Part shown: positions 1 to 64,000 of the stretch, one piece after another | Position numbering within the stretch: the first letter of the stretch is position 1 | Layout of the letters: each line of letters starts with the position of its first letter | Assembly: GCA_903944895.1 (NCBI GenBank) | Contig: CAJATL010000219.1 | Location: forward strand, 1-64,000 | Source: an uncultured Bacteroidota bacterium | GTDB taxonomy: Bacteria; Bacteroidota; Bacteroidia; Bacteroidales; 4484-276 | DNA: 64,000 nt | Direction of reading: 5' to 3' | The notes under the pieces: generated by a model | What the model was told of the DNA's origin: nothing | Seen by the model: the letters and a program-made list of their open reading frames with translations, nothing else | Database searches by the model: none | Position numbers and translations under genes: made by a program

Positions 1-313
1 CCCATCAGGGCCTCTGTCATTTCGATGGAGCGAAGCGACTGAGAAATCTCTTTTATGACAATGTTTTTAAAAATAACTGATATGACAAAGTATTACTAAA
101 AAAATGGAACGAAAAACACAAAACCAGATTTAACACCCCAGCTGGCAGGTCTCACTATTAACCTGACAGCGTCCAAAGAACCTGTCAGCGTTTAAAAGGT
201 AAGAAGAAGAAAATGTAAAATATCGGATTTCCAACGACCAATGAAGAACATGATTCATTTTTAATTGGAAATTCTACATTGGATATTCCTAAACCAATCG
301 TTACCCCCCAAAC

Positions 314-925
314 CTAAAAGCTAAACCCAAGCTGCTGGTAAAACCTCACCAGATAATCGTGATTAATAAACATCGTAAAAACAAGCCCGAAAACGGCTCC
401 CCAGAAATGCGCAAAATGGCCGATATTGTCGGTGCCGCGCTTGCCCATGTAAGCCGAATAAACCAGGTACAAAATCCCGAATATCCACGAAGGAATCCCG
501 ATGGGGACGAAGAAAAAGAATATTTTTCCGGTGGGATAAAGAATGATGCTCGAAAAAAGTACTGCCGAAACAGCGCCTGATGCCCCAACCGCGTTGTAAT
601 AAATGTTGTCTTTGTTTTTGAAATAATCAAAAATGGTCGAAAACAGGATGCCTCCAACATACAGCAACATAAACTTTAACCCCGCCAACGGCCCGAAATC
701 GGCTTTAAAAAACTGAAGCACAATATCTCCAAACGAATAAAGCACAAACATATTAATGATCAGATGTCCCCAGTCGGCATGAACCAGGGCATAAGAGAAA
801 AAACGATACCACTCCCTGTCACGCCTGATAAAGTACGCGTTAAATTTCAACTTACGGAACAAATCTTCATTGCCAAAAGCCATGATCGAAATGGCCGCAG
901 TGATGAGTATGATAGCAAATAGCAT
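314..925 (-). CDS. Rhomboid family intramembrane serine protease
   Basis: 203 aa polytopic protein with HLIINM, GASGAVSA (GxSG) and a C-terminal HFAHFWGA segment typical of rhomboids. Confidence 0.9.
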   Translation of the reverse strand: MLFAIILITAAISIMAFGNEDLFRKLKFNAYFIRRDREWYRFFSYALVHADWGHLIINMFVLYSFGDIVLQFFKADFGPLAGLKFMLLYVGGILFSTIFDYFKNKDNIYYNAVGASGAVSAVLFSSIILYPTGKIFFFFVPIGIPSWIFGILYLVYSAYMGKRGTDNIGHFAHFWGAVFGLVFTMFINHDYLVRFYQQLGFSF

Positions 926-1034
926 GGTTTTTATTTATAATGTCAATTAGAGAGTGGCCAGTGGCCAGTCGCCAGTTTGCAGTTTGCAGTTGGGTTTGCA
1001 GTTTTTAGGCTGCCGACTGTTCACTGCCTACTGC

Positions 1035-1853
1035 CTACTGCTTTGTGTAGTCAATTTCAGAACCCATGATGCTGTGAGGAATAAGATAAATCACGAACAT
1101 CAGGATCGAAGCGGCAAGTACCCAACCCCATTTTTTCGGATTTTTCCTGACCTGAAGAAGCGCAACAACCCACAAGATAAAAGCAGCGAGGGTTTTATTG
1201 TCGGTCATATCACCAAAATTATTAAATCCCTTGAAAGGCCAGCCGGTCCAGTAAACATCAAAAGCATATTTTTGCATCAAAGGACCAAGTAATAAGCCGG
1301 CAATTGCAAAAAGTATAACAGTCCAGAGAGTGTAGGTAACCATGTTCTTTCCTTTAATGATGGCCTCCATCCCGGTTCGGGTCGAGAACATCATCGCTAA
1401 GAAAATCATGATAATATGCGGAAGCAAAATAAACATTGGAACCGCGCCCTTGTAGCGCAAAACTAAAGGTTCTTCACGCAATTTGATTTGCTGCTGCCCG
1501 TCGCTGAGGGTAACTTCATACATCATTTTGCCGGCTGGCGGAAGATTAGGCAACAAAGCTACCAGGTTTTCACCTTCACGAACCATTGGCTTTTCAGTCC
1601 ATTCGTCGTGGCTTTTATATTTTTTAAATCTGTAAACACCAGTAATCGAATTATCGGCAACTTCAATTTTTATGGCTGCCTCGGTTTCGCCTTCCCAGGT
1701 TCTGAGTAATTTGTATTTAACCTCCTGATTATTGAGGGTCACTGAACCTTTTTTAGGATAGGTTGGTCCCGTTGAGCGCTGATAGACGGCGCTTGCAGCC
1801 ATCAGAAAAAATGCGAGTATCCACAGTAGGATTGATTTGATTCGGTATTCCAT
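1035..1853 (-). CDS. Conserved membrane protein, function unknown
   Basis: 272 aa ORF; N-terminal hydrophobic segment, periplasmic-like domain, several C-terminal TM segments. Confidence 0.7.
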   Translation of the reverse strand: MEYRIKSILLWILAFFLMAASAVYQRSTGPTYPKKGSVTLNNQEVKYKLLRTWEGETEAAIKIEVADNSITGVYRFKKYKSHDEWTEKPMVREGENLVALLPNLPPAGKMMYEVTLSDGQQQIKLREEPLVLRYKGAVPMFILLPHIIMIFLAMMFSTRTGMEAIIKGKNMVTYTLWTVILFAIAGLLLGPLMQKYAFDVYWTGWPFKGFNNFGDMTDNKTLAAFILWVVALLQVRKNPKKWGWVLAASILMFVIYLIPHSIMGSEIDYTKQ

Positions 1854-1903
1854 AGTTAAGTTGTTAAAATTTGCGGCAAATATAGAGGAATTTACATATT
1901 AAT

Positions 1904-4900
1904 TCAGGATTTTTTGCTTGATTTCTGATTACCGGTTGTCTTCAAAATGTCGTACATTGCCTGATGCAGCATAGTTCTTAGCCCCATTTTGATGAGTTTC
2001 TGATTGTTTGCATCAGGATAAACACGGTTTGAAAGAAAAATAAAAATCAGCCCGTTTTCGGGATCGGCCCAGAGGTAGGTACCGGTAAATCCGGAATGGC
2101 CAAAACTATCGTGTGAAGCGCTTTTGCAAACTGGCCCCAGTGAATCATAATTTGGATAAGGTTTGTCAAAACCAAGCGCACGGCGGTTGTTTTCGAGCGG
2201 GAATTGTTGTTTGGTAAACTCCTTAACAGTTTGCGGTAAAAAAAACTGCTTCCCACCATAGTACCCTTTTTGAAGCAACATCTGCATGATTACTGCAAGG
2301 TCGCCGGCATTCGAAAAAAGCCCCGCATGACCGGAAACTCCACCCAACATAGCAGCTCCCTGATCGTGAACATACCCATGAATCAGACCCTTCCTGAAAA
2401 GGGTATCATTTTCGGTTGGGGTAATCTGCGAAAGCGGAAACCTGCCTGTTGGATTAAAACAGGTTGTAGTCAGACCAAGCGGCTCGTAAAATTCGTGGCT
2501 CGTAAATTCGGCAAAAGGCTGGCTGGTAATCGTTTCGATGGCATCACACAGCAGCATAAAACCTAAATCGCTGTACTTATACTCTTTTTTTTTTAAGAGC
2601 TTCGAATTTGCAATCGAATCGAAAATAGTTTTGTGGTAAGCGTTCGTAATAAAAAGCTTTTCGGTGACTTGCTTCGAATATCCGGCTTTCGGAACAGGGC
2701 TGTAAACCGACGTATCAGGTTTGCAATTTTTAATCGTATTTTTATAAAAAGGGATAAAAGGATAAAGTTGCGCCTGGTGCGACATGATTTCCCGGCTGAT
2801 TTTGCTTTTCTTGTCTGTATTTTTCAGATAAGGCAGGTAGGAAGAAAGCGGCTGGTCGATGTCGAGTTGCTTGATTTCGGACAACCGCATCACCGACAGG
2901 GTTGTGGCCATCACTTTGGTGAGCGAAGCCACATCGTACAAATCGGAATTGACGACCATTTCGGTTTTATCGTAGGTGTGAAAGCCAAAAGATTTGTTGT
3001 AGAAAACCTTGCCATCTTTGGCAAAAACCACCTGGCAACCGGGGAATGCCTTTTCTTTAAGTCCGAGATTGATGAGTGAATCGATCACTTTGAGTTTTTC
3101 ACGCGGAATGTCGAGTTCTTCGGGGATTGTGTATTTGAGGCGACCGATGGATTTGGTGTCGGTTCCGTCGCCAACCCGGAAGGTCTCAGATGCCGTTACC
3201 GGGAGGCGACCAACGGCACCGATGCTCCCAAAAATGATCTGTGCCGAAATTTCCTCCGAAATCGGGTTATCCTCGTAAGAAACCATCAAAGCATCAATCT
3301 TTTCGGCCTGTCCGAACAGTTCGAGCGAATAAGGATTTGCAAAAACATCGACGATGAGTTTGTTTTTCCCATTCTTAAGCCTGCTGATGAGTTTGATGGA
3401 ATTATCAGAAATGCCGTATTGCTTGCTGTTCGAATTATTGGTCTTTTGCAGACTGATGATGATCAGATTAAAATCTTCCAAAGCTTTTACAACCTTTGCC
3501 ATCTGGGCTTCATCAGGATTTGAGGGCAGGTTGAAATGTTCGACTTTTGAGAAAAGGCTTAGCGATTCCTGGAATTTCCCCTTCTCAGTATAACCAATCA
3601 CCAGCGAAGCAATTTTTAAAGTGTCGGGTTGCTGAAGCGGGATGAGGTTACCGGTGTTTTTAACAATGGTGACAGCATTTTCATAAATTTTTCGCGTAAG
3701 CAATTCATTTTCGACGGTGTTAATATCGGCAAGAATATTTTTCGTGTTGATGGGCTTCAACTGGTCAAGGCCGGTCATCTGCTTGTAAGCTAAAACTTTC
3801 CGGCATCTTTTGTTAATTTCGTCTTCGCTGATCAGGCTATCCGCCAAAGCTTTTTTAATATTTGAAACCGCTAAAGGAATATCCAAAGGAAGCAAAATAA
3901 TGTCGTTTCCGGCCAGGAGCGCTTTCAGTTCGATATCGCCGGGTTTATGGTAATTTGTAACACCTTTCATGTCGAGGGCATCGGTGATGGCCAGGCCTTC
4001 AAAACCCAGCGAATCTTTCAACAGATTTTGAACGGCTTTAACTGAAAGTGAGGTGGCGATATTTTTTTCGTCATCAAGTGCCGGAACAAAAAGGTGCGCG
4101 ACCATGATACTTCCAACGCCGGCTTCGATGGCTTTTTTAAAAGGATAAAGGTCGATGCTGTCGATTTGCTGGCGAGAATGATTGAGGAGTGGCAACGTGA
4201 CGTGTGAATCGGTGTCGGTGTCGCCATGACCCGGAAAATGCTTGGCAGTAGCAATAACGCCTTCCTCCTGAAGCCCGGTAAACCAGGCAACGGTTTTTCG
4301 GGCGACATTTCCGGCATCCTGACCAAAAGAGCGATAATTGATCACAGGATTTTTGGAGTTACTGTTGATGTCGGCATCCGGAGCAAAATTCATCCCGATA
4401 CCCAGCCTTTTACAATGTTTCCCGATAACACGGCCAACCTCGTAAACAATGGTATCGCCGGGCATTGCGCCAAGTGTCATCTGGCGGGGAAAAGAATAGG
4501 CGCTGTCGAGCCTCATGCCCAGGCCCCATTCGCCATCGATGGTAATTAAAAGCGGGGTTTTGGAGATGCTTTGCCATTGGTTTGTCAGGTTTGCCTGCAC
4601 GGTTGGGCTTCCCTGGAAAAATGTAAGCCCTCCGACTTTATTTTCCCGGATAATCTTACCGATTTCGTCATAATAGGCTTTGTCTTTATTGGAATACGTG
4701 CGGATAAAAAACAACTGGGCAATCCGCTCGTCAAGACTAAGCGAATTAAAAACCGAGTCAACCCAACGATTTCCATAAAGTTGCGGATGGCCAAATGTGC
4801 TTTTTAAAATGGGAATTTGCGGATCCTGCGCGTTTATGATCAGAGGTAAAACGAAAAGAATGCTGATAGCGAAAATTGTTTTTAAAAGTCTCATTAAAAA

Positions 4901-4972
4901 GGTTTTTATGAAAAAAAGGAATGAACCTGAAAATGTAAATAAGCCGGCACAAAAAATTTGCCGTTGCATCAA
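1904..4972 (-). CDS. Glycoside hydrolase family 3 (beta-N-acetylhexosaminidase-like) fused to a beta-lactamase-family serine hydrolase
   Basis: N-terminal GH3 motifs (KHFPGHGDTDTDSH, ITDALDMKGV); C-terminal class C/PBP-like domain (SLTKVMATT = SxxK, YSDLGF = YxN-like, HSGFTGT). Confidence 0.9.
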   Translation of the reverse strand: MMQRQIFCAGLFTFSGSFLFFIKTFLMRLLKTIFAISILFVLPLIINAQDPQIPILKSTFGHPQLYGNRWVDSVFNSLSLDERIAQLFFIRTYSNKDKAYYDEIGKIIRENKVGGLTFFQGSPTVQANLTNQWQSISKTPLLITIDGEWGLGMRLDSAYSFPRQMTLGAMPGDTIVYEVGRVIGKHCKRLGIGMNFAPDADINSNSKNPVINYRSFGQDAGNVARKTVAWFTGLQEEGVIATAKHFPGHGDTDTDSHVTLPLLNHSRQQIDSIDLYPFKKAIEAGVGSIMVAHLFVPALDDEKNIATSLSVKAVQNLLKDSLGFEGLAITDALDMKGVTNYHKPGDIELKALLAGNDIILLPLDIPLAVSNIKKALADSLISEDEINKRCRKVLAYKQMTGLDQLKPINTKNILADINTVENELLTRKIYENAVTIVKNTGNLIPLQQPDTLKIASLVIGYTEKGKFQESLSLFSKVEHFNLPSNPDEAQMAKVVKALEDFNLIIISLQKTNNSNSKQYGISDNSIKLISRLKNGKNKLIVDVFANPYSLELFGQAEKIDALMVSYEDNPISEEISAQIIFGSIGAVGRLPVTASETFRVGDGTDTKSIGRLKYTIPEELDIPREKLKVIDSLINLGLKEKAFPGCQVVFAKDGKVFYNKSFGFHTYDKTEMVVNSDLYDVASLTKVMATTLSVMRLSEIKQLDIDQPLSSYLPYLKNTDKKSKISREIMSHQAQLYPFIPFYKNTIKNCKPDTSVYSPVPKAGYSKQVTEKLFITNAYHKTIFDSIANSKLLKKKEYKYSDLGFMLLCDAIETITSQPFAEFTSHEFYEPLGLTTTCFNPTGRFPLSQITPTENDTLFRKGLIHGYVHDQGAAMLGGVSGHAGLFSNAGDLAVIMQMLLQKGYYGGKQFFLPQTVKEFTKQQFPLENNRRALGFDKPYPNYDSLGPVCKSASHDSFGHSGFTGTYLWADPENGLIFIFLSNRVYPDANNQKLIKMGLRTMLHQAMYDILKTTGNQKSSKKS

Positions 4973-5030
4973 AACGAAAGTTTACCAGACTTGTTTTAAG
5001 CTGGGAACGATAGAACCGAATGAACAAAAA

Positions 5031-5378
5031 CTACCTGGAAACGATGGCGGCTACTTCGTGGGCAACTCTACGGTTGTATTCGAAGGCCAGATTCTGGTAA
5101 TTTACAAGGTCAACAATGGTTCCGATAAGGCAAAGTCCACCCGTAAAAAAGTACAGAATTCCAAGTCCGATTTGTTCGGTGATAAACCGATGAACGCCCG
5201 CAACCCCAACAAAACCAAGCAAGGCAGTTAACAAAATGACGTTGGGATCTTTGCGTCTGGAGCGGTAAATGGATGAAAAATCACGAATCTGGTCTTCATT
5301 AAAACCCTTAAAAAGGTCGCTCAAAAAAAACAATTCATTCCCCTGTGCTTCGGGCAAATATTTAAGTACGATATTCAT
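5031..5378 (-). CDS. TM2 domain-containing protein
   Basis: ORF to 5417; internal Met at 5378 (MNIVLKYLPEAQGNEL) is the more plausible start; LLGFVGVAGVHRFITEQIGLGILYFFTGGLCLIGTIVDLV is a TM2 signature. Confidence 0.8.
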   Translation of the reverse strand: MNIVLKYLPEAQGNELFFLSDLFKGFNEDQIRDFSSIYRSRRKDPNVILLTALLGFVGVAGVHRFITEQIGLGILYFFTGGLCLIGTIVDLVNYQNLAFEYNRRVAHEVAAIVSR

Positions 5379-5697
5379 AACTTTTGATATTAAAGTTTTT
5401 ATGCTGCTTAAGATCATTAATCAAAGTAAAAATCCGGTGGATGATAACCAGCAAAGCAAAAATTCCAAGCGGGTGCATCTGCAGCGATTGGAAAAAACTA
5501 CCATGCAATGCTAAAGCACACGACCGTCCCAGTCCACAGCCCGGACAATAATCAAATCCAAGATTACTCAATGGGCAAAGTGTAAAATGCTGTTGGTGGG
5601 GATCAATAAAAAACAGATAAACAAGAGCTGTTATCCAGAAGATTAACTCAAAGTTGGAAGTGAAAAACCGGAAAGATATTTTAATGAAATTTTTCAA
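5362..5697 (-). CDS. DUF2752 family membrane protein
   Basis: CPLSNLGFDYCPGCGLGRSCALALHG matches the DUF2752 CPxCGxTR-like region; next to a TM2 gene. Confidence 0.8.
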   Translation of the reverse strand: MKNFIKISFRFFTSNFELIFWITALVYLFFIDPHQQHFTLCPLSNLGFDYCPGCGLGRSCALALHGSFFQSLQMHPLGIFALLVIIHRIFTLINDLKQHKNFNIKSYEYRT

Positions 5698-5930
5698 TGT
5701 TGATCTGTTTACGCCAATTTTTGACCAAACAAAAGTAGAAAATCTTTGGTTGCGAAAAAAGCTTTTCTGTTAACAATCCAAAAGCGCAAAAATCGAATAG
5801 GGAATAGCTCGGATCACTTTATCCTATTGCATTTTTTTGAACGTAAATGTAAAGTACAACCATCACAAACCTGTAATACCGGTACTTTGGGCGATTTTAA
5901 ATAAACAATCTTATCCCCGAAAACTTTTTC

Positions 5931-5960
5931 TGTAACTTTTTTTAACCTGCCTGCGTCCTA
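5931..5960 (+). promoter_or_regulatory. Candidate ECF-sigma promoter (TGTAAC - 17 bp - CGTC)
   Basis: TGTAACTTTT at 5931-5940 and CGTCCTA at 5954-5960; 34 bp from CGTC to the ATG at 5991. Confidence 0.45.
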
Positions 5961-5990
5961 AGAGCGAAAACGAAAATTAAAACGAAAAAC

Positions 5991-7505
5991 ATGAAAAAAC
6001 TACATTCAAAAACATTAAGCTTCCTGTTGGCAGGATTATTTATTCTCGCAGGAGCAACAGCCATGGCACAAAGCACCAAAGGCAACAAAAACGTTATAAA
6101 AGAAGAAAGATCTGTCGGGGCGTTTACTGGCATTGAGGTTGGTGGCGCATTTAACGTTTTTCTGACACAGAACGATAAAACTTCGCTGCTTATCGAAGCC
6201 GACGAAAACCTGATGGAATACATCACCACCGAAGTGAGTGGCGGCGTACTCGAAATCGGATCAAGAAATATCCGCAACGCCACCAGGCTCAACATCTACA
6301 TCTCGACACCTTCAATCCAGTCGCTAGAAATCAGCGGCGCAGCAACCATTAAAACTGAAAACCAGCTCCAGGCGGATAATTTCAGCATAGATGCTTCAGG
6401 CGCCTCTCGTGGCACTCTTGAAATTTCGGCTGCCAGCATCCAGATTGAAGCATCCGGTGCCAGTCAATTGAAACTTTCAGGAAATGCAGAAAACCAACGG
6501 ATTAATGCCAGCGGTGCATCCGAAGTTGATGCCGCCAATTTGCAAACCAAAACCACAACTGCCGAAGCCAGCGGTGCATCAAATGTTACCGTTAATGCCT
6601 CCGAAAAAGTCGAACGCGAAACCAGCGGAGCCGGCTCAATCAAAGTCATTGGCGATGCAAAATCTTCAGATTCCGGATCATCAGCCAACCCATCTGTAGT
6701 TGTCATAACCACCGACGATTCCCACTCTTATAAATCGGGCGACACCACTACCGTAAAAGTAGGAAGCGTGGTTGTTGAAGTTATCGATGGCGACTCGACA
6801 AAAGTATCGGTCGGGAACCATTCGCTTGTTGTTGATGAAGATGGAAATGTAAAATGGGAAAAGAACCGAAAACATAAATTCAATGGCCACTGGGGTGGTG
6901 TTGACATTGGCATCAACGGCTACGTAAACGAGGATTTTGGCACTGAGGTTCCAGATGCTTACAGCTTTTTAGACCTGAAATACGAAAAATCGGCAGATGT
7001 AAATATCAACGTTTACGAGCAAAACATCAATTTAGCTAATAATAAGCTTGGATTAATTACCGGGATTGGTTTACGCTGGAACAATTACCGTTTTGCGGAT
7101 AATGTGGTTTTAGTTCCCGACACCACACCATTAATGGGATACAAAGATTATAGCCGCGAATATGAAAAAAGTAAATTGGTGGTTAATTATGTAACCGTTC
7201 CGCTATTACTTGAGTTTCAGACCAACCGTTTTTCGCGCAGCAACAGTTTTCATATTGCCGGTGGGATGATGTTAGGCTGGAGATATGCTTCGCACACCAA
7301 AATGCTTTACTTCGAAGATGGCCGCAGAAAACCAAAAGACCAGGACAGCTTTGAACTCAATCCTTTCCGTTACGATGCAACCGTGCGCATTGGCTGGGGG
7401 ATTATTAATCTTTACGCCACTTACTCGCTCAACAAGATGTTCGAAAATAACGGTGGACCCGAATTGTATCCTGTGGCAGTTGGGATTACGCTAGCAGGGT
7501 GGTAA
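5991..7505 (+). CDS. DUF2807 (head-GIN) domain plus C-terminal outer-membrane beta-barrel protein
   Basis: Signal peptide; repeated SGAS/SGAG turns of a beta-helix (IEASGASQLKLSGNAENQRINASGASEVD); C-terminal PorT-like barrel region. Confidence 0.8.
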   Translation: MKKLHSKTLSFLLAGLFILAGATAMAQSTKGNKNVIKEERSVGAFTGIEVGGAFNVFLTQNDKTSLLIEADENLMEYITTEVSGGVLEIGSRNIRNATRLNIYISTPSIQSLEISGAATIKTENQLQADNFSIDASGASRGTLEISAASIQIEASGASQLKLSGNAENQRINASGASEVDAANLQTKTTTAEASGASNVTVNASEKVERETSGAGSIKVIGDAKSSDSGSSANPSVVVITTDDSHSYKSGDTTTVKVGSVVVEVIDGDSTKVSVGNHSLVVDEDGNVKWEKNRKHKFNGHWGGVDIGINGYVNEDFGTEVPDAYSFLDLKYEKSADVNINVYEQNINLANNKLGLITGIGLRWNNYRFADNVVLVPDTTPLMGYKDYSREYEKSKLVVNYVTVPLLLEFQTNRFSRSNSFHIAGGMMLGWRYASHTKMLYFEDGRRKPKDQDSFELNPFRYDATVRIGWGIINLYATYSLNKMFENNGGPELYPVAVGITLAGW

Positions 7506-7541
7506 AATCTCAAATAACAAAATTCAAATAACAAATCTCAA

Positions 7542-7576
7542 AACCTGCCTGGTTTCGCAAACCTGGCAGGTTTTTT
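7542..7576 (+). terminator. Rho-independent terminator
   Basis: AACCTGCCTGGTTTCGCAAACCTGGCAGGTTTTTTC hairpin followed by a T tract after the 7505 stop. Confidence 0.7.
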
Positions 7577-7717
7577 CGTTTACAGGAAATATGCCGGATT
7601 TTTAATCGAATTTTGTTTTTTTGTGACCGATTTTTTTAATTGTGTTGTAACCGGTTAATGGTAAAATACTATTTTTACGCTCCCAAAAAAAATGCAAAAA
7701 TCAAATAAAAACAAGAT

Positions 7718-8464
7718 ATGTCAGGACATAATAAATGGTCAACCATTAAGCGTAAAAAGGGAGCTTTAGATTCCAAACGCTCAAAAATCTTTTCGAAGAT
7801 TATCAAAGAAATTACTGTTGTTGTAAGGGAAAGTGGCCCGGACCCTGATTCAAATCCCCGGCTGCGTTTAGCCATCGCCAACGCCAAGGGTGCAAGTATG
7901 CCCAAAGATAACATCGAAAGGGCTATCAATAAAGGGAAAGACAAGGATTCGGCCAACTTTTCGGAGTTAACTTACGAAGGCTATCTTCCAAACGGAATTG
8001 CCGTTTATGTAGAATGTACCACTGATAACACCCAACGCACCATCAGCAACGTCAGAGCCATCTTTAACAAATATGGCGGAAGTCTTGGAACAACCGGTTC
8101 ATTAAGTTTTCTCTTTAACCGCAAAGGTGTTTTTACAATTCCAAAAAAAGACGACATCAACCTTGAAGATTTTGAGCTTGAAATGATTGATGCCGGCGCT
8201 GAAGACATTTCGGAAAATGAAGGCGTTCTTACGGTAATCACACCCATGGAAGAATTTGGCAGGATGCAGAAAAAACTTGAAGAGCTGAAGATTGAAGCCG
8301 AAAACGCCGAATTGCAGCGCATCCCCAACGAAACTGTTAAATTAGAGCCGGATAGCGCCAGAAAAATATTGAAGGTTATCGATGTTTTTGAAGATGATGA
8401 TGATGTTCAAAAAGTATTCACCAACCTCGAAATTACCGAAGAAATGATGGACGATATGGAATAA
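7718..8464 (+). CDS. yebC: YebC/PmpR family DNA-binding regulatory protein
   Basis: MSGHNKWSTIKRKKGALDSKRSKIFSKIIKEITVVVRESGPDPDSNPRLRLAIANAKGASMPKDNIERAI is diagnostic. Confidence 0.97.
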   Translation: MSGHNKWSTIKRKKGALDSKRSKIFSKIIKEITVVVRESGPDPDSNPRLRLAIANAKGASMPKDNIERAINKGKDKDSANFSELTYEGYLPNGIAVYVECTTDNTQRTISNVRAIFNKYGGSLGTTGSLSFLFNRKGVFTIPKKDDINLEDFELEMIDAGAEDISENEGVLTVITPMEEFGRMQKKLEELKIEAENAELQRIPNETVKLEPDSARKILKVIDVFEDDDDVQKVFTNLEITEEMMDDME

Positions 8465-8487
8465 TCCATCAAAATATTGATGCTCAG

Positions 8488-8513
8488 GCCGGTTACATCA
8501 ACCGGCTTTTTTT
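8488..8513 (+). terminator. Rho-independent terminator
   Basis: GCCGGTT-ACATC-AACCGGC followed by TTTTTTT. Confidence 0.8.
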
Positions 8514-8663
8514 ATTTCAAAAAATCATTTATCTGATTTAATTTCAATACCTTAACCGATTTCATAAACTTATCAACAACACCAACGGCTCCCCCGTTTT
8601 TGGCTAATTTTGTCCGGCTTAAATGCTGGTCATTTTTCCAACACCCAAACAAAAATAAATACT

Positions 8664-11600
8664 ATGTTTTTAATTTTCGATACCGAAACCACCGGACTTC
8701 CAAGGAACTATAATGCACCTTTGGACGAGTTCGACAACTGGCCCAGAATCGTGCAGATTGCCTGGCAAATGCATGATTTTGAAGGAAATCTTGCCGAAGC
8801 AAAAAGTTACATCGTAAAACCCGAAGGCTTCACCATTCCTTTCAAAGCTGAGCAGGTTCATGGAATTTCGACCCAAATGGCCCTCGAAAATGGCGAAGAC
8901 ATCCGGTTTGTTTTATATGAGTTTTCGAAGGCTGTCGAAAAATGCACCCACCTAGGTGGCCACAACCTCGATTTCGACCTGAAAATCACCGGATCGGAGT
9001 TGCTTCGCCATCAACTGGAAAACATATTAACCACCAAACCGCTGGTTGATACCATGCTCGAATCGACGCAATTTTGTGCTCTGGCCGGCGGACGTGGTGG
9101 CGGATTTAAATTTCCATCGCTGGTCGAACTTTATCAGAAACTTTTTAGCCAGCCTTTTCAGGAAGCGCACAATGCAGCAGCCGACGTTGTTGCCACGGCA
9201 CGCTGCCTGCTGGAACTGATACGAATTGGCGTGATTGATGACAAACAATTGAAAATTGAAAAATTTGTCGTCGAAAAGTTTAAAATATTGCACCCCGGCC
9301 CCATCGAACCCATCAAATTAAAAATCGAATCGAACAAAAAAATCAGCGAGAAGCTGGCAGCAGACGAAGCCGGCAAAACAGCCAAAACTGAAACGGTTCT
9401 TGATGGTGAAAAAAACACAGGAATTCCTTTCGCCCATTTGCATGTTCATTCGTTTTACTCGGTTTTGCAGGCCACACCTCCCATCGAAGACCTCATTAAA
9501 AAAGCCGTTGCGTTAAAAATGCCTGCTATCGCGCTCACCGATCATGGAAACTTGTCGGGTTCGTACGCTTTTATTACCGAGGCCATCAAACACAAAATAA
9601 AACCCATCATCGGATGCGAGGTTTTTCTGGTGCAGGACCGAACCAAACAAAAATTTACCAAGGACAATCCCGACAGGCGATACAGCCAGGTGTTGCTGGC
9701 AAAAAATATGGATGGTTTCCGCAATCTTTCAAAAATCAGCTCGATAGGCTGGATAGAGGGTTTTTATGATAAATATCCACGCATCGACAGGGAAATTCTC
9801 GAAAAATACAGGCCCAACCTGATTGCCACCACTGGCGGGATGCAATCGGAAGTTTGCGACCTGATTCTCAATGTTGGCGACACCCAGGCCGAAGCTGCAT
9901 TTAAATGGTGGCTCGATTTGTTTGGTGAGGATTTTTATGTGCAGCTCAACCGCCACGGCCTCGAGGAAGAACGCCGCACAAACCAGGTCTTGCTTGGTTT
10001 TGCCCAAAAATACAACGTTAAAGTCATAGCAGCCAACAATGTTTATTATCTCGAAAAGGAAGACGCCAATCTTCACGACAGCCTACTGTGTATCTCCAAT
10101 AACGAGTATCAGTCAACACCAAAAGGTTTTGGCCGCGACCACAGATTTGGCTTCCCCAACGACGAATTTTATCTGAAATCGCAGGAAGAAATGATGGCGC
10201 TCTTTCAGGATATTCCCGAAGCCATCAGCAACATCTGTGAAATTACCGATAAAGTGGAGGTTTACAAACTCGACCGCGATCCCATCATGCCCGATTTCCC
10301 GATGCCTGAAGGTTTTGATGATCCCAACGTTTTCCTTCGCCACCTCACCTACAAAGGTGCCGAAACCCGCTATAAAGAATTGACACCGGATATTGAGGAG
10401 CGTATCGATTTTGAACTTGCTACTATCGCGAAAATGGGCTACCCGGGCTATTTTCTGATCGTTCAGGATTTTTTAAACCAGGCGCGCAGCATGGGCGTTT
10501 GGGTCGGTCCCGGACGTGGCTCGGCAGCAGGATCGGTGGTGGCGTACTGCCTGCGCATCACCAACGTTGACCCGCTTGAATATGGCTTGCTCTTCGAAAG
10601 GTTCCTGAATCCCGACCGCGTTTCGCTCCCCGATATTGATATTGATTTTGATGAGGACGGCCGTGAAAAAGTCTTGAAATGGGTTGTCGAAAAGTATGGC
10701 GCCAGCCGCGTGGCACACATTATCACTTACGGAAAAATGGCGCCAAAAATGGCCATTAAGGATCTTGCACGTGTTAAGCAGTTGCCGCTTTCGGAAGCCA
10801 ACCGGCTTTCGAAACTCATTCCTTTTACGCCGGGGACTACTTTTGAATCGGCCTATAAAAGCGTTCCTGAACTCAAACAGGAGAAAGATTCGAGCGATCC
10901 GCTGGTTAAAGAAACCTTGTACAGCGCCGAAAAACTGGAAGGAACCCTCCGTAATGTCGGAACACATGCCTGCGGAATTATCATCGGCCGCGACGACCTG
11001 ATCGAACATATTCCATTGAGCACTTCCAAAGATTCCGAACTGCTGGTTACCCAGTACGAAGGCACCCACATGGAGAAATTAGGCATGTTGAAGATGGATT
11101 TCCTTGGACTTAAAACTTTATCCATCATCAAAGATGCCGTCGAAAACATCAAAAAATCGAAAGGGAAAATTATCGATGTAGAGGAAATTCCTTTTGATGA
11201 TGCCGAAACGTTTAAACTTTTCAGCCGCGGCGATACCACCGGAATTTTCCAGTTTGAGTCGGACGGGATGAAAAAAAACCTGCGGGAGCTTAAGCCAAAC
11301 CGTTTCGAAGACCTCATTGCCATGAACGCCCTCTACAGGCCAGGCCCGATGGATTATATCCCAAGTTTTATAAAACGTAAAAACGGTAAAGAAAAAATTG
11401 AGTACGATCTGCCGGAAATGAAGGAAATACTCGAAGAGACTTATGGCATCACGGTTTACCAGGAGCAGGTGATGCAGCTTTCGCAGAAAATCGCAGGATT
11501 CAGCCGCGGAAATGCTGATAACCTGCGTAAAGCGATGGGTAAAAAAGACCTTGTCCAGCTCGAAAAAGTGAAATCGCTCTATTTTGAAGGCGCCGCCGAA

Positions 11601-12905
11601 CGCAAACACGACCTGAAAAAAATCGAAAAAATCTGGAACGACTGGAAGGAATTTGCAAAATACGCTTTTAATAAATCACACTCAACCTGTTACGCTTTTG
11701 TGGCTTACAGGATGGCCTATCTTAAAACACATTTTCAGGCGGAATTTATGGCCGCCGTCCTCAGCCGCAACCTGAGCGATATTACCAAAATCACCTTTTT
11801 TATTGATGAAGCCAAACACATGGGCCTCAGGGTTCTAAAGCCTGATGTAAACGAATCGGACGAAAATTTTATCGTAAATAAGGCCGGCGAAATCCGTTTT
11901 GGGATGGCGGCAATAAAAGGTTTAGGCGGCAACGCTGTTGAAGAAATAATTGCCGAGCGCAACAGAAATAGTGTTTTCAACAATGTTTTCGATTTTGCAA
12001 AACGTATCAATCTGAGGGTTGTAAATAAAAGGAGTTTCGAAGCGCTGGCTATGGCGGGGGCGTTCGATTCGTTTGACAACACCCACCGTGCGCAGTTTTT
12101 CTATCGCGAAAATACTGACGACACCATTTTTATCGAAAAACTTATCCGTTACGCCACCAAAGTCCAGGAACGCGCAAACTCGCAGCAGGTCTCACTTTTT
12201 GGCGAAGCCGGCGAGGTTGAAACTTCCGACCCGCCAATGCCGGAATGTAAGCCCTGGTCAGGCATCGAGCAGCTTCGCAACGAAAAAGAGGTTACGGGTT
12301 TTTATATTTCAGGCCACCCTCTGGATGAATACCGCATCGAAATGAAGAATTTCGGGAAGAACAGGATTTCCGATTTTAAGGATAATCTTAAAAAATTCAA
12401 CGGAAAAAGCATTGTTTTTGGCGGAATGGTCATCAGTGCCGAGCATAAAACCACCCAAACCAACAAGCCTTTCGGGAGTTTTGTAGTCGAAGATTATGAC
12501 GACACCATCGAACTCAGGCTGTTTTCGGAAGATTATCTCAAGTTCAGGCATTATCTTGCCGAAGGTTTTTTCCTGTTGATTTATGCAAAGGTTCAACAAC
12601 GTTTTAATGCCTCCGATCAACTCGAGATAAAAATCACCAACATGATGCTGTTGCCAGAAGTCATCGAAAAAAACGCCCGCGAAATCAAGCTCAAATTTTC
12701 GCTCGACGACCTCAACGACGAATTGATCGAAAAGCTGGAGAATTCGGCCAAAACAAAAAAAGGTACGTGCAAACTCACCTTTGCCGTTTACGACAGTTAC
12801 GAAAAACTCAACCTGAGTTTTAATGCTGCCAACATTAAAGTTGATGCCCAGGAATTTTTAACGATCATCGAAAATATGCCCGAACTTACGTATCAGCTTA
12901 ATTAG
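8664..12905 (+). CDS. dnaE: DNA polymerase III subunit alpha with N-terminal DEDDh (DnaQ-like) exonuclease domain
   Basis: MFLIFDTETTGLPRNYN exonuclease motif; PHP domain (HLHVHSFYSVL...LTDHGN); polymerase (GPGRGSAAGSVVAYCL, PDIDIDFDEDGRE). ORF opens at 8610, but the Met at 8664 fits the exonuclease start. Confidence 0.95.
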   Translation: MFLIFDTETTGLPRNYNAPLDEFDNWPRIVQIAWQMHDFEGNLAEAKSYIVKPEGFTIPFKAEQVHGISTQMALENGEDIRFVLYEFSKAVEKCTHLGGHNLDFDLKITGSELLRHQLENILTTKPLVDTMLESTQFCALAGGRGGGFKFPSLVELYQKLFSQPFQEAHNAAADVVATARCLLELIRIGVIDDKQLKIEKFVVEKFKILHPGPIEPIKLKIESNKKISEKLAADEAGKTAKTETVLDGEKNTGIPFAHLHVHSFYSVLQATPPIEDLIKKAVALKMPAIALTDHGNLSGSYAFITEAIKHKIKPIIGCEVFLVQDRTKQKFTKDNPDRRYSQVLLAKNMDGFRNLSKISSIGWIEGFYDKYPRIDREILEKYRPNLIATTGGMQSEVCDLILNVGDTQAEAAFKWWLDLFGEDFYVQLNRHGLEEERRTNQVLLGFAQKYNVKVIAANNVYYLEKEDANLHDSLLCISNNEYQSTPKGFGRDHRFGFPNDEFYLKSQEEMMALFQDIPEAISNICEITDKVEVYKLDRDPIMPDFPMPEGFDDPNVFLRHLTYKGAETRYKELTPDIEERIDFELATIAKMGYPGYFLIVQDFLNQARSMGVWVGPGRGSAAGSVVAYCLRITNVDPLEYGLLFERFLNPDRVSLPDIDIDFDEDGREKVLKWVVEKYGASRVAHIITYGKMAPKMAIKDLARVKQLPLSEANRLSKLIPFTPGTTFESAYKSVPELKQEKDSSDPLVKETLYSAEKLEGTLRNVGTHACGIIIGRDDLIEHIPLSTSKDSELLVTQYEGTHMEKLGMLKMDFLGLKTLSIIKDAVENIKKSKGKIIDVEEIPFDDAETFKLFSRGDTTGIFQFESDGMKKNLRELKPNRFEDLIAMNALYRPGPMDYIPSFIKRKNGKEKIEYDLPEMKEILEETYGITVYQEQVMQLSQKIAGFSRGNADNLRKAMGKKDLVQLEKVKSLYFEGAAERKHDLKKIEKIWNDWKEFAKYAFNKSHSTCYAFVAYRMAYLKTHFQAEFMAAVLSRNLSDITKITFFIDEAKHMGLRVLKPDVNESDENFIVNKAGEIRFGMAAIKGLGGNAVEEIIAERNRNSVFNNVFDFAKRINLRVVNKRSFEALAMAGAFDSFDNTHRAQFFYRENTDDTIFIEKLIRYATKVQERANSQQVSLFGEAGEVETSDPPMPECKPWSGIEQLRNEKEVTGFYISGHPLDEYRIEMKNFGKNRISDFKDNLKKFNGKSIVFGGMVISAEHKTTQTNKPFGSFVVEDYDDTIELRLFSEDYLKFRHYLAEGFFLLIYAKVQQRFNASDQLEIKITNMMLLPEVIEKNAREIKLKFSLDDLNDELIEKLENSAKTKKGTCKLTFAVYDSYEKLNLSFNAANIKVDAQEFLTIIENMPELTYQLN

Positions 12906-12994
12906 AGGTATTTTAAAAATTTTCAGATGAAGCAAATCAGCCGATATAAATCTCTGTTTACAAACCTGTTTCAGGACAAATTGATTTTTCCGGC

Positions 12995-13022
12995 TTACGC
13001 CTTTCGCCTTACTCCTTATGCC
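12995..13022. repeat. Four degenerate heptamers (TTACGCC TTTCGCC TTACTCC TTATGCC)
   Basis: Read directly in the dnaE-trxA intergenic region. Confidence 0.6.
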
Positions 13023-13119
13023 TATCTTAAAAGTTTTGAATAAATCATCAACAAATCAAATTATCTAAATAACATTTTATAATTTTGGAAAAAATTTCAA
13101 ATATCTAAATCATAAAAAA

Positions 13120-13437
13120 ATGGCTTTACAATTCACAGACGCAAATTTTGATGCACAGGTACTTCAGTCGGATAAACCGGTAATTGTTGACTTTTGGGCT
13201 GAATGGTGTGGCCCTTGCCGCATGGTTGGTCCAATCGTAGAGGAAATTGGTAAAGAATATGAAGGCAAAGCAGTTGTAGGGAAAGTTGACGTTGACAGCA
13301 ATCCGGGAACCGCCGGAAAATTTGGCATCAGGAACATCCCGACGATTTTATTCTTTAAAAATGGTCAGATCGTAGATAAACAAGTTGGCGCAGTGCCAAA
13401 ATCGGTTTTGGTTAAAAAACTTGAAGCACAGCTTTAA
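13120..13437 (+). CDS. trxA: Thioredoxin
   Basis: 105 aa with WAEWCGPCRMVGP active site. Confidence 0.97.
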   Translation: MALQFTDANFDAQVLQSDKPVIVDFWAEWCGPCRMVGPIVEEIGKEYEGKAVVGKVDVDSNPGTAGKFGIRNIPTILFFKNGQIVDKQVGAVPKSVLVKKLEAQL

Positions 13438-13461
13438 ATCCTGAAAAATTATTTCATTCAC

Positions 13462-13500
13462 CAGGCAGCCTGCTCAAAAGTAAGCTGCCTGTTGTTTTTT
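13462..13500 (+). terminator. Rho-independent terminator of trxA
   Basis: CAGGCAGC...GCTGCCTG hairpin followed by TTGTTTTTT. Confidence 0.75.
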
Positions 13501-13582
13501 CTTAAAATCGCTAAAAATCACATTTTGATAAATACTTTTATTTGCCCGAAATTGTTTTTAAGCAATAATTTACGCTGATTGC

Positions 13583-14518
13583 ATGGAATATTCGATTGAT
13601 AAAAACAGGTTACAGGAGTTTGGCTCACTGGAATTTATTGCCCGGCAGGTTGTCGAAGGTTTTATTACAGGCCTTCACAAAAGCCCGTTTCATGGCTTCT
13701 CGGTCGAATTTGCCGAACACCGGCTTTACAATACCGGCGAATCGACCAAACATATCGACTGGAAACTTTATGGCCGCACCGACAAGTTGTTCGTGAAGCG
13801 CTACGAAGAAGAAACCAACCTCAGGTGCCAGATTGTTATCGATAATTCGTCGTCGATGTATTTTCCGGTAAAAGAAAAACTTTCGATTGATAACCCCAAC
13901 AAAATCACGTTTTCGGTGTATGCCGCCGCCGCCCTGATGAGCCTTCTGAAAAAACAACGCGATGCGGTCGGATTATCATTATTTACCGATAAAGTGGATC
14001 TGCATACCAAATCAAGTTCAACATCGGTGCATCAGAAATACCTTTTTGCCGAGCTTGAAAGGCTGCTCATCCCCATCACCGAAGGCCTTCACCGAAACAC
14101 CTTTGCCGCCGAAGCATTACACGAAATCTCCGAAAACATCCACAAACGCTCGCTGGTCGTCATTTTTTCGGATATGTTTGAAAATGGCAAAAAAACTGAC
14201 GATTTATTTGCTGCCCTTCAGCACCTGAAACACAACAAACACGAGGTTGTACTTTTTCAGGTGGTGGATAAAAACAAAGAAATTGATTTTGATTTTGATA
14301 ACCGTCCCTACAAATTTATTGACATGGAAAGCGGGCAGGAACTCAAAATCCATCCGCATGAAGTGAAGGAACAATATGTAAAATCGGTTGGTGATTTTAC
14401 AAAAGAACTAAAACTCAGGTGCGGGCAATACCGCATCGATTTTGTTGAAGCCGATATCAACAAAGGGTTCCGGCAAATTTTACTACCCTATTTATTGAAG
14501 AGGGAGAAAATGTTTTAG
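13583..14518 (+). CDS. DUF58 domain-containing protein
   Basis: GxSVEFAEHRLYNTGESTKHIDWKLYGRTDKLFVKRYEEETNLRCQIVIDNSSSM is the DUF58/vWA-like signature. Confidence 0.9.
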   Translation: MEYSIDKNRLQEFGSLEFIARQVVEGFITGLHKSPFHGFSVEFAEHRLYNTGESTKHIDWKLYGRTDKLFVKRYEEETNLRCQIVIDNSSSMYFPVKEKLSIDNPNKITFSVYAAAALMSLLKKQRDAVGLSLFTDKVDLHTKSSSTSVHQKYLFAELERLLIPITEGLHRNTFAAEALHEISENIHKRSLVVIFSDMFENGKKTDDLFAALQHLKHNKHEVVLFQVVDKNKEIDFDFDNRPYKFIDMESGQELKIHPHEVKEQYVKSVGDFTKELKLRCGQYRIDFVEADINKGFRQILLPYLLKREKMF

Positions 14519-14680
14519 TTTCAGAATGTTTGTTGATTTTTAATTTCAGCTTGTTTTTTCGGTAAGATTTATTCCCGGATTTCCATACTCCTCCTGCAAA
14601 ACAGCATCATTTTATGCTGTGTTTAAACTCCGTTGCTGGCAAATTAGCCACTCATTTCCCAAATTCGTAATTTTTTGTTT

Positions 14681-15020
14681 CAGGCTGTAAACCTGATCTC
14701 CCGGAGCGCTGCCCACAGCCGTCAGGTTAAGAAATGATAACAATGCTTGTTTTGGAAAAAGAATCCATAGCCCGGTGCTTCAGCACCGGGTTAAGTGTGC
14801 AGCAGCTGTGAACCAACAGGTCGTTTACGACCTTCAACCGACAAGGATCGCTTAGGGGGCAATAAGGGCGTAAACGCCCTGCCATCAAATGGTTGGGGAT
14901 TCAAATAATCCCAAACCTGAAGGTTTGGGCTATGGAAAATCTTAACATTTTGGGCTTAACTTGACTGCTGTGGGCAACGCCCCAGGAATAATCAAAACCT
15001 GATTTAGCAGTCTGAAGGAC
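14681..15020. repeat. Nested palindrome cluster with mirrored outer arms
   Basis: Outer arm 14681-14730 and its imperfect reverse complement at 14955-15018; inner CCATAGCCC/GGGCTATGG; several small hairpins inside. Confidence 0.7.
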
Positions 15021-15258
15021 TGCAACAACTCCGCTTTAGAAATTCCCGGGAATAGTCACGAAAACTTTCTGATTCCGGTTACATTGAAAAATATTACGAC
15101 GTAACATTGGACAAGATGTCAGAAAATCTGACCCATCTGTTAAGGTTAAGAACATGAATATGTGGTTTTTATCCCTCATGTTTAGAAACCAGAATTCAAC
15201 ATCTATAAAATATTCAAAAAAAAACTTGCATTTAGTAAAATATCTGCTTTATCTTTGT

Positions 15259-15276
15259 GAGCGAATATTCACTCAC
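15259..15276. promoter_or_regulatory. TetR-type operator upstream of the tetR gene
   Basis: gagcGAATATTCActcac; same core as the motifs at 15998 and 16107. Confidence 0.6.
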
Positions 15277-15298
15277 TCATTTTAGATAAAAATCAGAT

Positions 15299-15880
15299 AT
15301 GGAAATTACCGAACGACAACAACAAATTATAAATGTTTCGCTGGAACTCATTGCCGAAAGTGGGATTCAATCGTTAACCATAAAAAACCTGGCTAAGAAA
15401 ATTGGATTTGCTGAGTCTGCAATTTACCGGCATTATGATAATAAGATTCAGATATTGTTGGCCATTCTCGACTTTTTCAGGCAAAACACAGCGATGTTTT
15501 TTATTAATCAATTAAATTCAAATGCCAATGCACTCCAAAAAATCGAAACTTTATTCCAAAACCATTTTGCAAAATTTACTGCTTCACCCTCATTAGTGGC
15601 AGTAATTTTTTCGGAAGAGATATTCAGAAATGAAAAGGAATTATCTGAAAAAGTAACCGAAATAATGAATGGTAATACCGCAAATCTGAAAACCATTATC
15701 GAAACCGGGCAAAATGCAGGCGAAATAAGGGCCGATATTGAAGCTGCGCACATGGCTGTTATTATCCTGGGGTCGTTGAGGATGTTTGTTAAAAAGTGGC
15801 AAATGTCAAACTACAATTTCAGCCTGATCGAAAAAGGCGCTGAGTTTACAAACTCGATAAAGGAACTCATTAAAAATTAA
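15299..15880 (+). CDS. TetR/AcrR family transcriptional regulator
   Basis: N-terminal TetR HTH: IINVSLELIAESGIQSLTIKNLAKKIGFAESAIYRHYDNKIQIL. Confidence 0.92.
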   Translation: MEITERQQQIINVSLELIAESGIQSLTIKNLAKKIGFAESAIYRHYDNKIQILLAILDFFRQNTAMFFINQLNSNANALQKIETLFQNHFAKFTASPSLVAVIFSEEIFRNEKELSEKVTEIMNGNTANLKTIIETGQNAGEIRADIEAAHMAVIILGSLRMFVKKWQMSNYNFSLIEKGAEFTNSIKELIKN

Positions 15881-15997
15881 TTTCGATAAGTTATAAAATG
15901 GACGTAAAAATTGTCTCCGATACACGAAACACGGGTTTCGATTTTATCATCTGAATGGGGATTAAATAATAGGATAAGTTTTTTTTGCTCAAAAATG

Positions 15998-16017
15998 TTA
16001 GTGAATATTCATTAACT
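15998..16017. promoter_or_regulatory. TetR-type operator upstream of the efflux operon
   Basis: GTTAGTGAATATTCATTAAC, near-perfect 20-bp palindrome. Confidence 0.7.
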
Positions 16018-16077
16018 TTAACAAAAACAATGGTCAACCAAAGGGTAAATGAATCAACATCAAAATAATAAAACTAT

Positions 16078-17439
16078 ATGAAAGCTAAAAAAAATTTCTA
16101 CAAAAAGTTAGTGAATATTCACACATTAAAATGGATAATTTTATCCGTTTTTCTTGTGACGACTACCTTTAAAAGTACGGCGCAATCATGGTCGTTGCAG
16201 CAATGTGTTGATACAGCGCTGGTGTACAACAAAAACCTTCAGATAAGCAGGAATAACGCGACCATTGGCGCCGAAAAAGCCGAGGAAGCAAAAGCCGGTC
16301 TTATCCCCAAAGTAAATATTGGAGCCGATTACAAATATTTCTTCGATTTGCCTTATCAGCTCATGCCCATGACAACCTTTAATCCCGATGCACCAGAAGG
16401 AGATTTTAAAGAAATTCAATTTGGGGTACCCCACAACATCAATGCGAATATTCAACTAACCATGCCTCTTTACAATCCGCAGATTTATGGGGCCATTCAA
16501 ACCACAAAAATAGCTGCTGAGCTAAGCGAACTTCAATACAAAAAAGCTGGAGAGCAAGTGTATTTTGAAATTTCAAACCTTTACTATAATGCACAGATTT
16601 TACTGCACCAGCAGGATTTTATTGACAGTAATCTGGTAAACACATCTCGGCTTCTCGAAAATTTACAATTGCTCCATTCCCAACAAATGATCAAGAAAAG
16701 CGATGTTACAAAAGTTGAGTTGCAAAAAGCGCAGTTACTCACCCAGCAGGATATGGCAGCAAATAGCTACGATCAGGTAATAAATGCCTTAAAATTCTCG
16801 ATGGGAATTCCGGCTACACAGAATATTCAAATTGACAAGCACATCGGAAACCAAAATATTCAGGATTATCACAATCAACAGCATGTCGATTTACAGTTGG
16901 CAAGTACGCAAAACAGGTTTATTGCAAGCGAATTAAGCACGCTTCGAAATGCAAGACTGCCATCGGTTGCGATACTTGGAAGTTACAGCCAGACAGGTTT
17001 TGGTTATGATAAGAAACCTGATGAATTTCTGAAATTTTTCCCTGTAAGTTTTGCAGGCATTCAGGTTTCGTATCCGCTTTTTAACGGCACGGTAACTAAC
17101 CGGAAAATCAAACAAAAGAAAATTGAGGTTCAGAATAGCGAATTGCAGGTTGCTTTGGTCAAAGATCAAAATGAGATGCTGATTGAAAACGCAATACAGC
17201 GCAGGTTCGTCGCCCGGCAAATCATCGATAACACATCGGGGCAAATTATCCTGGCAACGACAGTTTACGAACAAATGCTTTTGCAGCAAAAAGAAGGAAC
17301 AGCAAGCCTGACCGAAGTTTTGTTGGCCGACAACGCGCTTCGCGAAGCCCAGCAGGCCTATTTAACAACAATCGTTGATTATTTAAAAGCCGATTTGGAA
17401 TTAAAAAAATTAACCGGAAATATTTCAATTAACAATTAA
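16078..17439 (+). CDS. TolC family outer membrane efflux protein
   Basis: LQQCVDTALVYNKNLQISRNN and long helical repeats; first gene of the RND cluster. Confidence 0.92.
   Translation: MKAKKNFYKKLVNIHTLKWIILSVFLVTTTFKSTAQSWSLQQCVDTALVYNKNLQISRNNATIGAEKAEEAKAGLIPKVNIGADYKYFFDLPYQLMPMTTFNPDAPEGDFKEIQFGVPHNINANIQLTMPLYNPQIYGAIQTTKIAAELSELQYKKAGEQVYFEISNLYYNAQILLHQQDFIDSNLVNTSRLLENLQLLHSQQMIKKSDVTKVELQKAQLLTQQDMAANSYDQVINALKFSMGIPATQNIQIDKHIGNQNIQDYHNQQHVDLQLASTQNRFIASELSTLRNARLPSVAILGSYSQTGFGYDKKPDEFLKFFPVSFAGIQVSYPLFNGTVTNRKIKQKKIEVQNSELQVALVKDQNEMLIENAIQRRFVARQIIDNTSGQIILATTVYEQMLLQQKEGTASLTEVLLADNALREAQQAYLTTIVDYLKADLELKKLTGNISINN
16107..16126. promoter_or_regulatory. Third TetR-type operator, inside the first codons of the tolC-like gene
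   Basis: GTTAGTGAATATTCACACAT shares GTTAGTGAATATTCA with the 15998 site. Confidence 0.55.
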
Positions 17440-17443
17440 GAAA

Positions 17444-18511
17444 ATGAAGAAAACGATAATCTATTTAGGTGTAGCATTGGCAATAGTGGCCATCACGGTT
17501 TTTCAGCTTAAAAAAAATAAAGAAACCACCGTAAACAGGGTTTACCAGTATGATAAAGCGCAGGCCATTAATGTGCAGGCCATCACTTTGAAGCTGGAAA
17601 GTTTTAAGAACGATATTTCCTATACTGGAACTTTTGAACCCAACAAAGAAACAAAAGTCAGCGCGGATATTCAGGGGAGGATTAACGCTGTTTTGGTGGA
17701 TGTCGGAAGCACGGTGCGAAAAGGTCAGGCTTTGATTCAATTAGATAACTCATTGCTGAATCTTCAGTTGCAGTCCATCGAAATCCAGATTGAAGGATTG
17801 GAAGCGGATGTAAAACGTTACACTGTTCTTGCCAATGCCGAAGCCATCCAGGGTGTACAGTTGGAAAAGACCGAATTGGCTTTAAAATCGGCCAGGGTGC
17901 AAAAGGCAACGATAATGGAGCAAATCAATAAAACGACGATTACAGCACCTTTCAGCGGAATTGTAACCGCCAAGCCTACCGAAGAGGGAGCCTTCGCTGC
18001 ACCGGGTATTCCTTTGCTCCAAATCACGGATATCTCAAGCCTGAAGTTTACAGTAAATGTGCCCGAAAAAGAGTTAAGGCAGTTCGAAACCAATCAGCAA
18101 TACACTCTTTCAGCAGATGCTTATCCTGAAACGGTTTTGTGGGGAAAGGTAACCATGACGGGCAGCAAAGCAAATATGGGAAATAGTTTTCCGGTCCAAT
18201 TTTCGGTAAAAAATACCGCCGGTTTAGAAATCAAATCGGGGATGTTTGGCAATGTACTCCCAACAGCCATCGGGATGAAAAACGATCATGAAAAAAAGTT
18301 AATCATCCCGGCATCTTCAATCGTTGGAACCAACATTCAACCACAGGTTTATCTGATCAAAAATGGCAAAGCTATGCTTCAAAATATCACCACTTCAATC
18401 CGGTTTCAGAATAAAGTACAGGTATCAGGTGGTTTAACCGAAGGCGACGTAATTATAACCAACGGGTTTATCAATCTTTTTGATGGTGCAAATGTGACAA
18501 TCAGCAATTAA
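17444..18511 (+). CDS. Efflux RND transporter periplasmic adaptor subunit
   Basis: Biotinyl-lipoyl-like halves (VSADIQGRINAVLVDVGSTVRKGQALIQLD; ITAPFSGIVTAKPTEEGAFAAPGIPLLQI). Confidence 0.93.
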   Translation: MKKTIIYLGVALAIVAITVFQLKKNKETTVNRVYQYDKAQAINVQAITLKLESFKNDISYTGTFEPNKETKVSADIQGRINAVLVDVGSTVRKGQALIQLDNSLLNLQLQSIEIQIEGLEADVKRYTVLANAEAIQGVQLEKTELALKSARVQKATIMEQINKTTITAPFSGIVTAKPTEEGAFAAPGIPLLQITDISSLKFTVNVPEKELRQFETNQQYTLSADAYPETVLWGKVTMTGSKANMGNSFPVQFSVKNTAGLEIKSGMFGNVLPTAIGMKNDHEKKLIIPASSIVGTNIQPQVYLIKNGKAMLQNITTSIRFQNKVQVSGGLTEGDVIITNGFINLFDGANVTISN

Positions 18512-18516
18512 GCAAT

Positions 18517-21500
18517 ATGAATATTACAGAAATTTCAATCAAACGCCCATCTCTGATCATCGTTATTTTCAGCGTTTTCGCCTTGCTGGGGATCATCGGA
18601 TTTTCGAACCTTGGATACGAACTCTTGCCCGACTTCAACCAACCGGTGGTTGTAATAAAAACAATGTACCCTGGCGCCGAACCCAACGAAGTGGAGACTT
18701 CGGTTTCAAGGAAAATAGAGGATGCCTTATCGAATCTCGAAGGAGTTGATTATCTGGAGACCAAATCCATGCCCAACGCCTCGGTTATTATTGCCAATCT
18801 GAAATATGGAACCGATTTGAACATCGCCATGCAGGATGCCCAGCGCTATATCGACAATATCAAAAAAGACCTTCCGGCAGACATTTTAAGCCCTGTGATG
18901 AGCAAGGTTTCGCCCAACGATTTACCCATTATTTCGATAAGTGCAACAAGTAGTTTGCCTGCGACGGAATTTTATCAAAAAATGAAGGATGAATATCTTC
19001 CGCAAATTCAACAATTAAAGGGAGTAGCCGAAATTACACTACTTGGCGGCGAAGAACGCGAAATACAGGTGAAGGCCAATCAGGATAAACTGAAACTGTA
19101 TAAAATATCGCTTTATCAGGTTGTTGAAGCCATTAACCGCTCAGGCATTGATTTGCCTGCCGGGAAAGCGCAAACCGATAAAGAGAGCAATTCGGTGCGG
19201 TTAACCGGAAAATTTTCGACCGTAAACGACATCATGAATGTGCAGGTTGCTATGCCTGCGCCGGGAATGCCGGTTTATGTCAAAGATGTGGCCTCGGTTA
19301 TTGATGGGGTGAAAGAGATAAGTTCGGTAAGCCGGTACAACGGTGTAAACGGGATAGGCCTTTTGCTGAAGAAACAAGGCGATGCCAATGCTGTGGAAGT
19401 TTCAAAATTAGTTCACGCGAAACTTACCGAGATTGAAAACGCAAACTCGCTGTACGGAGTAAAATTTGTTGTTGCCGACGATTCAACCGACATGACCATT
19501 GCCGCGGTAAATTCGGTGGTTGACGACCTGATTCTGGCTGTAATCCTGGTTTCGCTGGTTATGTTCCTATTTTTGCGAAGCTACCGGAATTCGTTGATTG
19601 TATTAATCGCAATCCCAACTTCATTAATTACGGCCTTTGCTGTGATGTGGCTGATGGGCTTCACCTTAAACCTGATGACTTTGCTGGCCATGTCGTTAAT
19701 CATCGGAATTCTGGTTGACGATGCCATCGTCATTCTCGAAAACATCCAGCGGCACCTCGATATGGGAAAAGATAAACGGGATGCCGCTTTGGAAGGACGT
19801 ATGGAAATTGGGTTTTCGGCCATTTCGATTACCCTGGTTGATGTGGTCGTATTTCTGCCCATACTGTTTTTGCAGGTTTTTGTGGCCGATATGCTCAAAC
19901 AATTCTCCATCGTGGTAATAACCTCAACACTCACCAGCTTGTTGGTGGGATTTACCCTGGTGCCCTGGCTGGCTTCGCGGATTGGAAAAAAGGAAGATTT
20001 GCAACCCACCAACTTCATGAACCGGTTTCTGCTTTGGTTCGAGAAACAATTAACTGCCTTCATCGAATGGTACGGCCATCAGTTGGTTTGGGTTCTCAGC
20101 CATAAACTTATCTTTACAGCAATAGTTATTTTCCTTTTGGTAATGACGGGAGTCATGTTGAAGCAAGGAATAATCGGAAAAGAAATGATGTCAACAGGCG
20201 ACCAGGGAAAATTCCGTCTGAATCTGGAATATGATAAAACGACCACCGTTCAGGAAAACAACATCAGAACGCAACGGGTCGAAAACTTTATCCTTCAGCA
20301 ACCCGAAGTAGCCACACTATTCAGCAACATTGCCGGGCCTGGCACAGGCATCGGAAGTCTGGGAGTTGGCTCTTCCAATATATCGGAGTTTACCATTCAG
20401 TTGAAACCTGAAGAAGAAAGGAATATCAAAACAGAAGCATTTATGAAATCGCTTCGCGAAGCGCTGAAAAAGGAGTTTTCGGGTGTTAACTTTTCGATGG
20501 CAGTTTTAGGATTATTGCCAAAACAGGCGCCCATCAAAATAACCTTGAGCGGTAGCGATCTGAATTTGGTGATGAAAACCGGGGAAAATCTTAAAGCAGC
20601 TATCCAGGAAATACCTGGTGCCGATAATGTTCGGTTATCAGTGGAAGAAGGAAGTCCCGAATACAAGGTAATTCCTGATAAAGATAAAATGCAGCGGTTG
20701 GGATTAACAACGGCTTACGTAGGCTTAAATTTGAGAACGGCCTTTACCGGAAACGATGATGCCACATTAACCGAAAATGGAACCGAATATCCGGTGAGGA
20801 TCTGGTTAGATGACTTTGACAGGAAAAACTTTGAAGACGTGCAACGTATTTCCATTGTAAACCCAATGAACATCCCCATTGAAGTGTCTCAATTTGCGGT
20901 GGTGAAGCAGGATAATTCGCCTTCGTTGCTCGAAAGACTTGACAGGCAACCGTCGGTAACCATAACTTCCGAGTCGTTTGGCAGGCCATCGGGAACGCTT
21001 GCTGATGAAGCAATTGCCTTTCTGAAAACACAACCATTGCCCGAAGGTGTTAAATTAACCTGGGGTGCCGATATCAAAACCCAGGATGAAAGTTTCGGAG
21101 CTTTAGGCTCGGTTCTCATCATCTCATTTATCCTGATTTATCTGATTATGATTGCCCTTTATGATAGCTATATTTATCCGTTTGTGGCATTATTTGCCAT
21201 TCCGATGGCTGGCATTGGAGCTTTCCTGGCGTTAAATTTATCGTTAAACGACTTAACCCTTTTTGCGCAGTTGGGATTAATCATGCTCATGGGGCTGGTC
21301 ACAAAAAATGCCATCCTGATTGTAGATTTTACCAACCAGTTGAAATCGCAGGGAAAATATTTTAAAGATGCGTTAATCATTGCCGGTAAAGAGCGTATGC
21401 GCCCTATTTTGATGACCACACTTGCCATGGCTATCGGAATGTTGCCCATTGCATTGGCGCAGGGTACGGCCAGCGAATGGAAAAACGGCCTGGCATGGGT

Positions 21501-21618
21501 AATCATCGGAGGTTTATTGTCGTCAATGATTTTGACTGTTTATTTAGTCCCGATGGTTTATTATGTGGTTGATAGCATGAAAGAGAAAATCACATTACGA
21601 AGGGAAAAAACTAAATGA
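18517..21618 (+). CDS. Efflux RND transporter permease subunit (AcrB family)
   Basis: 1033 aa; MNITEISIKRPSLIIVIFSVFALLG, GILVDDAIVILENIQRH, MGLVTKNAILIVDF. Confidence 0.96.
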   Translation: MNITEISIKRPSLIIVIFSVFALLGIIGFSNLGYELLPDFNQPVVVIKTMYPGAEPNEVETSVSRKIEDALSNLEGVDYLETKSMPNASVIIANLKYGTDLNIAMQDAQRYIDNIKKDLPADILSPVMSKVSPNDLPIISISATSSLPATEFYQKMKDEYLPQIQQLKGVAEITLLGGEEREIQVKANQDKLKLYKISLYQVVEAINRSGIDLPAGKAQTDKESNSVRLTGKFSTVNDIMNVQVAMPAPGMPVYVKDVASVIDGVKEISSVSRYNGVNGIGLLLKKQGDANAVEVSKLVHAKLTEIENANSLYGVKFVVADDSTDMTIAAVNSVVDDLILAVILVSLVMFLFLRSYRNSLIVLIAIPTSLITAFAVMWLMGFTLNLMTLLAMSLIIGILVDDAIVILENIQRHLDMGKDKRDAALEGRMEIGFSAISITLVDVVVFLPILFLQVFVADMLKQFSIVVITSTLTSLLVGFTLVPWLASRIGKKEDLQPTNFMNRFLLWFEKQLTAFIEWYGHQLVWVLSHKLIFTAIVIFLLVMTGVMLKQGIIGKEMMSTGDQGKFRLNLEYDKTTTVQENNIRTQRVENFILQQPEVATLFSNIAGPGTGIGSLGVGSSNISEFTIQLKPEEERNIKTEAFMKSLREALKKEFSGVNFSMAVLGLLPKQAPIKITLSGSDLNLVMKTGENLKAAIQEIPGADNVRLSVEEGSPEYKVIPDKDKMQRLGLTTAYVGLNLRTAFTGNDDATLTENGTEYPVRIWLDDFDRKNFEDVQRISIVNPMNIPIEVSQFAVVKQDNSPSLLERLDRQPSVTITSESFGRPSGTLADEAIAFLKTQPLPEGVKLTWGADIKTQDESFGALGSVLIISFILIYLIMIALYDSYIYPFVALFAIPMAGIGAFLALNLSLNDLTLFAQLGLIMLMGLVTKNAILIVDFTNQLKSQGKYFKDALIIAGKERMRPILMTTLAMAIGMLPIALAQGTASEWKNGLAWVIIGGLLSSMILTVYLVPMVYYVVDSMKEKITLRREKTK

Positions 21619-22523
21619 AGAAAACAATCCTGATTCTTCAGTCGGTTTTGGCCATCGTGCTTTTTTCTTCATTTAGCATTCAAAAGCAGGAAAAAGATTC
21701 CCTACCCCAGATTGGGCTTTCGGTAATTTCGCAGGTAAATCAGGGTAATAGCTATATTACTTTTCCTACCGACATTGGTAACCTTGAACCACTTTGGTTT
21801 GAAGCGAATTTAATCCCGAATTTTTATATCAGGGAAAGTAAAAATTCGCGATTAATCGGAGTTTTAACACCTCAGATTATTATCAGAATGTATCAGGAAG
21901 AATCGTTTCCGGTGCGCACTCCCAGCTATATGCCACAAATTACGATGTATTATCTTTTTAAGAAAAAGGAACCTTTGGTAACCCGAAGCATTTTTTTGCG
22001 GTTTGCGCATCATTCCAACGGTCAGGATGGAAGTTTTTATTTGGAAAACGGTGAGCTAAACCTAAAATCCGGCGATTTTGCAACCAACTACATCGAGCCT
22101 GGTTTTATTCTGACAAATGTAAATAAACGATTTAATGCTTATCAGTTTTTCAAAACTTCGCTCGAAATCCATCCGCCCGGCATGAGCAGCGATGAGCTCG
22201 ATGGTATTTACAGCAACATCCGTTGGCACAATGCGGTTTCGATATTTAAAGTTCCCGCCAAAAATGACAGCTTCTCCCAAAAAAATGCAACTATCTCGGT
22301 CAAAGGTGAAATTACCTGGATGTTTGGCCAGGTGAATGATTGGAGCGCGCTTTCGGCTGAAAGACTCAATCTTGCTTTGACCTTTTTCTACCATCCTGTA
22401 TTTTTGGAAGACATCGGATTCTTCGTCCGGTATTATCATGGATTGGATTATTACAACATGTATTTCAGCCACGGTCTTGATGTTCTGCGGTTTGGAATTA
22501 TGACCGAAAAATTACGGTTTTGA
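21615..22523 (+). CDS. Outer-membrane phospholipase A (OMPLA)-like beta-barrel protein
   Basis: RFAHHSNGQDGSFY resembles the OMPLA HxSNG active-site segment; C-terminal YYHGLDYYNMYF resembles the GYGESLxDYN region. Confidence 0.6.
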   Translation: MKKTILILQSVLAIVLFSSFSIQKQEKDSLPQIGLSVISQVNQGNSYITFPTDIGNLEPLWFEANLIPNFYIRESKNSRLIGVLTPQIIIRMYQEESFPVRTPSYMPQITMYYLFKKKEPLVTRSIFLRFAHHSNGQDGSFYLENGELNLKSGDFATNYIEPGFILTNVNKRFNAYQFFKTSLEIHPPGMSSDELDGIYSNIRWHNAVSIFKVPAKNDSFSQKNATISVKGEITWMFGQVNDWSALSAERLNLALTFFYHPVFLEDIGFFVRYYHGLDYYNMYFSHGLDVLRFGIMTEKLRF

Positions 22524-22565
22524 GACTACTTCAGCCAGATTACTAAACCAAATTTTGACAATGCA

Positions 22566-22955
22566 ATGAAAAACCACGATTTAAAAACAGAAGATCAAAT
22601 ATTCGCGACAGCCTGTAACGTGTTTCTTCGTTACGGCTTTCACGGCACAAAAACCCGGCAAATTGCATTCAGCGCTGGTGTAAATATTTCGCTCATTCAT
22701 TATTATTTCAGAACAAAGGAACGGCTTTATGCAAAAGTAATCGAACATCTTTTTGAACGTATCCTGAACGAACCATTCAAATTGTCAGGTGAAGAAACAG
22801 CCGAAACTGCCTGGTTTTTCAGCACCGAATTTTATAACAACAAAATGCTATTCGAAAAGGCAGTTTTTAGTATTTATGGAAATGATGCTCTTAAAAAGAT
22901 TTCAAAAATCAGGAATTGGCTGGGATCAGCCGGTTTTGTAAATGCGGTTCAATGA
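22566..22955 (+). CDS. Short TetR/AcrR family regulator (HTH domain, abbreviated C-terminus)
   Basis: 129 aa; IFATACNVFLRYGFHGTKTRQIAFSAGVNISLIHYYFRTKERLYAKVIEHLF is a TetR HTH; TGA overlaps the next ATG (ATGA). Confidence 0.8.
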   Translation: MKNHDLKTEDQIFATACNVFLRYGFHGTKTRQIAFSAGVNISLIHYYFRTKERLYAKVIEHLFERILNEPFKLSGEETAETAWFFSTEFYNNKMLFEKAVFSIYGNDALKKISKIRNWLGSAGFVNAVQ

Positions 22956-23770
22956 AAACGAAAATGATGCAGCCCAAATTTATGTTTTTTATCTTCATTT
23001 CATTAATAACAGTTGGATGCGAAAACACATTTGATTATTCGCCATACGCTATTGATTTTAGCGAAGAAAACAGGAATGTTAACCAAAAGAACATCGAAAA
23101 ATTAATGGCCACCGAATGTGATGATACGCTTACAATTGCATTTACAGGCGACACACACAACTTCTTTGATGAAACCGAACTATTTGTTGGAAAAGTAAAT
23201 CAAAATCCGGCTATAGATTTTGTGATCCATGTTGGCGACATTGCAGATTTTGGTTTGCCGAAGCAATTTTTGTGGGGAAATTCGATGTTGTCAAAACTGG
23301 CAGTTCCATACTTTGTTGTCATCGGAAATCACGATTTGATTGGCAATGGGTCAGAGGCGTATCTGGAAATGTTTGGGGCATTTGATTACAGTTTTATTTA
23401 CAACAAAATAAAATTCGTATTTATCAACACCAACAGCCTCGAGTTTGAATATTGCGGAACCGTTCCAGACATTCGATGGCTTGAGGGGCAGCTTATCCCG
23501 ACCGAAGATTTTACCAAGGCGATTGTCATTTTTCATACTCCACCTTCAGATATTGGATTTGATGCTACGCTGTCCGATGATTTTCATCACACACTGGGGC
23601 TTTATCACAATGTACTTTTTGTCGTTCACGGGCATCTTCATCACCACGAAATTTATTATCCTTTCGAAGGTAATCTCACTTATGTTAACGTTTACGGCGC
23701 CGAACATAATAAGTTCAATGTCATCCAAATATCAGAAAGCTCCTATGAAATTGAAACCATCGGATTTTAA
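22952..23770 (+). CDS. Calcineurin-like metallophosphoesterase, predicted lipoprotein
   Basis: FTGDTHNFFDE, HVGDIADFG, VIGNHD, VHGHLHHHE; start taken at 22952 (MKTKMMQPKFMFFIFISLITVGCEN). Confidence 0.88.
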   Translation: MKTKMMQPKFMFFIFISLITVGCENTFDYSPYAIDFSEENRNVNQKNIEKLMATECDDTLTIAFTGDTHNFFDETELFVGKVNQNPAIDFVIHVGDIADFGLPKQFLWGNSMLSKLAVPYFVVIGNHDLIGNGSEAYLEMFGAFDYSFIYNKIKFVFINTNSLEFEYCGTVPDIRWLEGQLIPTEDFTKAIVIFHTPPSDIGFDATLSDDFHHTLGLYHNVLFVVHGHLHHHEIYYPFEGNLTYVNVYGAEHNKFNVIQISESSYEIETIGF

Positions 23771-24371
23771 AATTCTGGTTGTGATCTTCTTCCTTTTGCT
23801 CTGTGTTATTCCCTGGACACTTGGCCAGACAAGGCAAAGGACAGATTCGGTAAAGTACAAAAGATTTTTACCCGATTATGTAAAGATGCAATTTGCCGGC
23901 GGCATTGGATTTTTGTCTCCGGGAGTGGGATATTCGTTTTTTAAACAACGATTTGAAGTGTCATGTTTTTATGGATATGTTCCGGAATTCGTTTCAGCCG
24001 ACGATTTGCACAGCGTCAGTCTGCAATTAACCGCAAAATTTTTCCGCTTTAATGCAGGCAAAAATATCGAAGTTGTCCCTTTAAATATTGGATGGTTTAT
24101 TCACCATACTTTTGGTCACGAATACTGGATAAAATTACCTTCCTATTATCCTGATGAATATTACTGGTGGTCGCCGGGTCGAAACTCGGGTGTTTTTGTT
24201 GGTGGAGAAGTAAAAACCAGGTTTTTGGGCAATAAAACTCCGGCATCAGGAACGGCTTTTTACGTTCGGGTTGGGAGCCGGGGATTATACATTGCAAGTA
24301 AATTTGGAAACGCCTCAATCCCTTTGAGCGACATTATCGAATTTGGTTTTGGAGTTTCAGTTTACAGATGA
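23745..24371 (+). CDS. Hypothetical outer-membrane-type protein
   Basis: In-frame Met at 23745 of ORF 23445-24371 gives a signal peptide (FKILVVIFFLLLCVIPWTLGQ) and a beta-rich body; overlaps the preceding gene by 26 bp. Confidence 0.7.
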   Translation: MKLKPSDFKILVVIFFLLLCVIPWTLGQTRQRTDSVKYKRFLPDYVKMQFAGGIGFLSPGVGYSFFKQRFEVSCFYGYVPEFVSADDLHSVSLQLTAKFFRFNAGKNIEVVPLNIGWFIHHTFGHEYWIKLPSYYPDEYYWWSPGRNSGVFVGGEVKTRFLGNKTPASGTAFYVRVGSRGLYIASKFGNASIPLSDIIEFGFGVSVYR

Positions 24372-24480
24372 TACATTCCCGGAAAGTCAGAAACAATGCA
24401 AAAGACTCAAAATCTAAGCAAAAAACCATCTGAAATATAGAACCGTCACCCTTCATGAAATTTACCGGCTTTTAAGCAGT

Positions 24481-24571
24481 GGCTAAAGCCCTGAATATCA
24501 CGTGCATCAATTGCCCCGCCCTTAAGGGGGCAATTGAAAATCAAGCTTTTACTGGGCTTTAGCCCAAAATT
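24481..24571. repeat. Intergenic palindrome cluster
   Basis: GGCTAAAGCCC ... CAATTGCCCC/GGGGCAATTG ... GGGCTTTAGCCC, nested. Confidence 0.6.
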
Positions 24572-24667
24572 ACAAGTTTTTTGATTGGACTCATTATTTG
24601 AAATAAATTTGGTAATCTGAATTTTCGTTTTAACTTTGCCGCTCAAAGTACTTTTAATTTCAAATTA

Positions 24668-25306
24668 ATGAATAAACAACAAGAACAGTTGGAAACGCTC
24701 CGGGAAATACGGTCATTAATGGAACGTTCGTCCCGGTTTTTATCACTGAGCGGACTTTCGGGAGCAATAGCCGGAGTAGCGGCCATTACAGGGGTTGTGG
24801 CAGCCTATATATTTCTTGGCCTTTCACCGGATGAACCCGGATACTATGAATTTGCAGTTGAAGAAAACGGCAAACCCAATCCAGCTTTTTACACCTTCCT
24901 GTCGATCGATTTTATCAGTGTATTAATTGTTTCACTGCTTGCAGCCAGCCTGCTGACGATAAGAAAAGCCAGAAAACAACGACAGCCGGTCTGGGATGCT
25001 TTGGCGAAACGCCTTGTAGTAAATATGGCAATTCCGCTGGCAACGGGAGGCATCTTTTGCCTGATGCTCCTCTACCATGGCCAAATCGCTTTTGTTGCTC
25101 CCGCCACTTTAATTTTTTACGGGCTGGCGCTGTTCAATGCCGGCAAATACACCATAAACGACATCCGTTACCTCGGCGTTTTCGAAATCATTACCGGCCT
25201 GGGAGCATCTTTTGCTGTCGAATATGGCCTCCTGTTCTGGGCATTTGGTTTCGGGATTCTCCACATTATTTACGGAATCGCCATGTATCTTAAATATGAG
25301 AAGTGA
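24668..25306 (+). CDS. Conserved membrane protein
   Basis: 212 aa, multiple TM segments; overlaps the next gene start. Confidence 0.75.
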   Translation: MNKQQEQLETLREIRSLMERSSRFLSLSGLSGAIAGVAAITGVVAAYIFLGLSPDEPGYYEFAVEENGKPNPAFYTFLSIDFISVLIVSLLAASLLTIRKARKQRQPVWDALAKRLVVNMAIPLATGGIFCLMLLYHGQIAFVAPATLIFYGLALFNAGKYTINDIRYLGVFEIITGLGASFAVEYGLLFWAFGFGILHIIYGIAMYLKYEK

Positions 25307-25602
25307 AAAATTTCATCGCAAATTTAAATAAGGCTTTCGAAAGCAGGGTGCGGCTGGGCATTATGTCGCTTCTGATGGTTAACGACTTCGTGGATTTTGG
25401 AACACTGAAGGAGCAACTTCAGATTACCGACGGCAACCTGGCAAGCCACATCAATGCACTCGAAAAACTGCATTATATTGAGATCAGAAAGCAGTTTGTC
25501 GGGAAAAAACCAAATACCTCATTCGCTGCATCAGTTGAAGGCAAAAAAGCATTCAGTGAACATCTCGATGCACTCGAAAAACTGATCAACCAATCGAACT
25601 AA
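25303..25602 (+). CDS. Winged-helix transcriptional regulator (MarR/ArsR-like)
   Basis: 99 aa; VRLGIMSLLMVNDFVDFGTLKEQLQITDGNLASHINALEKLHYIEIRKQFVGKKPNTSFAAS; GTG start overlaps the TGA of the previous gene. Confidence 0.88.
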   Translation: MKNFIANLNKAFESRVRLGIMSLLMVNDFVDFGTLKEQLQITDGNLASHINALEKLHYIEIRKQFVGKKPNTSFAASVEGKKAFSEHLDALEKLINQSN

Positions 25603-25654
25603 GATTTTTTTACAGATTCACTTTTATAAAAAGGTTCTTTTAAAATAAATCGTT

Positions 25655-26944
25655 ATGAATAAAGTAACAGAAAAACAAAGCATGGAGGACACAGGCACTA
25701 TGAAAGAAGAAATCACGAGCAATTTAGACAATCCCGCTCAACTCGAAAAATTGTACCGCGACGACAAAACGATTTTTAAAAGGGCGTTCAACGGGATTTA
25801 TCCCGACATTCAGGAAACAACAGCCGCTCAGTTCTGGCACGAACGCCTGAACTTTGAAAACGAAGAGATTTCCTGGGGTACCAGCCACGACCTGATTTTT
25901 GTTATTGCAGCAACATTTATTGCCGGACTGTTAGCAAAAATCCCTGATTTTACCGGAATCAACCCCGACTATTTTTATCCGCGAAATCTCGCTTTTGTGG
26001 TATTTCCCTTTTTAACTGCATATTTTGCATGGAAACAAAAAATCCAGATTAAAAAGCTACTTATTGTTTTGATAGCCATGCTCGTTTCGGCAATTTACAT
26101 TAACCTGCTTCCTGACGACGCCGAAAGTGATACCCTGATTTTGGCATGTATTCACCTGCCTTTATTCCTGTGGGCTTTACTGGGTTTTACATTCGTCGGT
26201 GGCCAATTGGACAACTACCAGGGACGAATAAATTTTCTAAGATTTAATGGAGATTTTGTAGTGATGACGACCATTATAGCTATTGCCGGTGGCCTGTTGA
26301 CCGCAATAACATTTGGGCTATTTCAGCTAATCGACCTGAGCGTTGAAGTTTTTTATCAAAAATACATGGTGTATTGGGGACTTGCAGCCTTACCAATCGT
26401 TGGAACTTACCTGGTAAAAACAAACCCGCAACTCGTAAAAAATGTTTCTCCGGTAATTGCCAAAGTATTTACGCCACTGGTACTTTTAACGCTCATCGTT
26501 TATCTCGTTGCAGTAATCTATACCGGCAAAGACCCCTATAATGACCGGGAGTTCCTACTGATTTTTAATGTTCTGCTCATTGGGGTGATGGCCATTATCC
26601 TCTTCTCGGTGGCTGAAACATCGAAAAATTCAAACAACAAAACAGGCACCTTTTTACTGCTTTGCTTATCGGTGGTTACGATAATTTTAAATGGAATAGC
26701 CCTATCGGCCATCGTTTTCCGGATTTCAGAGTGGGGAATTTCACCCAACAGGCTTGCTGTTTTAGGTGGAAATATCCTGATTCTGATAAATCTTCTGATT
26801 GTTGCTTATCGGCTGTTCAAGACGCTTAATAACAGCCATGAAATCGAAAGCGTCGAAAAAAGCATTGCTTCATATTTGCCTGTTTATGGCTTGTGGACTA
26901 TCGTGGTAACTTTTCTTTTCCCTTTACTCTTTAATTTTATCTGA
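25655..26944 (+). CDS. DUF4153-like multi-pass membrane protein
   Basis: 429 aa; about 10 hydrophobic segments; adjacent to the small winged-helix regulator. Confidence 0.65.
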   Translation: MNKVTEKQSMEDTGTMKEEITSNLDNPAQLEKLYRDDKTIFKRAFNGIYPDIQETTAAQFWHERLNFENEEISWGTSHDLIFVIAATFIAGLLAKIPDFTGINPDYFYPRNLAFVVFPFLTAYFAWKQKIQIKKLLIVLIAMLVSAIYINLLPDDAESDTLILACIHLPLFLWALLGFTFVGGQLDNYQGRINFLRFNGDFVVMTTIIAIAGGLLTAITFGLFQLIDLSVEVFYQKYMVYWGLAALPIVGTYLVKTNPQLVKNVSPVIAKVFTPLVLLTLIVYLVAVIYTGKDPYNDREFLLIFNVLLIGVMAIILFSVAETSKNSNNKTGTFLLLCLSVVTIILNGIALSAIVFRISEWGISPNRLAVLGGNILILINLLIVAYRLFKTLNNSHEIESVEKSIASYLPVYGLWTIVVTFLFPLLFNFI

Positions 26945-26957
26945 CCTCAATCCTGAA

Positions 26958-27962
26958 ATGCTTAACAAGAAGAAAGAACATCCGAAAGAAAAAACCGGCT
27001 TACATCCACGAAACAAACATCGTGAACGCTACAATTTCGGTGAGCTGATCAGAAGTTGCCCCGAATTAGCTCCGTTTGTCAGGTTGAATGATTACAAGGA
27101 TGAATCAGTTGATTTTTCCGAGCCCAGTGCAGTGCTAATGCTGAATAAGGCACTGCTGAAGCATTTTTACGGAATCGTTCACTGGGAAATTCCAACAGGT
27201 TATTTGTGTCCGCCAATTCCGGGAAGAGCCGATTATATTCATCATATCGCGGATTTATTGGGAAGCAGTAACCAGGGAGTAATTCCAACCGGCGGTCAGG
27301 TTAAGTGTCTCGATATTGGCGTAGGCGCAAATTGTATTTATCCGATAATCGGACATCAGGAATACGGGTGGAGGTTTGTTGGCTCGGACATTGACCCGGT
27401 TGCTTTTAAATCGGCAACCGAAATCATTGAGATGAATGCCTCCTTAAGCGGAAATGTGGAACTCCGGCTACAGCCCGATGCAAAAGCCATTTTCGGTGGA
27501 ATTATCCGACAGGATGAATATTTCGATCTGACCATCTGCAATCCGCCGTTTCACGCTTCTTATGAAGAAGCTCAATCCGGAACCCTTCGTAAGCTGAGCA
27601 ACCTAAAAGGCAAGCGAATTTCTAAACCAACATTGAATTTTGGTGGGAAAAACAGGGAATTATGGTGCGAAGGTGGCGAAGAAAAATTCGTTCAAAAAAT
27701 GATTTTAGATAGTCAACGCTTCCAGGCTTCCTGCCTTTGGTTTTCGACCTTGATTTCAAAACAATCCCATCTAAAAAATGCTTACACAGCGCTCAAAAAT
27801 GTTGGAGCTGTCGAAATTAAAACTTTACCGATGAGTCAGGGAAACAAAACAAGCCGGATATTTGCATGGACCTTTCTTAACCAGGCACAACACAAGGATT
27901 GGATGAATAAAAAAACGTCAGCCCCGGAACTCAAACCTCAATCTCCCCCACCAGATAAGTAA
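26958..27962 (+). CDS. rlmF: 23S rRNA (adenine(1618)-N(6))-methyltransferase RlmF
   Basis: NFGELIRSCPELAPFVRLNDYKDESVDFSEPSAVLMLNKALLKHFYGI...WEIPTGYLCPPIPGRADYIHH; NPPF motif. Confidence 0.95.
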   Translation: MLNKKKEHPKEKTGLHPRNKHRERYNFGELIRSCPELAPFVRLNDYKDESVDFSEPSAVLMLNKALLKHFYGIVHWEIPTGYLCPPIPGRADYIHHIADLLGSSNQGVIPTGGQVKCLDIGVGANCIYPIIGHQEYGWRFVGSDIDPVAFKSATEIIEMNASLSGNVELRLQPDAKAIFGGIIRQDEYFDLTICNPPFHASYEEAQSGTLRKLSNLKGKRISKPTLNFGGKNRELWCEGGEEKFVQKMILDSQRFQASCLWFSTLISKQSHLKNAYTALKNVGAVEIKTLPMSQGNKTSRIFAWTFLNQAQHKDWMNKKTSAPELKPQSPPPDK

Positions 27963-28167
27963 TTGCTTTTTCGCCGATTTCGACCCGGTCGCCGGACATT
28001 TTGCAGGAAAGTTCACCACCCCTTGCCGAAACCTGCCGGGCAGTGAGGTGAATTTTATTGAGCCGGTGCGACCAGAATGGCGTTAAAACCGAGTGCGCCG
28101 AGCCTGTTACCGGGTCTTCGTCGATGCCAACGGCAGGAGCAAACATACGCGACACAAAATCAACGTG
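27929..28167 (-). pseudogene. phzF 3'-end fragment; left copy of a ~239-bp direct repeat
   Basis: Matches 31118-31356 with 14 mismatches by hand count; encodes HVDFVSRMFAPAVGIDEDPVTGSAHS...YLVGEIEV. Confidence 0.93.
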
Positions 28168-28218
28168 CCTTGTATTTCTTTTAAGTTGAAATTTTTTGGA
28201 TTGATGCTTTGACAATGT

Positions 28219-28248
28219 CATTTGCAATACATTTGCAGGGTGCAAATG
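28219..28248. promoter_or_regulatory. Three CATTTGCA/TGCAAATG half-sites at 11-bp spacing upstream of the R-M gene
   Basis: CATTTGCA at 28219 and 28230, inverted TGCAAATG at 28241; overlaps TACATTTG (TAnnTTTG -7-like) at 28228. Confidence 0.5.
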
Positions 28249-28294
28249 ATGTAATTCCAAGCATTCGCAAAAATATCAGCTAACAATAAAATGC

Positions 28295-30694
28295 ATGACG
28301 CTTTATAAAAAATTACAGGAAGCCAGAAGTGAGGAAGACGTTAAGGACGCTTACATTAAAGCTTTGGGATTACAAGGATACAGCAAAAACCTGATTGATA
28401 TCCAAACCAAAGAAATTTGGTTTGAAGCAAAAGACAATGCCAGGAATTCGACCTATGTAATGTTTACCCAACTGATGCATTACGTGCAGGATGCCTTGAA
28501 TAAAGGCCATTATCTCCCGCCTTTTTTGGCCGTAATTGATACACAAAAAGCTGCCATCATGAAAAGTGAGGATGTTTTGCCATTCCTCGCCAAAAAGACC
28601 ATAAAATGGGGTCGGTCGGCAAGTAAATACACGCAGGAAGCCTTGGATGCTATTTCGGCACACATCGGAACCCATTTTGTTTCGTTCAAAATAGAAACCC
28701 ATGAGGAGGAATTTATCAGCACCATAAAAAATGCGATTAAAAATGGTGACATCATCCGGACTCAAATAACGCCCAACAATCTTAAACAGGTTTTCGACAA
28801 GTGGGTTTTGATGATTGGACGCGAAATAAAAGGAATTTCGGAAGAAGATTATGCGCTTTTATTCTTTGCCGACATCATGCACGACGGCACTGTTTCAACA
28901 CACGACAATTTAACTGCCGCGCTGATGCACAAAAACAATGCTCCGGTTTTTTTGTTGGGCGGCAAGGTTTACGAATTAAGCAATAAGGAAGGCTATCGCC
29001 AGTTTTGGGCAATCTATCACAAACCGCCCAAAGCCGAATACCGCAACTACCTGTTGGAACGCCGCGACAGCCTGATACCATTGGACGAACGCAGTTTTAA
29101 AGGTGCATTTTATACGCCTTTGGCCGTGGTTGATAAAGCTTACGATAAACTTGCCGAAACGCTGGGCGAAAACTGGCAGCGCGAATACATTGTTTGGGAT
29201 ATGTGCTGCGGCGTTGGCAACCTGGAAGTAAAACACAGCAACCCACGCAACATTTACATGAGCACGCTCGATGCTGCCGATGTTGATGTGATGAAAGCCA
29301 CCAAAACCTGCGTTGCCGCGCAGCGTTTTCAATACGATTACCTTAACGACGACATTACCGATTTTGGCACCATTGATTACACCCTCACCAACAAAGTTCC
29401 CGAAAGTTTACGAAAAGCCATTGCCGAAGGCAAAAAGATTTTGGTGTTGATTAATCCACCGTATGCTGCAGCTACAAATCGTGGTAATACTTCTCTAGTT
29501 GGTGACGCTGAGTCTAAAAGCGGAGTTGCAAAAACCAGATTCGCAGCTAGCGCAATGTCTGCTTATGGAAAGGGTAGCAATGAACTTTATACACAGTTTG
29601 TAGCTCGAATTGCAAAGGAAATACCTAGTGCTACATTGGCAATGTTTAGTACTTTAAAGTACGTTAATGCCCCTACTCTCGCGATATTTCGTCAGGTATG
29701 GAATGCTGCATATTTAGGAGGGTTTGTTGTGCATAATAAAGCCTTCGATGGGTTGAGTGGTAAATTTCCAATTGGATTCCTAATATGGAAAACGGATCGG
29801 AAAATAAATACAGCCATTACAGAAATCCGAACCGAAGTATTAGATAAAGACGCAAATCCTATCGGAGAGAAGTCATTTTTCAATATTCCAAATAATCAAT
29901 TCCTGAGCGAGTGGATTGTTAGAGCAAAGTCAAACAAAGTAGATGTTGTACCTTTGAAAAATGCCATTACACCCGCAACTGTTACCAAAGATTTACGAGG
30001 GACGAAATGGGCTGATGGAGCAATTGCATGTATGGATTGTGCCGGGAATGACTTGCAACATGCGGAACAGCATACTGTTATTTTTTCTTCCGGTTACGGT
30101 AGTGCAGGCGGTTTCATTATTACTGATAAAAATCTTTGGCAAGCAGCTATCGTCTTTTCTGTCCGCAGACTAATAAAACCCACCTGGCTTAATGACCGCG
30201 ACCAATTCCTGCAACCAACTGAACCGCTTACCGATGAATTTAAAAACGATTGTTTGATTTGGATGCTTTTCAATCGTTCCAATCGGGCCGCCAGTGCCAA
30301 CGACCTGGAATGGGACGGCAAAAAATGGTCAATCGTCAATCATTTTATCCCATACACCGAAACCGAGGTTGGCGCACCAGAGCGTTTCGAATCGGATTTT
30401 ATGGTACAATATCTAACCGGGAAAACGCTTTCCGGAGAAGCAACACAAGTATTGGAAGCCGGTAAAACATTGTGGCAGGCTTACTTTGCACACACCGACG
30501 TACGCTCCGTTCGCGACGAACTAAAACTAAACCGCGCCGATGTAGGCTGGTATCAGGTTCGTAAAGCGCTGCAAGCCCGCAATACCGGCGGCGATTTTGC
30601 TCCGGTAAGTTTTAAACCTTTTGAAGAAGCTTACAAAGCGTTAACCGAAAAATTACAACCGCAGGTTTATGAGTTGGGCTTTTTAAGAAATTAA
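28295..30694 (+). CDS. Single-chain (Type IIG-like) restriction-modification enzyme / N6-adenine DNA methyltransferase
   Basis: 799 aa; N-terminal D...IWFEAKD (PD-(D/E)xK-like), SAM motif DMCCGVGNLE, motif IV NPPYAAA, C-terminal recognition-like region. Confidence 0.85.
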   Translation: MTLYKKLQEARSEEDVKDAYIKALGLQGYSKNLIDIQTKEIWFEAKDNARNSTYVMFTQLMHYVQDALNKGHYLPPFLAVIDTQKAAIMKSEDVLPFLAKKTIKWGRSASKYTQEALDAISAHIGTHFVSFKIETHEEEFISTIKNAIKNGDIIRTQITPNNLKQVFDKWVLMIGREIKGISEEDYALLFFADIMHDGTVSTHDNLTAALMHKNNAPVFLLGGKVYELSNKEGYRQFWAIYHKPPKAEYRNYLLERRDSLIPLDERSFKGAFYTPLAVVDKAYDKLAETLGENWQREYIVWDMCCGVGNLEVKHSNPRNIYMSTLDAADVDVMKATKTCVAAQRFQYDYLNDDITDFGTIDYTLTNKVPESLRKAIAEGKKILVLINPPYAAATNRGNTSLVGDAESKSGVAKTRFAASAMSAYGKGSNELYTQFVARIAKEIPSATLAMFSTLKYVNAPTLAIFRQVWNAAYLGGFVVHNKAFDGLSGKFPIGFLIWKTDRKINTAITEIRTEVLDKDANPIGEKSFFNIPNNQFLSEWIVRAKSNKVDVVPLKNAITPATVTKDLRGTKWADGAIACMDCAGNDLQHAEQHTVIFSSGYGSAGGFIITDKNLWQAAIVFSVRRLIKPTWLNDRDQFLQPTEPLTDEFKNDCLIWMLFNRSNRAASANDLEWDGKKWSIVNHFIPYTETEVGAPERFESDFMVQYLTGKTLSGEATQVLEAGKTLWQAYFAHTDVRSVRDELKLNRADVGWYQVRKALQARNTGGDFAPVSFKPFEEAYKALTEKLQPQVYELGFLRN

Positions 30695-30722
30695 CAGGAC
30701 GTGGTTTTATTAATCATTCAAA

Positions 30723-31073
30723 ATGGATTTAATTATGAAAACTTTAACTCTCTCTCCTAAAACAACAACTCTTATCATGCGAATTTTATCAGTAATGATA
30801 GCGATTTATGTGATAAAAGACATTTTTCATCTCTTTGACAGTTCTATTGAAAAAGGCATTTTCTTCTATTATTCACTGATCATCGCAATTGGATATTTTA
30901 TTTCAGCGATCGGGATGTGGCAATCTGCTAAATGGTCGGTGTATTTGTATTTTGTAACAACAATTGCTCTGATCCCTGCATTTATCTATCTGAATTCGTG
31001 GGATAACGGAACAATTTTTATTTTTCTAATTGTATTGATTGGCGTTTTAATAACCTGGAAAAACTTAAAATAG
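30723..31073 (+). CDS. Small hypothetical membrane protein (cargo of the R-M insert)
   Basis: 116 aa with about 4 TM segments; lies between the two phzF repeats. Confidence 0.6.
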   Translation: MDLIMKTLTLSPKTTTLIMRILSVMIAIYVIKDIFHLFDSSIEKGIFFYYSLIIAIGYFISAIGMWQSAKWSVYLYFVTTIALIPAFIYLNSWDNGTIFIFLIVLIGVLITWKNLK

Positions 31074-31117
31074 AGTTACAGCAAAACTGCTTTAGCCGCC
31101 ACGACAGGAAATTTTAG

Positions 31118-31356
31118 ACTCAAACCTCAATCTCCCCCACCAGGTAAGTAATTGCTTTTCCGCCGATTTCAACCCGGTCGCCGGACATTTTGCAGGAAAG
31201 CTCACCACCTCTTGCCGAAACCTGGCGGGCGGTGAGGTGAATTTTATTAAGCCGGTGCGACCAGAATGGCGTTAAAACCGAGTGGGCCGAGCCAGTTACC
31301 GGATCTTCGTCGATACCAACGGCAGGAGCAAACATACGCGAAACAAAATCAACATG
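31118..31356. repeat. Right copy of the ~239-bp direct repeat (3' end of intact phzF)
   Basis: Offset of 3189 bp from 27929-28167, no gaps. Confidence 0.93.
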
Positions 31357-31902
31357 TTTTCCTTTGGCGGTACCAATTACCGCGTGAAACGGGATATTCA
31401 TCAGTTTCTTAAAATCAGGTTTCATTTTCACGACCGTTTCTTCACTGTCGAAAACTGCCAGCAAAAAGTCCATGGCATGGCCGGTTTCGATGGGTTCGGC
31501 TCCCAAAGCCTCAACCAAATTAACCGGCAGACTGCATGCTTGCTGAAATCCTGCCGGGAAATCCAAAACCAGCAGATCGTCATTTTTCCGCACCCGCAAA
31601 TCTCCACTTCGCGATTTCAGGAAAATAATTTCCTTATCGTAGCCCAGATGCCGGTATAATACATGTGCCGAAGCCAGTGTGGCGTGGCCGCAAAGATCAA
31701 CCTCTGTTTTTGGGGTAAACCAGCGGATGTGGTATTCGTTGCCCTCTTTAACGAAAAATGCAGTCTCGGAAAGGTTGTTTTCCATAGCAATTTTTTGCAT
31801 CAATTCGTCGGGAAGCCAGGCTTCGAGCGGACAAACCGCGGCCGGATTTCCTTTAAAAAGCTGGTCGGTAAAAGCGTCAACCTGGAATATTTTGATTTTC
31901 AT
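31120..31902 (-). CDS. PhzF family phenazine biosynthesis-like isomerase
   Basis: MKIKIFQVDAFTDQLFKGNPAAVCPLEAWLPDELMQKIAMENNLSETAFFV...VDLCGHATLASAHVL. Confidence 0.95.
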   Translation of the reverse strand: MKIKIFQVDAFTDQLFKGNPAAVCPLEAWLPDELMQKIAMENNLSETAFFVKEGNEYHIRWFTPKTEVDLCGHATLASAHVLYRHLGYDKEIIFLKSRSGDLRVRKNDDLLVLDFPAGFQQACSLPVNLVEALGAEPIETGHAMDFLLAVFDSEETVVKMKPDFKKLMNIPFHAVIGTAKGKHVDFVSRMFAPAVGIDEDPVTGSAHSVLTPFWSHRLNKIHLTARQVSARGGELSCKMSGDRVEIGGKAITYLVGEIEV

Positions 31903-32034
31903 GTTCCATTATTTTAAGGTTCAAAAATACCAAAATAACCAATGGAAAATTGCCCGTCTAATTTTAAAATAGATTTTGGATTTTTGGATAAATGAAACCC
32001 CTTTTATTTCTATCTTTACCAAAAAATTGAAATT

Positions 32035-33756
32035 ATGAAAACAATCTCCTTTATCAAAAAAACAGCTTTTGGAATATTCGTTTTATTTTCTCTAAGCCTT
32101 TCAGCGCAGCAGCTTCAACAAATCAATCCGGGCAATCCAGCGCTTTTTGAATGGACAGAAATGCCGGCTTTTTCTACCGAGCTAAACTCTTCTGTTGCCA
32201 CCCCTGATGGTGGCTGGGTGGTTGGCGGTACAACCGCAAATACGCAGTATTATTTTTATCCTCCCATAGTTATAAAACTTTCTTCCTCCGGTGAAAAACT
32301 CTGGCAATACCCACAATATTTTGAATGGGAAGTAGGCTCAACCGACGTTTTAAGGCAATCACAGGATGGGAATTTATTCGCTTCAGGCTCGTGCCTGGCA
32401 GGTTGCGATTACGGCCCTTCGGGAACTTTCCTTCATAAGATTTCGCAGGATGGCCAGGTAATCTGGAATAAGACTTTCGTAACGGATTATTTTGCCGAAA
32501 CCGGAGATGTTTTTGAATCGGCAACCGGAGAAATATACGTTATTGGAGGCAAGCAAATGCTTAAGGTTTCTTCGGAAGGCGATAGTTTGGGAATAAATTA
32601 TTACCCAATGCTGGATCAGGATGAATTCTCATCAGGTCTTGCTTCTGATGACTTTTTACTTCTTGGCCACTGGACGGGCATATTTAAAACCGATTTGGCT
32701 GGTAACCTCATTTCAATACATACATTCAGCGGCCCTATTCAAAATATTGTAAGTCATGAAAACGGATTTCTTTTCATTGCAGGGCATCAATTGATCAGGA
32801 CTGATGGAGACCTGAATATCTTAGATCAATACAACTTCTCCACGATTATTCCATTGGATTTTCAGGCAACTGTCGAAAATAATACTTTCGTCATTGTCGG
32901 CAACAACCATATTTTACAAATTGGTTTTGATCTGCAAACCATTGCTGATGATATTTATGAAATCCCCGGAAACTTTGAAGGGACAAGTATTGCCATTAAA
33001 AATGAAATTTTGCTTATGGCAGGAAATGACAAAGGTTCAGCAAATGATTTTGCAATGACTGCAAAAACATTTTTACTTGACGGGACAACGCTGAACCCTT
33101 CTGTTGATGTGGGAATTGTAAGTTTGAGAGCGGAAAATATCCTGGCCATCAGGTATCCGCAATATCCTTTTCTTTACGATTTCAGGTGGGATGCCTTTGC
33201 TACCATTAAAAATTTTGGCAACGACACGATTAATTCCGCTAATCTTGTGTCGGATATGACAGCCATGTTTATTTGCGGGATGTTATATTATATTTTTCCA
33301 CAAGAAGGAATGATGCTACTCCCGGGCGATTCGACCGAAATTGCACTTGGTGAGATGAAGGAACCCGGCATGTATTTTCCAAACCAGACTTCGGTCGAAT
33401 ATACCTGGAAAATGCACACCATGCTTCCCGACGGTTTCATGGATCGCATTCCGGAGAACGATGAGGCATCCATCACCTTTTTGGTTGATCTTACTGTTGG
33501 AATTGATGAAAATCCGGCTTCTCAAATAAAGCTATTTCCAAATCCTGCTTCCGGTTTTATAAACATCGAAATGCCCGCCAATGATGGTTTTCGATGGGTT
33601 ATTACTTCAATTACCGGACAAGAAATATTGAATGGTTCTTCAGATCTGATAAACACCAAAGTTGATGTTAGCAATCTTCCGAAAGGATTGTATTTTATCG
33701 AAATATCCAAAAACGGCAGGAAAATCTCTGTCGAAAAATTATTGATTTCGAAGTAA
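32035..33756 (+). CDS. T9SS type A sorting domain-containing secreted protein (paralog 1)
   Basis: Signal peptide; C-terminal KLFPNPASGFINIEM...GLYFIEISKNGRKISVEKLLISK. Confidence 0.9.
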   Translation: MKTISFIKKTAFGIFVLFSLSLSAQQLQQINPGNPALFEWTEMPAFSTELNSSVATPDGGWVVGGTTANTQYYFYPPIVIKLSSSGEKLWQYPQYFEWEVGSTDVLRQSQDGNLFASGSCLAGCDYGPSGTFLHKISQDGQVIWNKTFVTDYFAETGDVFESATGEIYVIGGKQMLKVSSEGDSLGINYYPMLDQDEFSSGLASDDFLLLGHWTGIFKTDLAGNLISIHTFSGPIQNIVSHENGFLFIAGHQLIRTDGDLNILDQYNFSTIIPLDFQATVENNTFVIVGNNHILQIGFDLQTIADDIYEIPGNFEGTSIAIKNEILLMAGNDKGSANDFAMTAKTFLLDGTTLNPSVDVGIVSLRAENILAIRYPQYPFLYDFRWDAFATIKNFGNDTINSANLVSDMTAMFICGMLYYIFPQEGMMLLPGDSTEIALGEMKEPGMYFPNQTSVEYTWKMHTMLPDGFMDRIPENDEASITFLVDLTVGIDENPASQIKLFPNPASGFINIEMPANDGFRWVITSITGQEILNGSSDLINTKVDVSNLPKGLYFIEISKNGRKISVEKLLISK

Positions 33757-33785
33757 AACAAAAACGAATTTTAAAATTCTGGAAA

Positions 33786-35552
33786 ATGCCAATCTCTGTT
33801 ATTCTTATCTTATTCGGAAACTTCACAATCAAGAACTCCCACATAATTATCAAAAAAATTTCTTTGGGAATACTGGTAGTATTTTCCCTCAGCCTTTTAG
33901 CCCAACCGCCTCTACAAATCAATCCAGGCAATCCAGCCCTTTTTGAATGGACAGAAATGCCTTCCATCTATGCTGTGATTAATACCTCAGTAGCTGCTTC
34001 TGACGGAGGTTGGGTGGTTGGTGGCAGGTATTGGAATACCGATGCTTATTCTGTTCCTCCGGTTGTAATCAAACTCTCATCCACCGGCGAAAAGTTATGG
34101 CAATATCCTCAAAGCTTTGAATGGGAAACGGGATCTACAGATGTGATAAAACATTCAAACGACGGAAATTTGTTTGTTAGCGGCCGCTGCAGGATGGGCT
34201 GTTATTACGATCCAATAGGAACTTTTCTTAATAAAATATCAGAAGACGGACAACTGATTTGGAAAAAGATTTTTATCACCGATAATACTTTTTCAGTTGG
34301 TGAAGTTTTTGAAGCGGCAAATGGTGATATTTATGTACTTGCCGGCCCGCAAATGCTTAAAGTGTCGGCAAATGGGGATAGCTTGCTGACCCAATTTTTT
34401 CCAATGATTTTTTATGATGTGTTTGCATCTGGCCTTGCAACTGAGGATTTTTTGCTACTTGGCCATTTAAACGGGATTTACAAAACCGATTTCGATGGGA
34501 ATATCATTTCAATCCATGAATTTATTGGTCCGGTAAGTAATATAACCCGGTGTGATAATGGATATGTTTTCAATGGAGTACATCTTCTGATCAAGACCGA
34601 TGAGGAACTAAATACCGTTGATGAATTAGATATTTCCACGATTATTCCAAAGGGTTTCCAGGCAACTGTAAAAAACGAAAAATTCATCATTGCAGGCAAT
34701 AACCATATTTTACAAGTTGATTTTGATTTTCAAATCATTGCCGACAATACTTACGAAAATTCTGGAAACTTTGAAGTGACAGATATTTCGGTGGAAGATA
34801 ATATTATACTCCTGGCAGGAAATAATGAACATTCATCGAATGAAATGGTAATGGCTGCAAAGACATATTTACTTGATGGCACAAGCCTGAACCCCTCGGT
34901 GGATGCAGGAATAGTTAACCTCAGAGCCGAAAATATCATTGGTGTGAAGGATCCAAATAACCCACATTCTTTCGATTTAAGGTGGGATGCATTTGCTACG
35001 CTTAAAAATTTTGGAAACGACACGATTAATTCCATAAATTTTGTTTCGGTGATGCTTGAAAATATAATTTGCAGCGAACGGTATTACCAGATTCCACAAT
35101 CCAACATGATGCTTTATCCCGGCGATTCGATCGAAATTACGCTTGGCGAAATGCAGGAATTCAACTTGTATTGTCCAAATCCAACAATAGCCGAATATAC
35201 CTTGAAAATGCACACCATGCTTCCCAACGGGTTCATGGATCGCAATCCGGCCAACGATGAAGCATCCATCACCTTTTTGGTTGACCTTACCGTTGGAATT
35301 GATGAAAATCCGGTTTCTGAAATCAGGATATTTCCAAATCCTGCATCCGGATTTATAAACATCGAAATGCCCGCCAATGATGTCTTTAGTTGGGTTATTA
35401 CTTCAATTACCGGACAAAAAATATTGAATGGTTCTTCATATCTGGATAACACCAAAGTTGATGTTAGCAGCCTTCCCAAAGGATTGTATTTTATCGAAAT
35501 ATCCAAAAGCGGCAGGAAAATCTCTGTCGAAAAATTATTGATTTCAGGATAA
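33786..35552 (+). CDS. T9SS type A sorting domain-containing secreted protein (paralog 2)
   Basis: Full-length similarity to 32035-33756; near-identical C-terminal domain; exact start uncertain. Confidence 0.88.
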   Translation: MPISVILILFGNFTIKNSHIIIKKISLGILVVFSLSLLAQPPLQINPGNPALFEWTEMPSIYAVINTSVAASDGGWVVGGRYWNTDAYSVPPVVIKLSSTGEKLWQYPQSFEWETGSTDVIKHSNDGNLFVSGRCRMGCYYDPIGTFLNKISEDGQLIWKKIFITDNTFSVGEVFEAANGDIYVLAGPQMLKVSANGDSLLTQFFPMIFYDVFASGLATEDFLLLGHLNGIYKTDFDGNIISIHEFIGPVSNITRCDNGYVFNGVHLLIKTDEELNTVDELDISTIIPKGFQATVKNEKFIIAGNNHILQVDFDFQIIADNTYENSGNFEVTDISVEDNIILLAGNNEHSSNEMVMAAKTYLLDGTSLNPSVDAGIVNLRAENIIGVKDPNNPHSFDLRWDAFATLKNFGNDTINSINFVSVMLENIICSERYYQIPQSNMMLYPGDSIEITLGEMQEFNLYCPNPTIAEYTLKMHTMLPNGFMDRNPANDEASITFLVDLTVGIDENPVSEIRIFPNPASGFINIEMPANDVFSWVITSITGQKILNGSSYLDNTKVDVSSLPKGLYFIEISKSGRKISVEKLLISG

Positions 35553-35559
35553 GGTAATC

Positions 35560-37602
35560 TTACCTCACCACAATTTTTCGCACCACTTTTTCACTCTCAG
35601 CCTCTGCCACAAGGAGGTAAACACCGGGCTGCAAGCCTGAAACATCAATATTCACCTTCATTGAACCGGTGGTGCAACTGATTTCTGGCAACTCGCTTAC
35701 GATTTGTCCAAACTGGTTGGTTAGTTTCATCAAAAGGTTCGTTGGTTTGGGTGCTGTTACTGTTATTTGCGTCGAACCTTTGCAGGGATTTGGATAACAT
35801 TCGCTGATTTGAATCTGGTTTTCATTGTGGTTTTTCTCATCAATCCCCAAATAAAGCGTAGTAAATTCCGAAACATTATAATTGGTGATGTACTTGTAGC
35901 GAACCGGAGCAGTTGGATCGTTTTGATTCATATCCAGATAAGTAACCGGAATAAAGTATTGCTGATAATTTGTTGAAGTATCGTTATAAAAAACGTAGTG
36001 TGATAAACTCTGAAAAAATGATTGCCACATCCCTGCCGAATTTTCAGTCATATTATAAGGTTCTTCAACCCAACCTTCGAGTTGAGTAAGATTGTATCCT
36101 GAGGAAATCCCCCGGCAAAAAATATCAGGTTGAGTGTTTTCTTCAATTGAGGGTAAGTTTGTATCGTTCCAGGTTACGAACATGAACTTCCCATCCCAGG
36201 ATGAGGCAATCTGAATCCGGTTATCTTCGGTAATATCGTCAAAAGTGCCTCTGAAAGTTGTAAGCCTACCAAGATCAAAAGCCCACCAGTCATCACTATA
36301 AATCGAAATGAAAATATCCATTGCCGACATAAACATTTTTGTTTCATTATAGGGATTTTCTACTTCGTAACGTTCTGTCACAACCGAATATGGAGCTTCG
36401 CCGGTTATTCCGACCACCACAGCAATGTGTGGATTTCCTAAATAATCAACATGCAAATCAAAATCATAAGCTGTCGTAAATTCAATTTCATCCAAAGGTG
36501 GGATAGGCAAACCGAACAACAGTTCAAGTTGGTCATCGGTGAACAAATTCTGAACACCGCTATTTCCATTTTCACCTGCCAAAGCTACCGGAATCGGGCC
36601 TTCCCAGGTTTCGCCACCGTCTTCGGTTTTCCATAAAATGGGATAATACGAGCGACCTGCTGAGATTGGAACGCTGCCATTATCTGCCAGAACCCCGATC
36701 CAGCCATGCATTCCATCAGGAGCAAAAGCAACTTTGGTATCAATCGGTGCGCCTTCCTGTGTTGTAGGTAAATCGAGTAACGAGCGCTCAAATTCAAAAT
36801 CCTGGAGCGCATTGTTCCAGGTTCCATGATAAACAACGATATTTCCGGCATAAGCAAACGCGCCAGTCGTCCAGATACTATTGATGTCGGTAGTCCAGAT
36901 TTCGCCGGTTTGGGTAATGGTGTAACCCTGCGGCAGGTAACACATTGCCGGTACTGTGGTATCGGAAAAAATGAAACTTTTAGTGGTGTCTTCGATGTTT
37001 CCGATGTTGCCTCTTCCATGAACGATGGCTCCCCAGATATCATTGGTCTGGAAAAGCGCCGGGGCAAAATACGTCACAAAAGCATCGTCAGGATTGGTAT
37101 TTCCGGGCGGATTATAAATGGCTCCCTGCGGAAATCTTGCTGCATCCAGATAATAGGTTCCACCGGAATTCATTTGTGCAATGTAATATTCGATCTGGTT
37201 GGTCCAGGTTAAGCCACAATCCGTCGAAATGTCGTAACTTAAATCGCCGGAATATCCACCAGGGTCGAGTACTCCGCCATTTCGGTGAATATTTATGATG
37301 GTATTAAGATTTTGGTCGGCCCAAACCAGCGTTCGCTGCCCGCCGGAATATCCTGCACTATAAGCATTCGCCGAAGATCCGATCGAAATGATGTTCAGAT
37401 CATTTATTTCAGAACCGCTTTTTACAGGAGAAAGTTGATGGTGTGTTTTTCCAATGGCAGGGTTGTTTAAAGGCTCAATCCCAATCATTTCTTTTGAAGA
37501 CGCTTTCAAGGATTTCAATCCACTTTTCAGGCGATAGTTTTGCGGGAAAACGCCAAATCCAAAAGCAAAAAGAAGAACGATTACTAAAACTGACTTTTTC
37601 AT
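35560..37602 (-). CDS. T9SS type A sorting domain-containing protein
   Basis: Signal peptide MKKSVLVIVLLFAFGFGVFPQ; C-terminal SECYPNPCKGSTQITVTAP...GLQPGVYLLVAEAESEKVVRKIVVR. Confidence 0.88.
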   Translation of the reverse strand: MKKSVLVIVLLFAFGFGVFPQNYRLKSGLKSLKASSKEMIGIEPLNNPAIGKTHHQLSPVKSGSEINDLNIISIGSSANAYSAGYSGGQRTLVWADQNLNTIINIHRNGGVLDPGGYSGDLSYDISTDCGLTWTNQIEYYIAQMNSGGTYYLDAARFPQGAIYNPPGNTNPDDAFVTYFAPALFQTNDIWGAIVHGRGNIGNIEDTTKSFIFSDTTVPAMCYLPQGYTITQTGEIWTTDINSIWTTGAFAYAGNIVVYHGTWNNALQDFEFERSLLDLPTTQEGAPIDTKVAFAPDGMHGWIGVLADNGSVPISAGRSYYPILWKTEDGGETWEGPIPVALAGENGNSGVQNLFTDDQLELLFGLPIPPLDEIEFTTAYDFDLHVDYLGNPHIAVVVGITGEAPYSVVTERYEVENPYNETKMFMSAMDIFISIYSDDWWAFDLGRLTTFRGTFDDITEDNRIQIASSWDGKFMFVTWNDTNLPSIEENTQPDIFCRGISSGYNLTQLEGWVEEPYNMTENSAGMWQSFFQSLSHYVFYNDTSTNYQQYFIPVTYLDMNQNDPTAPVRYKYITNYNVSEFTTLYLGIDEKNHNENQIQISECYPNPCKGSTQITVTAPKPTNLLMKLTNQFGQIVSELPEISCTTGSMKVNIDVSGLQPGVYLLVAEAESEKVVRKIVVR

Positions 37603-37715
37603 TGTAAAATTTTAGAGGTTTGCCTTACAAAGATATGAAGTTAAACCAAAATTTGAGAATTAATAATTCCTTTTTCGAAAAGGATTTTAATTCTACTTTA
37701 ACATAATTAAAAAGA

Positions 37716-38192
37716 AACCACAATAGGCACCCCCCGATAGCTATCGGGGTTCACAATAGAAATGATGTTTTATGACTATCTGGTATAGTACCCAAAAATT
37801 CTTTTATGCTATGCCAACAAAATCTTTCTGAATGAAACTGAAAAAGAATTAAAAATGCATTTTTTTGGCCTGAAAGGCCTAAATTTCAATAACCTCCGGT
37901 GAAACCGGAGGAAAAGAAATGTCGTAAATCCAAGAACCCTGAAAGGGTTGAACCCTTTCAGGGTTGTAAACGATCTTCTTATTTTGTCCGTGGGCGATGC
38001 CCACGGTTATTGAAATTTAGCCACGTTGTGGCTTTCTTAGGTAAAATATGCGATACTCGTATTATGTTTTCAACAAAATTGTTTCGTTTCAAATCTTAAA
38101 AATACCGGCAGATATTTATCTATTATGTTGTAAAAATTCTGGCATGTACTTTTTCTTCTAATTCTATGTGTTCTATTGTGCCTATTGTGGTT
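37716..38192. repeat. Intergenic palindrome cluster bounded by 15-bp inverted repeats
   Basis: Outer AACCACAATAGGCAC (37716) / GTGCCTATTGTGGTT (38178); inner TAAATTTCAATAACC (37880) / GGTTATTGAAATTTA (38005); six short hairpins between or beside them. Confidence 0.75.
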
Positions 38193-38225
38193 CAAAATAC
38201 TGTAGTAAGGAAGATTTTACCCATA

Positions 38226-38256
38226 AAAAAAGCCCGGCATTACGCCAGGCTTTTTT
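38226..38256. terminator. Terminator hairpin at the 3' end of the tricorn-like gene (bidirectional appearance)
   Basis: AAAAAAGCCCGGCATTACGCCAGGCTTTTTT. Confidence 0.65.
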
Positions 38257-38268
38257 GAGTTAGATTTT

Positions 38269-41200
38269 TTACTTCGATTTATTTGGGAAGGCAGGTGGTT
38301 TTGGAAGTTCATTCGGATTGGTTTTCAATTCATCCAAAATCACTTCGATGGCTTTGTTGAGCTGCTCATCAATTCCTGCATATTCTTTCGCCGGGTCGTT
38401 GCGGACTTCGATATCCGGCGAAACGCCGCGTCCTTCGATGATCCATTCGCTGCCGTCGGCGCTGTAATGGGCAAATTCGGGACGCATCAACTGGCCGCCA
38501 TCAATAAACGGAAGGCTGCCACGGATTCCCACAACACCGCCCCAGGTGCGCAGGCCGATGAGTTTTCCTAATTTATACGCTCTGAACTGATACGGGAATA
38601 AGTCGCCGTCGGAGGCTGAATACTGGTTAATCAAACAAACCATCGGGCCGGTCATCATGGCGCCTGGCCTCGGTGATCCGGCGGTATTGCGGCCCATTTC
38701 CATCACGGCAAGCTCGCGGCGAAGGCGCTCGATAATCATCGGAGAAACATTTCCTCCGCCATTTCCGCGGTCATCAATAATCAAAGCTTTTTTGCGGATT
38801 TGCGGATAGAAATATTTTACAAATTCATTCAAGCCTTCAGCGCTCATATCCGGAATGTGGATGTAGCCAACCTGTCCGTTGGTGGCTTCGTTCACCTTTT
38901 TGATGTTGGTTTGAACCCAGTCATAATAATACAGCGAACTTTCGTCGGCGATGGGCGTAACGATCACTTTGCGGCTGCCACTTTCGGAAGCAGAAGTATT
39001 CACGGTTAGCTCGACTTGTTTGCCGGCTTTTCCAACCAACGATTCATAAATATCGTTCATGTCTTTGGTGGTGACACCATCGATAGCGAGGATGAAATTG
39101 CCATCCGTAATCCCGAGGCCAACTTCGGCAAGGGGTGATTTCACATCTTTAGTCCAGTTTTGGCCGGGCAGAATTTTATCGATTTTATAATAGCCAGAAC
39201 CGTCGCGGCTCAGTTTTGCGCCAAGCAAACCAGTCTTGATTCTTGGGGGTTCAGGTTTATCGCCACCACTGACGTAAGCGTGGCCGGTGGTAAGTTCGCC
39301 AATCATTTCACCTATGATGTAGGTAAGATCGTAACGGCTGTTTACGTAAGGAACCAGCGGAGCATATTTTTTATGAATGTCGTCCCAGTTTACACCATGC
39401 ATATTTGGGTCGTAGAAGAAGTCGCGCATCTGGCGCCATGATTCGTCAAAAATCTGTTTCCATTCATCTTTCGGGTTTACCCAAACCTTCATATCCGAAA
39501 CATCAATATAATCTTCAACTTTGATTTTGCCTTTTGGAGCATCAATCACAGCATATTTTCCGCTTTCGAAAATGAGCATTTTTTTGCCGTCAGCCGAGAT
39601 ATCATAGCCGTCAATATTTCCGAGGGCTTCTTCTTTCTTGCTTTTCAGATCAAAATAAAAAGTCGAAGGTTTTGGTTCACCTGATTTGAAGCGCGAATAA
39701 TAAACGCCATCGTTGGTGGCCGTAATTCCCCAGATTCCGCCATTATCGGTGGGCAATTCGATAACCCGGTCAATAATTCCGTCAAAATCAACTTTCACGG
39801 TGATGGATTCGTCTTTCTTTTCATCTTTTTTCTCGTCCTTTTTCTCGTCCTTTTTTTCAGCATCATCTTTCTTAGGTTCATCTTTCTTAATTTCAACAAC
39901 ATCATTTTCAGGCTCAAAAGGCGATTTGGTGTCTTTTGCCAAAGTAATCAGATAAACTTTCTGCATGTCGCTGTAGGAGTGATTCCACTCGGTCCAGCTA
40001 TATGTCGGATTAAAAGAGCGCGCTGAAGTAAAGTACAGATATTTGCCGTCTTTGCTGAAAGAGGGGTCACCGGAGTTGAACCACTCACTGGTTACCGGGG
40101 TTGAAGATGCCGATTCGAGGTTATAAAAATAAATGCGTTGCACTTCCTGTTCATTGGGTTTTACGTAAGCGATCCATTTGTTGTCGGGTGCCCATGCAAA
40201 ATCACCAATTTCTCCCTGGTCGGATTGATCAACCATTTTTACGGCTTTTGAATCAACATCAATAATGTTAAGTCGTTTTTTCTGGTCGAACCAGGCAATT
40301 TTTTTGCTGTCTGGCGACCATTTAAGGCCAAATTTGTAGGTGTCGCTGTTTTTGCTCAGTTGAACGGGAACCTCGCTGCCGTCCTGGTTCAGGATATAAA
40401 TTTCGTCTTCACCGGTTTTATCCGAAATATAGGCAATCCATTTTCCATCAGGCGACCATTCGCAGTTGCGATCGTGTACGTTTGCGGATTTTGTAAGATT
40501 TTTTGTGATGCCTTTTTTGGCAGGAAGCGAAAACAAATCGCCACGGGCACCAAAAACCACACGTTTTCCGTCGGGAGAAACAGCCCCCGACCTCACCGCT
40601 TTTCCGGCATCCTTCCACTGTGGACGGCTGTCGGCAAAATCGTTTAAAATCTTAACCTCAATTTTTACAGGAGTCTGCTTTACAAGGTCGAAATAGTAAA
40701 GGAATCCGCCGTTTTCGTAAATAATCGCATCATCGCCCAACGAAGGAAATTTGATGTCGTATCTATCGTAATTGGTGAGTTTTTTGGTTTCGTTAGTTTT
40801 GGTGTTGAACGAAAATAGGTTCATGATCCGGTCGCGGTCCGACAGGAAATAAATCACATCTCCGCTCCACATCGGGAAAATATCCTGAGCCGGATTGTTG
40901 GTAACATTGATGGTTTCCTTGCTTTTGAAATCGTAAATCCATACATCGTCGGCCATGCCGCCCCGGTAGTATTTCCAGGTTCTGAATTCGCGGAAAACCT
41001 GGTTGTAGGCCAGTTTCTTTTTGTCGGGCGAAAAACTGCAAAAACCACCGGTAGGTAAGGGTAATTCAGCAGACAAGCCACCATCAACCGAAACTTCAAA
41101 AAGCTGACCGATAAAATCGTTAAAGGTTTGCTTACGCGACCTGTAAACGATGGATTTGTCGTCTTTCCAGGCCATCACAATGTTGTTAGGCCCCATGCGG

Positions 41201-41550
41201 TCGGATAAATCATCGCGACCAAGCGTGGCAGTGAAGGTTAACCTTTTGGGATTTCCACCTTCGGCAGGAATCATAAAAACTTCGGTGTTGCCGTCGTATT
41301 GGCCGGTAAAAGCGATGTTTTTTCCGTCGGGCGAGAATTTGGCAAACATCTCATAACCCACATTGTCGGTAAGTTTGCGGGCGATACCACCGGTTTTGAC
41401 CACGGTGTACAAATCGCCGGCATAGCTAAACACCACCTGGTTGCCATGAATGGTTGGAAACCGCATCAGGCGGGCTTCATCGGCCTGGCTAAAACCAATG
41501 GCTGCAAGCGCAAAAACCATCAGTGCTGATAAAAGTATTTTCTTCATCAT
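38269..41550 (-). CDS. Tricorn-like S41 family peptidase (beta-propeller, PDZ, tail-specific protease core)
   Basis: N-terminal WD/PD40-type repeats (FSPDGKNIAFTGQYDGNTEVFMIPAEGG), PDZ, ALIIDDRGNGGGN and INQYSASDGDLFPYQFR catalytic segment. Confidence 0.93.
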   Translation of the reverse strand: MMKKILLSALMVFALAAIGFSQADEARLMRFPTIHGNQVVFSYAGDLYTVVKTGGIARKLTDNVGYEMFAKFSPDGKNIAFTGQYDGNTEVFMIPAEGGNPKRLTFTATLGRDDLSDRMGPNNIVMAWKDDKSIVYRSRKQTFNDFIGQLFEVSVDGGLSAELPLPTGGFCSFSPDKKKLAYNQVFREFRTWKYYRGGMADDVWIYDFKSKETINVTNNPAQDIFPMWSGDVIYFLSDRDRIMNLFSFNTKTNETKKLTNYDRYDIKFPSLGDDAIIYENGGFLYYFDLVKQTPVKIEVKILNDFADSRPQWKDAGKAVRSGAVSPDGKRVVFGARGDLFSLPAKKGITKNLTKSANVHDRNCEWSPDGKWIAYISDKTGEDEIYILNQDGSEVPVQLSKNSDTYKFGLKWSPDSKKIAWFDQKKRLNIIDVDSKAVKMVDQSDQGEIGDFAWAPDNKWIAYVKPNEQEVQRIYFYNLESASSTPVTSEWFNSGDPSFSKDGKYLYFTSARSFNPTYSWTEWNHSYSDMQKVYLITLAKDTKSPFEPENDVVEIKKDEPKKDDAEKKDEKKDEKKDEKKDESITVKVDFDGIIDRVIELPTDNGGIWGITATNDGVYYSRFKSGEPKPSTFYFDLKSKKEEALGNIDGYDISADGKKMLIFESGKYAVIDAPKGKIKVEDYIDVSDMKVWVNPKDEWKQIFDESWRQMRDFFYDPNMHGVNWDDIHKKYAPLVPYVNSRYDLTYIIGEMIGELTTGHAYVSGGDKPEPPRIKTGLLGAKLSRDGSGYYKIDKILPGQNWTKDVKSPLAEVGLGITDGNFILAIDGVTTKDMNDIYESLVGKAGKQVELTVNTSASESGSRKVIVTPIADESSLYYYDWVQTNIKKVNEATNGQVGYIHIPDMSAEGLNEFVKYFYPQIRKKALIIDDRGNGGGNVSPMIIERLRRELAVMEMGRNTAGSPRPGAMMTGPMVCLINQYSASDGDLFPYQFRAYKLGKLIGLRTWGGVVGIRGSLPFIDGGQLMRPEFAHYSADGSEWIIEGRGVSPDIEVRNDPAKEYAGIDEQLNKAIEVILDELKTNPNELPKPPAFPNKSK

Positions 41551-41884
41551 AAAAAATTAGATATTTAAAAATTGATTAATAAAAATTTCAAGATTGAAAT
41601 GTGATTTTTAAAAAATCCTGGTTTATCCATTTTTATACCAACTTACCTAAAGGTTTTGAAATGAGCGATTAAGCTATTTCCTGCCATCATTCAGCGAAAA
41701 GAATTGTCCGCCAACCAACAGGCTGTGTTCTTTAACGAACACCGGAAATTCAAATGACAAAAGGCTAAAGGCAAATAACAAATCTGAAAAAAGCAAAGAT
41801 GGACAAAATCATTTTGAACCAGGAATGGAAATGGTTGGATGAAGCGTAGTTTCAGAAATACCTTCCGGAAAATTAATGAGGAGA

Positions 41885-42808
41885 TTAATTCTTAAAAATC
41901 CAGACATCATTATATTTTTCACCAAGACGTTTCTTGGCGGTTAAAGCTTCCTCTTTGGTGGCGTAATCGCCCAGCGAAATCCGGTACATTTTTCCGGCAG
42001 GAAGTATTTTTGGATTTTTAAAACCTTTTTTGCGGAAGCGCTCAACCTCTGATTTTGCCTGGCTTTCTTCCGGAACACTGGCGCCAACAAGGTAATATCG
42101 TACCACGGCAGGTTTGCTTTCTTCCTTTTTAACTTCCTCAGTGGTGGTTTCAACATTTTCGCCAACAGTTTCCTGTTTAGCTTCCTCTTTTATCGATAAA
42201 TCAGCAACACCATCTCCACTACAAATTTTTACACCATCTTCAACGTCTTCTTCTTTACCAAACCAAACCACGGCATAACCCTTAAAAATGCCAACTCCAA
42301 GCGCCTTCCAGACAATTCCTTTCCAAACTCCTTTACTCAGAATCAAATCGTTGGATGAGATGGAGGATTTCCAAAGGTCGATAACGATGTCGGGCTGTGC
42401 GTCCACACTTTCCCAAAAGGCAATTTCGTAACCCTTGCCGGGATAGTTGGTCAGTTCGCCGGGTTTGCTGGTCATGCAGGTATGATTGATTTTTTCACGG
42501 CCATAGCAGCACTCTGCCCAGTCGCCCTGGTCCGACCACGAATGAAGGTTACAGTCGGCGGTATCAGGATGATTGGCCTGCATATCGTTAACATGAACCT
42601 TAGCAACATAACAAAGCGATTTTGAAAGCTGGATTTCGGGTAACTTATGTTGCTTCCGGTAGTTATTTAAAAGATTGTACAATTTAAGTTCTTCGGTGCT
42701 GATACAAAAACCAGCGGGAATCCGATGCTGTGCATTAATTTCGGGTAACATCCGGAATATCAGCAGAAAAACCAATAAATATCTATACTTCAATAATCTG
42801 TTCATCAT
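41885..42808 (-). CDS. Secreted CAP (SCP-like) domain protein with C-terminal SPOR-like domain
   Basis: LYNLLNNYRKQHKLPEIQLSKSLCYVAKVHVNDM...NLHSWSDQGDW (CAP); YYLVGASVPEESQAKSEVERFRKKGFKNPKILPAGKMYRISLGDYATKEEALTAKKRL (SPOR). Confidence 0.82.
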   Translation of the reverse strand: MMNRLLKYRYLLVFLLIFRMLPEINAQHRIPAGFCISTEELKLYNLLNNYRKQHKLPEIQLSKSLCYVAKVHVNDMQANHPDTADCNLHSWSDQGDWAECCYGREKINHTCMTSKPGELTNYPGKGYEIAFWESVDAQPDIVIDLWKSSISSNDLILSKGVWKGIVWKALGVGIFKGYAVVWFGKEEDVEDGVKICSGDGVADLSIKEEAKQETVGENVETTTEEVKKEESKPAVVRYYLVGASVPEESQAKSEVERFRKKGFKNPKILPAGKMYRISLGDYATKEEALTAKKRLGEKYNDVWIFKN

Positions 42809-42961
42809 AAAAATACGCCTGAAAATAATATTGTTTTGGAGTTTTCAAAATTACGAAAATTATAGAAACTGCGGACAAGAATGATCGTTAGTTTGCAATT
42901 TTATCCTCCTCTGAAGCTTGAATTCTTTAAAATTAGCTATTTTTGAAACAAAATAATATTC

Positions 42962-43294
42962 ATGCTAAACAAGCGAAAAGCCGAAAAAATGTATTTCACC
43001 ATCGGTGAAGTTTCCAAAATGTTCGATGTTAATACTTCGTTGATCAGGTTTTGGGAGAAGGAATTTGACATCATCAAGCCGATGAAAAACAAAAAGGGAA
43101 ACCGGCTATTTACTGTTCAGGACGTTGATAATCTGCATACTATTTTCCACCTTGTTAAAGAACGGGGCTTTACCCTTCAGGGTGCGAAGGACAAACTTAA
43201 CGAAAACAAAACCGACAGCATCGATAAGATCGAAATCGTGAAATCACTCAAAAAACTAAAAACCTTTTTAGAAGACCTGAAAAATGAGCTATAA
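42962..43294 (+). CDS. MerR family transcriptional regulator
   Basis: MYFTIGEVSKMFDVNTSLIRFWEKEFDIIKPMKNKKGNRLFTVQDVDNLHTIFHLVKERGFTLQGAKDKL. Confidence 0.93.
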   Translation: MLNKRKAEKMYFTIGEVSKMFDVNTSLIRFWEKEFDIIKPMKNKKGNRLFTVQDVDNLHTIFHLVKERGFTLQGAKDKLNENKTDSIDKIEIVKSLKKLKTFLEDLKNEL

Positions 43295-43328
43295 AAAAGG
43301 ATGACCCGGTTAAGTGATCATCCTTTTC
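43295..43328. terminator. Bidirectional terminator between convergent genes
   Basis: AAAAGGATGA...TCATCCTTTT. Confidence 0.7.
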
Positions 43329-43353
43329 TTCAATCAATTTATCAGTTAATCAG

Positions 43354-44352
43354 TTATTTTTGGGTTGGCTCCCCGGCTAAAAATTCGGTTTGATCGACAA
43401 AAACTTTTTCAAAAAGTTTTCCTTTGCCTCCATTAAATTCCGCACCTGAATTCGCTGAGGAAGTAATGACAAATTTTACCAAAGTATCCGCTGCCGGAAA
43501 AGCTTTGATTTCGATAGGCGAAATGTTGTTGCCTTCGATGGTAAGTTTGTAGGTTGCCTCGCTGGTTTTCGAGGTAGATGGCGGCAGGAAATCAGCACTC
43601 GTTAACCTGGCAATTTTGGTAAGATATTTTGCAGTCTTTGCCGAATCAGCAACAACACCGTCAAGCAACCATTTTGTATCGTTTTTTATCAGCGAAAATG
43701 TCGAAAATCCCGGATAGTTGAAAACGAGCCGTGTTAGGTCGTCTTTGTTTACATCCACGAGGCTTTTCTTTCGATACGAATTAACATCTTTTTGATAGGT
43801 CATTTTAAGAAAACCCTCCACCGCATAAACCTCATCTTCCTTATTAACCCTGATAAAAGAGGTCATTTTGCCGCGCTGCTGCTGCTGATAAGGATTTTGC
43901 TGCTGTGCCTGCGCCGGTGGCTGCGAATACGAAAACTTACCGACATAAACGTTGGCCAGTTCCGAATTTCCATCTTTAACAATCACATGGGTGCCTGTTG
44001 AATCAGAAACCTCAAACTGCGCCCATTTATCTTTGGATGTTGCAGCAATGCGTTCTGGTTTCATTTCGGTAAACTGTGCCAGGATATTTTTTACGATATT
44101 CGGATCAGCAACAAAACTACTGCCTGCCGACGAAACTTCCCAATCGGCCGGACCGCCGGTTTTCTTAAGCCTGATTTCGGCATTATCTTTTAATATCGAA
44201 ATATAAATATCGGTAACATTGGCGGTATCAACTTTTACAATTTCACTGCGGAAAGTCCGGTCGTTGCCGCCCACCATATCGGCGATAAAATAAATTGCAA
44301 CCAGCACAGCCAGAAGTATTATAAGCGTTTTTAAATTGAGTTTACGAAACAT
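43354..44352 (-). CDS. DUF4340 domain-containing protein
   Basis: 332 aa; downstream and overlapping a GldG-like gene; DWEVSSAGSSFVADPNIVKNILAQFTEM. Confidence 0.8.
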   Translation of the reverse strand: MFRKLNLKTLIILLAVLVAIYFIADMVGGNDRTFRSEIVKVDTANVTDIYISILKDNAEIRLKKTGGPADWEVSSAGSSFVADPNIVKNILAQFTEMKPERIAATSKDKWAQFEVSDSTGTHVIVKDGNSELANVYVGKFSYSQPPAQAQQQNPYQQQQRGKMTSFIRVNKEDEVYAVEGFLKMTYQKDVNSYRKKSLVDVNKDDLTRLVFNYPGFSTFSLIKNDTKWLLDGVVADSAKTAKYLTKIARLTSADFLPPSTSKTSEATYKLTIEGNNISPIEIKAFPAADTLVKFVITSSANSGAEFNGGKGKLFEKVFVDQTEFLAGEPTQK

Positions 44353-45862
44353 AACCTTCCTCCATTCTTCTAAAGCGTTTATTACGACGAATCTGCATCC
44401 TGATGATGCCGTAAATAATTACAAGCAGGATGGGCAATGCAAAATTCAGCCATTTCAGTAATGCACGTTTTCCATCTGAAATTTCATCCAAAGGACGCGA
44501 GGTAACCTCCTTGGTGCGCAAATCGATTAGCCCGGTATCATCCGAAAGCCAATCGATCGAATTTACAAAAAGACTGATGGCGTCGGGTTGTTTTTGCTGG
44601 GCATTTTGTCCTTCTCCATTTACAGCAAAATCGCCATCGGTAATCAAAACAATCCGTGATTTATTACTTCCCACAATATTTCCTTCGAGAATGGCGCCAA
44701 TCGTAACACCTTTGAGCGGGAAATCACCATCGGTCCATTGCTTTTGTAAATCGAAATACATGGGTGCTGCAATGGTTCCGGATTTATCGGAAGTTTTTAG
44801 CAGCGGCGTAAACTGCAGCGTTGACTGGCCGGTAAAAGTTATCGAACTTGCCAGTTGAATCATCACTTGTTCGAGGCCTTTGGTGATGGGTTGATTTTCG
44901 AATTTTTTAAGCATTGGCCAGTAAAAGAAAGGAATCTGCCGTGTAAACTGCATCCCACCCATTTGCTGCCTTACGCCAACGTTTCCGGCGCTTTGATCGA
45001 TCACAAAATTGTTTTCGATTTTAAGTCCTTTTTTCTCTAACCAACCATTTAGATTACAATCGACAACTTTTCCCTGCATGGTCTGGAAGTCGCCTTCAAC
45101 ATGGTTATAAGCGACAAAGATGCTTCCTCCTCCTGAAAGATAATTATCCAAAACCCTGAGCTGAGCCTCCGAAAATGGCTGGTTTGGTGCAATGATGGCC
45201 AAAGTTTTATAACTGGAAAGGCTGCCGGTTGAGTCGGTGAGATTAACAGGTTCCACACTGTACAAAACAAGGAGTTGCTCCATAGCCTGCTGAAAAGAAC
45301 CAAGGCCTGGTTCACCATGTCCCTGGATAAGCCCGACTTTTGGTTTATCGATCACCGAAAGCTTTTTAATAGCCGACGAAAGCGCGTATTCCATAGCTGC
45401 ACCGGGTTGTAAAACCGGGATAATATCGGTTTGTTCGCCCATTTGAATTTTTGCACCCAGGAAAACCTTTTGCTGTTTTACCTGATCTTTTTCACGTACA
45501 TTCAGCACGAGTGGCTGAATACCTGCCTGGACGGCCTGTTGTTCGGTTTGCTCGTTTTCGTTGGGATTAATAAACTCATAGTTTACTTTACCTTTCGAGC
45601 GGTTTGAATATTCGACAAGCATATCTCTGAAATCTTTTCTTGCTTTTTCGATTTCAGGCTGACTGCCGCTGGTAAAATAGGCAGTTATCGTAACAGGCTC
45701 ATCCAACGATTTTAAAATGTCTTTGGTTGCCTTGCTCAACGTATAAACCCCGTCCTGGGTAAAGTCGAGCCTGACGAAAAACCGGTCAGTTAGAATGTTT
45801 AACACGATAAGTACGGCTACAATCAATATTATTTGCGATGCTAATGATTTCTTATTTTTCAT
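44342..45862 (-). CDS. gldG: Gliding-motility-associated ABC transporter auxiliary protein (GldG-like)
   Basis: FVRLDFTQDGVYTLSKATKDILKSLDEPVTITAYFTSGSQPEIEKARKDFRDMLVEYSNRSKGKVNYEFINPN; C-terminal TM. Confidence 0.88.
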   Translation of the reverse strand: MKNKKSLASQIILIVAVLIVLNILTDRFFVRLDFTQDGVYTLSKATKDILKSLDEPVTITAYFTSGSQPEIEKARKDFRDMLVEYSNRSKGKVNYEFINPNENEQTEQQAVQAGIQPLVLNVREKDQVKQQKVFLGAKIQMGEQTDIIPVLQPGAAMEYALSSAIKKLSVIDKPKVGLIQGHGEPGLGSFQQAMEQLLVLYSVEPVNLTDSTGSLSSYKTLAIIAPNQPFSEAQLRVLDNYLSGGGSIFVAYNHVEGDFQTMQGKVVDCNLNGWLEKKGLKIENNFVIDQSAGNVGVRQQMGGMQFTRQIPFFYWPMLKKFENQPITKGLEQVMIQLASSITFTGQSTLQFTPLLKTSDKSGTIAAPMYFDLQKQWTDGDFPLKGVTIGAILEGNIVGSNKSRIVLITDGDFAVNGEGQNAQQKQPDAISLFVNSIDWLSDDTGLIDLRTKEVTSRPLDEISDGKRALLKWLNFALPILLVIIYGIIRMQIRRNKRFRRMEEGYVS

Positions 45863-45891
45863 ATGGCAATTTTTTTAAGGTGAATTTTAGA

Positions 45892-46611
45892 TTATCTCCT
45901 GTTTTTTGTCAAAACTGCTTCGGTGCTCACCAATCCCAAAAATATGAGCGAGAGGAAATAAACAATATCCTTGCTGTCGAGTACCCCACGCGAAACCGAT
46001 TCAAAATGGGTGCTGAGGCTTAGATAATCGAGAACCCCACCAACAATTCCGCCAGTTCCCTGAGCAATAAACGAAAAAAGGAACTGGAACATAATGCCAA
46101 TGGCAAGCGCCAGCAAAAACCCGATAATCTGGTTGTTGGAGATGCTGCTGGTAAAAATACCAATGCTGATATAAGCCGCACTCATAAAAATCAATCCCAG
46201 GTAGCCGGTAATCACTGCGCCATGGTCGATTTTTCCGAGGCTGGCAACCGTAATATAATACGGAAGCGTGAATGCCAGGGCAATGACGATCAATAGCAGC
46301 GTTGCAAAGAATTTCCCAAGCACAACCTGCCAGTCGTTTACGGGGCGGGTGAGCAGCAGCTCGATGGTGCCGGTTTTATTTTCTTCGGCAAACTGGCGCA
46401 TGGTTAGTGCCGGGATGAAGAAAAACAAGGTCCAGTAGGCCACACCAAAGAAGGTTTGCAGGCTGGCCTGTTTTACCATAAAAATGTCGGATCCGTAAAG
46501 CCAGGTAAACAATCCGCTGAATCCCAAAAAGGCAATCAGCATAATATACGCAGTGAGCGAATCGAAAAACGATTGCAGCTCTCTTTTACTAATAACCCAA
46601 ATCTGCTTCAT
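45892..46611 (-). CDS. gldF: ABC-2 type permease, GldF-like
   Basis: 239 aa; SKRELQSFFDSLTAYIMLIAFLGFSGLFTWLYGSDIF; EENKTGTIELLLTRPVNDWQVVLGKF; adjacent to gldA and gldG. Confidence 0.88.
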   Translation of the reverse strand: MKQIWVISKRELQSFFDSLTAYIMLIAFLGFSGLFTWLYGSDIFMVKQASLQTFFGVAYWTLFFFIPALTMRQFAEENKTGTIELLLTRPVNDWQVVLGKFFATLLLIVIALAFTLPYYITVASLGKIDHGAVITGYLGLIFMSAAYISIGIFTSSISNNQIIGFLLALAIGIMFQFLFSFIAQGTGGIVGGVLDYLSLSTHFESVSRGVLDSKDIVYFLSLIFLGLVSTEAVLTKNRR

Positions 46612-46661
46612 TGTATAGAGATTTTGAATTTTGAATTTTAATTGATTTTTGGATAAGATGA

Positions 46662-47591
46662 TTAACTCAAAGTCAGTTCACGGAAAATATCCTCGAGTTT
46701 AGTCTCGATGGGCGTCATTTCGGTGAGCGTCCAATTATTGTCAACGCATACTTTAAAGATTTTTTTGCGCGACGATTGGTTAGCCCGGCTCTGGATTTCG
46801 AAGGTGTTTTTGTTTTTGTTGAGGATGTCGACCACATCAACCGAATCGATTTTCTGAAGCTTTTCAAAAATCGAACTCCAGTCGCCATCTTCGATGGTTA
46901 CTTTGATGATTTCCTTACCCTGCGCATGTTTGCGAAGTTCTTCGGAAGTACCGTCGGCAACGATTTTGCCTTTGTTGATAATCATGATGCGGTCGCAGGT
47001 AGCTTCAACCTCGGCGAGGATGTGCGAGCTGAGGATAACGGTTTTTTTGCGTCCGATTTTCTTGATCAGTTCACGTATCTCGACAATCTGGTTTGGGTCG
47101 AGACCGGAGGTAGGCTCATCGAGTATCAGTACTTCAGGGTCGTGAATGAGCGCCTGGGCAAGCCCTACACGCTGTTTATACCCTTTTGAAAGTTCCCCGA
47201 TTTTTTTGTGCTTTTCGCCTTCGAGGCCACAAATGTCAACCATTTCGCGCAACCGGTCGTTAACCTTCGATTTTTCGATGCCTTGTAATTCGGCAACAAA
47301 GCGCAGGTAATCGATCACAGGCATTTCCTGGTAAAGCGGGTTACTTTCGGGCAGGTAGCCAATGCGTTTTTTGATTTCTTCGGGCTGCTCGCTGATGGAG
47401 AATTCGCCAACCTTAATCGTTCCCTCGTTGGGGATGAGATAGGTGGTGATAGCCTTCATTGTTGTGGTTTTTCCGGCACCGTTTGGACCGAGGAAACCCA
47501 GCACTTCGCCTGTTTTTACACGGAACGTGATATTGTCAACGGCGCGCTGGGTGCCATAAATTTTTGTCAGATTTTCAACTACAATATCCAT
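46662..47591 (-). CDS. gldA: ABC transporter ATP-binding protein, GldA-like
   Basis: Walker A GPNGAGKTTT, signature LSKGYKQRVGLAQALIHDP, Walker B VLILDEPTSGLDPNQ. Confidence 0.9.
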   Translation of the reverse strand: MDIVVENLTKIYGTQRAVDNITFRVKTGEVLGFLGPNGAGKTTTMKAITTYLIPNEGTIKVGEFSISEQPEEIKKRIGYLPESNPLYQEMPVIDYLRFVAELQGIEKSKVNDRLREMVDICGLEGEKHKKIGELSKGYKQRVGLAQALIHDPEVLILDEPTSGLDPNQIVEIRELIKKIGRKKTVILSSHILAEVEATCDRIMIINKGKIVADGTSEELRKHAQGKEIIKVTIEDGDWSSIFEKLQKIDSVDVVDILNKNKNTFEIQSRANQSSRKKIFKVCVDNNWTLTEMTPIETKLEDIFRELTLS

Positions 47592-47936
47592 AGGTTAAAA
47601 ATTAATTTTGAGTGTGCAAAAAAACTAAAATTCTTCCGGCATATTTCCTGCTAACAGCTTGTTTAACAAATTTTAACCCCTCAAATCTGTTAACAACAAA
47701 GCCTTTAGCGGGTTGAGGGGTTTTGGGTTTTCCGGGATGGCATCTGCAAACCAAAAAATGAGATTCATTATCAGCACAAACAACCTTAATTAGTATTTTG
47801 TATGATCAGATATCTGTTTATTTTACTTCAATGCCATAAAAATTGCCATCAGTTTGTCAGGTTTTTATCTCAACATCCTAAATTTTAATTTAAATGTGCT
47901 GGATTTTGAAAATCCAGGTCATCAAAACCAAAAAAA

Positions 47937-48104
47937 GACCTTGCGGAATGAAATTCTGATCATACGGAATGAAATTCTGACCATGCGGAATGAAATTTAA
48001 ATCATACGGAAAGGAATTTTGATCTAGAAAAATGAAATTCTGACCGTGCGGAGTGAAGATTTGACCTTACGAAGTGAACCATTTAGCATGCGTAATGAAG
48101 AATA
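47937..48104. repeat. Eight degenerate tandem copies of a 21-bp unit (consensus GACCATGCGGAATGAAATTCT)
   Basis: Units at 47937, 47958, 47979, 48000, 48021, 48042, 48063, 48084, no length variation. Confidence 0.92.
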
Positions 48105-48232
48105 ATGCTTTCAAAGATAATTACTTGCTTCATTGAATAAACTATTTGCAAATAAATTGCGCAAATCAAAAAAATATTTTATAATTTTGAACATCAATAA
48201 ATCATTTTGTTATCACCTAAATAATCTTAATC

Positions 48233-49174
48233 ATGGCAAAGAGTAAAAAAAACAGGGAGTTTAATTTCGAAGTCAGCGAACTTCTGATTAAATGTGAAAC
48301 CACACTCGTTGTTGCCCTTCGCGACAAAGACCAACTGCTCGAAGTAGGCTTTACCAACGAAAAACGGCTTGCATTCCAGGCCCAGTTAGATGCATTAAAA
48401 CTCATATCGACCGACGATTTTATGCTCGGTCAGCAGGTTGCACGCACGCAGGAAAAAGATACAGCACGCCTTGCCGTCGAAAAAAGCCTGCGAACCATCC
48501 TCGTCATTGCCGAAAACCTGTATGGCTCATCCTCGGGCAAATACCGGCAATTTGGAGGCGCAAACCTTGGCAAACTTGCCGACGACCAGTTGATACGCTA
48601 TGGCCGTAATGCCTCCGCAACAGCTACTTCGCTCTTGGCAGAGCTTCAGCCCGAAGGCGTTACCCCCGCAATGATTACCGCACTCAACACCAAGATTACC
48701 ACCTTCGACACCGCCCTCAACAATCAGATTACGGCTATCAGGCAGCGCGATATTACCACCGAAGAACGCACCACCAAAGCCAACGAAGTGTACCGCACCC
48801 TCGCCAAAATATGCACGCTTGGCAAAAATATCTGGTATGGCGTCAACGAAGCCAAATACAACGACTACGTAATTTACGACACCACTTCCGGCGACGCCTC
48901 CAAAGCCATCAATCCCGAATTTACGGGCATCCTTGCCGGCACCGTAGCCGACAACCAAACCAATGCACCCATCGCAGCCGCCGCTCTCGCTCTCAATGGC
49001 ACCCAACTAACCGCCATATCCGACGAATACGGCGAATTTAGCATCGACAACATCCCGCAAGGCACCTACACGCTTAACGCAACCGCCACCGGCTATCAGC
49101 CAGCAACCAAACCCAATATTATTATTAAAGCTGATGAACAGACGGATGTAACGGTGAAGATGGGGAAGGTTTGA
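48233..49174 (+). CDS. Hypothetical protein: N-terminal helical domain plus C-terminal carboxypeptidase-regulatory-like domain, no evident signal peptide
   Basis: N-term SELLIKCETTLVVALRDKDQLLEVGFTNEKRLAFQAQLDALKLI; C-term GILAGTVADNQTNAPIAAAALALNGTQLTAISDEYGEFSIDNIPQGTYTLNATATGYQP. Confidence 0.8.
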   Translation: MAKSKKNREFNFEVSELLIKCETTLVVALRDKDQLLEVGFTNEKRLAFQAQLDALKLISTDDFMLGQQVARTQEKDTARLAVEKSLRTILVIAENLYGSSSGKYRQFGGANLGKLADDQLIRYGRNASATATSLLAELQPEGVTPAMITALNTKITTFDTALNNQITAIRQRDITTEERTTKANEVYRTLAKICTLGKNIWYGVNEAKYNDYVIYDTTSGDASKAINPEFTGILAGTVADNQTNAPIAAAALALNGTQLTAISDEYGEFSIDNIPQGTYTLNATATGYQPATKPNIIIKADEQTDVTVKMGKV

Positions 49175-49246
49175 GAAGATGAAAAGTAATAAGTTTTTGA
49201 TGATATCTACTGGTTGCGGCAAGCCTCCCAAAGCACACTTCATAAT

Positions 49247-49825
49247 ATGAACGAACTTGAAAAAATAAACATTTTTAGACAATTTACTGACTTCAATGAT
49301 AGTGAATTGGAAATTATTATGCCTTATTTTGAACAGAAAAAGTTCAAGAAGAAATCTATTCTTTTGAATATTGGAAAAGTATCAAACGAAGTGTTTTATT
49401 TGATTAACGGTTGCATAAGACTTTATTGTGAAAAAGATGGAGAAGAACTTTCAACTTACTTTTTTACCGAAAATATGTTTGCAGGTTCTTATGACAGTTT
49501 CCTTTCTCGAAAGCTAAGTAAAGTAGCCATAGAGACATTGGAGGATTGCGAAGTCTTGGTTCTTTCTCACCAATCACAAGAAAAACTCTATGAGATATTT
49601 CCCAAAATGAACGAATTTATCAGAAAAGCTATCGAACAAAGGTTTGTAATATTACATGATTTGTTCATTTCTTATCTTTTAAACAGTCCGGAAGAAAGAT
49701 ATCTGACACTTATAAAAGATAGACCTGAATTGCTTCAACGAGTTCCGCAACACCAGATTGCTTCATTTCTTGGTATTACACCCGTTTCGTTAAGTCGAAT
49801 TAGAAATCGGGTTTTGAAAAAATAG
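49247..49825 (+). CDS. Crp/Fnr family transcriptional regulator
   Basis: In-frame Met at 49247 (MNELEKINIFRQF); cNMP-binding fold and C-terminal QIASFLGITPVSLSRIRNR HTH. Confidence 0.9.
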   Translation: MNELEKINIFRQFTDFNDSELEIIMPYFEQKKFKKKSILLNIGKVSNEVFYLINGCIRLYCEKDGEELSTYFFTENMFAGSYDSFLSRKLSKVAIETLEDCEVLVLSHQSQEKLYEIFPKMNEFIRKAIEQRFVILHDLFISYLLNSPEERYLTLIKDRPELLQRVPQHQIASFLGITPVSLSRIRNRVLKK

Positions 49826-49907
49826 GGAACTATTTTATTATCTTTTGTTATCGTTTCAACTGGTTGAGTAGTTTTAATTTTGCGCCCATAATTAAAATGA
49901 ACATAAA

Positions 49908-50804
49908 ATGAAACAGCAAGATTTTAACAAAAGCAAAATTTACAAAAATGTTACAACAACAGTTAAGCTTAAAGGCAAGGAAGTAAAAGTTCACGGCCTA
50001 AGCATAGGAACAGTTGCTGTAAAAAGGAATTTCAAAACCAAAAATGGCTACGGCTCATTATCCAAGATTAATATCCTCTTAGGAAAAGAATATACAGAGT
50101 ATTTACCAATTTGGGTTTGGGTTATTGAACACCCAGAGGGCATAATTGTTATTGACACGGGCGAAAATGCTGAAAGCCTTGACATTGATAAATATCTTGC
50201 CAAAGAAAGCTTTTTTGCAAAATACCAGTTCAAGCATGCTTGCAAAGTAAAAATTCAACCTCAGGAGGAATTGAATCATCAATTAAATAAAATAAATATA
50301 AAAGTTGATGATGTAAAGCTAGTGATTTTAACCCATTTGCATTCCGACCACATTGATGGACTTAAATTTTTCCCTAAACAAGAAATTCTTATGGGCAAAT
50401 ATGAATTTTTACATCCTGACAATTGTTTTACAACTACATTGCCATCGTGGTTTAAACCTAATACAGTTGATTTTATTCAAAACAAAATTGAAGTTTTTAA
50501 CCAGGCTTATCCCATCTCTCAAAACGAAGATTTACTCTTAATCCCTACGCCAGGTCATACTTTAGGACACAATTCAGTTTTATTAAAGACCGATGATTTT
50601 GACATCATTTTTGCAGGAGACTCGTCCTATCATCAAGACCAGGTATTAAAAGGCGAAATGGCGGGTGCAAATACGGATTATAATAAAACAAAACAAACCT
50701 ACAGAAACTTTTTAGACTATGCCACACTTCGCAGAACAATTTATTTACCAACTCACGATGAAAATGCGGGACAAAGATTAGCGAGCAAATCGTTTTTAGT
50801 TTAA
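49908..50804 (+). CDS. MBL-fold metallohydrolase, AHL-lactonase-like
   Basis: VWVIEHPEGIIVIDTG, LTHLHSDHIDG, PTPGHTLGHNSVLL, FAGDSSYH. Confidence 0.88.
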   Translation: MKQQDFNKSKIYKNVTTTVKLKGKEVKVHGLSIGTVAVKRNFKTKNGYGSLSKINILLGKEYTEYLPIWVWVIEHPEGIIVIDTGENAESLDIDKYLAKESFFAKYQFKHACKVKIQPQEELNHQLNKINIKVDDVKLVILTHLHSDHIDGLKFFPKQEILMGKYEFLHPDNCFTTTLPSWFKPNTVDFIQNKIEVFNQAYPISQNEDLLLIPTPGHTLGHNSVLLKTDDFDIIFAGDSSYHQDQVLKGEMAGANTDYNKTKQTYRNFLDYATLRRTIYLPTHDENAGQRLASKSFLV

Positions 50805-50824
50805 ATTTGTCTAATTGGCAAGAA

Positions 50825-50892
50825 TGGGCAGGCGCAAATAAATAGAGCTTCACATGGCCGGCACAACCCGGCAAAAAGCTCAAGCCTGCCCA
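50825..50892. repeat. Nested imperfect hairpin (three stems)
   Basis: TGGGCAGGC/GCCTGCCCA, GAGCTT/AAGCTC, GCCGG/CCGGC nested in order. Confidence 0.75.
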
Positions 50893-50911
50893 GTTGCATG
50901 ATTGCAATGGG

Positions 50912-50970
50912 GTTGAACGAAATTAATGTACCGCATTTGTTTTAGATTAACCAGGAAGGGAAATGAGGGT
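50912..50970. repeat. Copy R1 of a ~55-bp dispersed island repeat
   Basis: GTTGAACGAAATTAATGTACCGCATTTGTTTTAGATTAACCAGGAAGGGAAATGAGGG. Confidence 0.75.
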
Positions 50971-51016
50971 TTAATGGAAGAATGAATTTTACTAAATTTG
51001 CAAAAAAGTAAAGATT

Positions 51017-51319
51017 GTGAATACAGCGATTGTAAATAGATTGACCGAATATTTTGCAAGTCAACCCATCGAAAGGGCATGGCTATTTGGTTCCTATGCC
51101 CGTTCGGAAGAAGACACAAAAAGTGATATTGATATTTTGGTCAATTTTATCCCGGATAGTAAAGTTACTTTGTTTAAATACATTCATATTGTAAACGATT
51201 TGCAGGCATTAACCGGCAAAAAAGTTGATCTGGTCGAAGATGGGCAATTAAAACAATTTGCAGTAATGAGCGCCGAAAACGATAAAATCCTGATTTATGA
51301 GCGGAAAACCAAGGAATAA
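51017..51319 (+). CDS. MntA-type nucleotidyltransferase (antitoxin of a HEPN/MNT pair)
   Basis: GSYARSEEDTKSDIDILV = GSx10DxD; GTG start; TAAATTTG -7-like motif at 50993. Confidence 0.88.
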   Translation: MNTAIVNRLTEYFASQPIERAWLFGSYARSEEDTKSDIDILVNFIPDSKVTLFKYIHIVNDLQALTGKKVDLVEDGQLKQFAVMSAENDKILIYERKTKE

Positions 51320-51641
51320 AGAGCGACTCGATCATATTATTGAGGCTATTGATAATATCTTTGAATTCACAGAAGGCAAGTCATTTGAAGCCTATAAAAA
51401 TGATAAAATCCTAAGATTTGCAGTTATTAAGAACCTTGAGATTGTTGGAGAAGCCGCGTATTTATTAACACAAGATTTCAGAGCGAAACACGATTCCATC
51501 GAATGGAATGAAATGATTGGAATGCGTCATATTTTGGTTCACGGTTACTATCAGATTAAAGATGAAATTATTTGGGCAACCATCGAAACCGAATTGAAAC
51601 CGCTAAGAGAAAAAATTGCATCGTTGCTCATCGAAAAGTAA
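51297..51641 (+). CDS. HepT-type HEPN (DUF86) ribonuclease toxin
   Basis: 114 aa; IGMRHILVHGYYQI carries Rx4HxY; overlaps the upstream MNT gene. Confidence 0.88.
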   Translation: MSGKPRNKERLDHIIEAIDNIFEFTEGKSFEAYKNDKILRFAVIKNLEIVGEAAYLLTQDFRAKHDSIEWNEMIGMRHILVHGYYQIKDEIIWATIETELKPLREKIASLLIEK

Positions 51642-51684
51642 AAACCGCCTTGGTCTTTCAAATCGTGACAAATAATGAAGCTCC

Positions 51685-51740
51685 TCTTGAATAAAATCAT
51701 TGCCTTGCCGTTGTTTTAGGCTAATCGGGAAAGGAAAATG
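51685..51740. repeat. Copy R2 of the ~55-bp dispersed island repeat
   Basis: CTTGAATAAAATCATTGCCTTGCCGTTGTTTTAGGCTAATCGGGAAAGGAAAATGATT. Confidence 0.7.
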
Positions 51741-51844
51741 ATTATGTTTGTAATGAATAAAAAACACCAAATGGTGCTGTTGGCTTGATATTAGGTTGGC
51801 AAACGGCACCTGAGGTGAGGCGAAAACGAGTTAAACGCAGGCAA

Positions 51845-52276
51845 ATGCAAAAAGAACAACCATACAAATGGATAGGTTTCAATAAAGGTAGTCACAGAGT
51901 AGCCTGGATAACATTGAAGGTCGTTGCTTCTGATATTAACGAAATCATTGATGCTTATCTTCCACAAGAATATCCAAACTTCCCATACGATTTTTGGAAA
52001 TGTTCTGCACGTAATGGTATTATCTATGGTTTAAAACGCGTTCCAAATTGTTGGCGTGTAGATATCATTGATATGAAAGCCCATCCTTGCCACACGAATT
52101 CGGCAATAATAGCCTATGCTTCATTGAGAGCATTTTGGGAAAAGGTTGGTTATAGTCCAAAAAAAGCCGAATTAGAACAATTGGAAAGGTTTGTTTATGA
52201 TAATTGGGGTAATATTGATCCTGCAGTAGCTGACCTGGAAGCATTTACGCTGATTAAAACACATCATAATGCCTAA
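51845..52276 (+). CDS. Hypothetical protein, no recognised family
   Basis: ORF opens with TTG at 51785; Met at 51845 (MQKEQPYKWIGFNKGSHRVAW) is the likelier start; 143 aa. Confidence 0.65.
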   Translation: MQKEQPYKWIGFNKGSHRVAWITLKVVASDINEIIDAYLPQEYPNFPYDFWKCSARNGIIYGLKRVPNCWRVDIIDMKAHPCHTNSAIIAYASLRAFWEKVGYSPKKAELEQLERFVYDNWGNIDPAVADLEAFTLIKTHHNA

Positions 52277-52335
52277 TAAACAGGAATTCATGCGGTCGGC
52301 ATGGCGAAGCATGATTCCGATAGCTAGCGGAACCG

Positions 52336-52396
52336 GTTGAACGAAATTATTGCCTTTTCGACAGTTTTAGAATAAACTGGAAAGGGAAATAATGGA
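52336..52396. repeat. Copy R3 of the ~55-bp dispersed island repeat
   Basis: GTTGAACGAAATTATTGCCTTTTCGACAGTTTTAGAATAAACTGGAAAGGGAAATAATGG. Confidence 0.75.
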
Positions 52397-52442
52397 ATCT
52401 AAAATCCATTTTGCTTACTTTAATTCTGTAGAAAGTATTTCC

Positions 52443-53138
52443 CTATTCAACATCTTCTTTTTTAATCAATCTTTGGATATCATTGATGTTTCCATAAAGC
52501 ACCACAATATCGCCTTCGGCAAATATGGTCTTGGACGAAGCAACGCCCTGCACACTTTTTATGCTTCTCGAAATACCAAAAATGTTCTTCTTTTCGGATG
52601 ATTTTATTGTAGTAAGCACAACAACATCATAATTTTTACGGATTTCGATTTCGGCAAGGGTTTTACCGATGTAACGCTTTGGGACTTCGGCTTCGACAAT
52701 ATTATATTCCCCGGCCAGTTCAAACGAATCGATCACACCCTGGATATTCAGTTTTTTTGCCCATCGTTCGGCGGTTTCTTCTTCGGGATGAACTATTTCA
52801 TCAACACCCATCGCCTCTAGCACCGTTTCGTGAAGCGCCGATACTGCCCGGCTGATGAGCCGCTTAACTTTAAACTGTTTCATGAGCGCAGTAGCCATAA
52901 TGTTGGCGCCTTCGTCTTCGCCAATGGCAACAATCACAATATCCGCGTCATTCAGCGGCAAATTGGTCATCGCCTGCGGGTCGGTCGAGTTGAGGCACAC
53001 TGCATGGGTGATCCGCTCCTTGATGGCCTCGACCTTTCCCATTTTATTATCTACACCAATTACTTCGTGACCAAGCCGGGTAAGCTTTTCGGCCAGTGAC
53101 GAACCAAAATTTCCCAGACCAATAATTATAAATTTCAT
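52443..53138 (-). CDS. TrkA family potassium uptake regulator (RCK domains)
   Basis: KFIIIGLGNFGSSLAEKLTRLGHEVIGVDNK (Rossmann), TrkA-C region; adjacent to trkH. Confidence 0.93.
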   Translation of the reverse strand: MKFIIIGLGNFGSSLAEKLTRLGHEVIGVDNKMGKVEAIKERITHAVCLNSTDPQAMTNLPLNDADIVIVAIGEDEGANIMATALMKQFKVKRLISRAVSALHETVLEAMGVDEIVHPEEETAERWAKKLNIQGVIDSFELAGEYNIVEAEVPKRYIGKTLAEIEIRKNYDVVVLTTIKSSEKKNIFGISRSIKSVQGVASSKTIFAEGDIVVLYGNINDIQRLIKKEDVE

Positions 53139-53149
53139 GCTTTTGATGT

Positions 53150-54928
53150 TTAATTGATTAAGATTTCTTCGGAAGGGTAACGATATTTAAGATGTTTTAC
53201 TTTACGGAAAAGTGCAATCATCAGCGTAAGCATGGTAACCCGGCCAAGAAACATGGTAATTACAATAACAAATTTGCCGAAAGTGCTCAGGGCAGCAGTT
53301 ATTCCCAGGCTGAGGCCAACCGTTCCAAACGCCGACACTACTTCAAAGGCAACCGAAACAAGGTTCAGGTCGCTGTCAGAAACCGAAATTAGCAAAACTG
53401 CAACTCCAATAAGCAACATTGAAAGCGAAATCGTTGCAAAAGCCCTGCGTACCGAGCTATCCGAAATTTCGCGGCGATATACTTCGATACGGTCTTTGCC
53501 ACGGGCCAGGCTCAGAAAATTAAGAATGACGATTGCAAAAGTTGTGGTTTTGATACCTCCACCCGTAGATGCAGGCGATGCCCCAATCCACATCAGGATA
53601 AATAAAACCATCACCGTACTGTAGCGCAGGGCAGTCATGTCGACGCTGTTAAAACCGGCAGTCCTGGGGGTAGTGGCCCCAAAAAAGGCAGTAACAATCT
53701 TACCAAATCCGTTATGCTCGGCCAGCGTATTTCCATATTCCAAAAAATAGATCGAAACTGTGCCACCCAGCAGTAAAAAAAAGGTAGTAACAATCACAAT
53801 GCGGGTGTTGATATTGATAACCCAGGGAATGTGAACAGCTTTGTTTTTTTGTGTAAACGGCAAAATGCGGTTAACAAAGAGGTGTTTGATATAATTAATG
53901 AAATTAAAAACAATCGGGAAACCAAGGCCACCAAAAATGATCAGAAATGCCACGGTCAATTGCAATGCATAATTATATCTGAAACCAGTTTCGTAGAGAT
54001 TATTATAAAGTGTCGAAAAGCCTGCATTACAAAAAGCCGAGATGGCATGAAAAAAGGAGAAGAAGGTACGTCCGCCAAAAGTTGGAATTAATGAACGATC
54101 AAGACTTGAAAATATTAAGATTGCCCCGACTGCTTCGATGAAAAAGGTTATCCAGATAATTTTTTTTAAGGTTGAATAAACTTCGGCAATCTTTTCGGAA
54201 TTGGTCATTTCGCGCAGCACCAGTTGGTTTTCGTAAGATGAACCTCCTCTGAAAAAAAAACTGAAATAGCTCGTGAAAGTCATAATTCCAATTCCGCCCA
54301 CCTGAATTAATATGATAATGATGATCTGCCCGAGATGGGTAAAATAAGTTCCGGTATCAACCACAATAAGCCCGGTAACGCACACTGCGCTGGTTGACGT
54401 AAATAATGCATCGATAAATGGAATACCCGAATAGGTCGCTTTGGGAAGCATCAACAAGAGTGTGCCCATCAAAATGATGGTAAGAAAACTCAGCACAAAC
54501 AACTGTGCAGGATTAAGAAACTGACGTTTGAAATTAATCTGAAGTGTGGAGAATTCGCGAAGAAATGTTAAAAAAAGTGCCGAATAGATCCATTGATGAT
54601 GAATCCTGTTAAAAAGGTCGGAGTATCCTGCTATAAAGGAAATTATCGAACCTACAAACAGGATAATTAATAAAACATCAACGGGCCAGGCACGTGGTAT
54701 CGGTTTCTGACTAAGTGGGACATATCTCGCAATCAGGGATGATAACCCCAGCACCAGGGTAAAAATATAAATCCAGTTTAACACCGGCAATATGGAAGGA
54801 GCTTTGTCGAAGCCAAAATCATAAATTACAACCAGCACAGCCGCAAAGGTTATCCAGAAAGGAATTCTTCTAATCCTTCTGCTGAAACGCTCACTTTTCT
54901 CCTGCTTGCGCAGATTATAATTTTTCAC
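53150..54928 (-). CDS. TrkH/KtrB family potassium transporter
   Basis: FTSTSAVCVTGLIVVDTGTYFT, SAFCNAGFS, ATTPRTAGFNSVDMTAL pore-loop motifs. Confidence 0.93.
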   Translation of the reverse strand: MKNYNLRKQEKSERFSRRIRRIPFWITFAAVLVVIYDFGFDKAPSILPVLNWIYIFTLVLGLSSLIARYVPLSQKPIPRAWPVDVLLIILFVGSIISFIAGYSDLFNRIHHQWIYSALFLTFLREFSTLQINFKRQFLNPAQLFVLSFLTIILMGTLLLMLPKATYSGIPFIDALFTSTSAVCVTGLIVVDTGTYFTHLGQIIIIILIQVGGIGIMTFTSYFSFFFRGGSSYENQLVLREMTNSEKIAEVYSTLKKIIWITFFIEAVGAILIFSSLDRSLIPTFGGRTFFSFFHAISAFCNAGFSTLYNNLYETGFRYNYALQLTVAFLIIFGGLGFPIVFNFINYIKHLFVNRILPFTQKNKAVHIPWVININTRIVIVTTFFLLLGGTVSIYFLEYGNTLAEHNGFGKIVTAFFGATTPRTAGFNSVDMTALRYSTVMVLFILMWIGASPASTGGGIKTTTFAIVILNFLSLARGKDRIEVYRREISDSSVRRAFATISLSMLLIGVAVLLISVSDSDLNLVSVAFEVVSAFGTVGLSLGITAALSTFGKFVIVITMFLGRVTMLTLMIALFRKVKHLKYRYPSEEILIN

Positions 54929-55066
54929 AAACTAAATTTTTAGCAAGGGCCAAAATTAATATTTCCACAATACCTCATATTATTTTGTTCAGCAAAAAAA
55001 AACAGGAGAAATAATCTTAAGAACACTGTGATTTGGACTTTTTCAACATAAAATCACCAAAGCGAT

Positions 55067-55618
55067 TTACTTATTGAAGCTGCCTATAAAAGTATTCAAA
55101 AACTGGTCGTAAGGTGTATCCTTGTATTTTTCTTCGGCGATGTAATGAAGCACGGGCTCCAGTTTTTCGGGTGGATTGAAGCCAGGAAGTACGGTTATGA
55201 GTTTTACTTCATCATCCAGAAAAACAAACGAAGGATACGACATTTTCCCGTTGAGCAATGCCGCCGCCAGCTGATGGCTTGCACGTTTCCCGCCAGGATT
55301 GGTGCTTACAAAGGTTTGTGCGTTTATTACGATGGTATCCTGGGTTTCGGCATCGAGTTTTACGGCGTAGAAATTTTTACTCATGTATTCAACAATTACC
55401 GGATCGGTAAAGGTGCCTGCATCCATTTTTTTGCACCAGCCACACCAATCGGTGTAAACATCCACAAAAAATTTCTTTTGATGCTTCTTGTTGAGTTTAA
55501 CCGCTTCTTCGATGCTGTACCACTTTATTTTTGCGGCTTCCTGAGCCTGCACCGGTGATTTTGCGTAAAAAATCACCATGAAAACCGAAAGTATGAGTAA
55601 GGTTGTAAATCGTTTCAT
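55067..55618 (-). CDS. Thioredoxin-family secreted protein
   Basis: FVDVYTDWCGWCKKMDAGTFTDPVIVEYM; signal peptide. Confidence 0.9.
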   Translation of the reverse strand: MKRFTTLLILSVFMVIFYAKSPVQAQEAAKIKWYSIEEAVKLNKKHQKKFFVDVYTDWCGWCKKMDAGTFTDPVIVEYMSKNFYAVKLDAETQDTIVINAQTFVSTNPGGKRASHQLAAALLNGKMSYPSFVFLDDEVKLITVLPGFNPPEKLEPVLHYIAEEKYKDTPYDQFLNTFIGSFNK

Positions 55619-55657
55619 CGCTATAAATTGTATTTAATTATCAGATAAAAACTTAAA

Positions 55658-56107
55658 CTAATCTTCGCGTAAGCGGTCAATATCACGTTTCTGATCTTTC
55701 TTTTTGATCGTTTCGCGTTTATCGTAAAAGTGCTTTCCGCGAGCCAGGGCAATTTTTATTTTTGCCAGTCCTTTTTCGTTGATGTAAAGCAGGGTAGGAA
55801 CAATTGTAAAGCCCTTTTCGTTCACTTTGGTCAGTAATTTTTTTAATTCCCTTTTGGTGAGCAGCAATTTGCGGTCGCGTTTTGGCTCATGGTTGTAAAC
55901 CGTGCCCAGCACATATTCGGCAATGTGCATGGCTTTAACAAATAATTCCCCGTCGATAAATGTACAGAAAGCATCGGCAATATTGGCTTTTCCTTCCCTG
56001 ATCGATTTGATCTCGGTGCCGGTAAGCTGAATGCCTGCATTAAACTCCTCGACGAGAAAATACTCGAAGGAAGCCCTTTTATTACGAATTTCGATAACGT
56101 TTGCCAT
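55658..56107 (-). CDS. smpB: SsrA-binding protein SmpB
   Basis: [41 protein letters not shown]...[20 protein letters not shown]. Confidence 0.97.
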
Positions 56108-56140
56108 AATTTTACGAGGCGCAAAAATAGTAAAAATTCG

Positions 56141-57001
56141 TCACCGCCTGATCTGCCCAAAAACCCTCATCGCGGTTATAGCGGCATTTTGGAAAGCTTC
56201 GCGATCGATTTCAAGTTTGATGTTATTTTCATCGGCATAATCAATAAGATGCCGTGTATTGAGGTTGCCGACCAGTTCGTAACCTGTCATCGGACAGCCG
56301 CCCAGGCCACCGATAACGCCATCAAAACGGCGGCATCCGTTTTTATAGGCGGCATCAATTTTTTCGTGCCAGTTGTGCTCTAAAGTATGAAGATGCAGGC
56401 CAACTTCGGTATTCCCGATTTCATTTTTAAGCTGATCGAAAATTTTCCCGATCATGGGTCCGTCGGCAACTCCGGTAATATCAGAAAGGGCGATGATTTC
56501 GATTCCAGAGTTCTGTAAATATTTTGCCCATTTAATCACGACGTCGATGCTCCACGGGTCACCATAAGGGTTTCCAAAAGCCATCGAAATGTAAACAAGC
56601 AGCTTTTTATTTTTGCTGATGCAGAGATTCTGAAGTTCGCCTATGGTTTCTTGGGCTTCTTTAACTGTTGATTTCAGATTACGTTGTAAAAAGGTTTCGG
56701 AAAACGAAAAAGGAAATCCGAGGTATGAAATCTCATCAAAACTACAGGCCATCTCAGCTCCGTTTAAATTTCCAACGATGGCCATCAGCTTCGATTTGGT
56801 TTGTGAAAGGTCGAGTTTTGTGACAACTTCGGCTGTATCGCGAAGTTGAGGGATTGCTTTTGGCGAGACAAAACTCCCGAAATCGAGGATATCAAAACCT
56901 ACTTTCAACAAATCTTTGAGCAACTCCACTTTTGCTGAGGTCGGGATAAACCCGGTCATTCCCTGCATGGCGTCGCGCGGCGCTTCGGTGATTTTTAGCA
57001 T
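56141..57001 (-). CDS. Hydroxymethylglutaryl-CoA lyase
   Basis: SFVSPKAIPQLRDTAEV, ALSDITGVADGPMIGKIF, LHLHTLEHNWHEKIDAAYKNGCRRFDGVIGGLGGCPM. Confidence 0.9.
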   Translation of the reverse strand: MLKITEAPRDAMQGMTGFIPTSAKVELLKDLLKVGFDILDFGSFVSPKAIPQLRDTAEVVTKLDLSQTKSKLMAIVGNLNGAEMACSFDEISYLGFPFSFSETFLQRNLKSTVKEAQETIGELQNLCISKNKKLLVYISMAFGNPYGDPWSIDVVIKWAKYLQNSGIEIIALSDITGVADGPMIGKIFDQLKNEIGNTEVGLHLHTLEHNWHEKIDAAYKNGCRRFDGVIGGLGGCPMTGYELVGNLNTRHLIDYADENNIKLEIDREAFQNAAITAMRVFGQIRR

Positions 57002-57052
57002 AAATGTGTGAAGTTTTAAGTTATCCTGTCAGAATGATTAATGAATCCGGCA

Positions 57053-57916
57053 CTATTGATAAAAATCATTGTTGAGTACCGGTTTGTAATTTATCGTAAA
57101 ACTCATCGTGGTTCCTTTTCCCAGCTCCGAATCGACCTGCACCTTACCTCCAAGCAATTTTACCAGCCGCAACACAATCGAAAGTCCCAGTCCACTGCCT
57201 CCAAAATCGCGACTGTGCGATTCGTCCACACAACGGAAAGGTTCAAAAATCAGGTCGAGTTTATCTGAAGGAATTCCAATGCCGGTATCCTTTACGTAAA
57301 AGCGGATAGTTTTTTCATCTGGGACCTGGTAACCCACCTCGACCGAGCCTTTTTGAGTGAATTTAAATGCGTTGTCCAATAGTTTTCTGAAAATCTGAGA
57401 AATTTTCTCCAAATCACTTGTAAACACAAGATCTTCATCATATTGCCGGAATACAAGCTGAATGTTTCGGGTAAATTTTTCTTCACCAAAATAGGAATAA
57501 TATTCCTGCAAATCCTGAAAAAGGCTTCTTACCGAAATTGAATTTTCGTCGGTATCAATTTCATCGGCATCGAGATTCGAAATAAAAATGACATCCTTGA
57601 CCGTATCGAGCAGTTGCTCGCTGCTTTTATGGATGATTTTCATGTATTCCTTCATTTCGTCAAGGGTTACATCACCAAACTGCGAAAGTTCCGAAAAACC
57701 CAGAATGGCATTTAGTGGGGTGCGCATTTCGTGCGAAACATTGGCGATAAAAGTTGTCTTTAACCGATGATATTCATCAGCAGACTTTGTAGCAGCGTGA
57801 AGCTTTTCGAGAAGTTCAGCCTTTTCCCTGGCAAAGTCAGCCATAACCTCATCAAGCGTCCGAACCGGCAGGTGAGTTGAAATGTCAGAATGTATTATTT
57901 TGCTTTTATCGGTCAA
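57053..57916 (-). CDS. Sensor histidine kinase (HisKA-HATPase, no evident membrane domain)
   Basis: VSHEMRTPLNAILGFSEL H-box; DTGIGIPSDKLDLIFEPF; GGSGLGLSI. Confidence 0.92.
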   Translation of the reverse strand: MTDKSKIIHSDISTHLPVRTLDEVMADFAREKAELLEKLHAATKSADEYHRLKTTFIANVSHEMRTPLNAILGFSELSQFGDVTLDEMKEYMKIIHKSSEQLLDTVKDVIFISNLDADEIDTDENSISVRSLFQDLQEYYSYFGEEKFTRNIQLVFRQYDEDLVFTSDLEKISQIFRKLLDNAFKFTQKGSVEVGYQVPDEKTIRFYVKDTGIGIPSDKLDLIFEPFRCVDESHSRDFGGSGLGLSIVLRLVKLLGGKVQVDSELGKGTTMSFTINYKPVLNNDFYQ

Positions 57917-58120
57917 TGTACAATAAATTTAACAATTGGTGGCAATAGTACAAAAAAAACGCCATCCTCCAAAGGATAATTCTATTGTTCAGACAGGAAT
58001 TATTGGCTTGAAGAAAAACTTTAAAATTGAAAATGCTCCCGTTGAACGAAAATGCCGAACTTTGCAAATATTTTTATAAATTATTGATTATCCAAACAAA
58101 TTAAGGCAAAGAAAAAAATT

Positions 58121-58336
58121 ATGTCAGAATTATTCAGCGTTAAGCCGAAGAAAAAAAAGAAAGTACGTGAGCCTGCCGAGCAAATGCTGATCGACATCAT
58201 GCGGAAGGTGCTTTTTACCCTTCTGATCTTTGCTTTTGCTTTCTTCTTCTTTTACGCAGCACTTAACTTTTGGGACGTGGTTATTGGCTTAAACGACCTC
58301 ATGAATGCCATCTCGACAACTTTGGGTTTTGGTTGA
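58121..58336 (+). CDS. Small hypothetical single-TM protein
   Basis: 71 aa, KPKKKKKVREPAEQ basic N-terminus followed by a hydrophobic segment. Confidence 0.6.
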   Translation: MSELFSVKPKKKKKVREPAEQMLIDIMRKVLFTLLIFAFAFFFFYAALNFWDVVIGLNDLMNAISTTLGFG

Positions 58337-58413
58337 TTTTTTAATTTTAGCATCGCCGCTTCCTTTGAAATTACATCAGTTTTCTTAATTTCGCTGCCAA
58401 ATAAAGCCTGTAC

Positions 58414-59748
58414 ATGCGAAAATTTTACATCGTTTTCTTTATCGTCAACATCTTCCTGAGCTACTTTTATGTCGATATCTGGACAACCAATTCAAACACA
58501 GCCTCCAGGGCTTTGCCCATCATTTCATTTTTCGAAAACGGAACCCTGCAGATTGATAAATACCAGGAGCCGATAAATGATAAAGCCCACATCAACGGTC
58601 ATTATTACACCGATAAGGCGCCGCTCCCCACTTTTGTTGTTTTGCCATTCTTTGGATTTTTAAAAGTGGTTGGCCTGGTCAAGGAAGTTGACGGCAGCCT
58701 TTTTGGGACGGAGGTTTTCATGCTTGGAAGTTTTATCTGCGGAAGCCTGCCTTTTGTTTTATTCATGCTGCTGGCACTTTTTGCAATTCGAAAAAAGAAC
58801 CCTTCAGTCTCGCCGGTTTTCCTGGTGATGATGCCGTTTTACGGATCGTTTATTTTTGTTTTCGCCGGAACCTATTTTGCTCATATTATTTCGGCTTTTT
58901 TGTTGCTGCTGGCCTATCTGTTTTTAAAAGATAAGAAATACGTACTGGCCGGGCTTTTCAGCGGCCTGGCATTTTTATCGGATTACACCATTGCGCTGGT
59001 TTTCCCTATTTGGGCACTTCAGGTGTGGATAAAAGAAAAGCGTTTTTATAAAGGATTTTTATTTGGACTGGGCACGGCGCCGGCGATCGTTTTTATCATG
59101 ATTTACAATTTCATTTTTACAGGCTCACCTTTCGAGATGCTGTATAAATATCACACTTTCGCTGATTTACACACCAATTACGGCTTTACTGTGCCAAGCA
59201 TCGAATCTATCTGGGGGCTGTCGTTCAGCGATTATAAAGGCCTGTTTTTTTATACACCGTTTCTTTTCCTGGCTTTTGCCGGCATTTCAAAAAAATACAA
59301 CTTCAAGGCATTTGCAGGGCATTATCTTTTTTATATTTCGGTTGTTTACTTTTTGGTAGTTGCCTCCTATTTTGGATGGTGGGGCGGCTGGACTTACGGC
59401 CCACGGCTGCTTTTCCCGGTTGCCGTCTTGCTGGTTTACGAAGGCATCGTTAAAATTTCGGACTATAAATTTTCGGCTGCATTTTTCTGGATACTCACCA
59501 TTTTTGGGCTGGCAGGAGCGTTTCTTGCCAAAATTACCGTGGTTTACTCCGTCCCGACGGATTCACTGCATCCTTTTTCTCAAACCATCTTCCCGGCAAT
59601 AAAGGCCGGAAGTTTTAATCCCAACAATCTGGCAACCATTATTTTTGGGACAAATCCCGCCTTGGCGGCGATAATCTGGATCGTTGGATTTGGTGTGGCA
59701 ATTTTCCTTTTAAATAGGTGGTTTCAGAAAATGAATAAGGCAGTGTAG
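58414..59748 (+). CDS. Multi-pass membrane protein, glycosyltransferase-like
   Basis: 444 aa with about 10 TM segments; N-terminal loop DIWTTNSNTASRALPIISFFENGTLQIDKY...YYTDKAPLPTFV. Confidence 0.6.
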   Translation: MRKFYIVFFIVNIFLSYFYVDIWTTNSNTASRALPIISFFENGTLQIDKYQEPINDKAHINGHYYTDKAPLPTFVVLPFFGFLKVVGLVKEVDGSLFGTEVFMLGSFICGSLPFVLFMLLALFAIRKKNPSVSPVFLVMMPFYGSFIFVFAGTYFAHIISAFLLLLAYLFLKDKKYVLAGLFSGLAFLSDYTIALVFPIWALQVWIKEKRFYKGFLFGLGTAPAIVFIMIYNFIFTGSPFEMLYKYHTFADLHTNYGFTVPSIESIWGLSFSDYKGLFFYTPFLFLAFAGISKKYNFKAFAGHYLFYISVVYFLVVASYFGWWGGWTYGPRLLFPVAVLLVYEGIVKISDYKFSAAFFWILTIFGLAGAFLAKITVVYSVPTDSLHPFSQTIFPAIKAGSFNPNNLATIIFGTNPALAAIIWIVGFGVAIFLLNRWFQKMNKAV

Positions 59749-59836
59749 TCGATATTGAATTTTACTTTTATTCTCATTTTAACAAGGAAAGCCCCTCATT
59801 TTTGATAGTTTTGCAATCCTAAAAAAACTCAGAAAT

Positions 59837-61843
59837 ATGAATCAAAAAGACCTTTCGATTGATCGGAAATTTACAAACAGCGACATCGAAAATGAACTAA
59901 AATACCTGAACCTGCTTGCGAGGCAATTTCCAACGGTTCAGTCGGCAAGCACCGAGATCATTAACCTCGAAGCCATCCTCAACCTCCATAAAGGAACCGA
60001 ACATTTCCTTTCGGATATCCACGGCGAATATGAAATTTTCAGCCATGTGCTCCGGAACGGCTCCGGCGTCGTAAGGCAGAAAATTGAAGATGTTTTCAAG
60101 AAAACGCTTCGCAAATTTATCAAGGACGAACTGGCAACCCTGATTTATTACCCCGAAGAAAAAATTGCACTTATCCAGAAACAGGAAACCGACATCGAAG
60201 AGTGGTATGCCGTAACCTTGCAGCGGTTAATCGAAGTTACCCGCTCCACGGCTTCAAAATACACACGTTCCAAAGTCCGGAAAGCGCTTCCCGAAGATTT
60301 TGCCTACATCATCGAAGAGTTGCTCCACGAAAATCCAACCGACCGTAACAAGGAGAAATATTTCGAAGGCATCATCCAGACCATCATCCGCATCGAGCGC
60401 GCCAAAGAATTTATTGTAGCCATCTGCAAACTCATCCAGCGCCTTTCGATTGATCGGCTTCACGTGGTTGGCGATATTTTCGACCGCGGCCCAAGCCCCG
60501 AAAAAGTGATGGACAAACTCCTCGAATATCACTCCGTTGACGTGCAATGGGGCAACCACGACGTAATCTGGATGGGCAGCGCCGCCGGCATCAAAGCCTG
60601 CATTGCCAACTTAGTAAGGATTTCGGCGAGATACATGAACCTCAACACCATCGAAGACGGCTACGGAATCAGCCTGATGCCGCTGGCCACTTTTGCCATG
60701 GAATTTTACAAAGACGACCCATGCAGCCAGTTTAAACCCAAAATCGCCGAAGGCATTGATCCCGGGAGCAAGGAAATAAGAATGGTGCGCCAGATGCAAA
60801 AAGCCATCTCGGTAATTCAGTTTAAACTTGAGTCCGAAATTATCAACCGCAACCCTCAGTTTGAGATGAGCGACCGGAATTTGCTGGACAAAATCAATTT
60901 CGAACAAGCCACCGTTAACGTTGACGGCAAAGATTATAAAATGCTCGACACCCATTTCCCGACCGTTGATCCAAAAAATCCTTACGAGCTTACTGCCGAA
61001 GAAAATGAAGTGATGGACCGGCTCCGGATTTCCTTCATGCACAGCGAACGCCTCAAAAAACATGTTAAGTTTTTGTATGCCAAAGGCAGCATGTACCTTC
61101 GTTACAACAACAACCTCCTTTTGCACGGCTGCGTTCCGATGAATGCCGATGGCATTTTTACCAAAATGGATTTTGAAGGCGAGCTCTTAGATGGCCGCGA
61201 GCTGGTTACAAAATTCGATGTGTATTCGCGTAAAGCCTATTTTACCCGCAACGACAAAAAACCCGACCTGGTAGCACAGGACCACCTTTGGTACCTTTGG
61301 TGTGGGCCTCAATCGCCATTGTTTGGCAAAAAGAAAATGGCGACTTTTGAGCGTTACTTTATTGCCGAAAAAGAAACCCAAAAAGAAAATAAGAACGCAT
61401 ATTTTATCCTGAACGAGAAGGAAGAAACGCTTAACCTTATTCTTGCCGAGTTTGGTCTTAACCCAGCCACCGGCCACCTGGTAAACGGCCATGTTCCTGT
61501 AAAAGTTAAAAAAGGCGAAAGCCCGGTCAAGGCAAATGGCAAACTCATTGTCATTGATGGCGGTATGTCGAAAGCGTATCAGTCGGAAACGGGAATTTCG
61601 GGTTACACGCTCATTTACAACTCTTACGGCCTTGTGCTGGTAGCTCACGAAACTTTTAAATCGACCCAGGATGCCATCGAGGAAGAAAATGATATTTTAT
61701 CAAACATTTCGTACCTCGAACAAAATGCAAGACGTAAAACCGTTGCCGACACCGATGGCGGCCTCGAAATGCGCCGCCAGATCACTGATCTGGAGATGCT
61801 TTTAGCTGCTTACCGCAAAGGCTTAATCAAGGAAAAACGATAA
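59837..61843 (+). CDS. fbp: Fructose-1,6-bisphosphatase class III
   Basis: LHKGTEHFLSDIHGEYEIFSHVLRNGSGVVRQKI, VVGDIFDRGPSPEKVMD, WGNHDVIWMGSAAG. Confidence 0.96.
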   Translation: MNQKDLSIDRKFTNSDIENELKYLNLLARQFPTVQSASTEIINLEAILNLHKGTEHFLSDIHGEYEIFSHVLRNGSGVVRQKIEDVFKKTLRKFIKDELATLIYYPEEKIALIQKQETDIEEWYAVTLQRLIEVTRSTASKYTRSKVRKALPEDFAYIIEELLHENPTDRNKEKYFEGIIQTIIRIERAKEFIVAICKLIQRLSIDRLHVVGDIFDRGPSPEKVMDKLLEYHSVDVQWGNHDVIWMGSAAGIKACIANLVRISARYMNLNTIEDGYGISLMPLATFAMEFYKDDPCSQFKPKIAEGIDPGSKEIRMVRQMQKAISVIQFKLESEIINRNPQFEMSDRNLLDKINFEQATVNVDGKDYKMLDTHFPTVDPKNPYELTAEENEVMDRLRISFMHSERLKKHVKFLYAKGSMYLRYNNNLLLHGCVPMNADGIFTKMDFEGELLDGRELVTKFDVYSRKAYFTRNDKKPDLVAQDHLWYLWCGPQSPLFGKKKMATFERYFIAEKETQKENKNAYFILNEKEETLNLILAEFGLNPATGHLVNGHVPVKVKKGESPVKANGKLIVIDGGMSKAYQSETGISGYTLIYNSYGLVLVAHETFKSTQDAIEEENDILSNISYLEQNARRKTVADTDGGLEMRRQITDLEMLLAAYRKGLIKEKR

Positions 61844-61948
61844 ATCTTTCGCCTCATTTAAAAATCATTAGGAAAAATATTTTTTTAAATAAAAACTTTC
61901 ATCTATTTTTGCACCCCGTTTGAAAAAAGTAAAACAATATAAAAATAT

Positions 61949-62218
61949 ATGTACTTAACGTCAGAAATAAAGACAGACTTCTTTACAAAACATGGGAAGT
62001 CAGCAGTTGATACCGGCTCTCCGGAAGGACAAATTGCGCTGTTCACACACAGGATCCAGCACTTAACCGGGCATCTCAAAACGAATAAAAAAGACCTTGT
62101 GACCATGCGTTCATTGGTACGATTGGTAAGTAAAAGAAGGAGATTACTCGATTATCTCAAGAAGAATGAAATTGATAGATACAGAGCTATCATTAAAGAA
62201 TTGGGATTAAGAAAGTAA
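61949..62218 (+). CDS. rpsO: 30S ribosomal protein S15
   Basis: 89 aa; TGSPEGQIALFTHRIQHLTGHLKTNKKDLVTMRSLVRLVSKRRRLLDYLKKNEIDRYRAIIKELGLRK. Confidence 0.98.
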   Translation: MYLTSEIKTDFFTKHGKSAVDTGSPEGQIALFTHRIQHLTGHLKTNKKDLVTMRSLVRLVSKRRRLLDYLKKNEIDRYRAIIKELGLRK

Positions 62219-62247
62219 TCGTTTTGATAAGAACAATATTTCATAAG

Positions 62248-62279
62248 AAAAGGCAATTTTTTTCAATTGCCTTTTTTTG
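62248..62279 (+). terminator. Terminator/hairpin between rpsO and pnp
   Basis: AAAAGGCAATTTTTTTCAATTGCCTTTTTTTG. Confidence 0.7.
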
Positions 62280-62315
62280 TATTTAATTTAACTAAGACAG
62301 AAAAAAAAGTAAAAA

Positions 62316-64000
62316 ATGTCAAATAATGCAATTGTAAAAAGGTTCGAAATGCCTGATGGTACCGAGATTTCCATCGAAACCGGCAGGCTTGCACGCCAGG
62401 CTGATGGCGCTGTGGTTGTAAAACAAGGCAACACCATGTTGCTGGCAACCGTAGTTTCGAACAAAGAGGCCAAGGAGAATGTTGATTTTATGCCTCTCAC
62501 TGTTGAGTATCAGGAAAAATATGCTTCTACCGGAAGATTTCCGGGAGGATTTTTTAAACGTGAAGCCAGGCCTTCAGAATATGAAATTCTGATTGCCCGC
62601 CTTGTTGACCGTGCACTTCGTCCGCTTTTCCCGGATAATTACCATGCCGAAACCCAGGTTCAGATTACCCTGATTTCGGGTGATAAAAATGTAGCCCCCG
62701 ACGCACTCGCTGCCCTTGCCGCATCTGCCGCTATCGCAGTTTCAGATATTCCTTTTAACGGACCGATTTCAGAAGTCCGCGTTGCCCGCTATCAGGGCAA
62801 TTTCGTCATCAATCCATCCATCGATAAACTCGAAGAATCCGACATCGACATCATGGTTGCCGCTACTGCCGACAATATTATGATGGTTGAAGGAGAAATG
62901 AAGGAAGTTACCGAAAAAGATATGCTCGACGCGATTAAACGCGCCCATGAAGTAATAAAAATGCAATGCCAGATGCAGATCGAACTTGCTGCAATGGTCG
63001 AAAAAGCTTCTCCAAAACGCGAATACAACCACGAAGTTAACGATCCGGAACTCAAAGAAAGAATCCAATCGGAACTTTATGATAAGATTTACGCTGTTGC
63101 CAAAAAAGGGACTTCAAAACATGAGCGCAGTGATATGTTTAAAGCGATTAAAGACGAATTTATCGCTACTCTCCCCGAAGAAGAAGCCAAAGAAAAAGCC
63201 GGTATGATTGGCCGGTATTATCATGACATTGAAAAACTTGCTGTAAGGAATTTCATTTTAGACGAACGTACCCGCATCGATGCCCGCAAACTCGACGAAA
63301 TCCGCCCAATCTGGAGCGAAGTTGATTTCCTGCCGGCAGCACACGGCTCAGCATTGTTTACACGGGGTGAAACCCAATCGCTCGTTACCGTAACTTTGGG
63401 AACAAAATTAGACCAGCAGGTTATTGATGGCGTTGTGCTTGAAGGAAAAAATGATTTCATCCTTCATTATAATTTCCCTTCATTTTCGACCGGTGAAGTA
63501 AAACAAAACCGGGGCACCAGCCGCCGCGAAATCGGTCACGGAAATCTTGCCCTTCGTGCCTTAAAATTTGTCATCCCGGATGGTTCAGCAAATCCTTACA
63601 CCGTGCGCATAGTTTCGGATATCCTCGAATCGAACGGCTCATCGTCGATGGCAACCGTTTGCGGAGGTACACTTGCTTTAATGGATGCCGGCGTAAAAAT
63701 CTCGAAACCTGTTTCAGGAATCGCTATGGGCTTGATTACAGATACAAAAGCCGGAAAACACGCCGTTCTTTCGGATATTCTGGGTGATGAAGACCACCTC
63801 GGTGACATGGACTTTAAAGTTACCGGAACACGCGATGGGATCACTGCCTGCCAAATGGATATTAAAGTTGATGGCCTTTCGTACGAGATTATGGAAGAAG
63901 CCCTTGAACAGGCACGCCGCGGAAGATTGCACATCCTTGGCGAAATGGAAAAAACCATCAGCGAACCACGTGAAGACTACAAACCTCACGTACCTCGTAT
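62316..64000 (+). CDS. pnp: Polyribonucleotide nucleotidyltransferase (partial, runs off window)
   Basis: ATG at 62316; translation [48 protein letters not shown]; missing from the ORF track because no stop lies inside the window; canonical rpsO-pnp order. Confidence 0.96.

Follow-up and report, generated by a model that had tools for sequence, protein, structure and literature searches.

What do three copies of a short repeat signify when they are spaced between small accessory genes in front of trkA? This question is raised by one locus of the window, that is, the whole 64,000-nucleotide stretch of DNA analysed here, which comes from an uncultured Bacteroidetes genome. A preliminary description had read the copies (R1, R2 and R3) as a possible gene-capture or recombination platform. 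The locus contains the following features.

49214..49825, + strand: Crp/Fnr-like regulator, left side without a repeat box (Pfam PF00027, 1.3e-9)
49908..50804, + strand: MBL-fold hydrolase, lactonase-like (Pfam PF00753, 4.1e-15; AiiA-like 3e-22, below cut-off)
50835..50867, + strand: a further conserved box, weaker than the main one, 5' of R1, AATAAAYAGRNNTTCA... (nhmmer 4e-6 with a profile derived from its own copies at R1, R3, C2b and C12)
50912..50966, + strand: R1 box, upstream of mntA (nhmmer 2.3e-14; covariance model on the whole genome, 1.2e-12 for the R2 model)
50967..51010, + strand: promoter-like stretch immediately 3' of R1; TAAATTTG at 50993 matches TAnnTTTG (consensus from PMC9723704)
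51017..51319, + strand: MntA-like minimal nucleotidyltransferase antitoxin with the GSYARSEEDTKSDID motif (Pfam PF18765/PF01909; NCBIfam MntA 6e-13, below cut-off)
51297..51641, + strand: HepT-like RNase toxin with the RHILVHGY motif (Pfam PF01934, 3.9e-26)
51686..51741, + strand: R2 box, between hepT and the orphan gene (nhmmer 4.5e-16; blastn homology break against the sister species at its 3' edge, 51740)
51785..52276, + strand: orphan gene, start codon TTG (163 aa) or ATG at 51845 (143 aa); a PemK/MazF cassette is in its place in the sister species
52273..52305, + strand: the further, weaker box again, 5' of R3 (nhmmer 1.6e-6, same self-derived profile)
52336..52391, + strand: R3 box, end of the array, facing the 3' end of the convergent trkA (nhmmer 1.9e-14; ORF table)
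52443..53138, - strand: trkA, conserved right flank, convergent; collinearity between the two species resumes at 52433

The repeat box and its genes

The three boxes of ~55 bp lie in one orientation (+), and a three-copy nhmmer profile run on the window recovered them with the E-values listed above, from 1e-14 to 1e-16, which are optimistic in that the profile was made from the same copies. No further match was found in the window below E 0.3. The 19-base word GTTGAACGAAATTATTGCC, with up to 3 mismatches allowed, matched twice in the window against 0.02 matches expected, a count reached in none of 100 shuffles. The invariant positions, TTGAA..AAAT.A.TG and GTTTTAG..TAA.C.GG, agree with the consensus pattern proposed in the preliminary description, and its three repeats are real. 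All copies are intergenic. The left half of the box is poorly conserved (46-81% identity between copies), no hairpin common to the copies was found, and Rfam held no known RNA family for the box, the sole match being a chance snoRNA below the gathering score. Moreover, the weaker second box is common to four copies (R1, R3, C2b and C12), in which it lies 45-75 nt upstream of the main box.

The genes separated by the boxes were correctly assigned from the outset as an MBL-fold hydrolase, an MntA/HepT pair, a gene without known family and trkA. The MntA/HepT genes are adjacent, their translations carry the GSX10DXD and RX4-6HXY motifs, and both match Pfam families, as is characteristic of type VII systems; the NCBIfam equivalog cut-offs were not reached. 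The pair encodes both proteins of a type VII MntA/HepT toxin-antitoxin and shows nothing notably different from it; it is cargo of the repeat-bounded locus and not the finding itself. The 163-aa orphan gene belonged to no Pfam, NCBIfam or PADLOC family, and no homologue was detected in 392 other genomes of the order, in IMG/VR or in plasmids. The proposed layout of one repeat per cassette applies to MntA/HepT and to the 163-aa gene, but not to the pair formed by the Crp-like regulator and the MBL gene, whose left side is without a box.

Distribution of the box

A pattern search and two covariance models, both of them sequence-only, detected six full copies on three contigs of the genome (7.17 Mb), namely R1-R3 and three more on two further contigs; this count covers full copies detectable by genome search, which strongly diverged copies could escape, and one such diverged copy, at C12:17866-17914, was recognised by eye only. 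The genome-wide search returned the following copies beyond the window.

C2, 9825-9880, - strand: full box
C2, 7978-8032, - strand: full box
C12, 17415-17466: full box
C12:17931: short tail-only copy

These copies also border accessory or orphan genes. A T9SS/SBBP-repeat gene stands between the two C2 boxes, the C12 box lies between a 212-aa orphan gene and a 127-aa orphan gene, and the tail copy is upstream of an AAA_33 kinase gene and a Thg1-like gene, neither of which was matched in the sister assembly G001. After the C12 boxes, at L042:3521-4733, the AAA_33 kinase adjoins the Thg1-like tRNA guanylyltransferase gene.

Among the 59 genomes searched (this one and 58 relatives), real copies were present only in this genome and in G001, the one other species of the genus. 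A search of reduced sensitivity in 392 other genomes of the order gave no box at E 1e-4, and a degenerate right-half pattern applied to 84,980 GTDB species hit one contig, CAIYZW010000461.1, which agrees with contig C461 of G001 in number, length and match position. A weak match in an order member (G044) falls inside a coding frame and another on contig C18 lies inside a histidine-kinase gene; both were discarded as chance. The box was not found in IMG/VR (by pattern), in phages or in plasmids, and a phage or plasmid origin was ruled out for want of such a match. As far as the collections searched show, the box thus appears to be genus-restricted. In G006, from another genus of the family, trkH-trkA is followed by other genes, and the island is not beside trkA.

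Comparison with the sister species

Both genomes are metagenome-type draft assemblies, 96% complete here and 84% complete in G001, and G001 contig ends coincide with the region of interest. Contig C461 of G001 has the order box, MntA/HepT, box, 77-aa protein with a PemK/MazF toxin (PF02452, 3.7e-24), partial box and trkA. In a blastn alignment, the window and this contig matched from 50935 to 51740 at 90% and from 52433 onward at 80%. The slot between R2 and R3 holds the 163-aa orphan gene here and the 77-aa protein with PemK/MazF in G001; the orphan gene has no G001 counterpart, and that of R3 is only partial, a weak match with E 0.003 in its own contig and 0.17 in a larger set. The left homology break is inside R1, and the next coincides with the 3' edge of R2. 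Downstream of R1 the two species closely resemble each other but upstream of it they have nothing in common, whereas at R2 the upstream side is common to both and the downstream side is not, and MntA/HepT in between is kept in both at ~90% DNA identity. Upstream of R1, the window has the Crp-MBL genes, and the ends of G001 contigs C764 and C461 resemble the DNA to either side of the 212-aa cassette on C12; the 212-aa gene itself was not found in the G001 assembly. Judging by these contig ends, the 212-aa cassette probably changed locus.

A second locus varied in another manner. The C2 unit of box, SBBP gene and box (2005 bp) is absent from G001, and both neighbour genes abut there in contig C938. 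This empty allele contains no box, both being absent along with the gene, and the boxes therefore cannot be fixed landing sites at C2. The exact repeat-to-repeat excision leaving one box that had been envisaged was not seen. The expectation that the copies flank variable accessory genes was borne out by the R2-R3 cassette, which differs between species with a break at the R2 edge, and by the presence and absence of the C2 unit. The locus is thus not an invariant syntenic island with the repeat at three sites only. Five homology breaks were mapped: three are located in a box or within ~25 bp of it, and the other two, those on the right-hand side, lie 40-80 bp beyond one. The boxes delimit variable cassettes, which suggests that the repeat is a place where accessory genes may be exchanged. 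The independent exchange events are put at two to three, from two genomes, and may have run in either direction.

The breaks at or inside R1 and R2 are also what a site-specific recombinase (tyrosine or other) acting in trans on the box would leave, in an integron-like mobilisation by an unrelated system. Such a reading would suit the direct tandem box-gene-box arrays and the several XerC/D-like tyrosine recombinases encoded in the genome; we nevertheless regard it as distinctly unlikely, since no recombinase gene was seen adjoining the copies, the left half of the box varies between copies to the extent given above, no hairpin is conserved, the empty allele has no box and there are only six copies. 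More improbable still is an undescribed, non-integron cassette-exchange system of Bacteroidetes with the box as its recombination site, in which a recombinase acting in trans would exchange accessory genes, toxin-antitoxin genes included, among chromosomal slots bounded by the repeat.

The boxes themselves were compared between the species. Those at the same position are 72% (R1/g1a) and 73% (R2/g1b) identical, and those at different positions within the genome are up to 84% identical. Same-position boxes are hence no more alike than different-position boxes, and they are less alike than the neighbouring MntA/HepT DNA. This lower identity than that of the flanking genes fits a turnover of the box with its cassette and not an inherited conserved operator; with eight copies only, the comparison is suggestive of such turnover.

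The placement of the box before genes would nonetheless be natural for an ordinary regulatory site, an upstream activator or operator of a small accessory-gene regulon. Five of the six full copies are directly upstream of a gene of the same orientation, and several directly precede a promoter-like stretch. A TAnnTTTG-bearing stretch, TAnnTTTG being the -7 consensus of Bacteroidetes (PMC9723704), lies 3' of the box in R1 and in the sister copies g1a and g1b. However, R3, the exception, is a box without a gene of its own, the sister serA orthologue has no box, the copies are at variable loci and their identity at orthologous positions is below that of the flanking genes, so that regulation on its own is a quite implausible account of the box.

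Relation to known element classes

The resemblance to integron cassette arrays was examined with the attC criterion, in which RYYYAAC is paired with GTTRRRY across an imperfect hairpin. As in integrons and CALINs, small accessory genes stand in tandem and in one orientation with one repeat per gene, the cargo includes a toxin-antitoxin, and GTTGAAC of R1 and R3 matches the core site GTTRRRY. The core site is matched, however, in only three of eight copies, RYYYAAC did not occur within 150 bp upstream of any of the eight, and the clusters contained no pair complementary at 6 or more of the 7 bases. The best match to the IntI profile TIGR02249 was 116.7 bits against a cut-off of 265 in this genome, and lower in G001. 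IntI is not required for a CALIN. Unlike integron arrays, the locus has no attC cores or hairpins and no IntI, its repeat is mainly before rather than after the gene, and its empty site has no repeat. A cassette array without integrase is therefore next to impossible, and the integron/CALIN reading was rejected for lack of an inverse core, a shared hairpin and IntI. A dedicated gene-capture platform likewise found no footing, with no attC, no integron integrase and no recombinase gene beside the copies.

Another possibility considered was a non-autonomous mobile element (MITE-like or of another kind) that lands in intergenic DNA and brings a promoter; the box would then mark variable islands for no other reason than that these tolerate insertions. 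Every copy is intergenic, TAnnTTTG follows R1, g1a and g1b, and at C2 both boxes are missing along with the gene, as such an element might produce. At the ends of the C2 insert, however, the longest inverted match was 7 nt and the longest direct match 8 nt, where shuffles averaged 6.3 with a maximum of 11. Neither inverted repeats nor a target duplication exceeded chance, and the reading as ends of a mobile insertion cassette or IS was rejected. Furthermore, the orientation relative to the next gene is constant except at R3, which has no gene, and neighbouring gene changes coincide with box borders; an independently inserting element is thus an unlikely explanation. Mobile insertion cassettes and MITE-bounded passenger genes (for example PMC5444012 and PMC4619425) are likewise moved without a transposase of their own and have short repeats at their borders; the present boxes differ in being direct repeats and in lacking both target duplications and terminal inverted repeats.

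Among described systems, the minimal mobile elements (MMEs) of Neisseria with NIME/dRS3 repeats come closest (PMC3898611). In these elements cassettes swap by homologous recombination, and the intergenic repeats have been proposed to raise the rate (PMC3898611). There, too, one slot holds different whole-gene cassettes in different strains and short intergenic repeats flank the exchange sites (PMC3898611). The mark of a minimal mobile element, namely that different genomes have different whole-gene cassettes within one pair of conserved borders, was found in the slot from R2 to trkA. What defines an MME in Neisseria is its conserved flanking genes, and dRS3 occurs in hundreds of copies with 6-bp inverted ends (PMC3898611), whereas the box described here is an unrelated, non-palindromic 55-bp repeat with six copies, several per array and usually directly before a gene. 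A high-copy dRS3 pattern, ATTCCC(N8)GGGAAT, is absent from the box consensus, which has six copies only.

Proposed mode of exchange

We lean towards the explanation that the box, a dispersed intergenic repeat specific to this genus, accompanies small accessory cassettes at their borders and recombines around them, much as in the Neisseria MMEs with their intergenic repeats. A resident box would recombine with a box on incoming or displaced DNA and the intervening gene would be swapped, as is inferred from the 55 to 105 bp that the copies, all in one orientation, have in common. The box, and the promoter often located 3' of it, would then keep a newly arrived gene expressed. No enzyme for the exchange was found; homologous or homology-assisted illegitimate recombination could suffice, in which case a dedicated recombinase would not be needed, and homologous or illegitimate recombination is probably the route. 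If this is true, the locus offers a small, testable case of toxin-antitoxin and orphan gene swapping at fixed slots of Bacteroidetes without integrons, transposases or phage, in which a defined repeat is the marker of swapping. In addition, the repeat could serve as a probe for the cassette pool of the genus.

Features to the left of the locus

Collinearity with the sister species ends at 47719. Just past this point, at 47937-48078, lies a diverged tandem array with a 21/42-bp unit (CGGAATGAAATTCTGATCATA), upstream of a gene at 48233-49174 whose product has a carboxypeptidase-regulatory-like C-terminus. The last ~150 bp of this gene recur as fragments at C12 and on several G001 contigs, and one fragment is at the left end of the C12 cassette group; these recurring 3' fragments are apparently a dispersed remnant.
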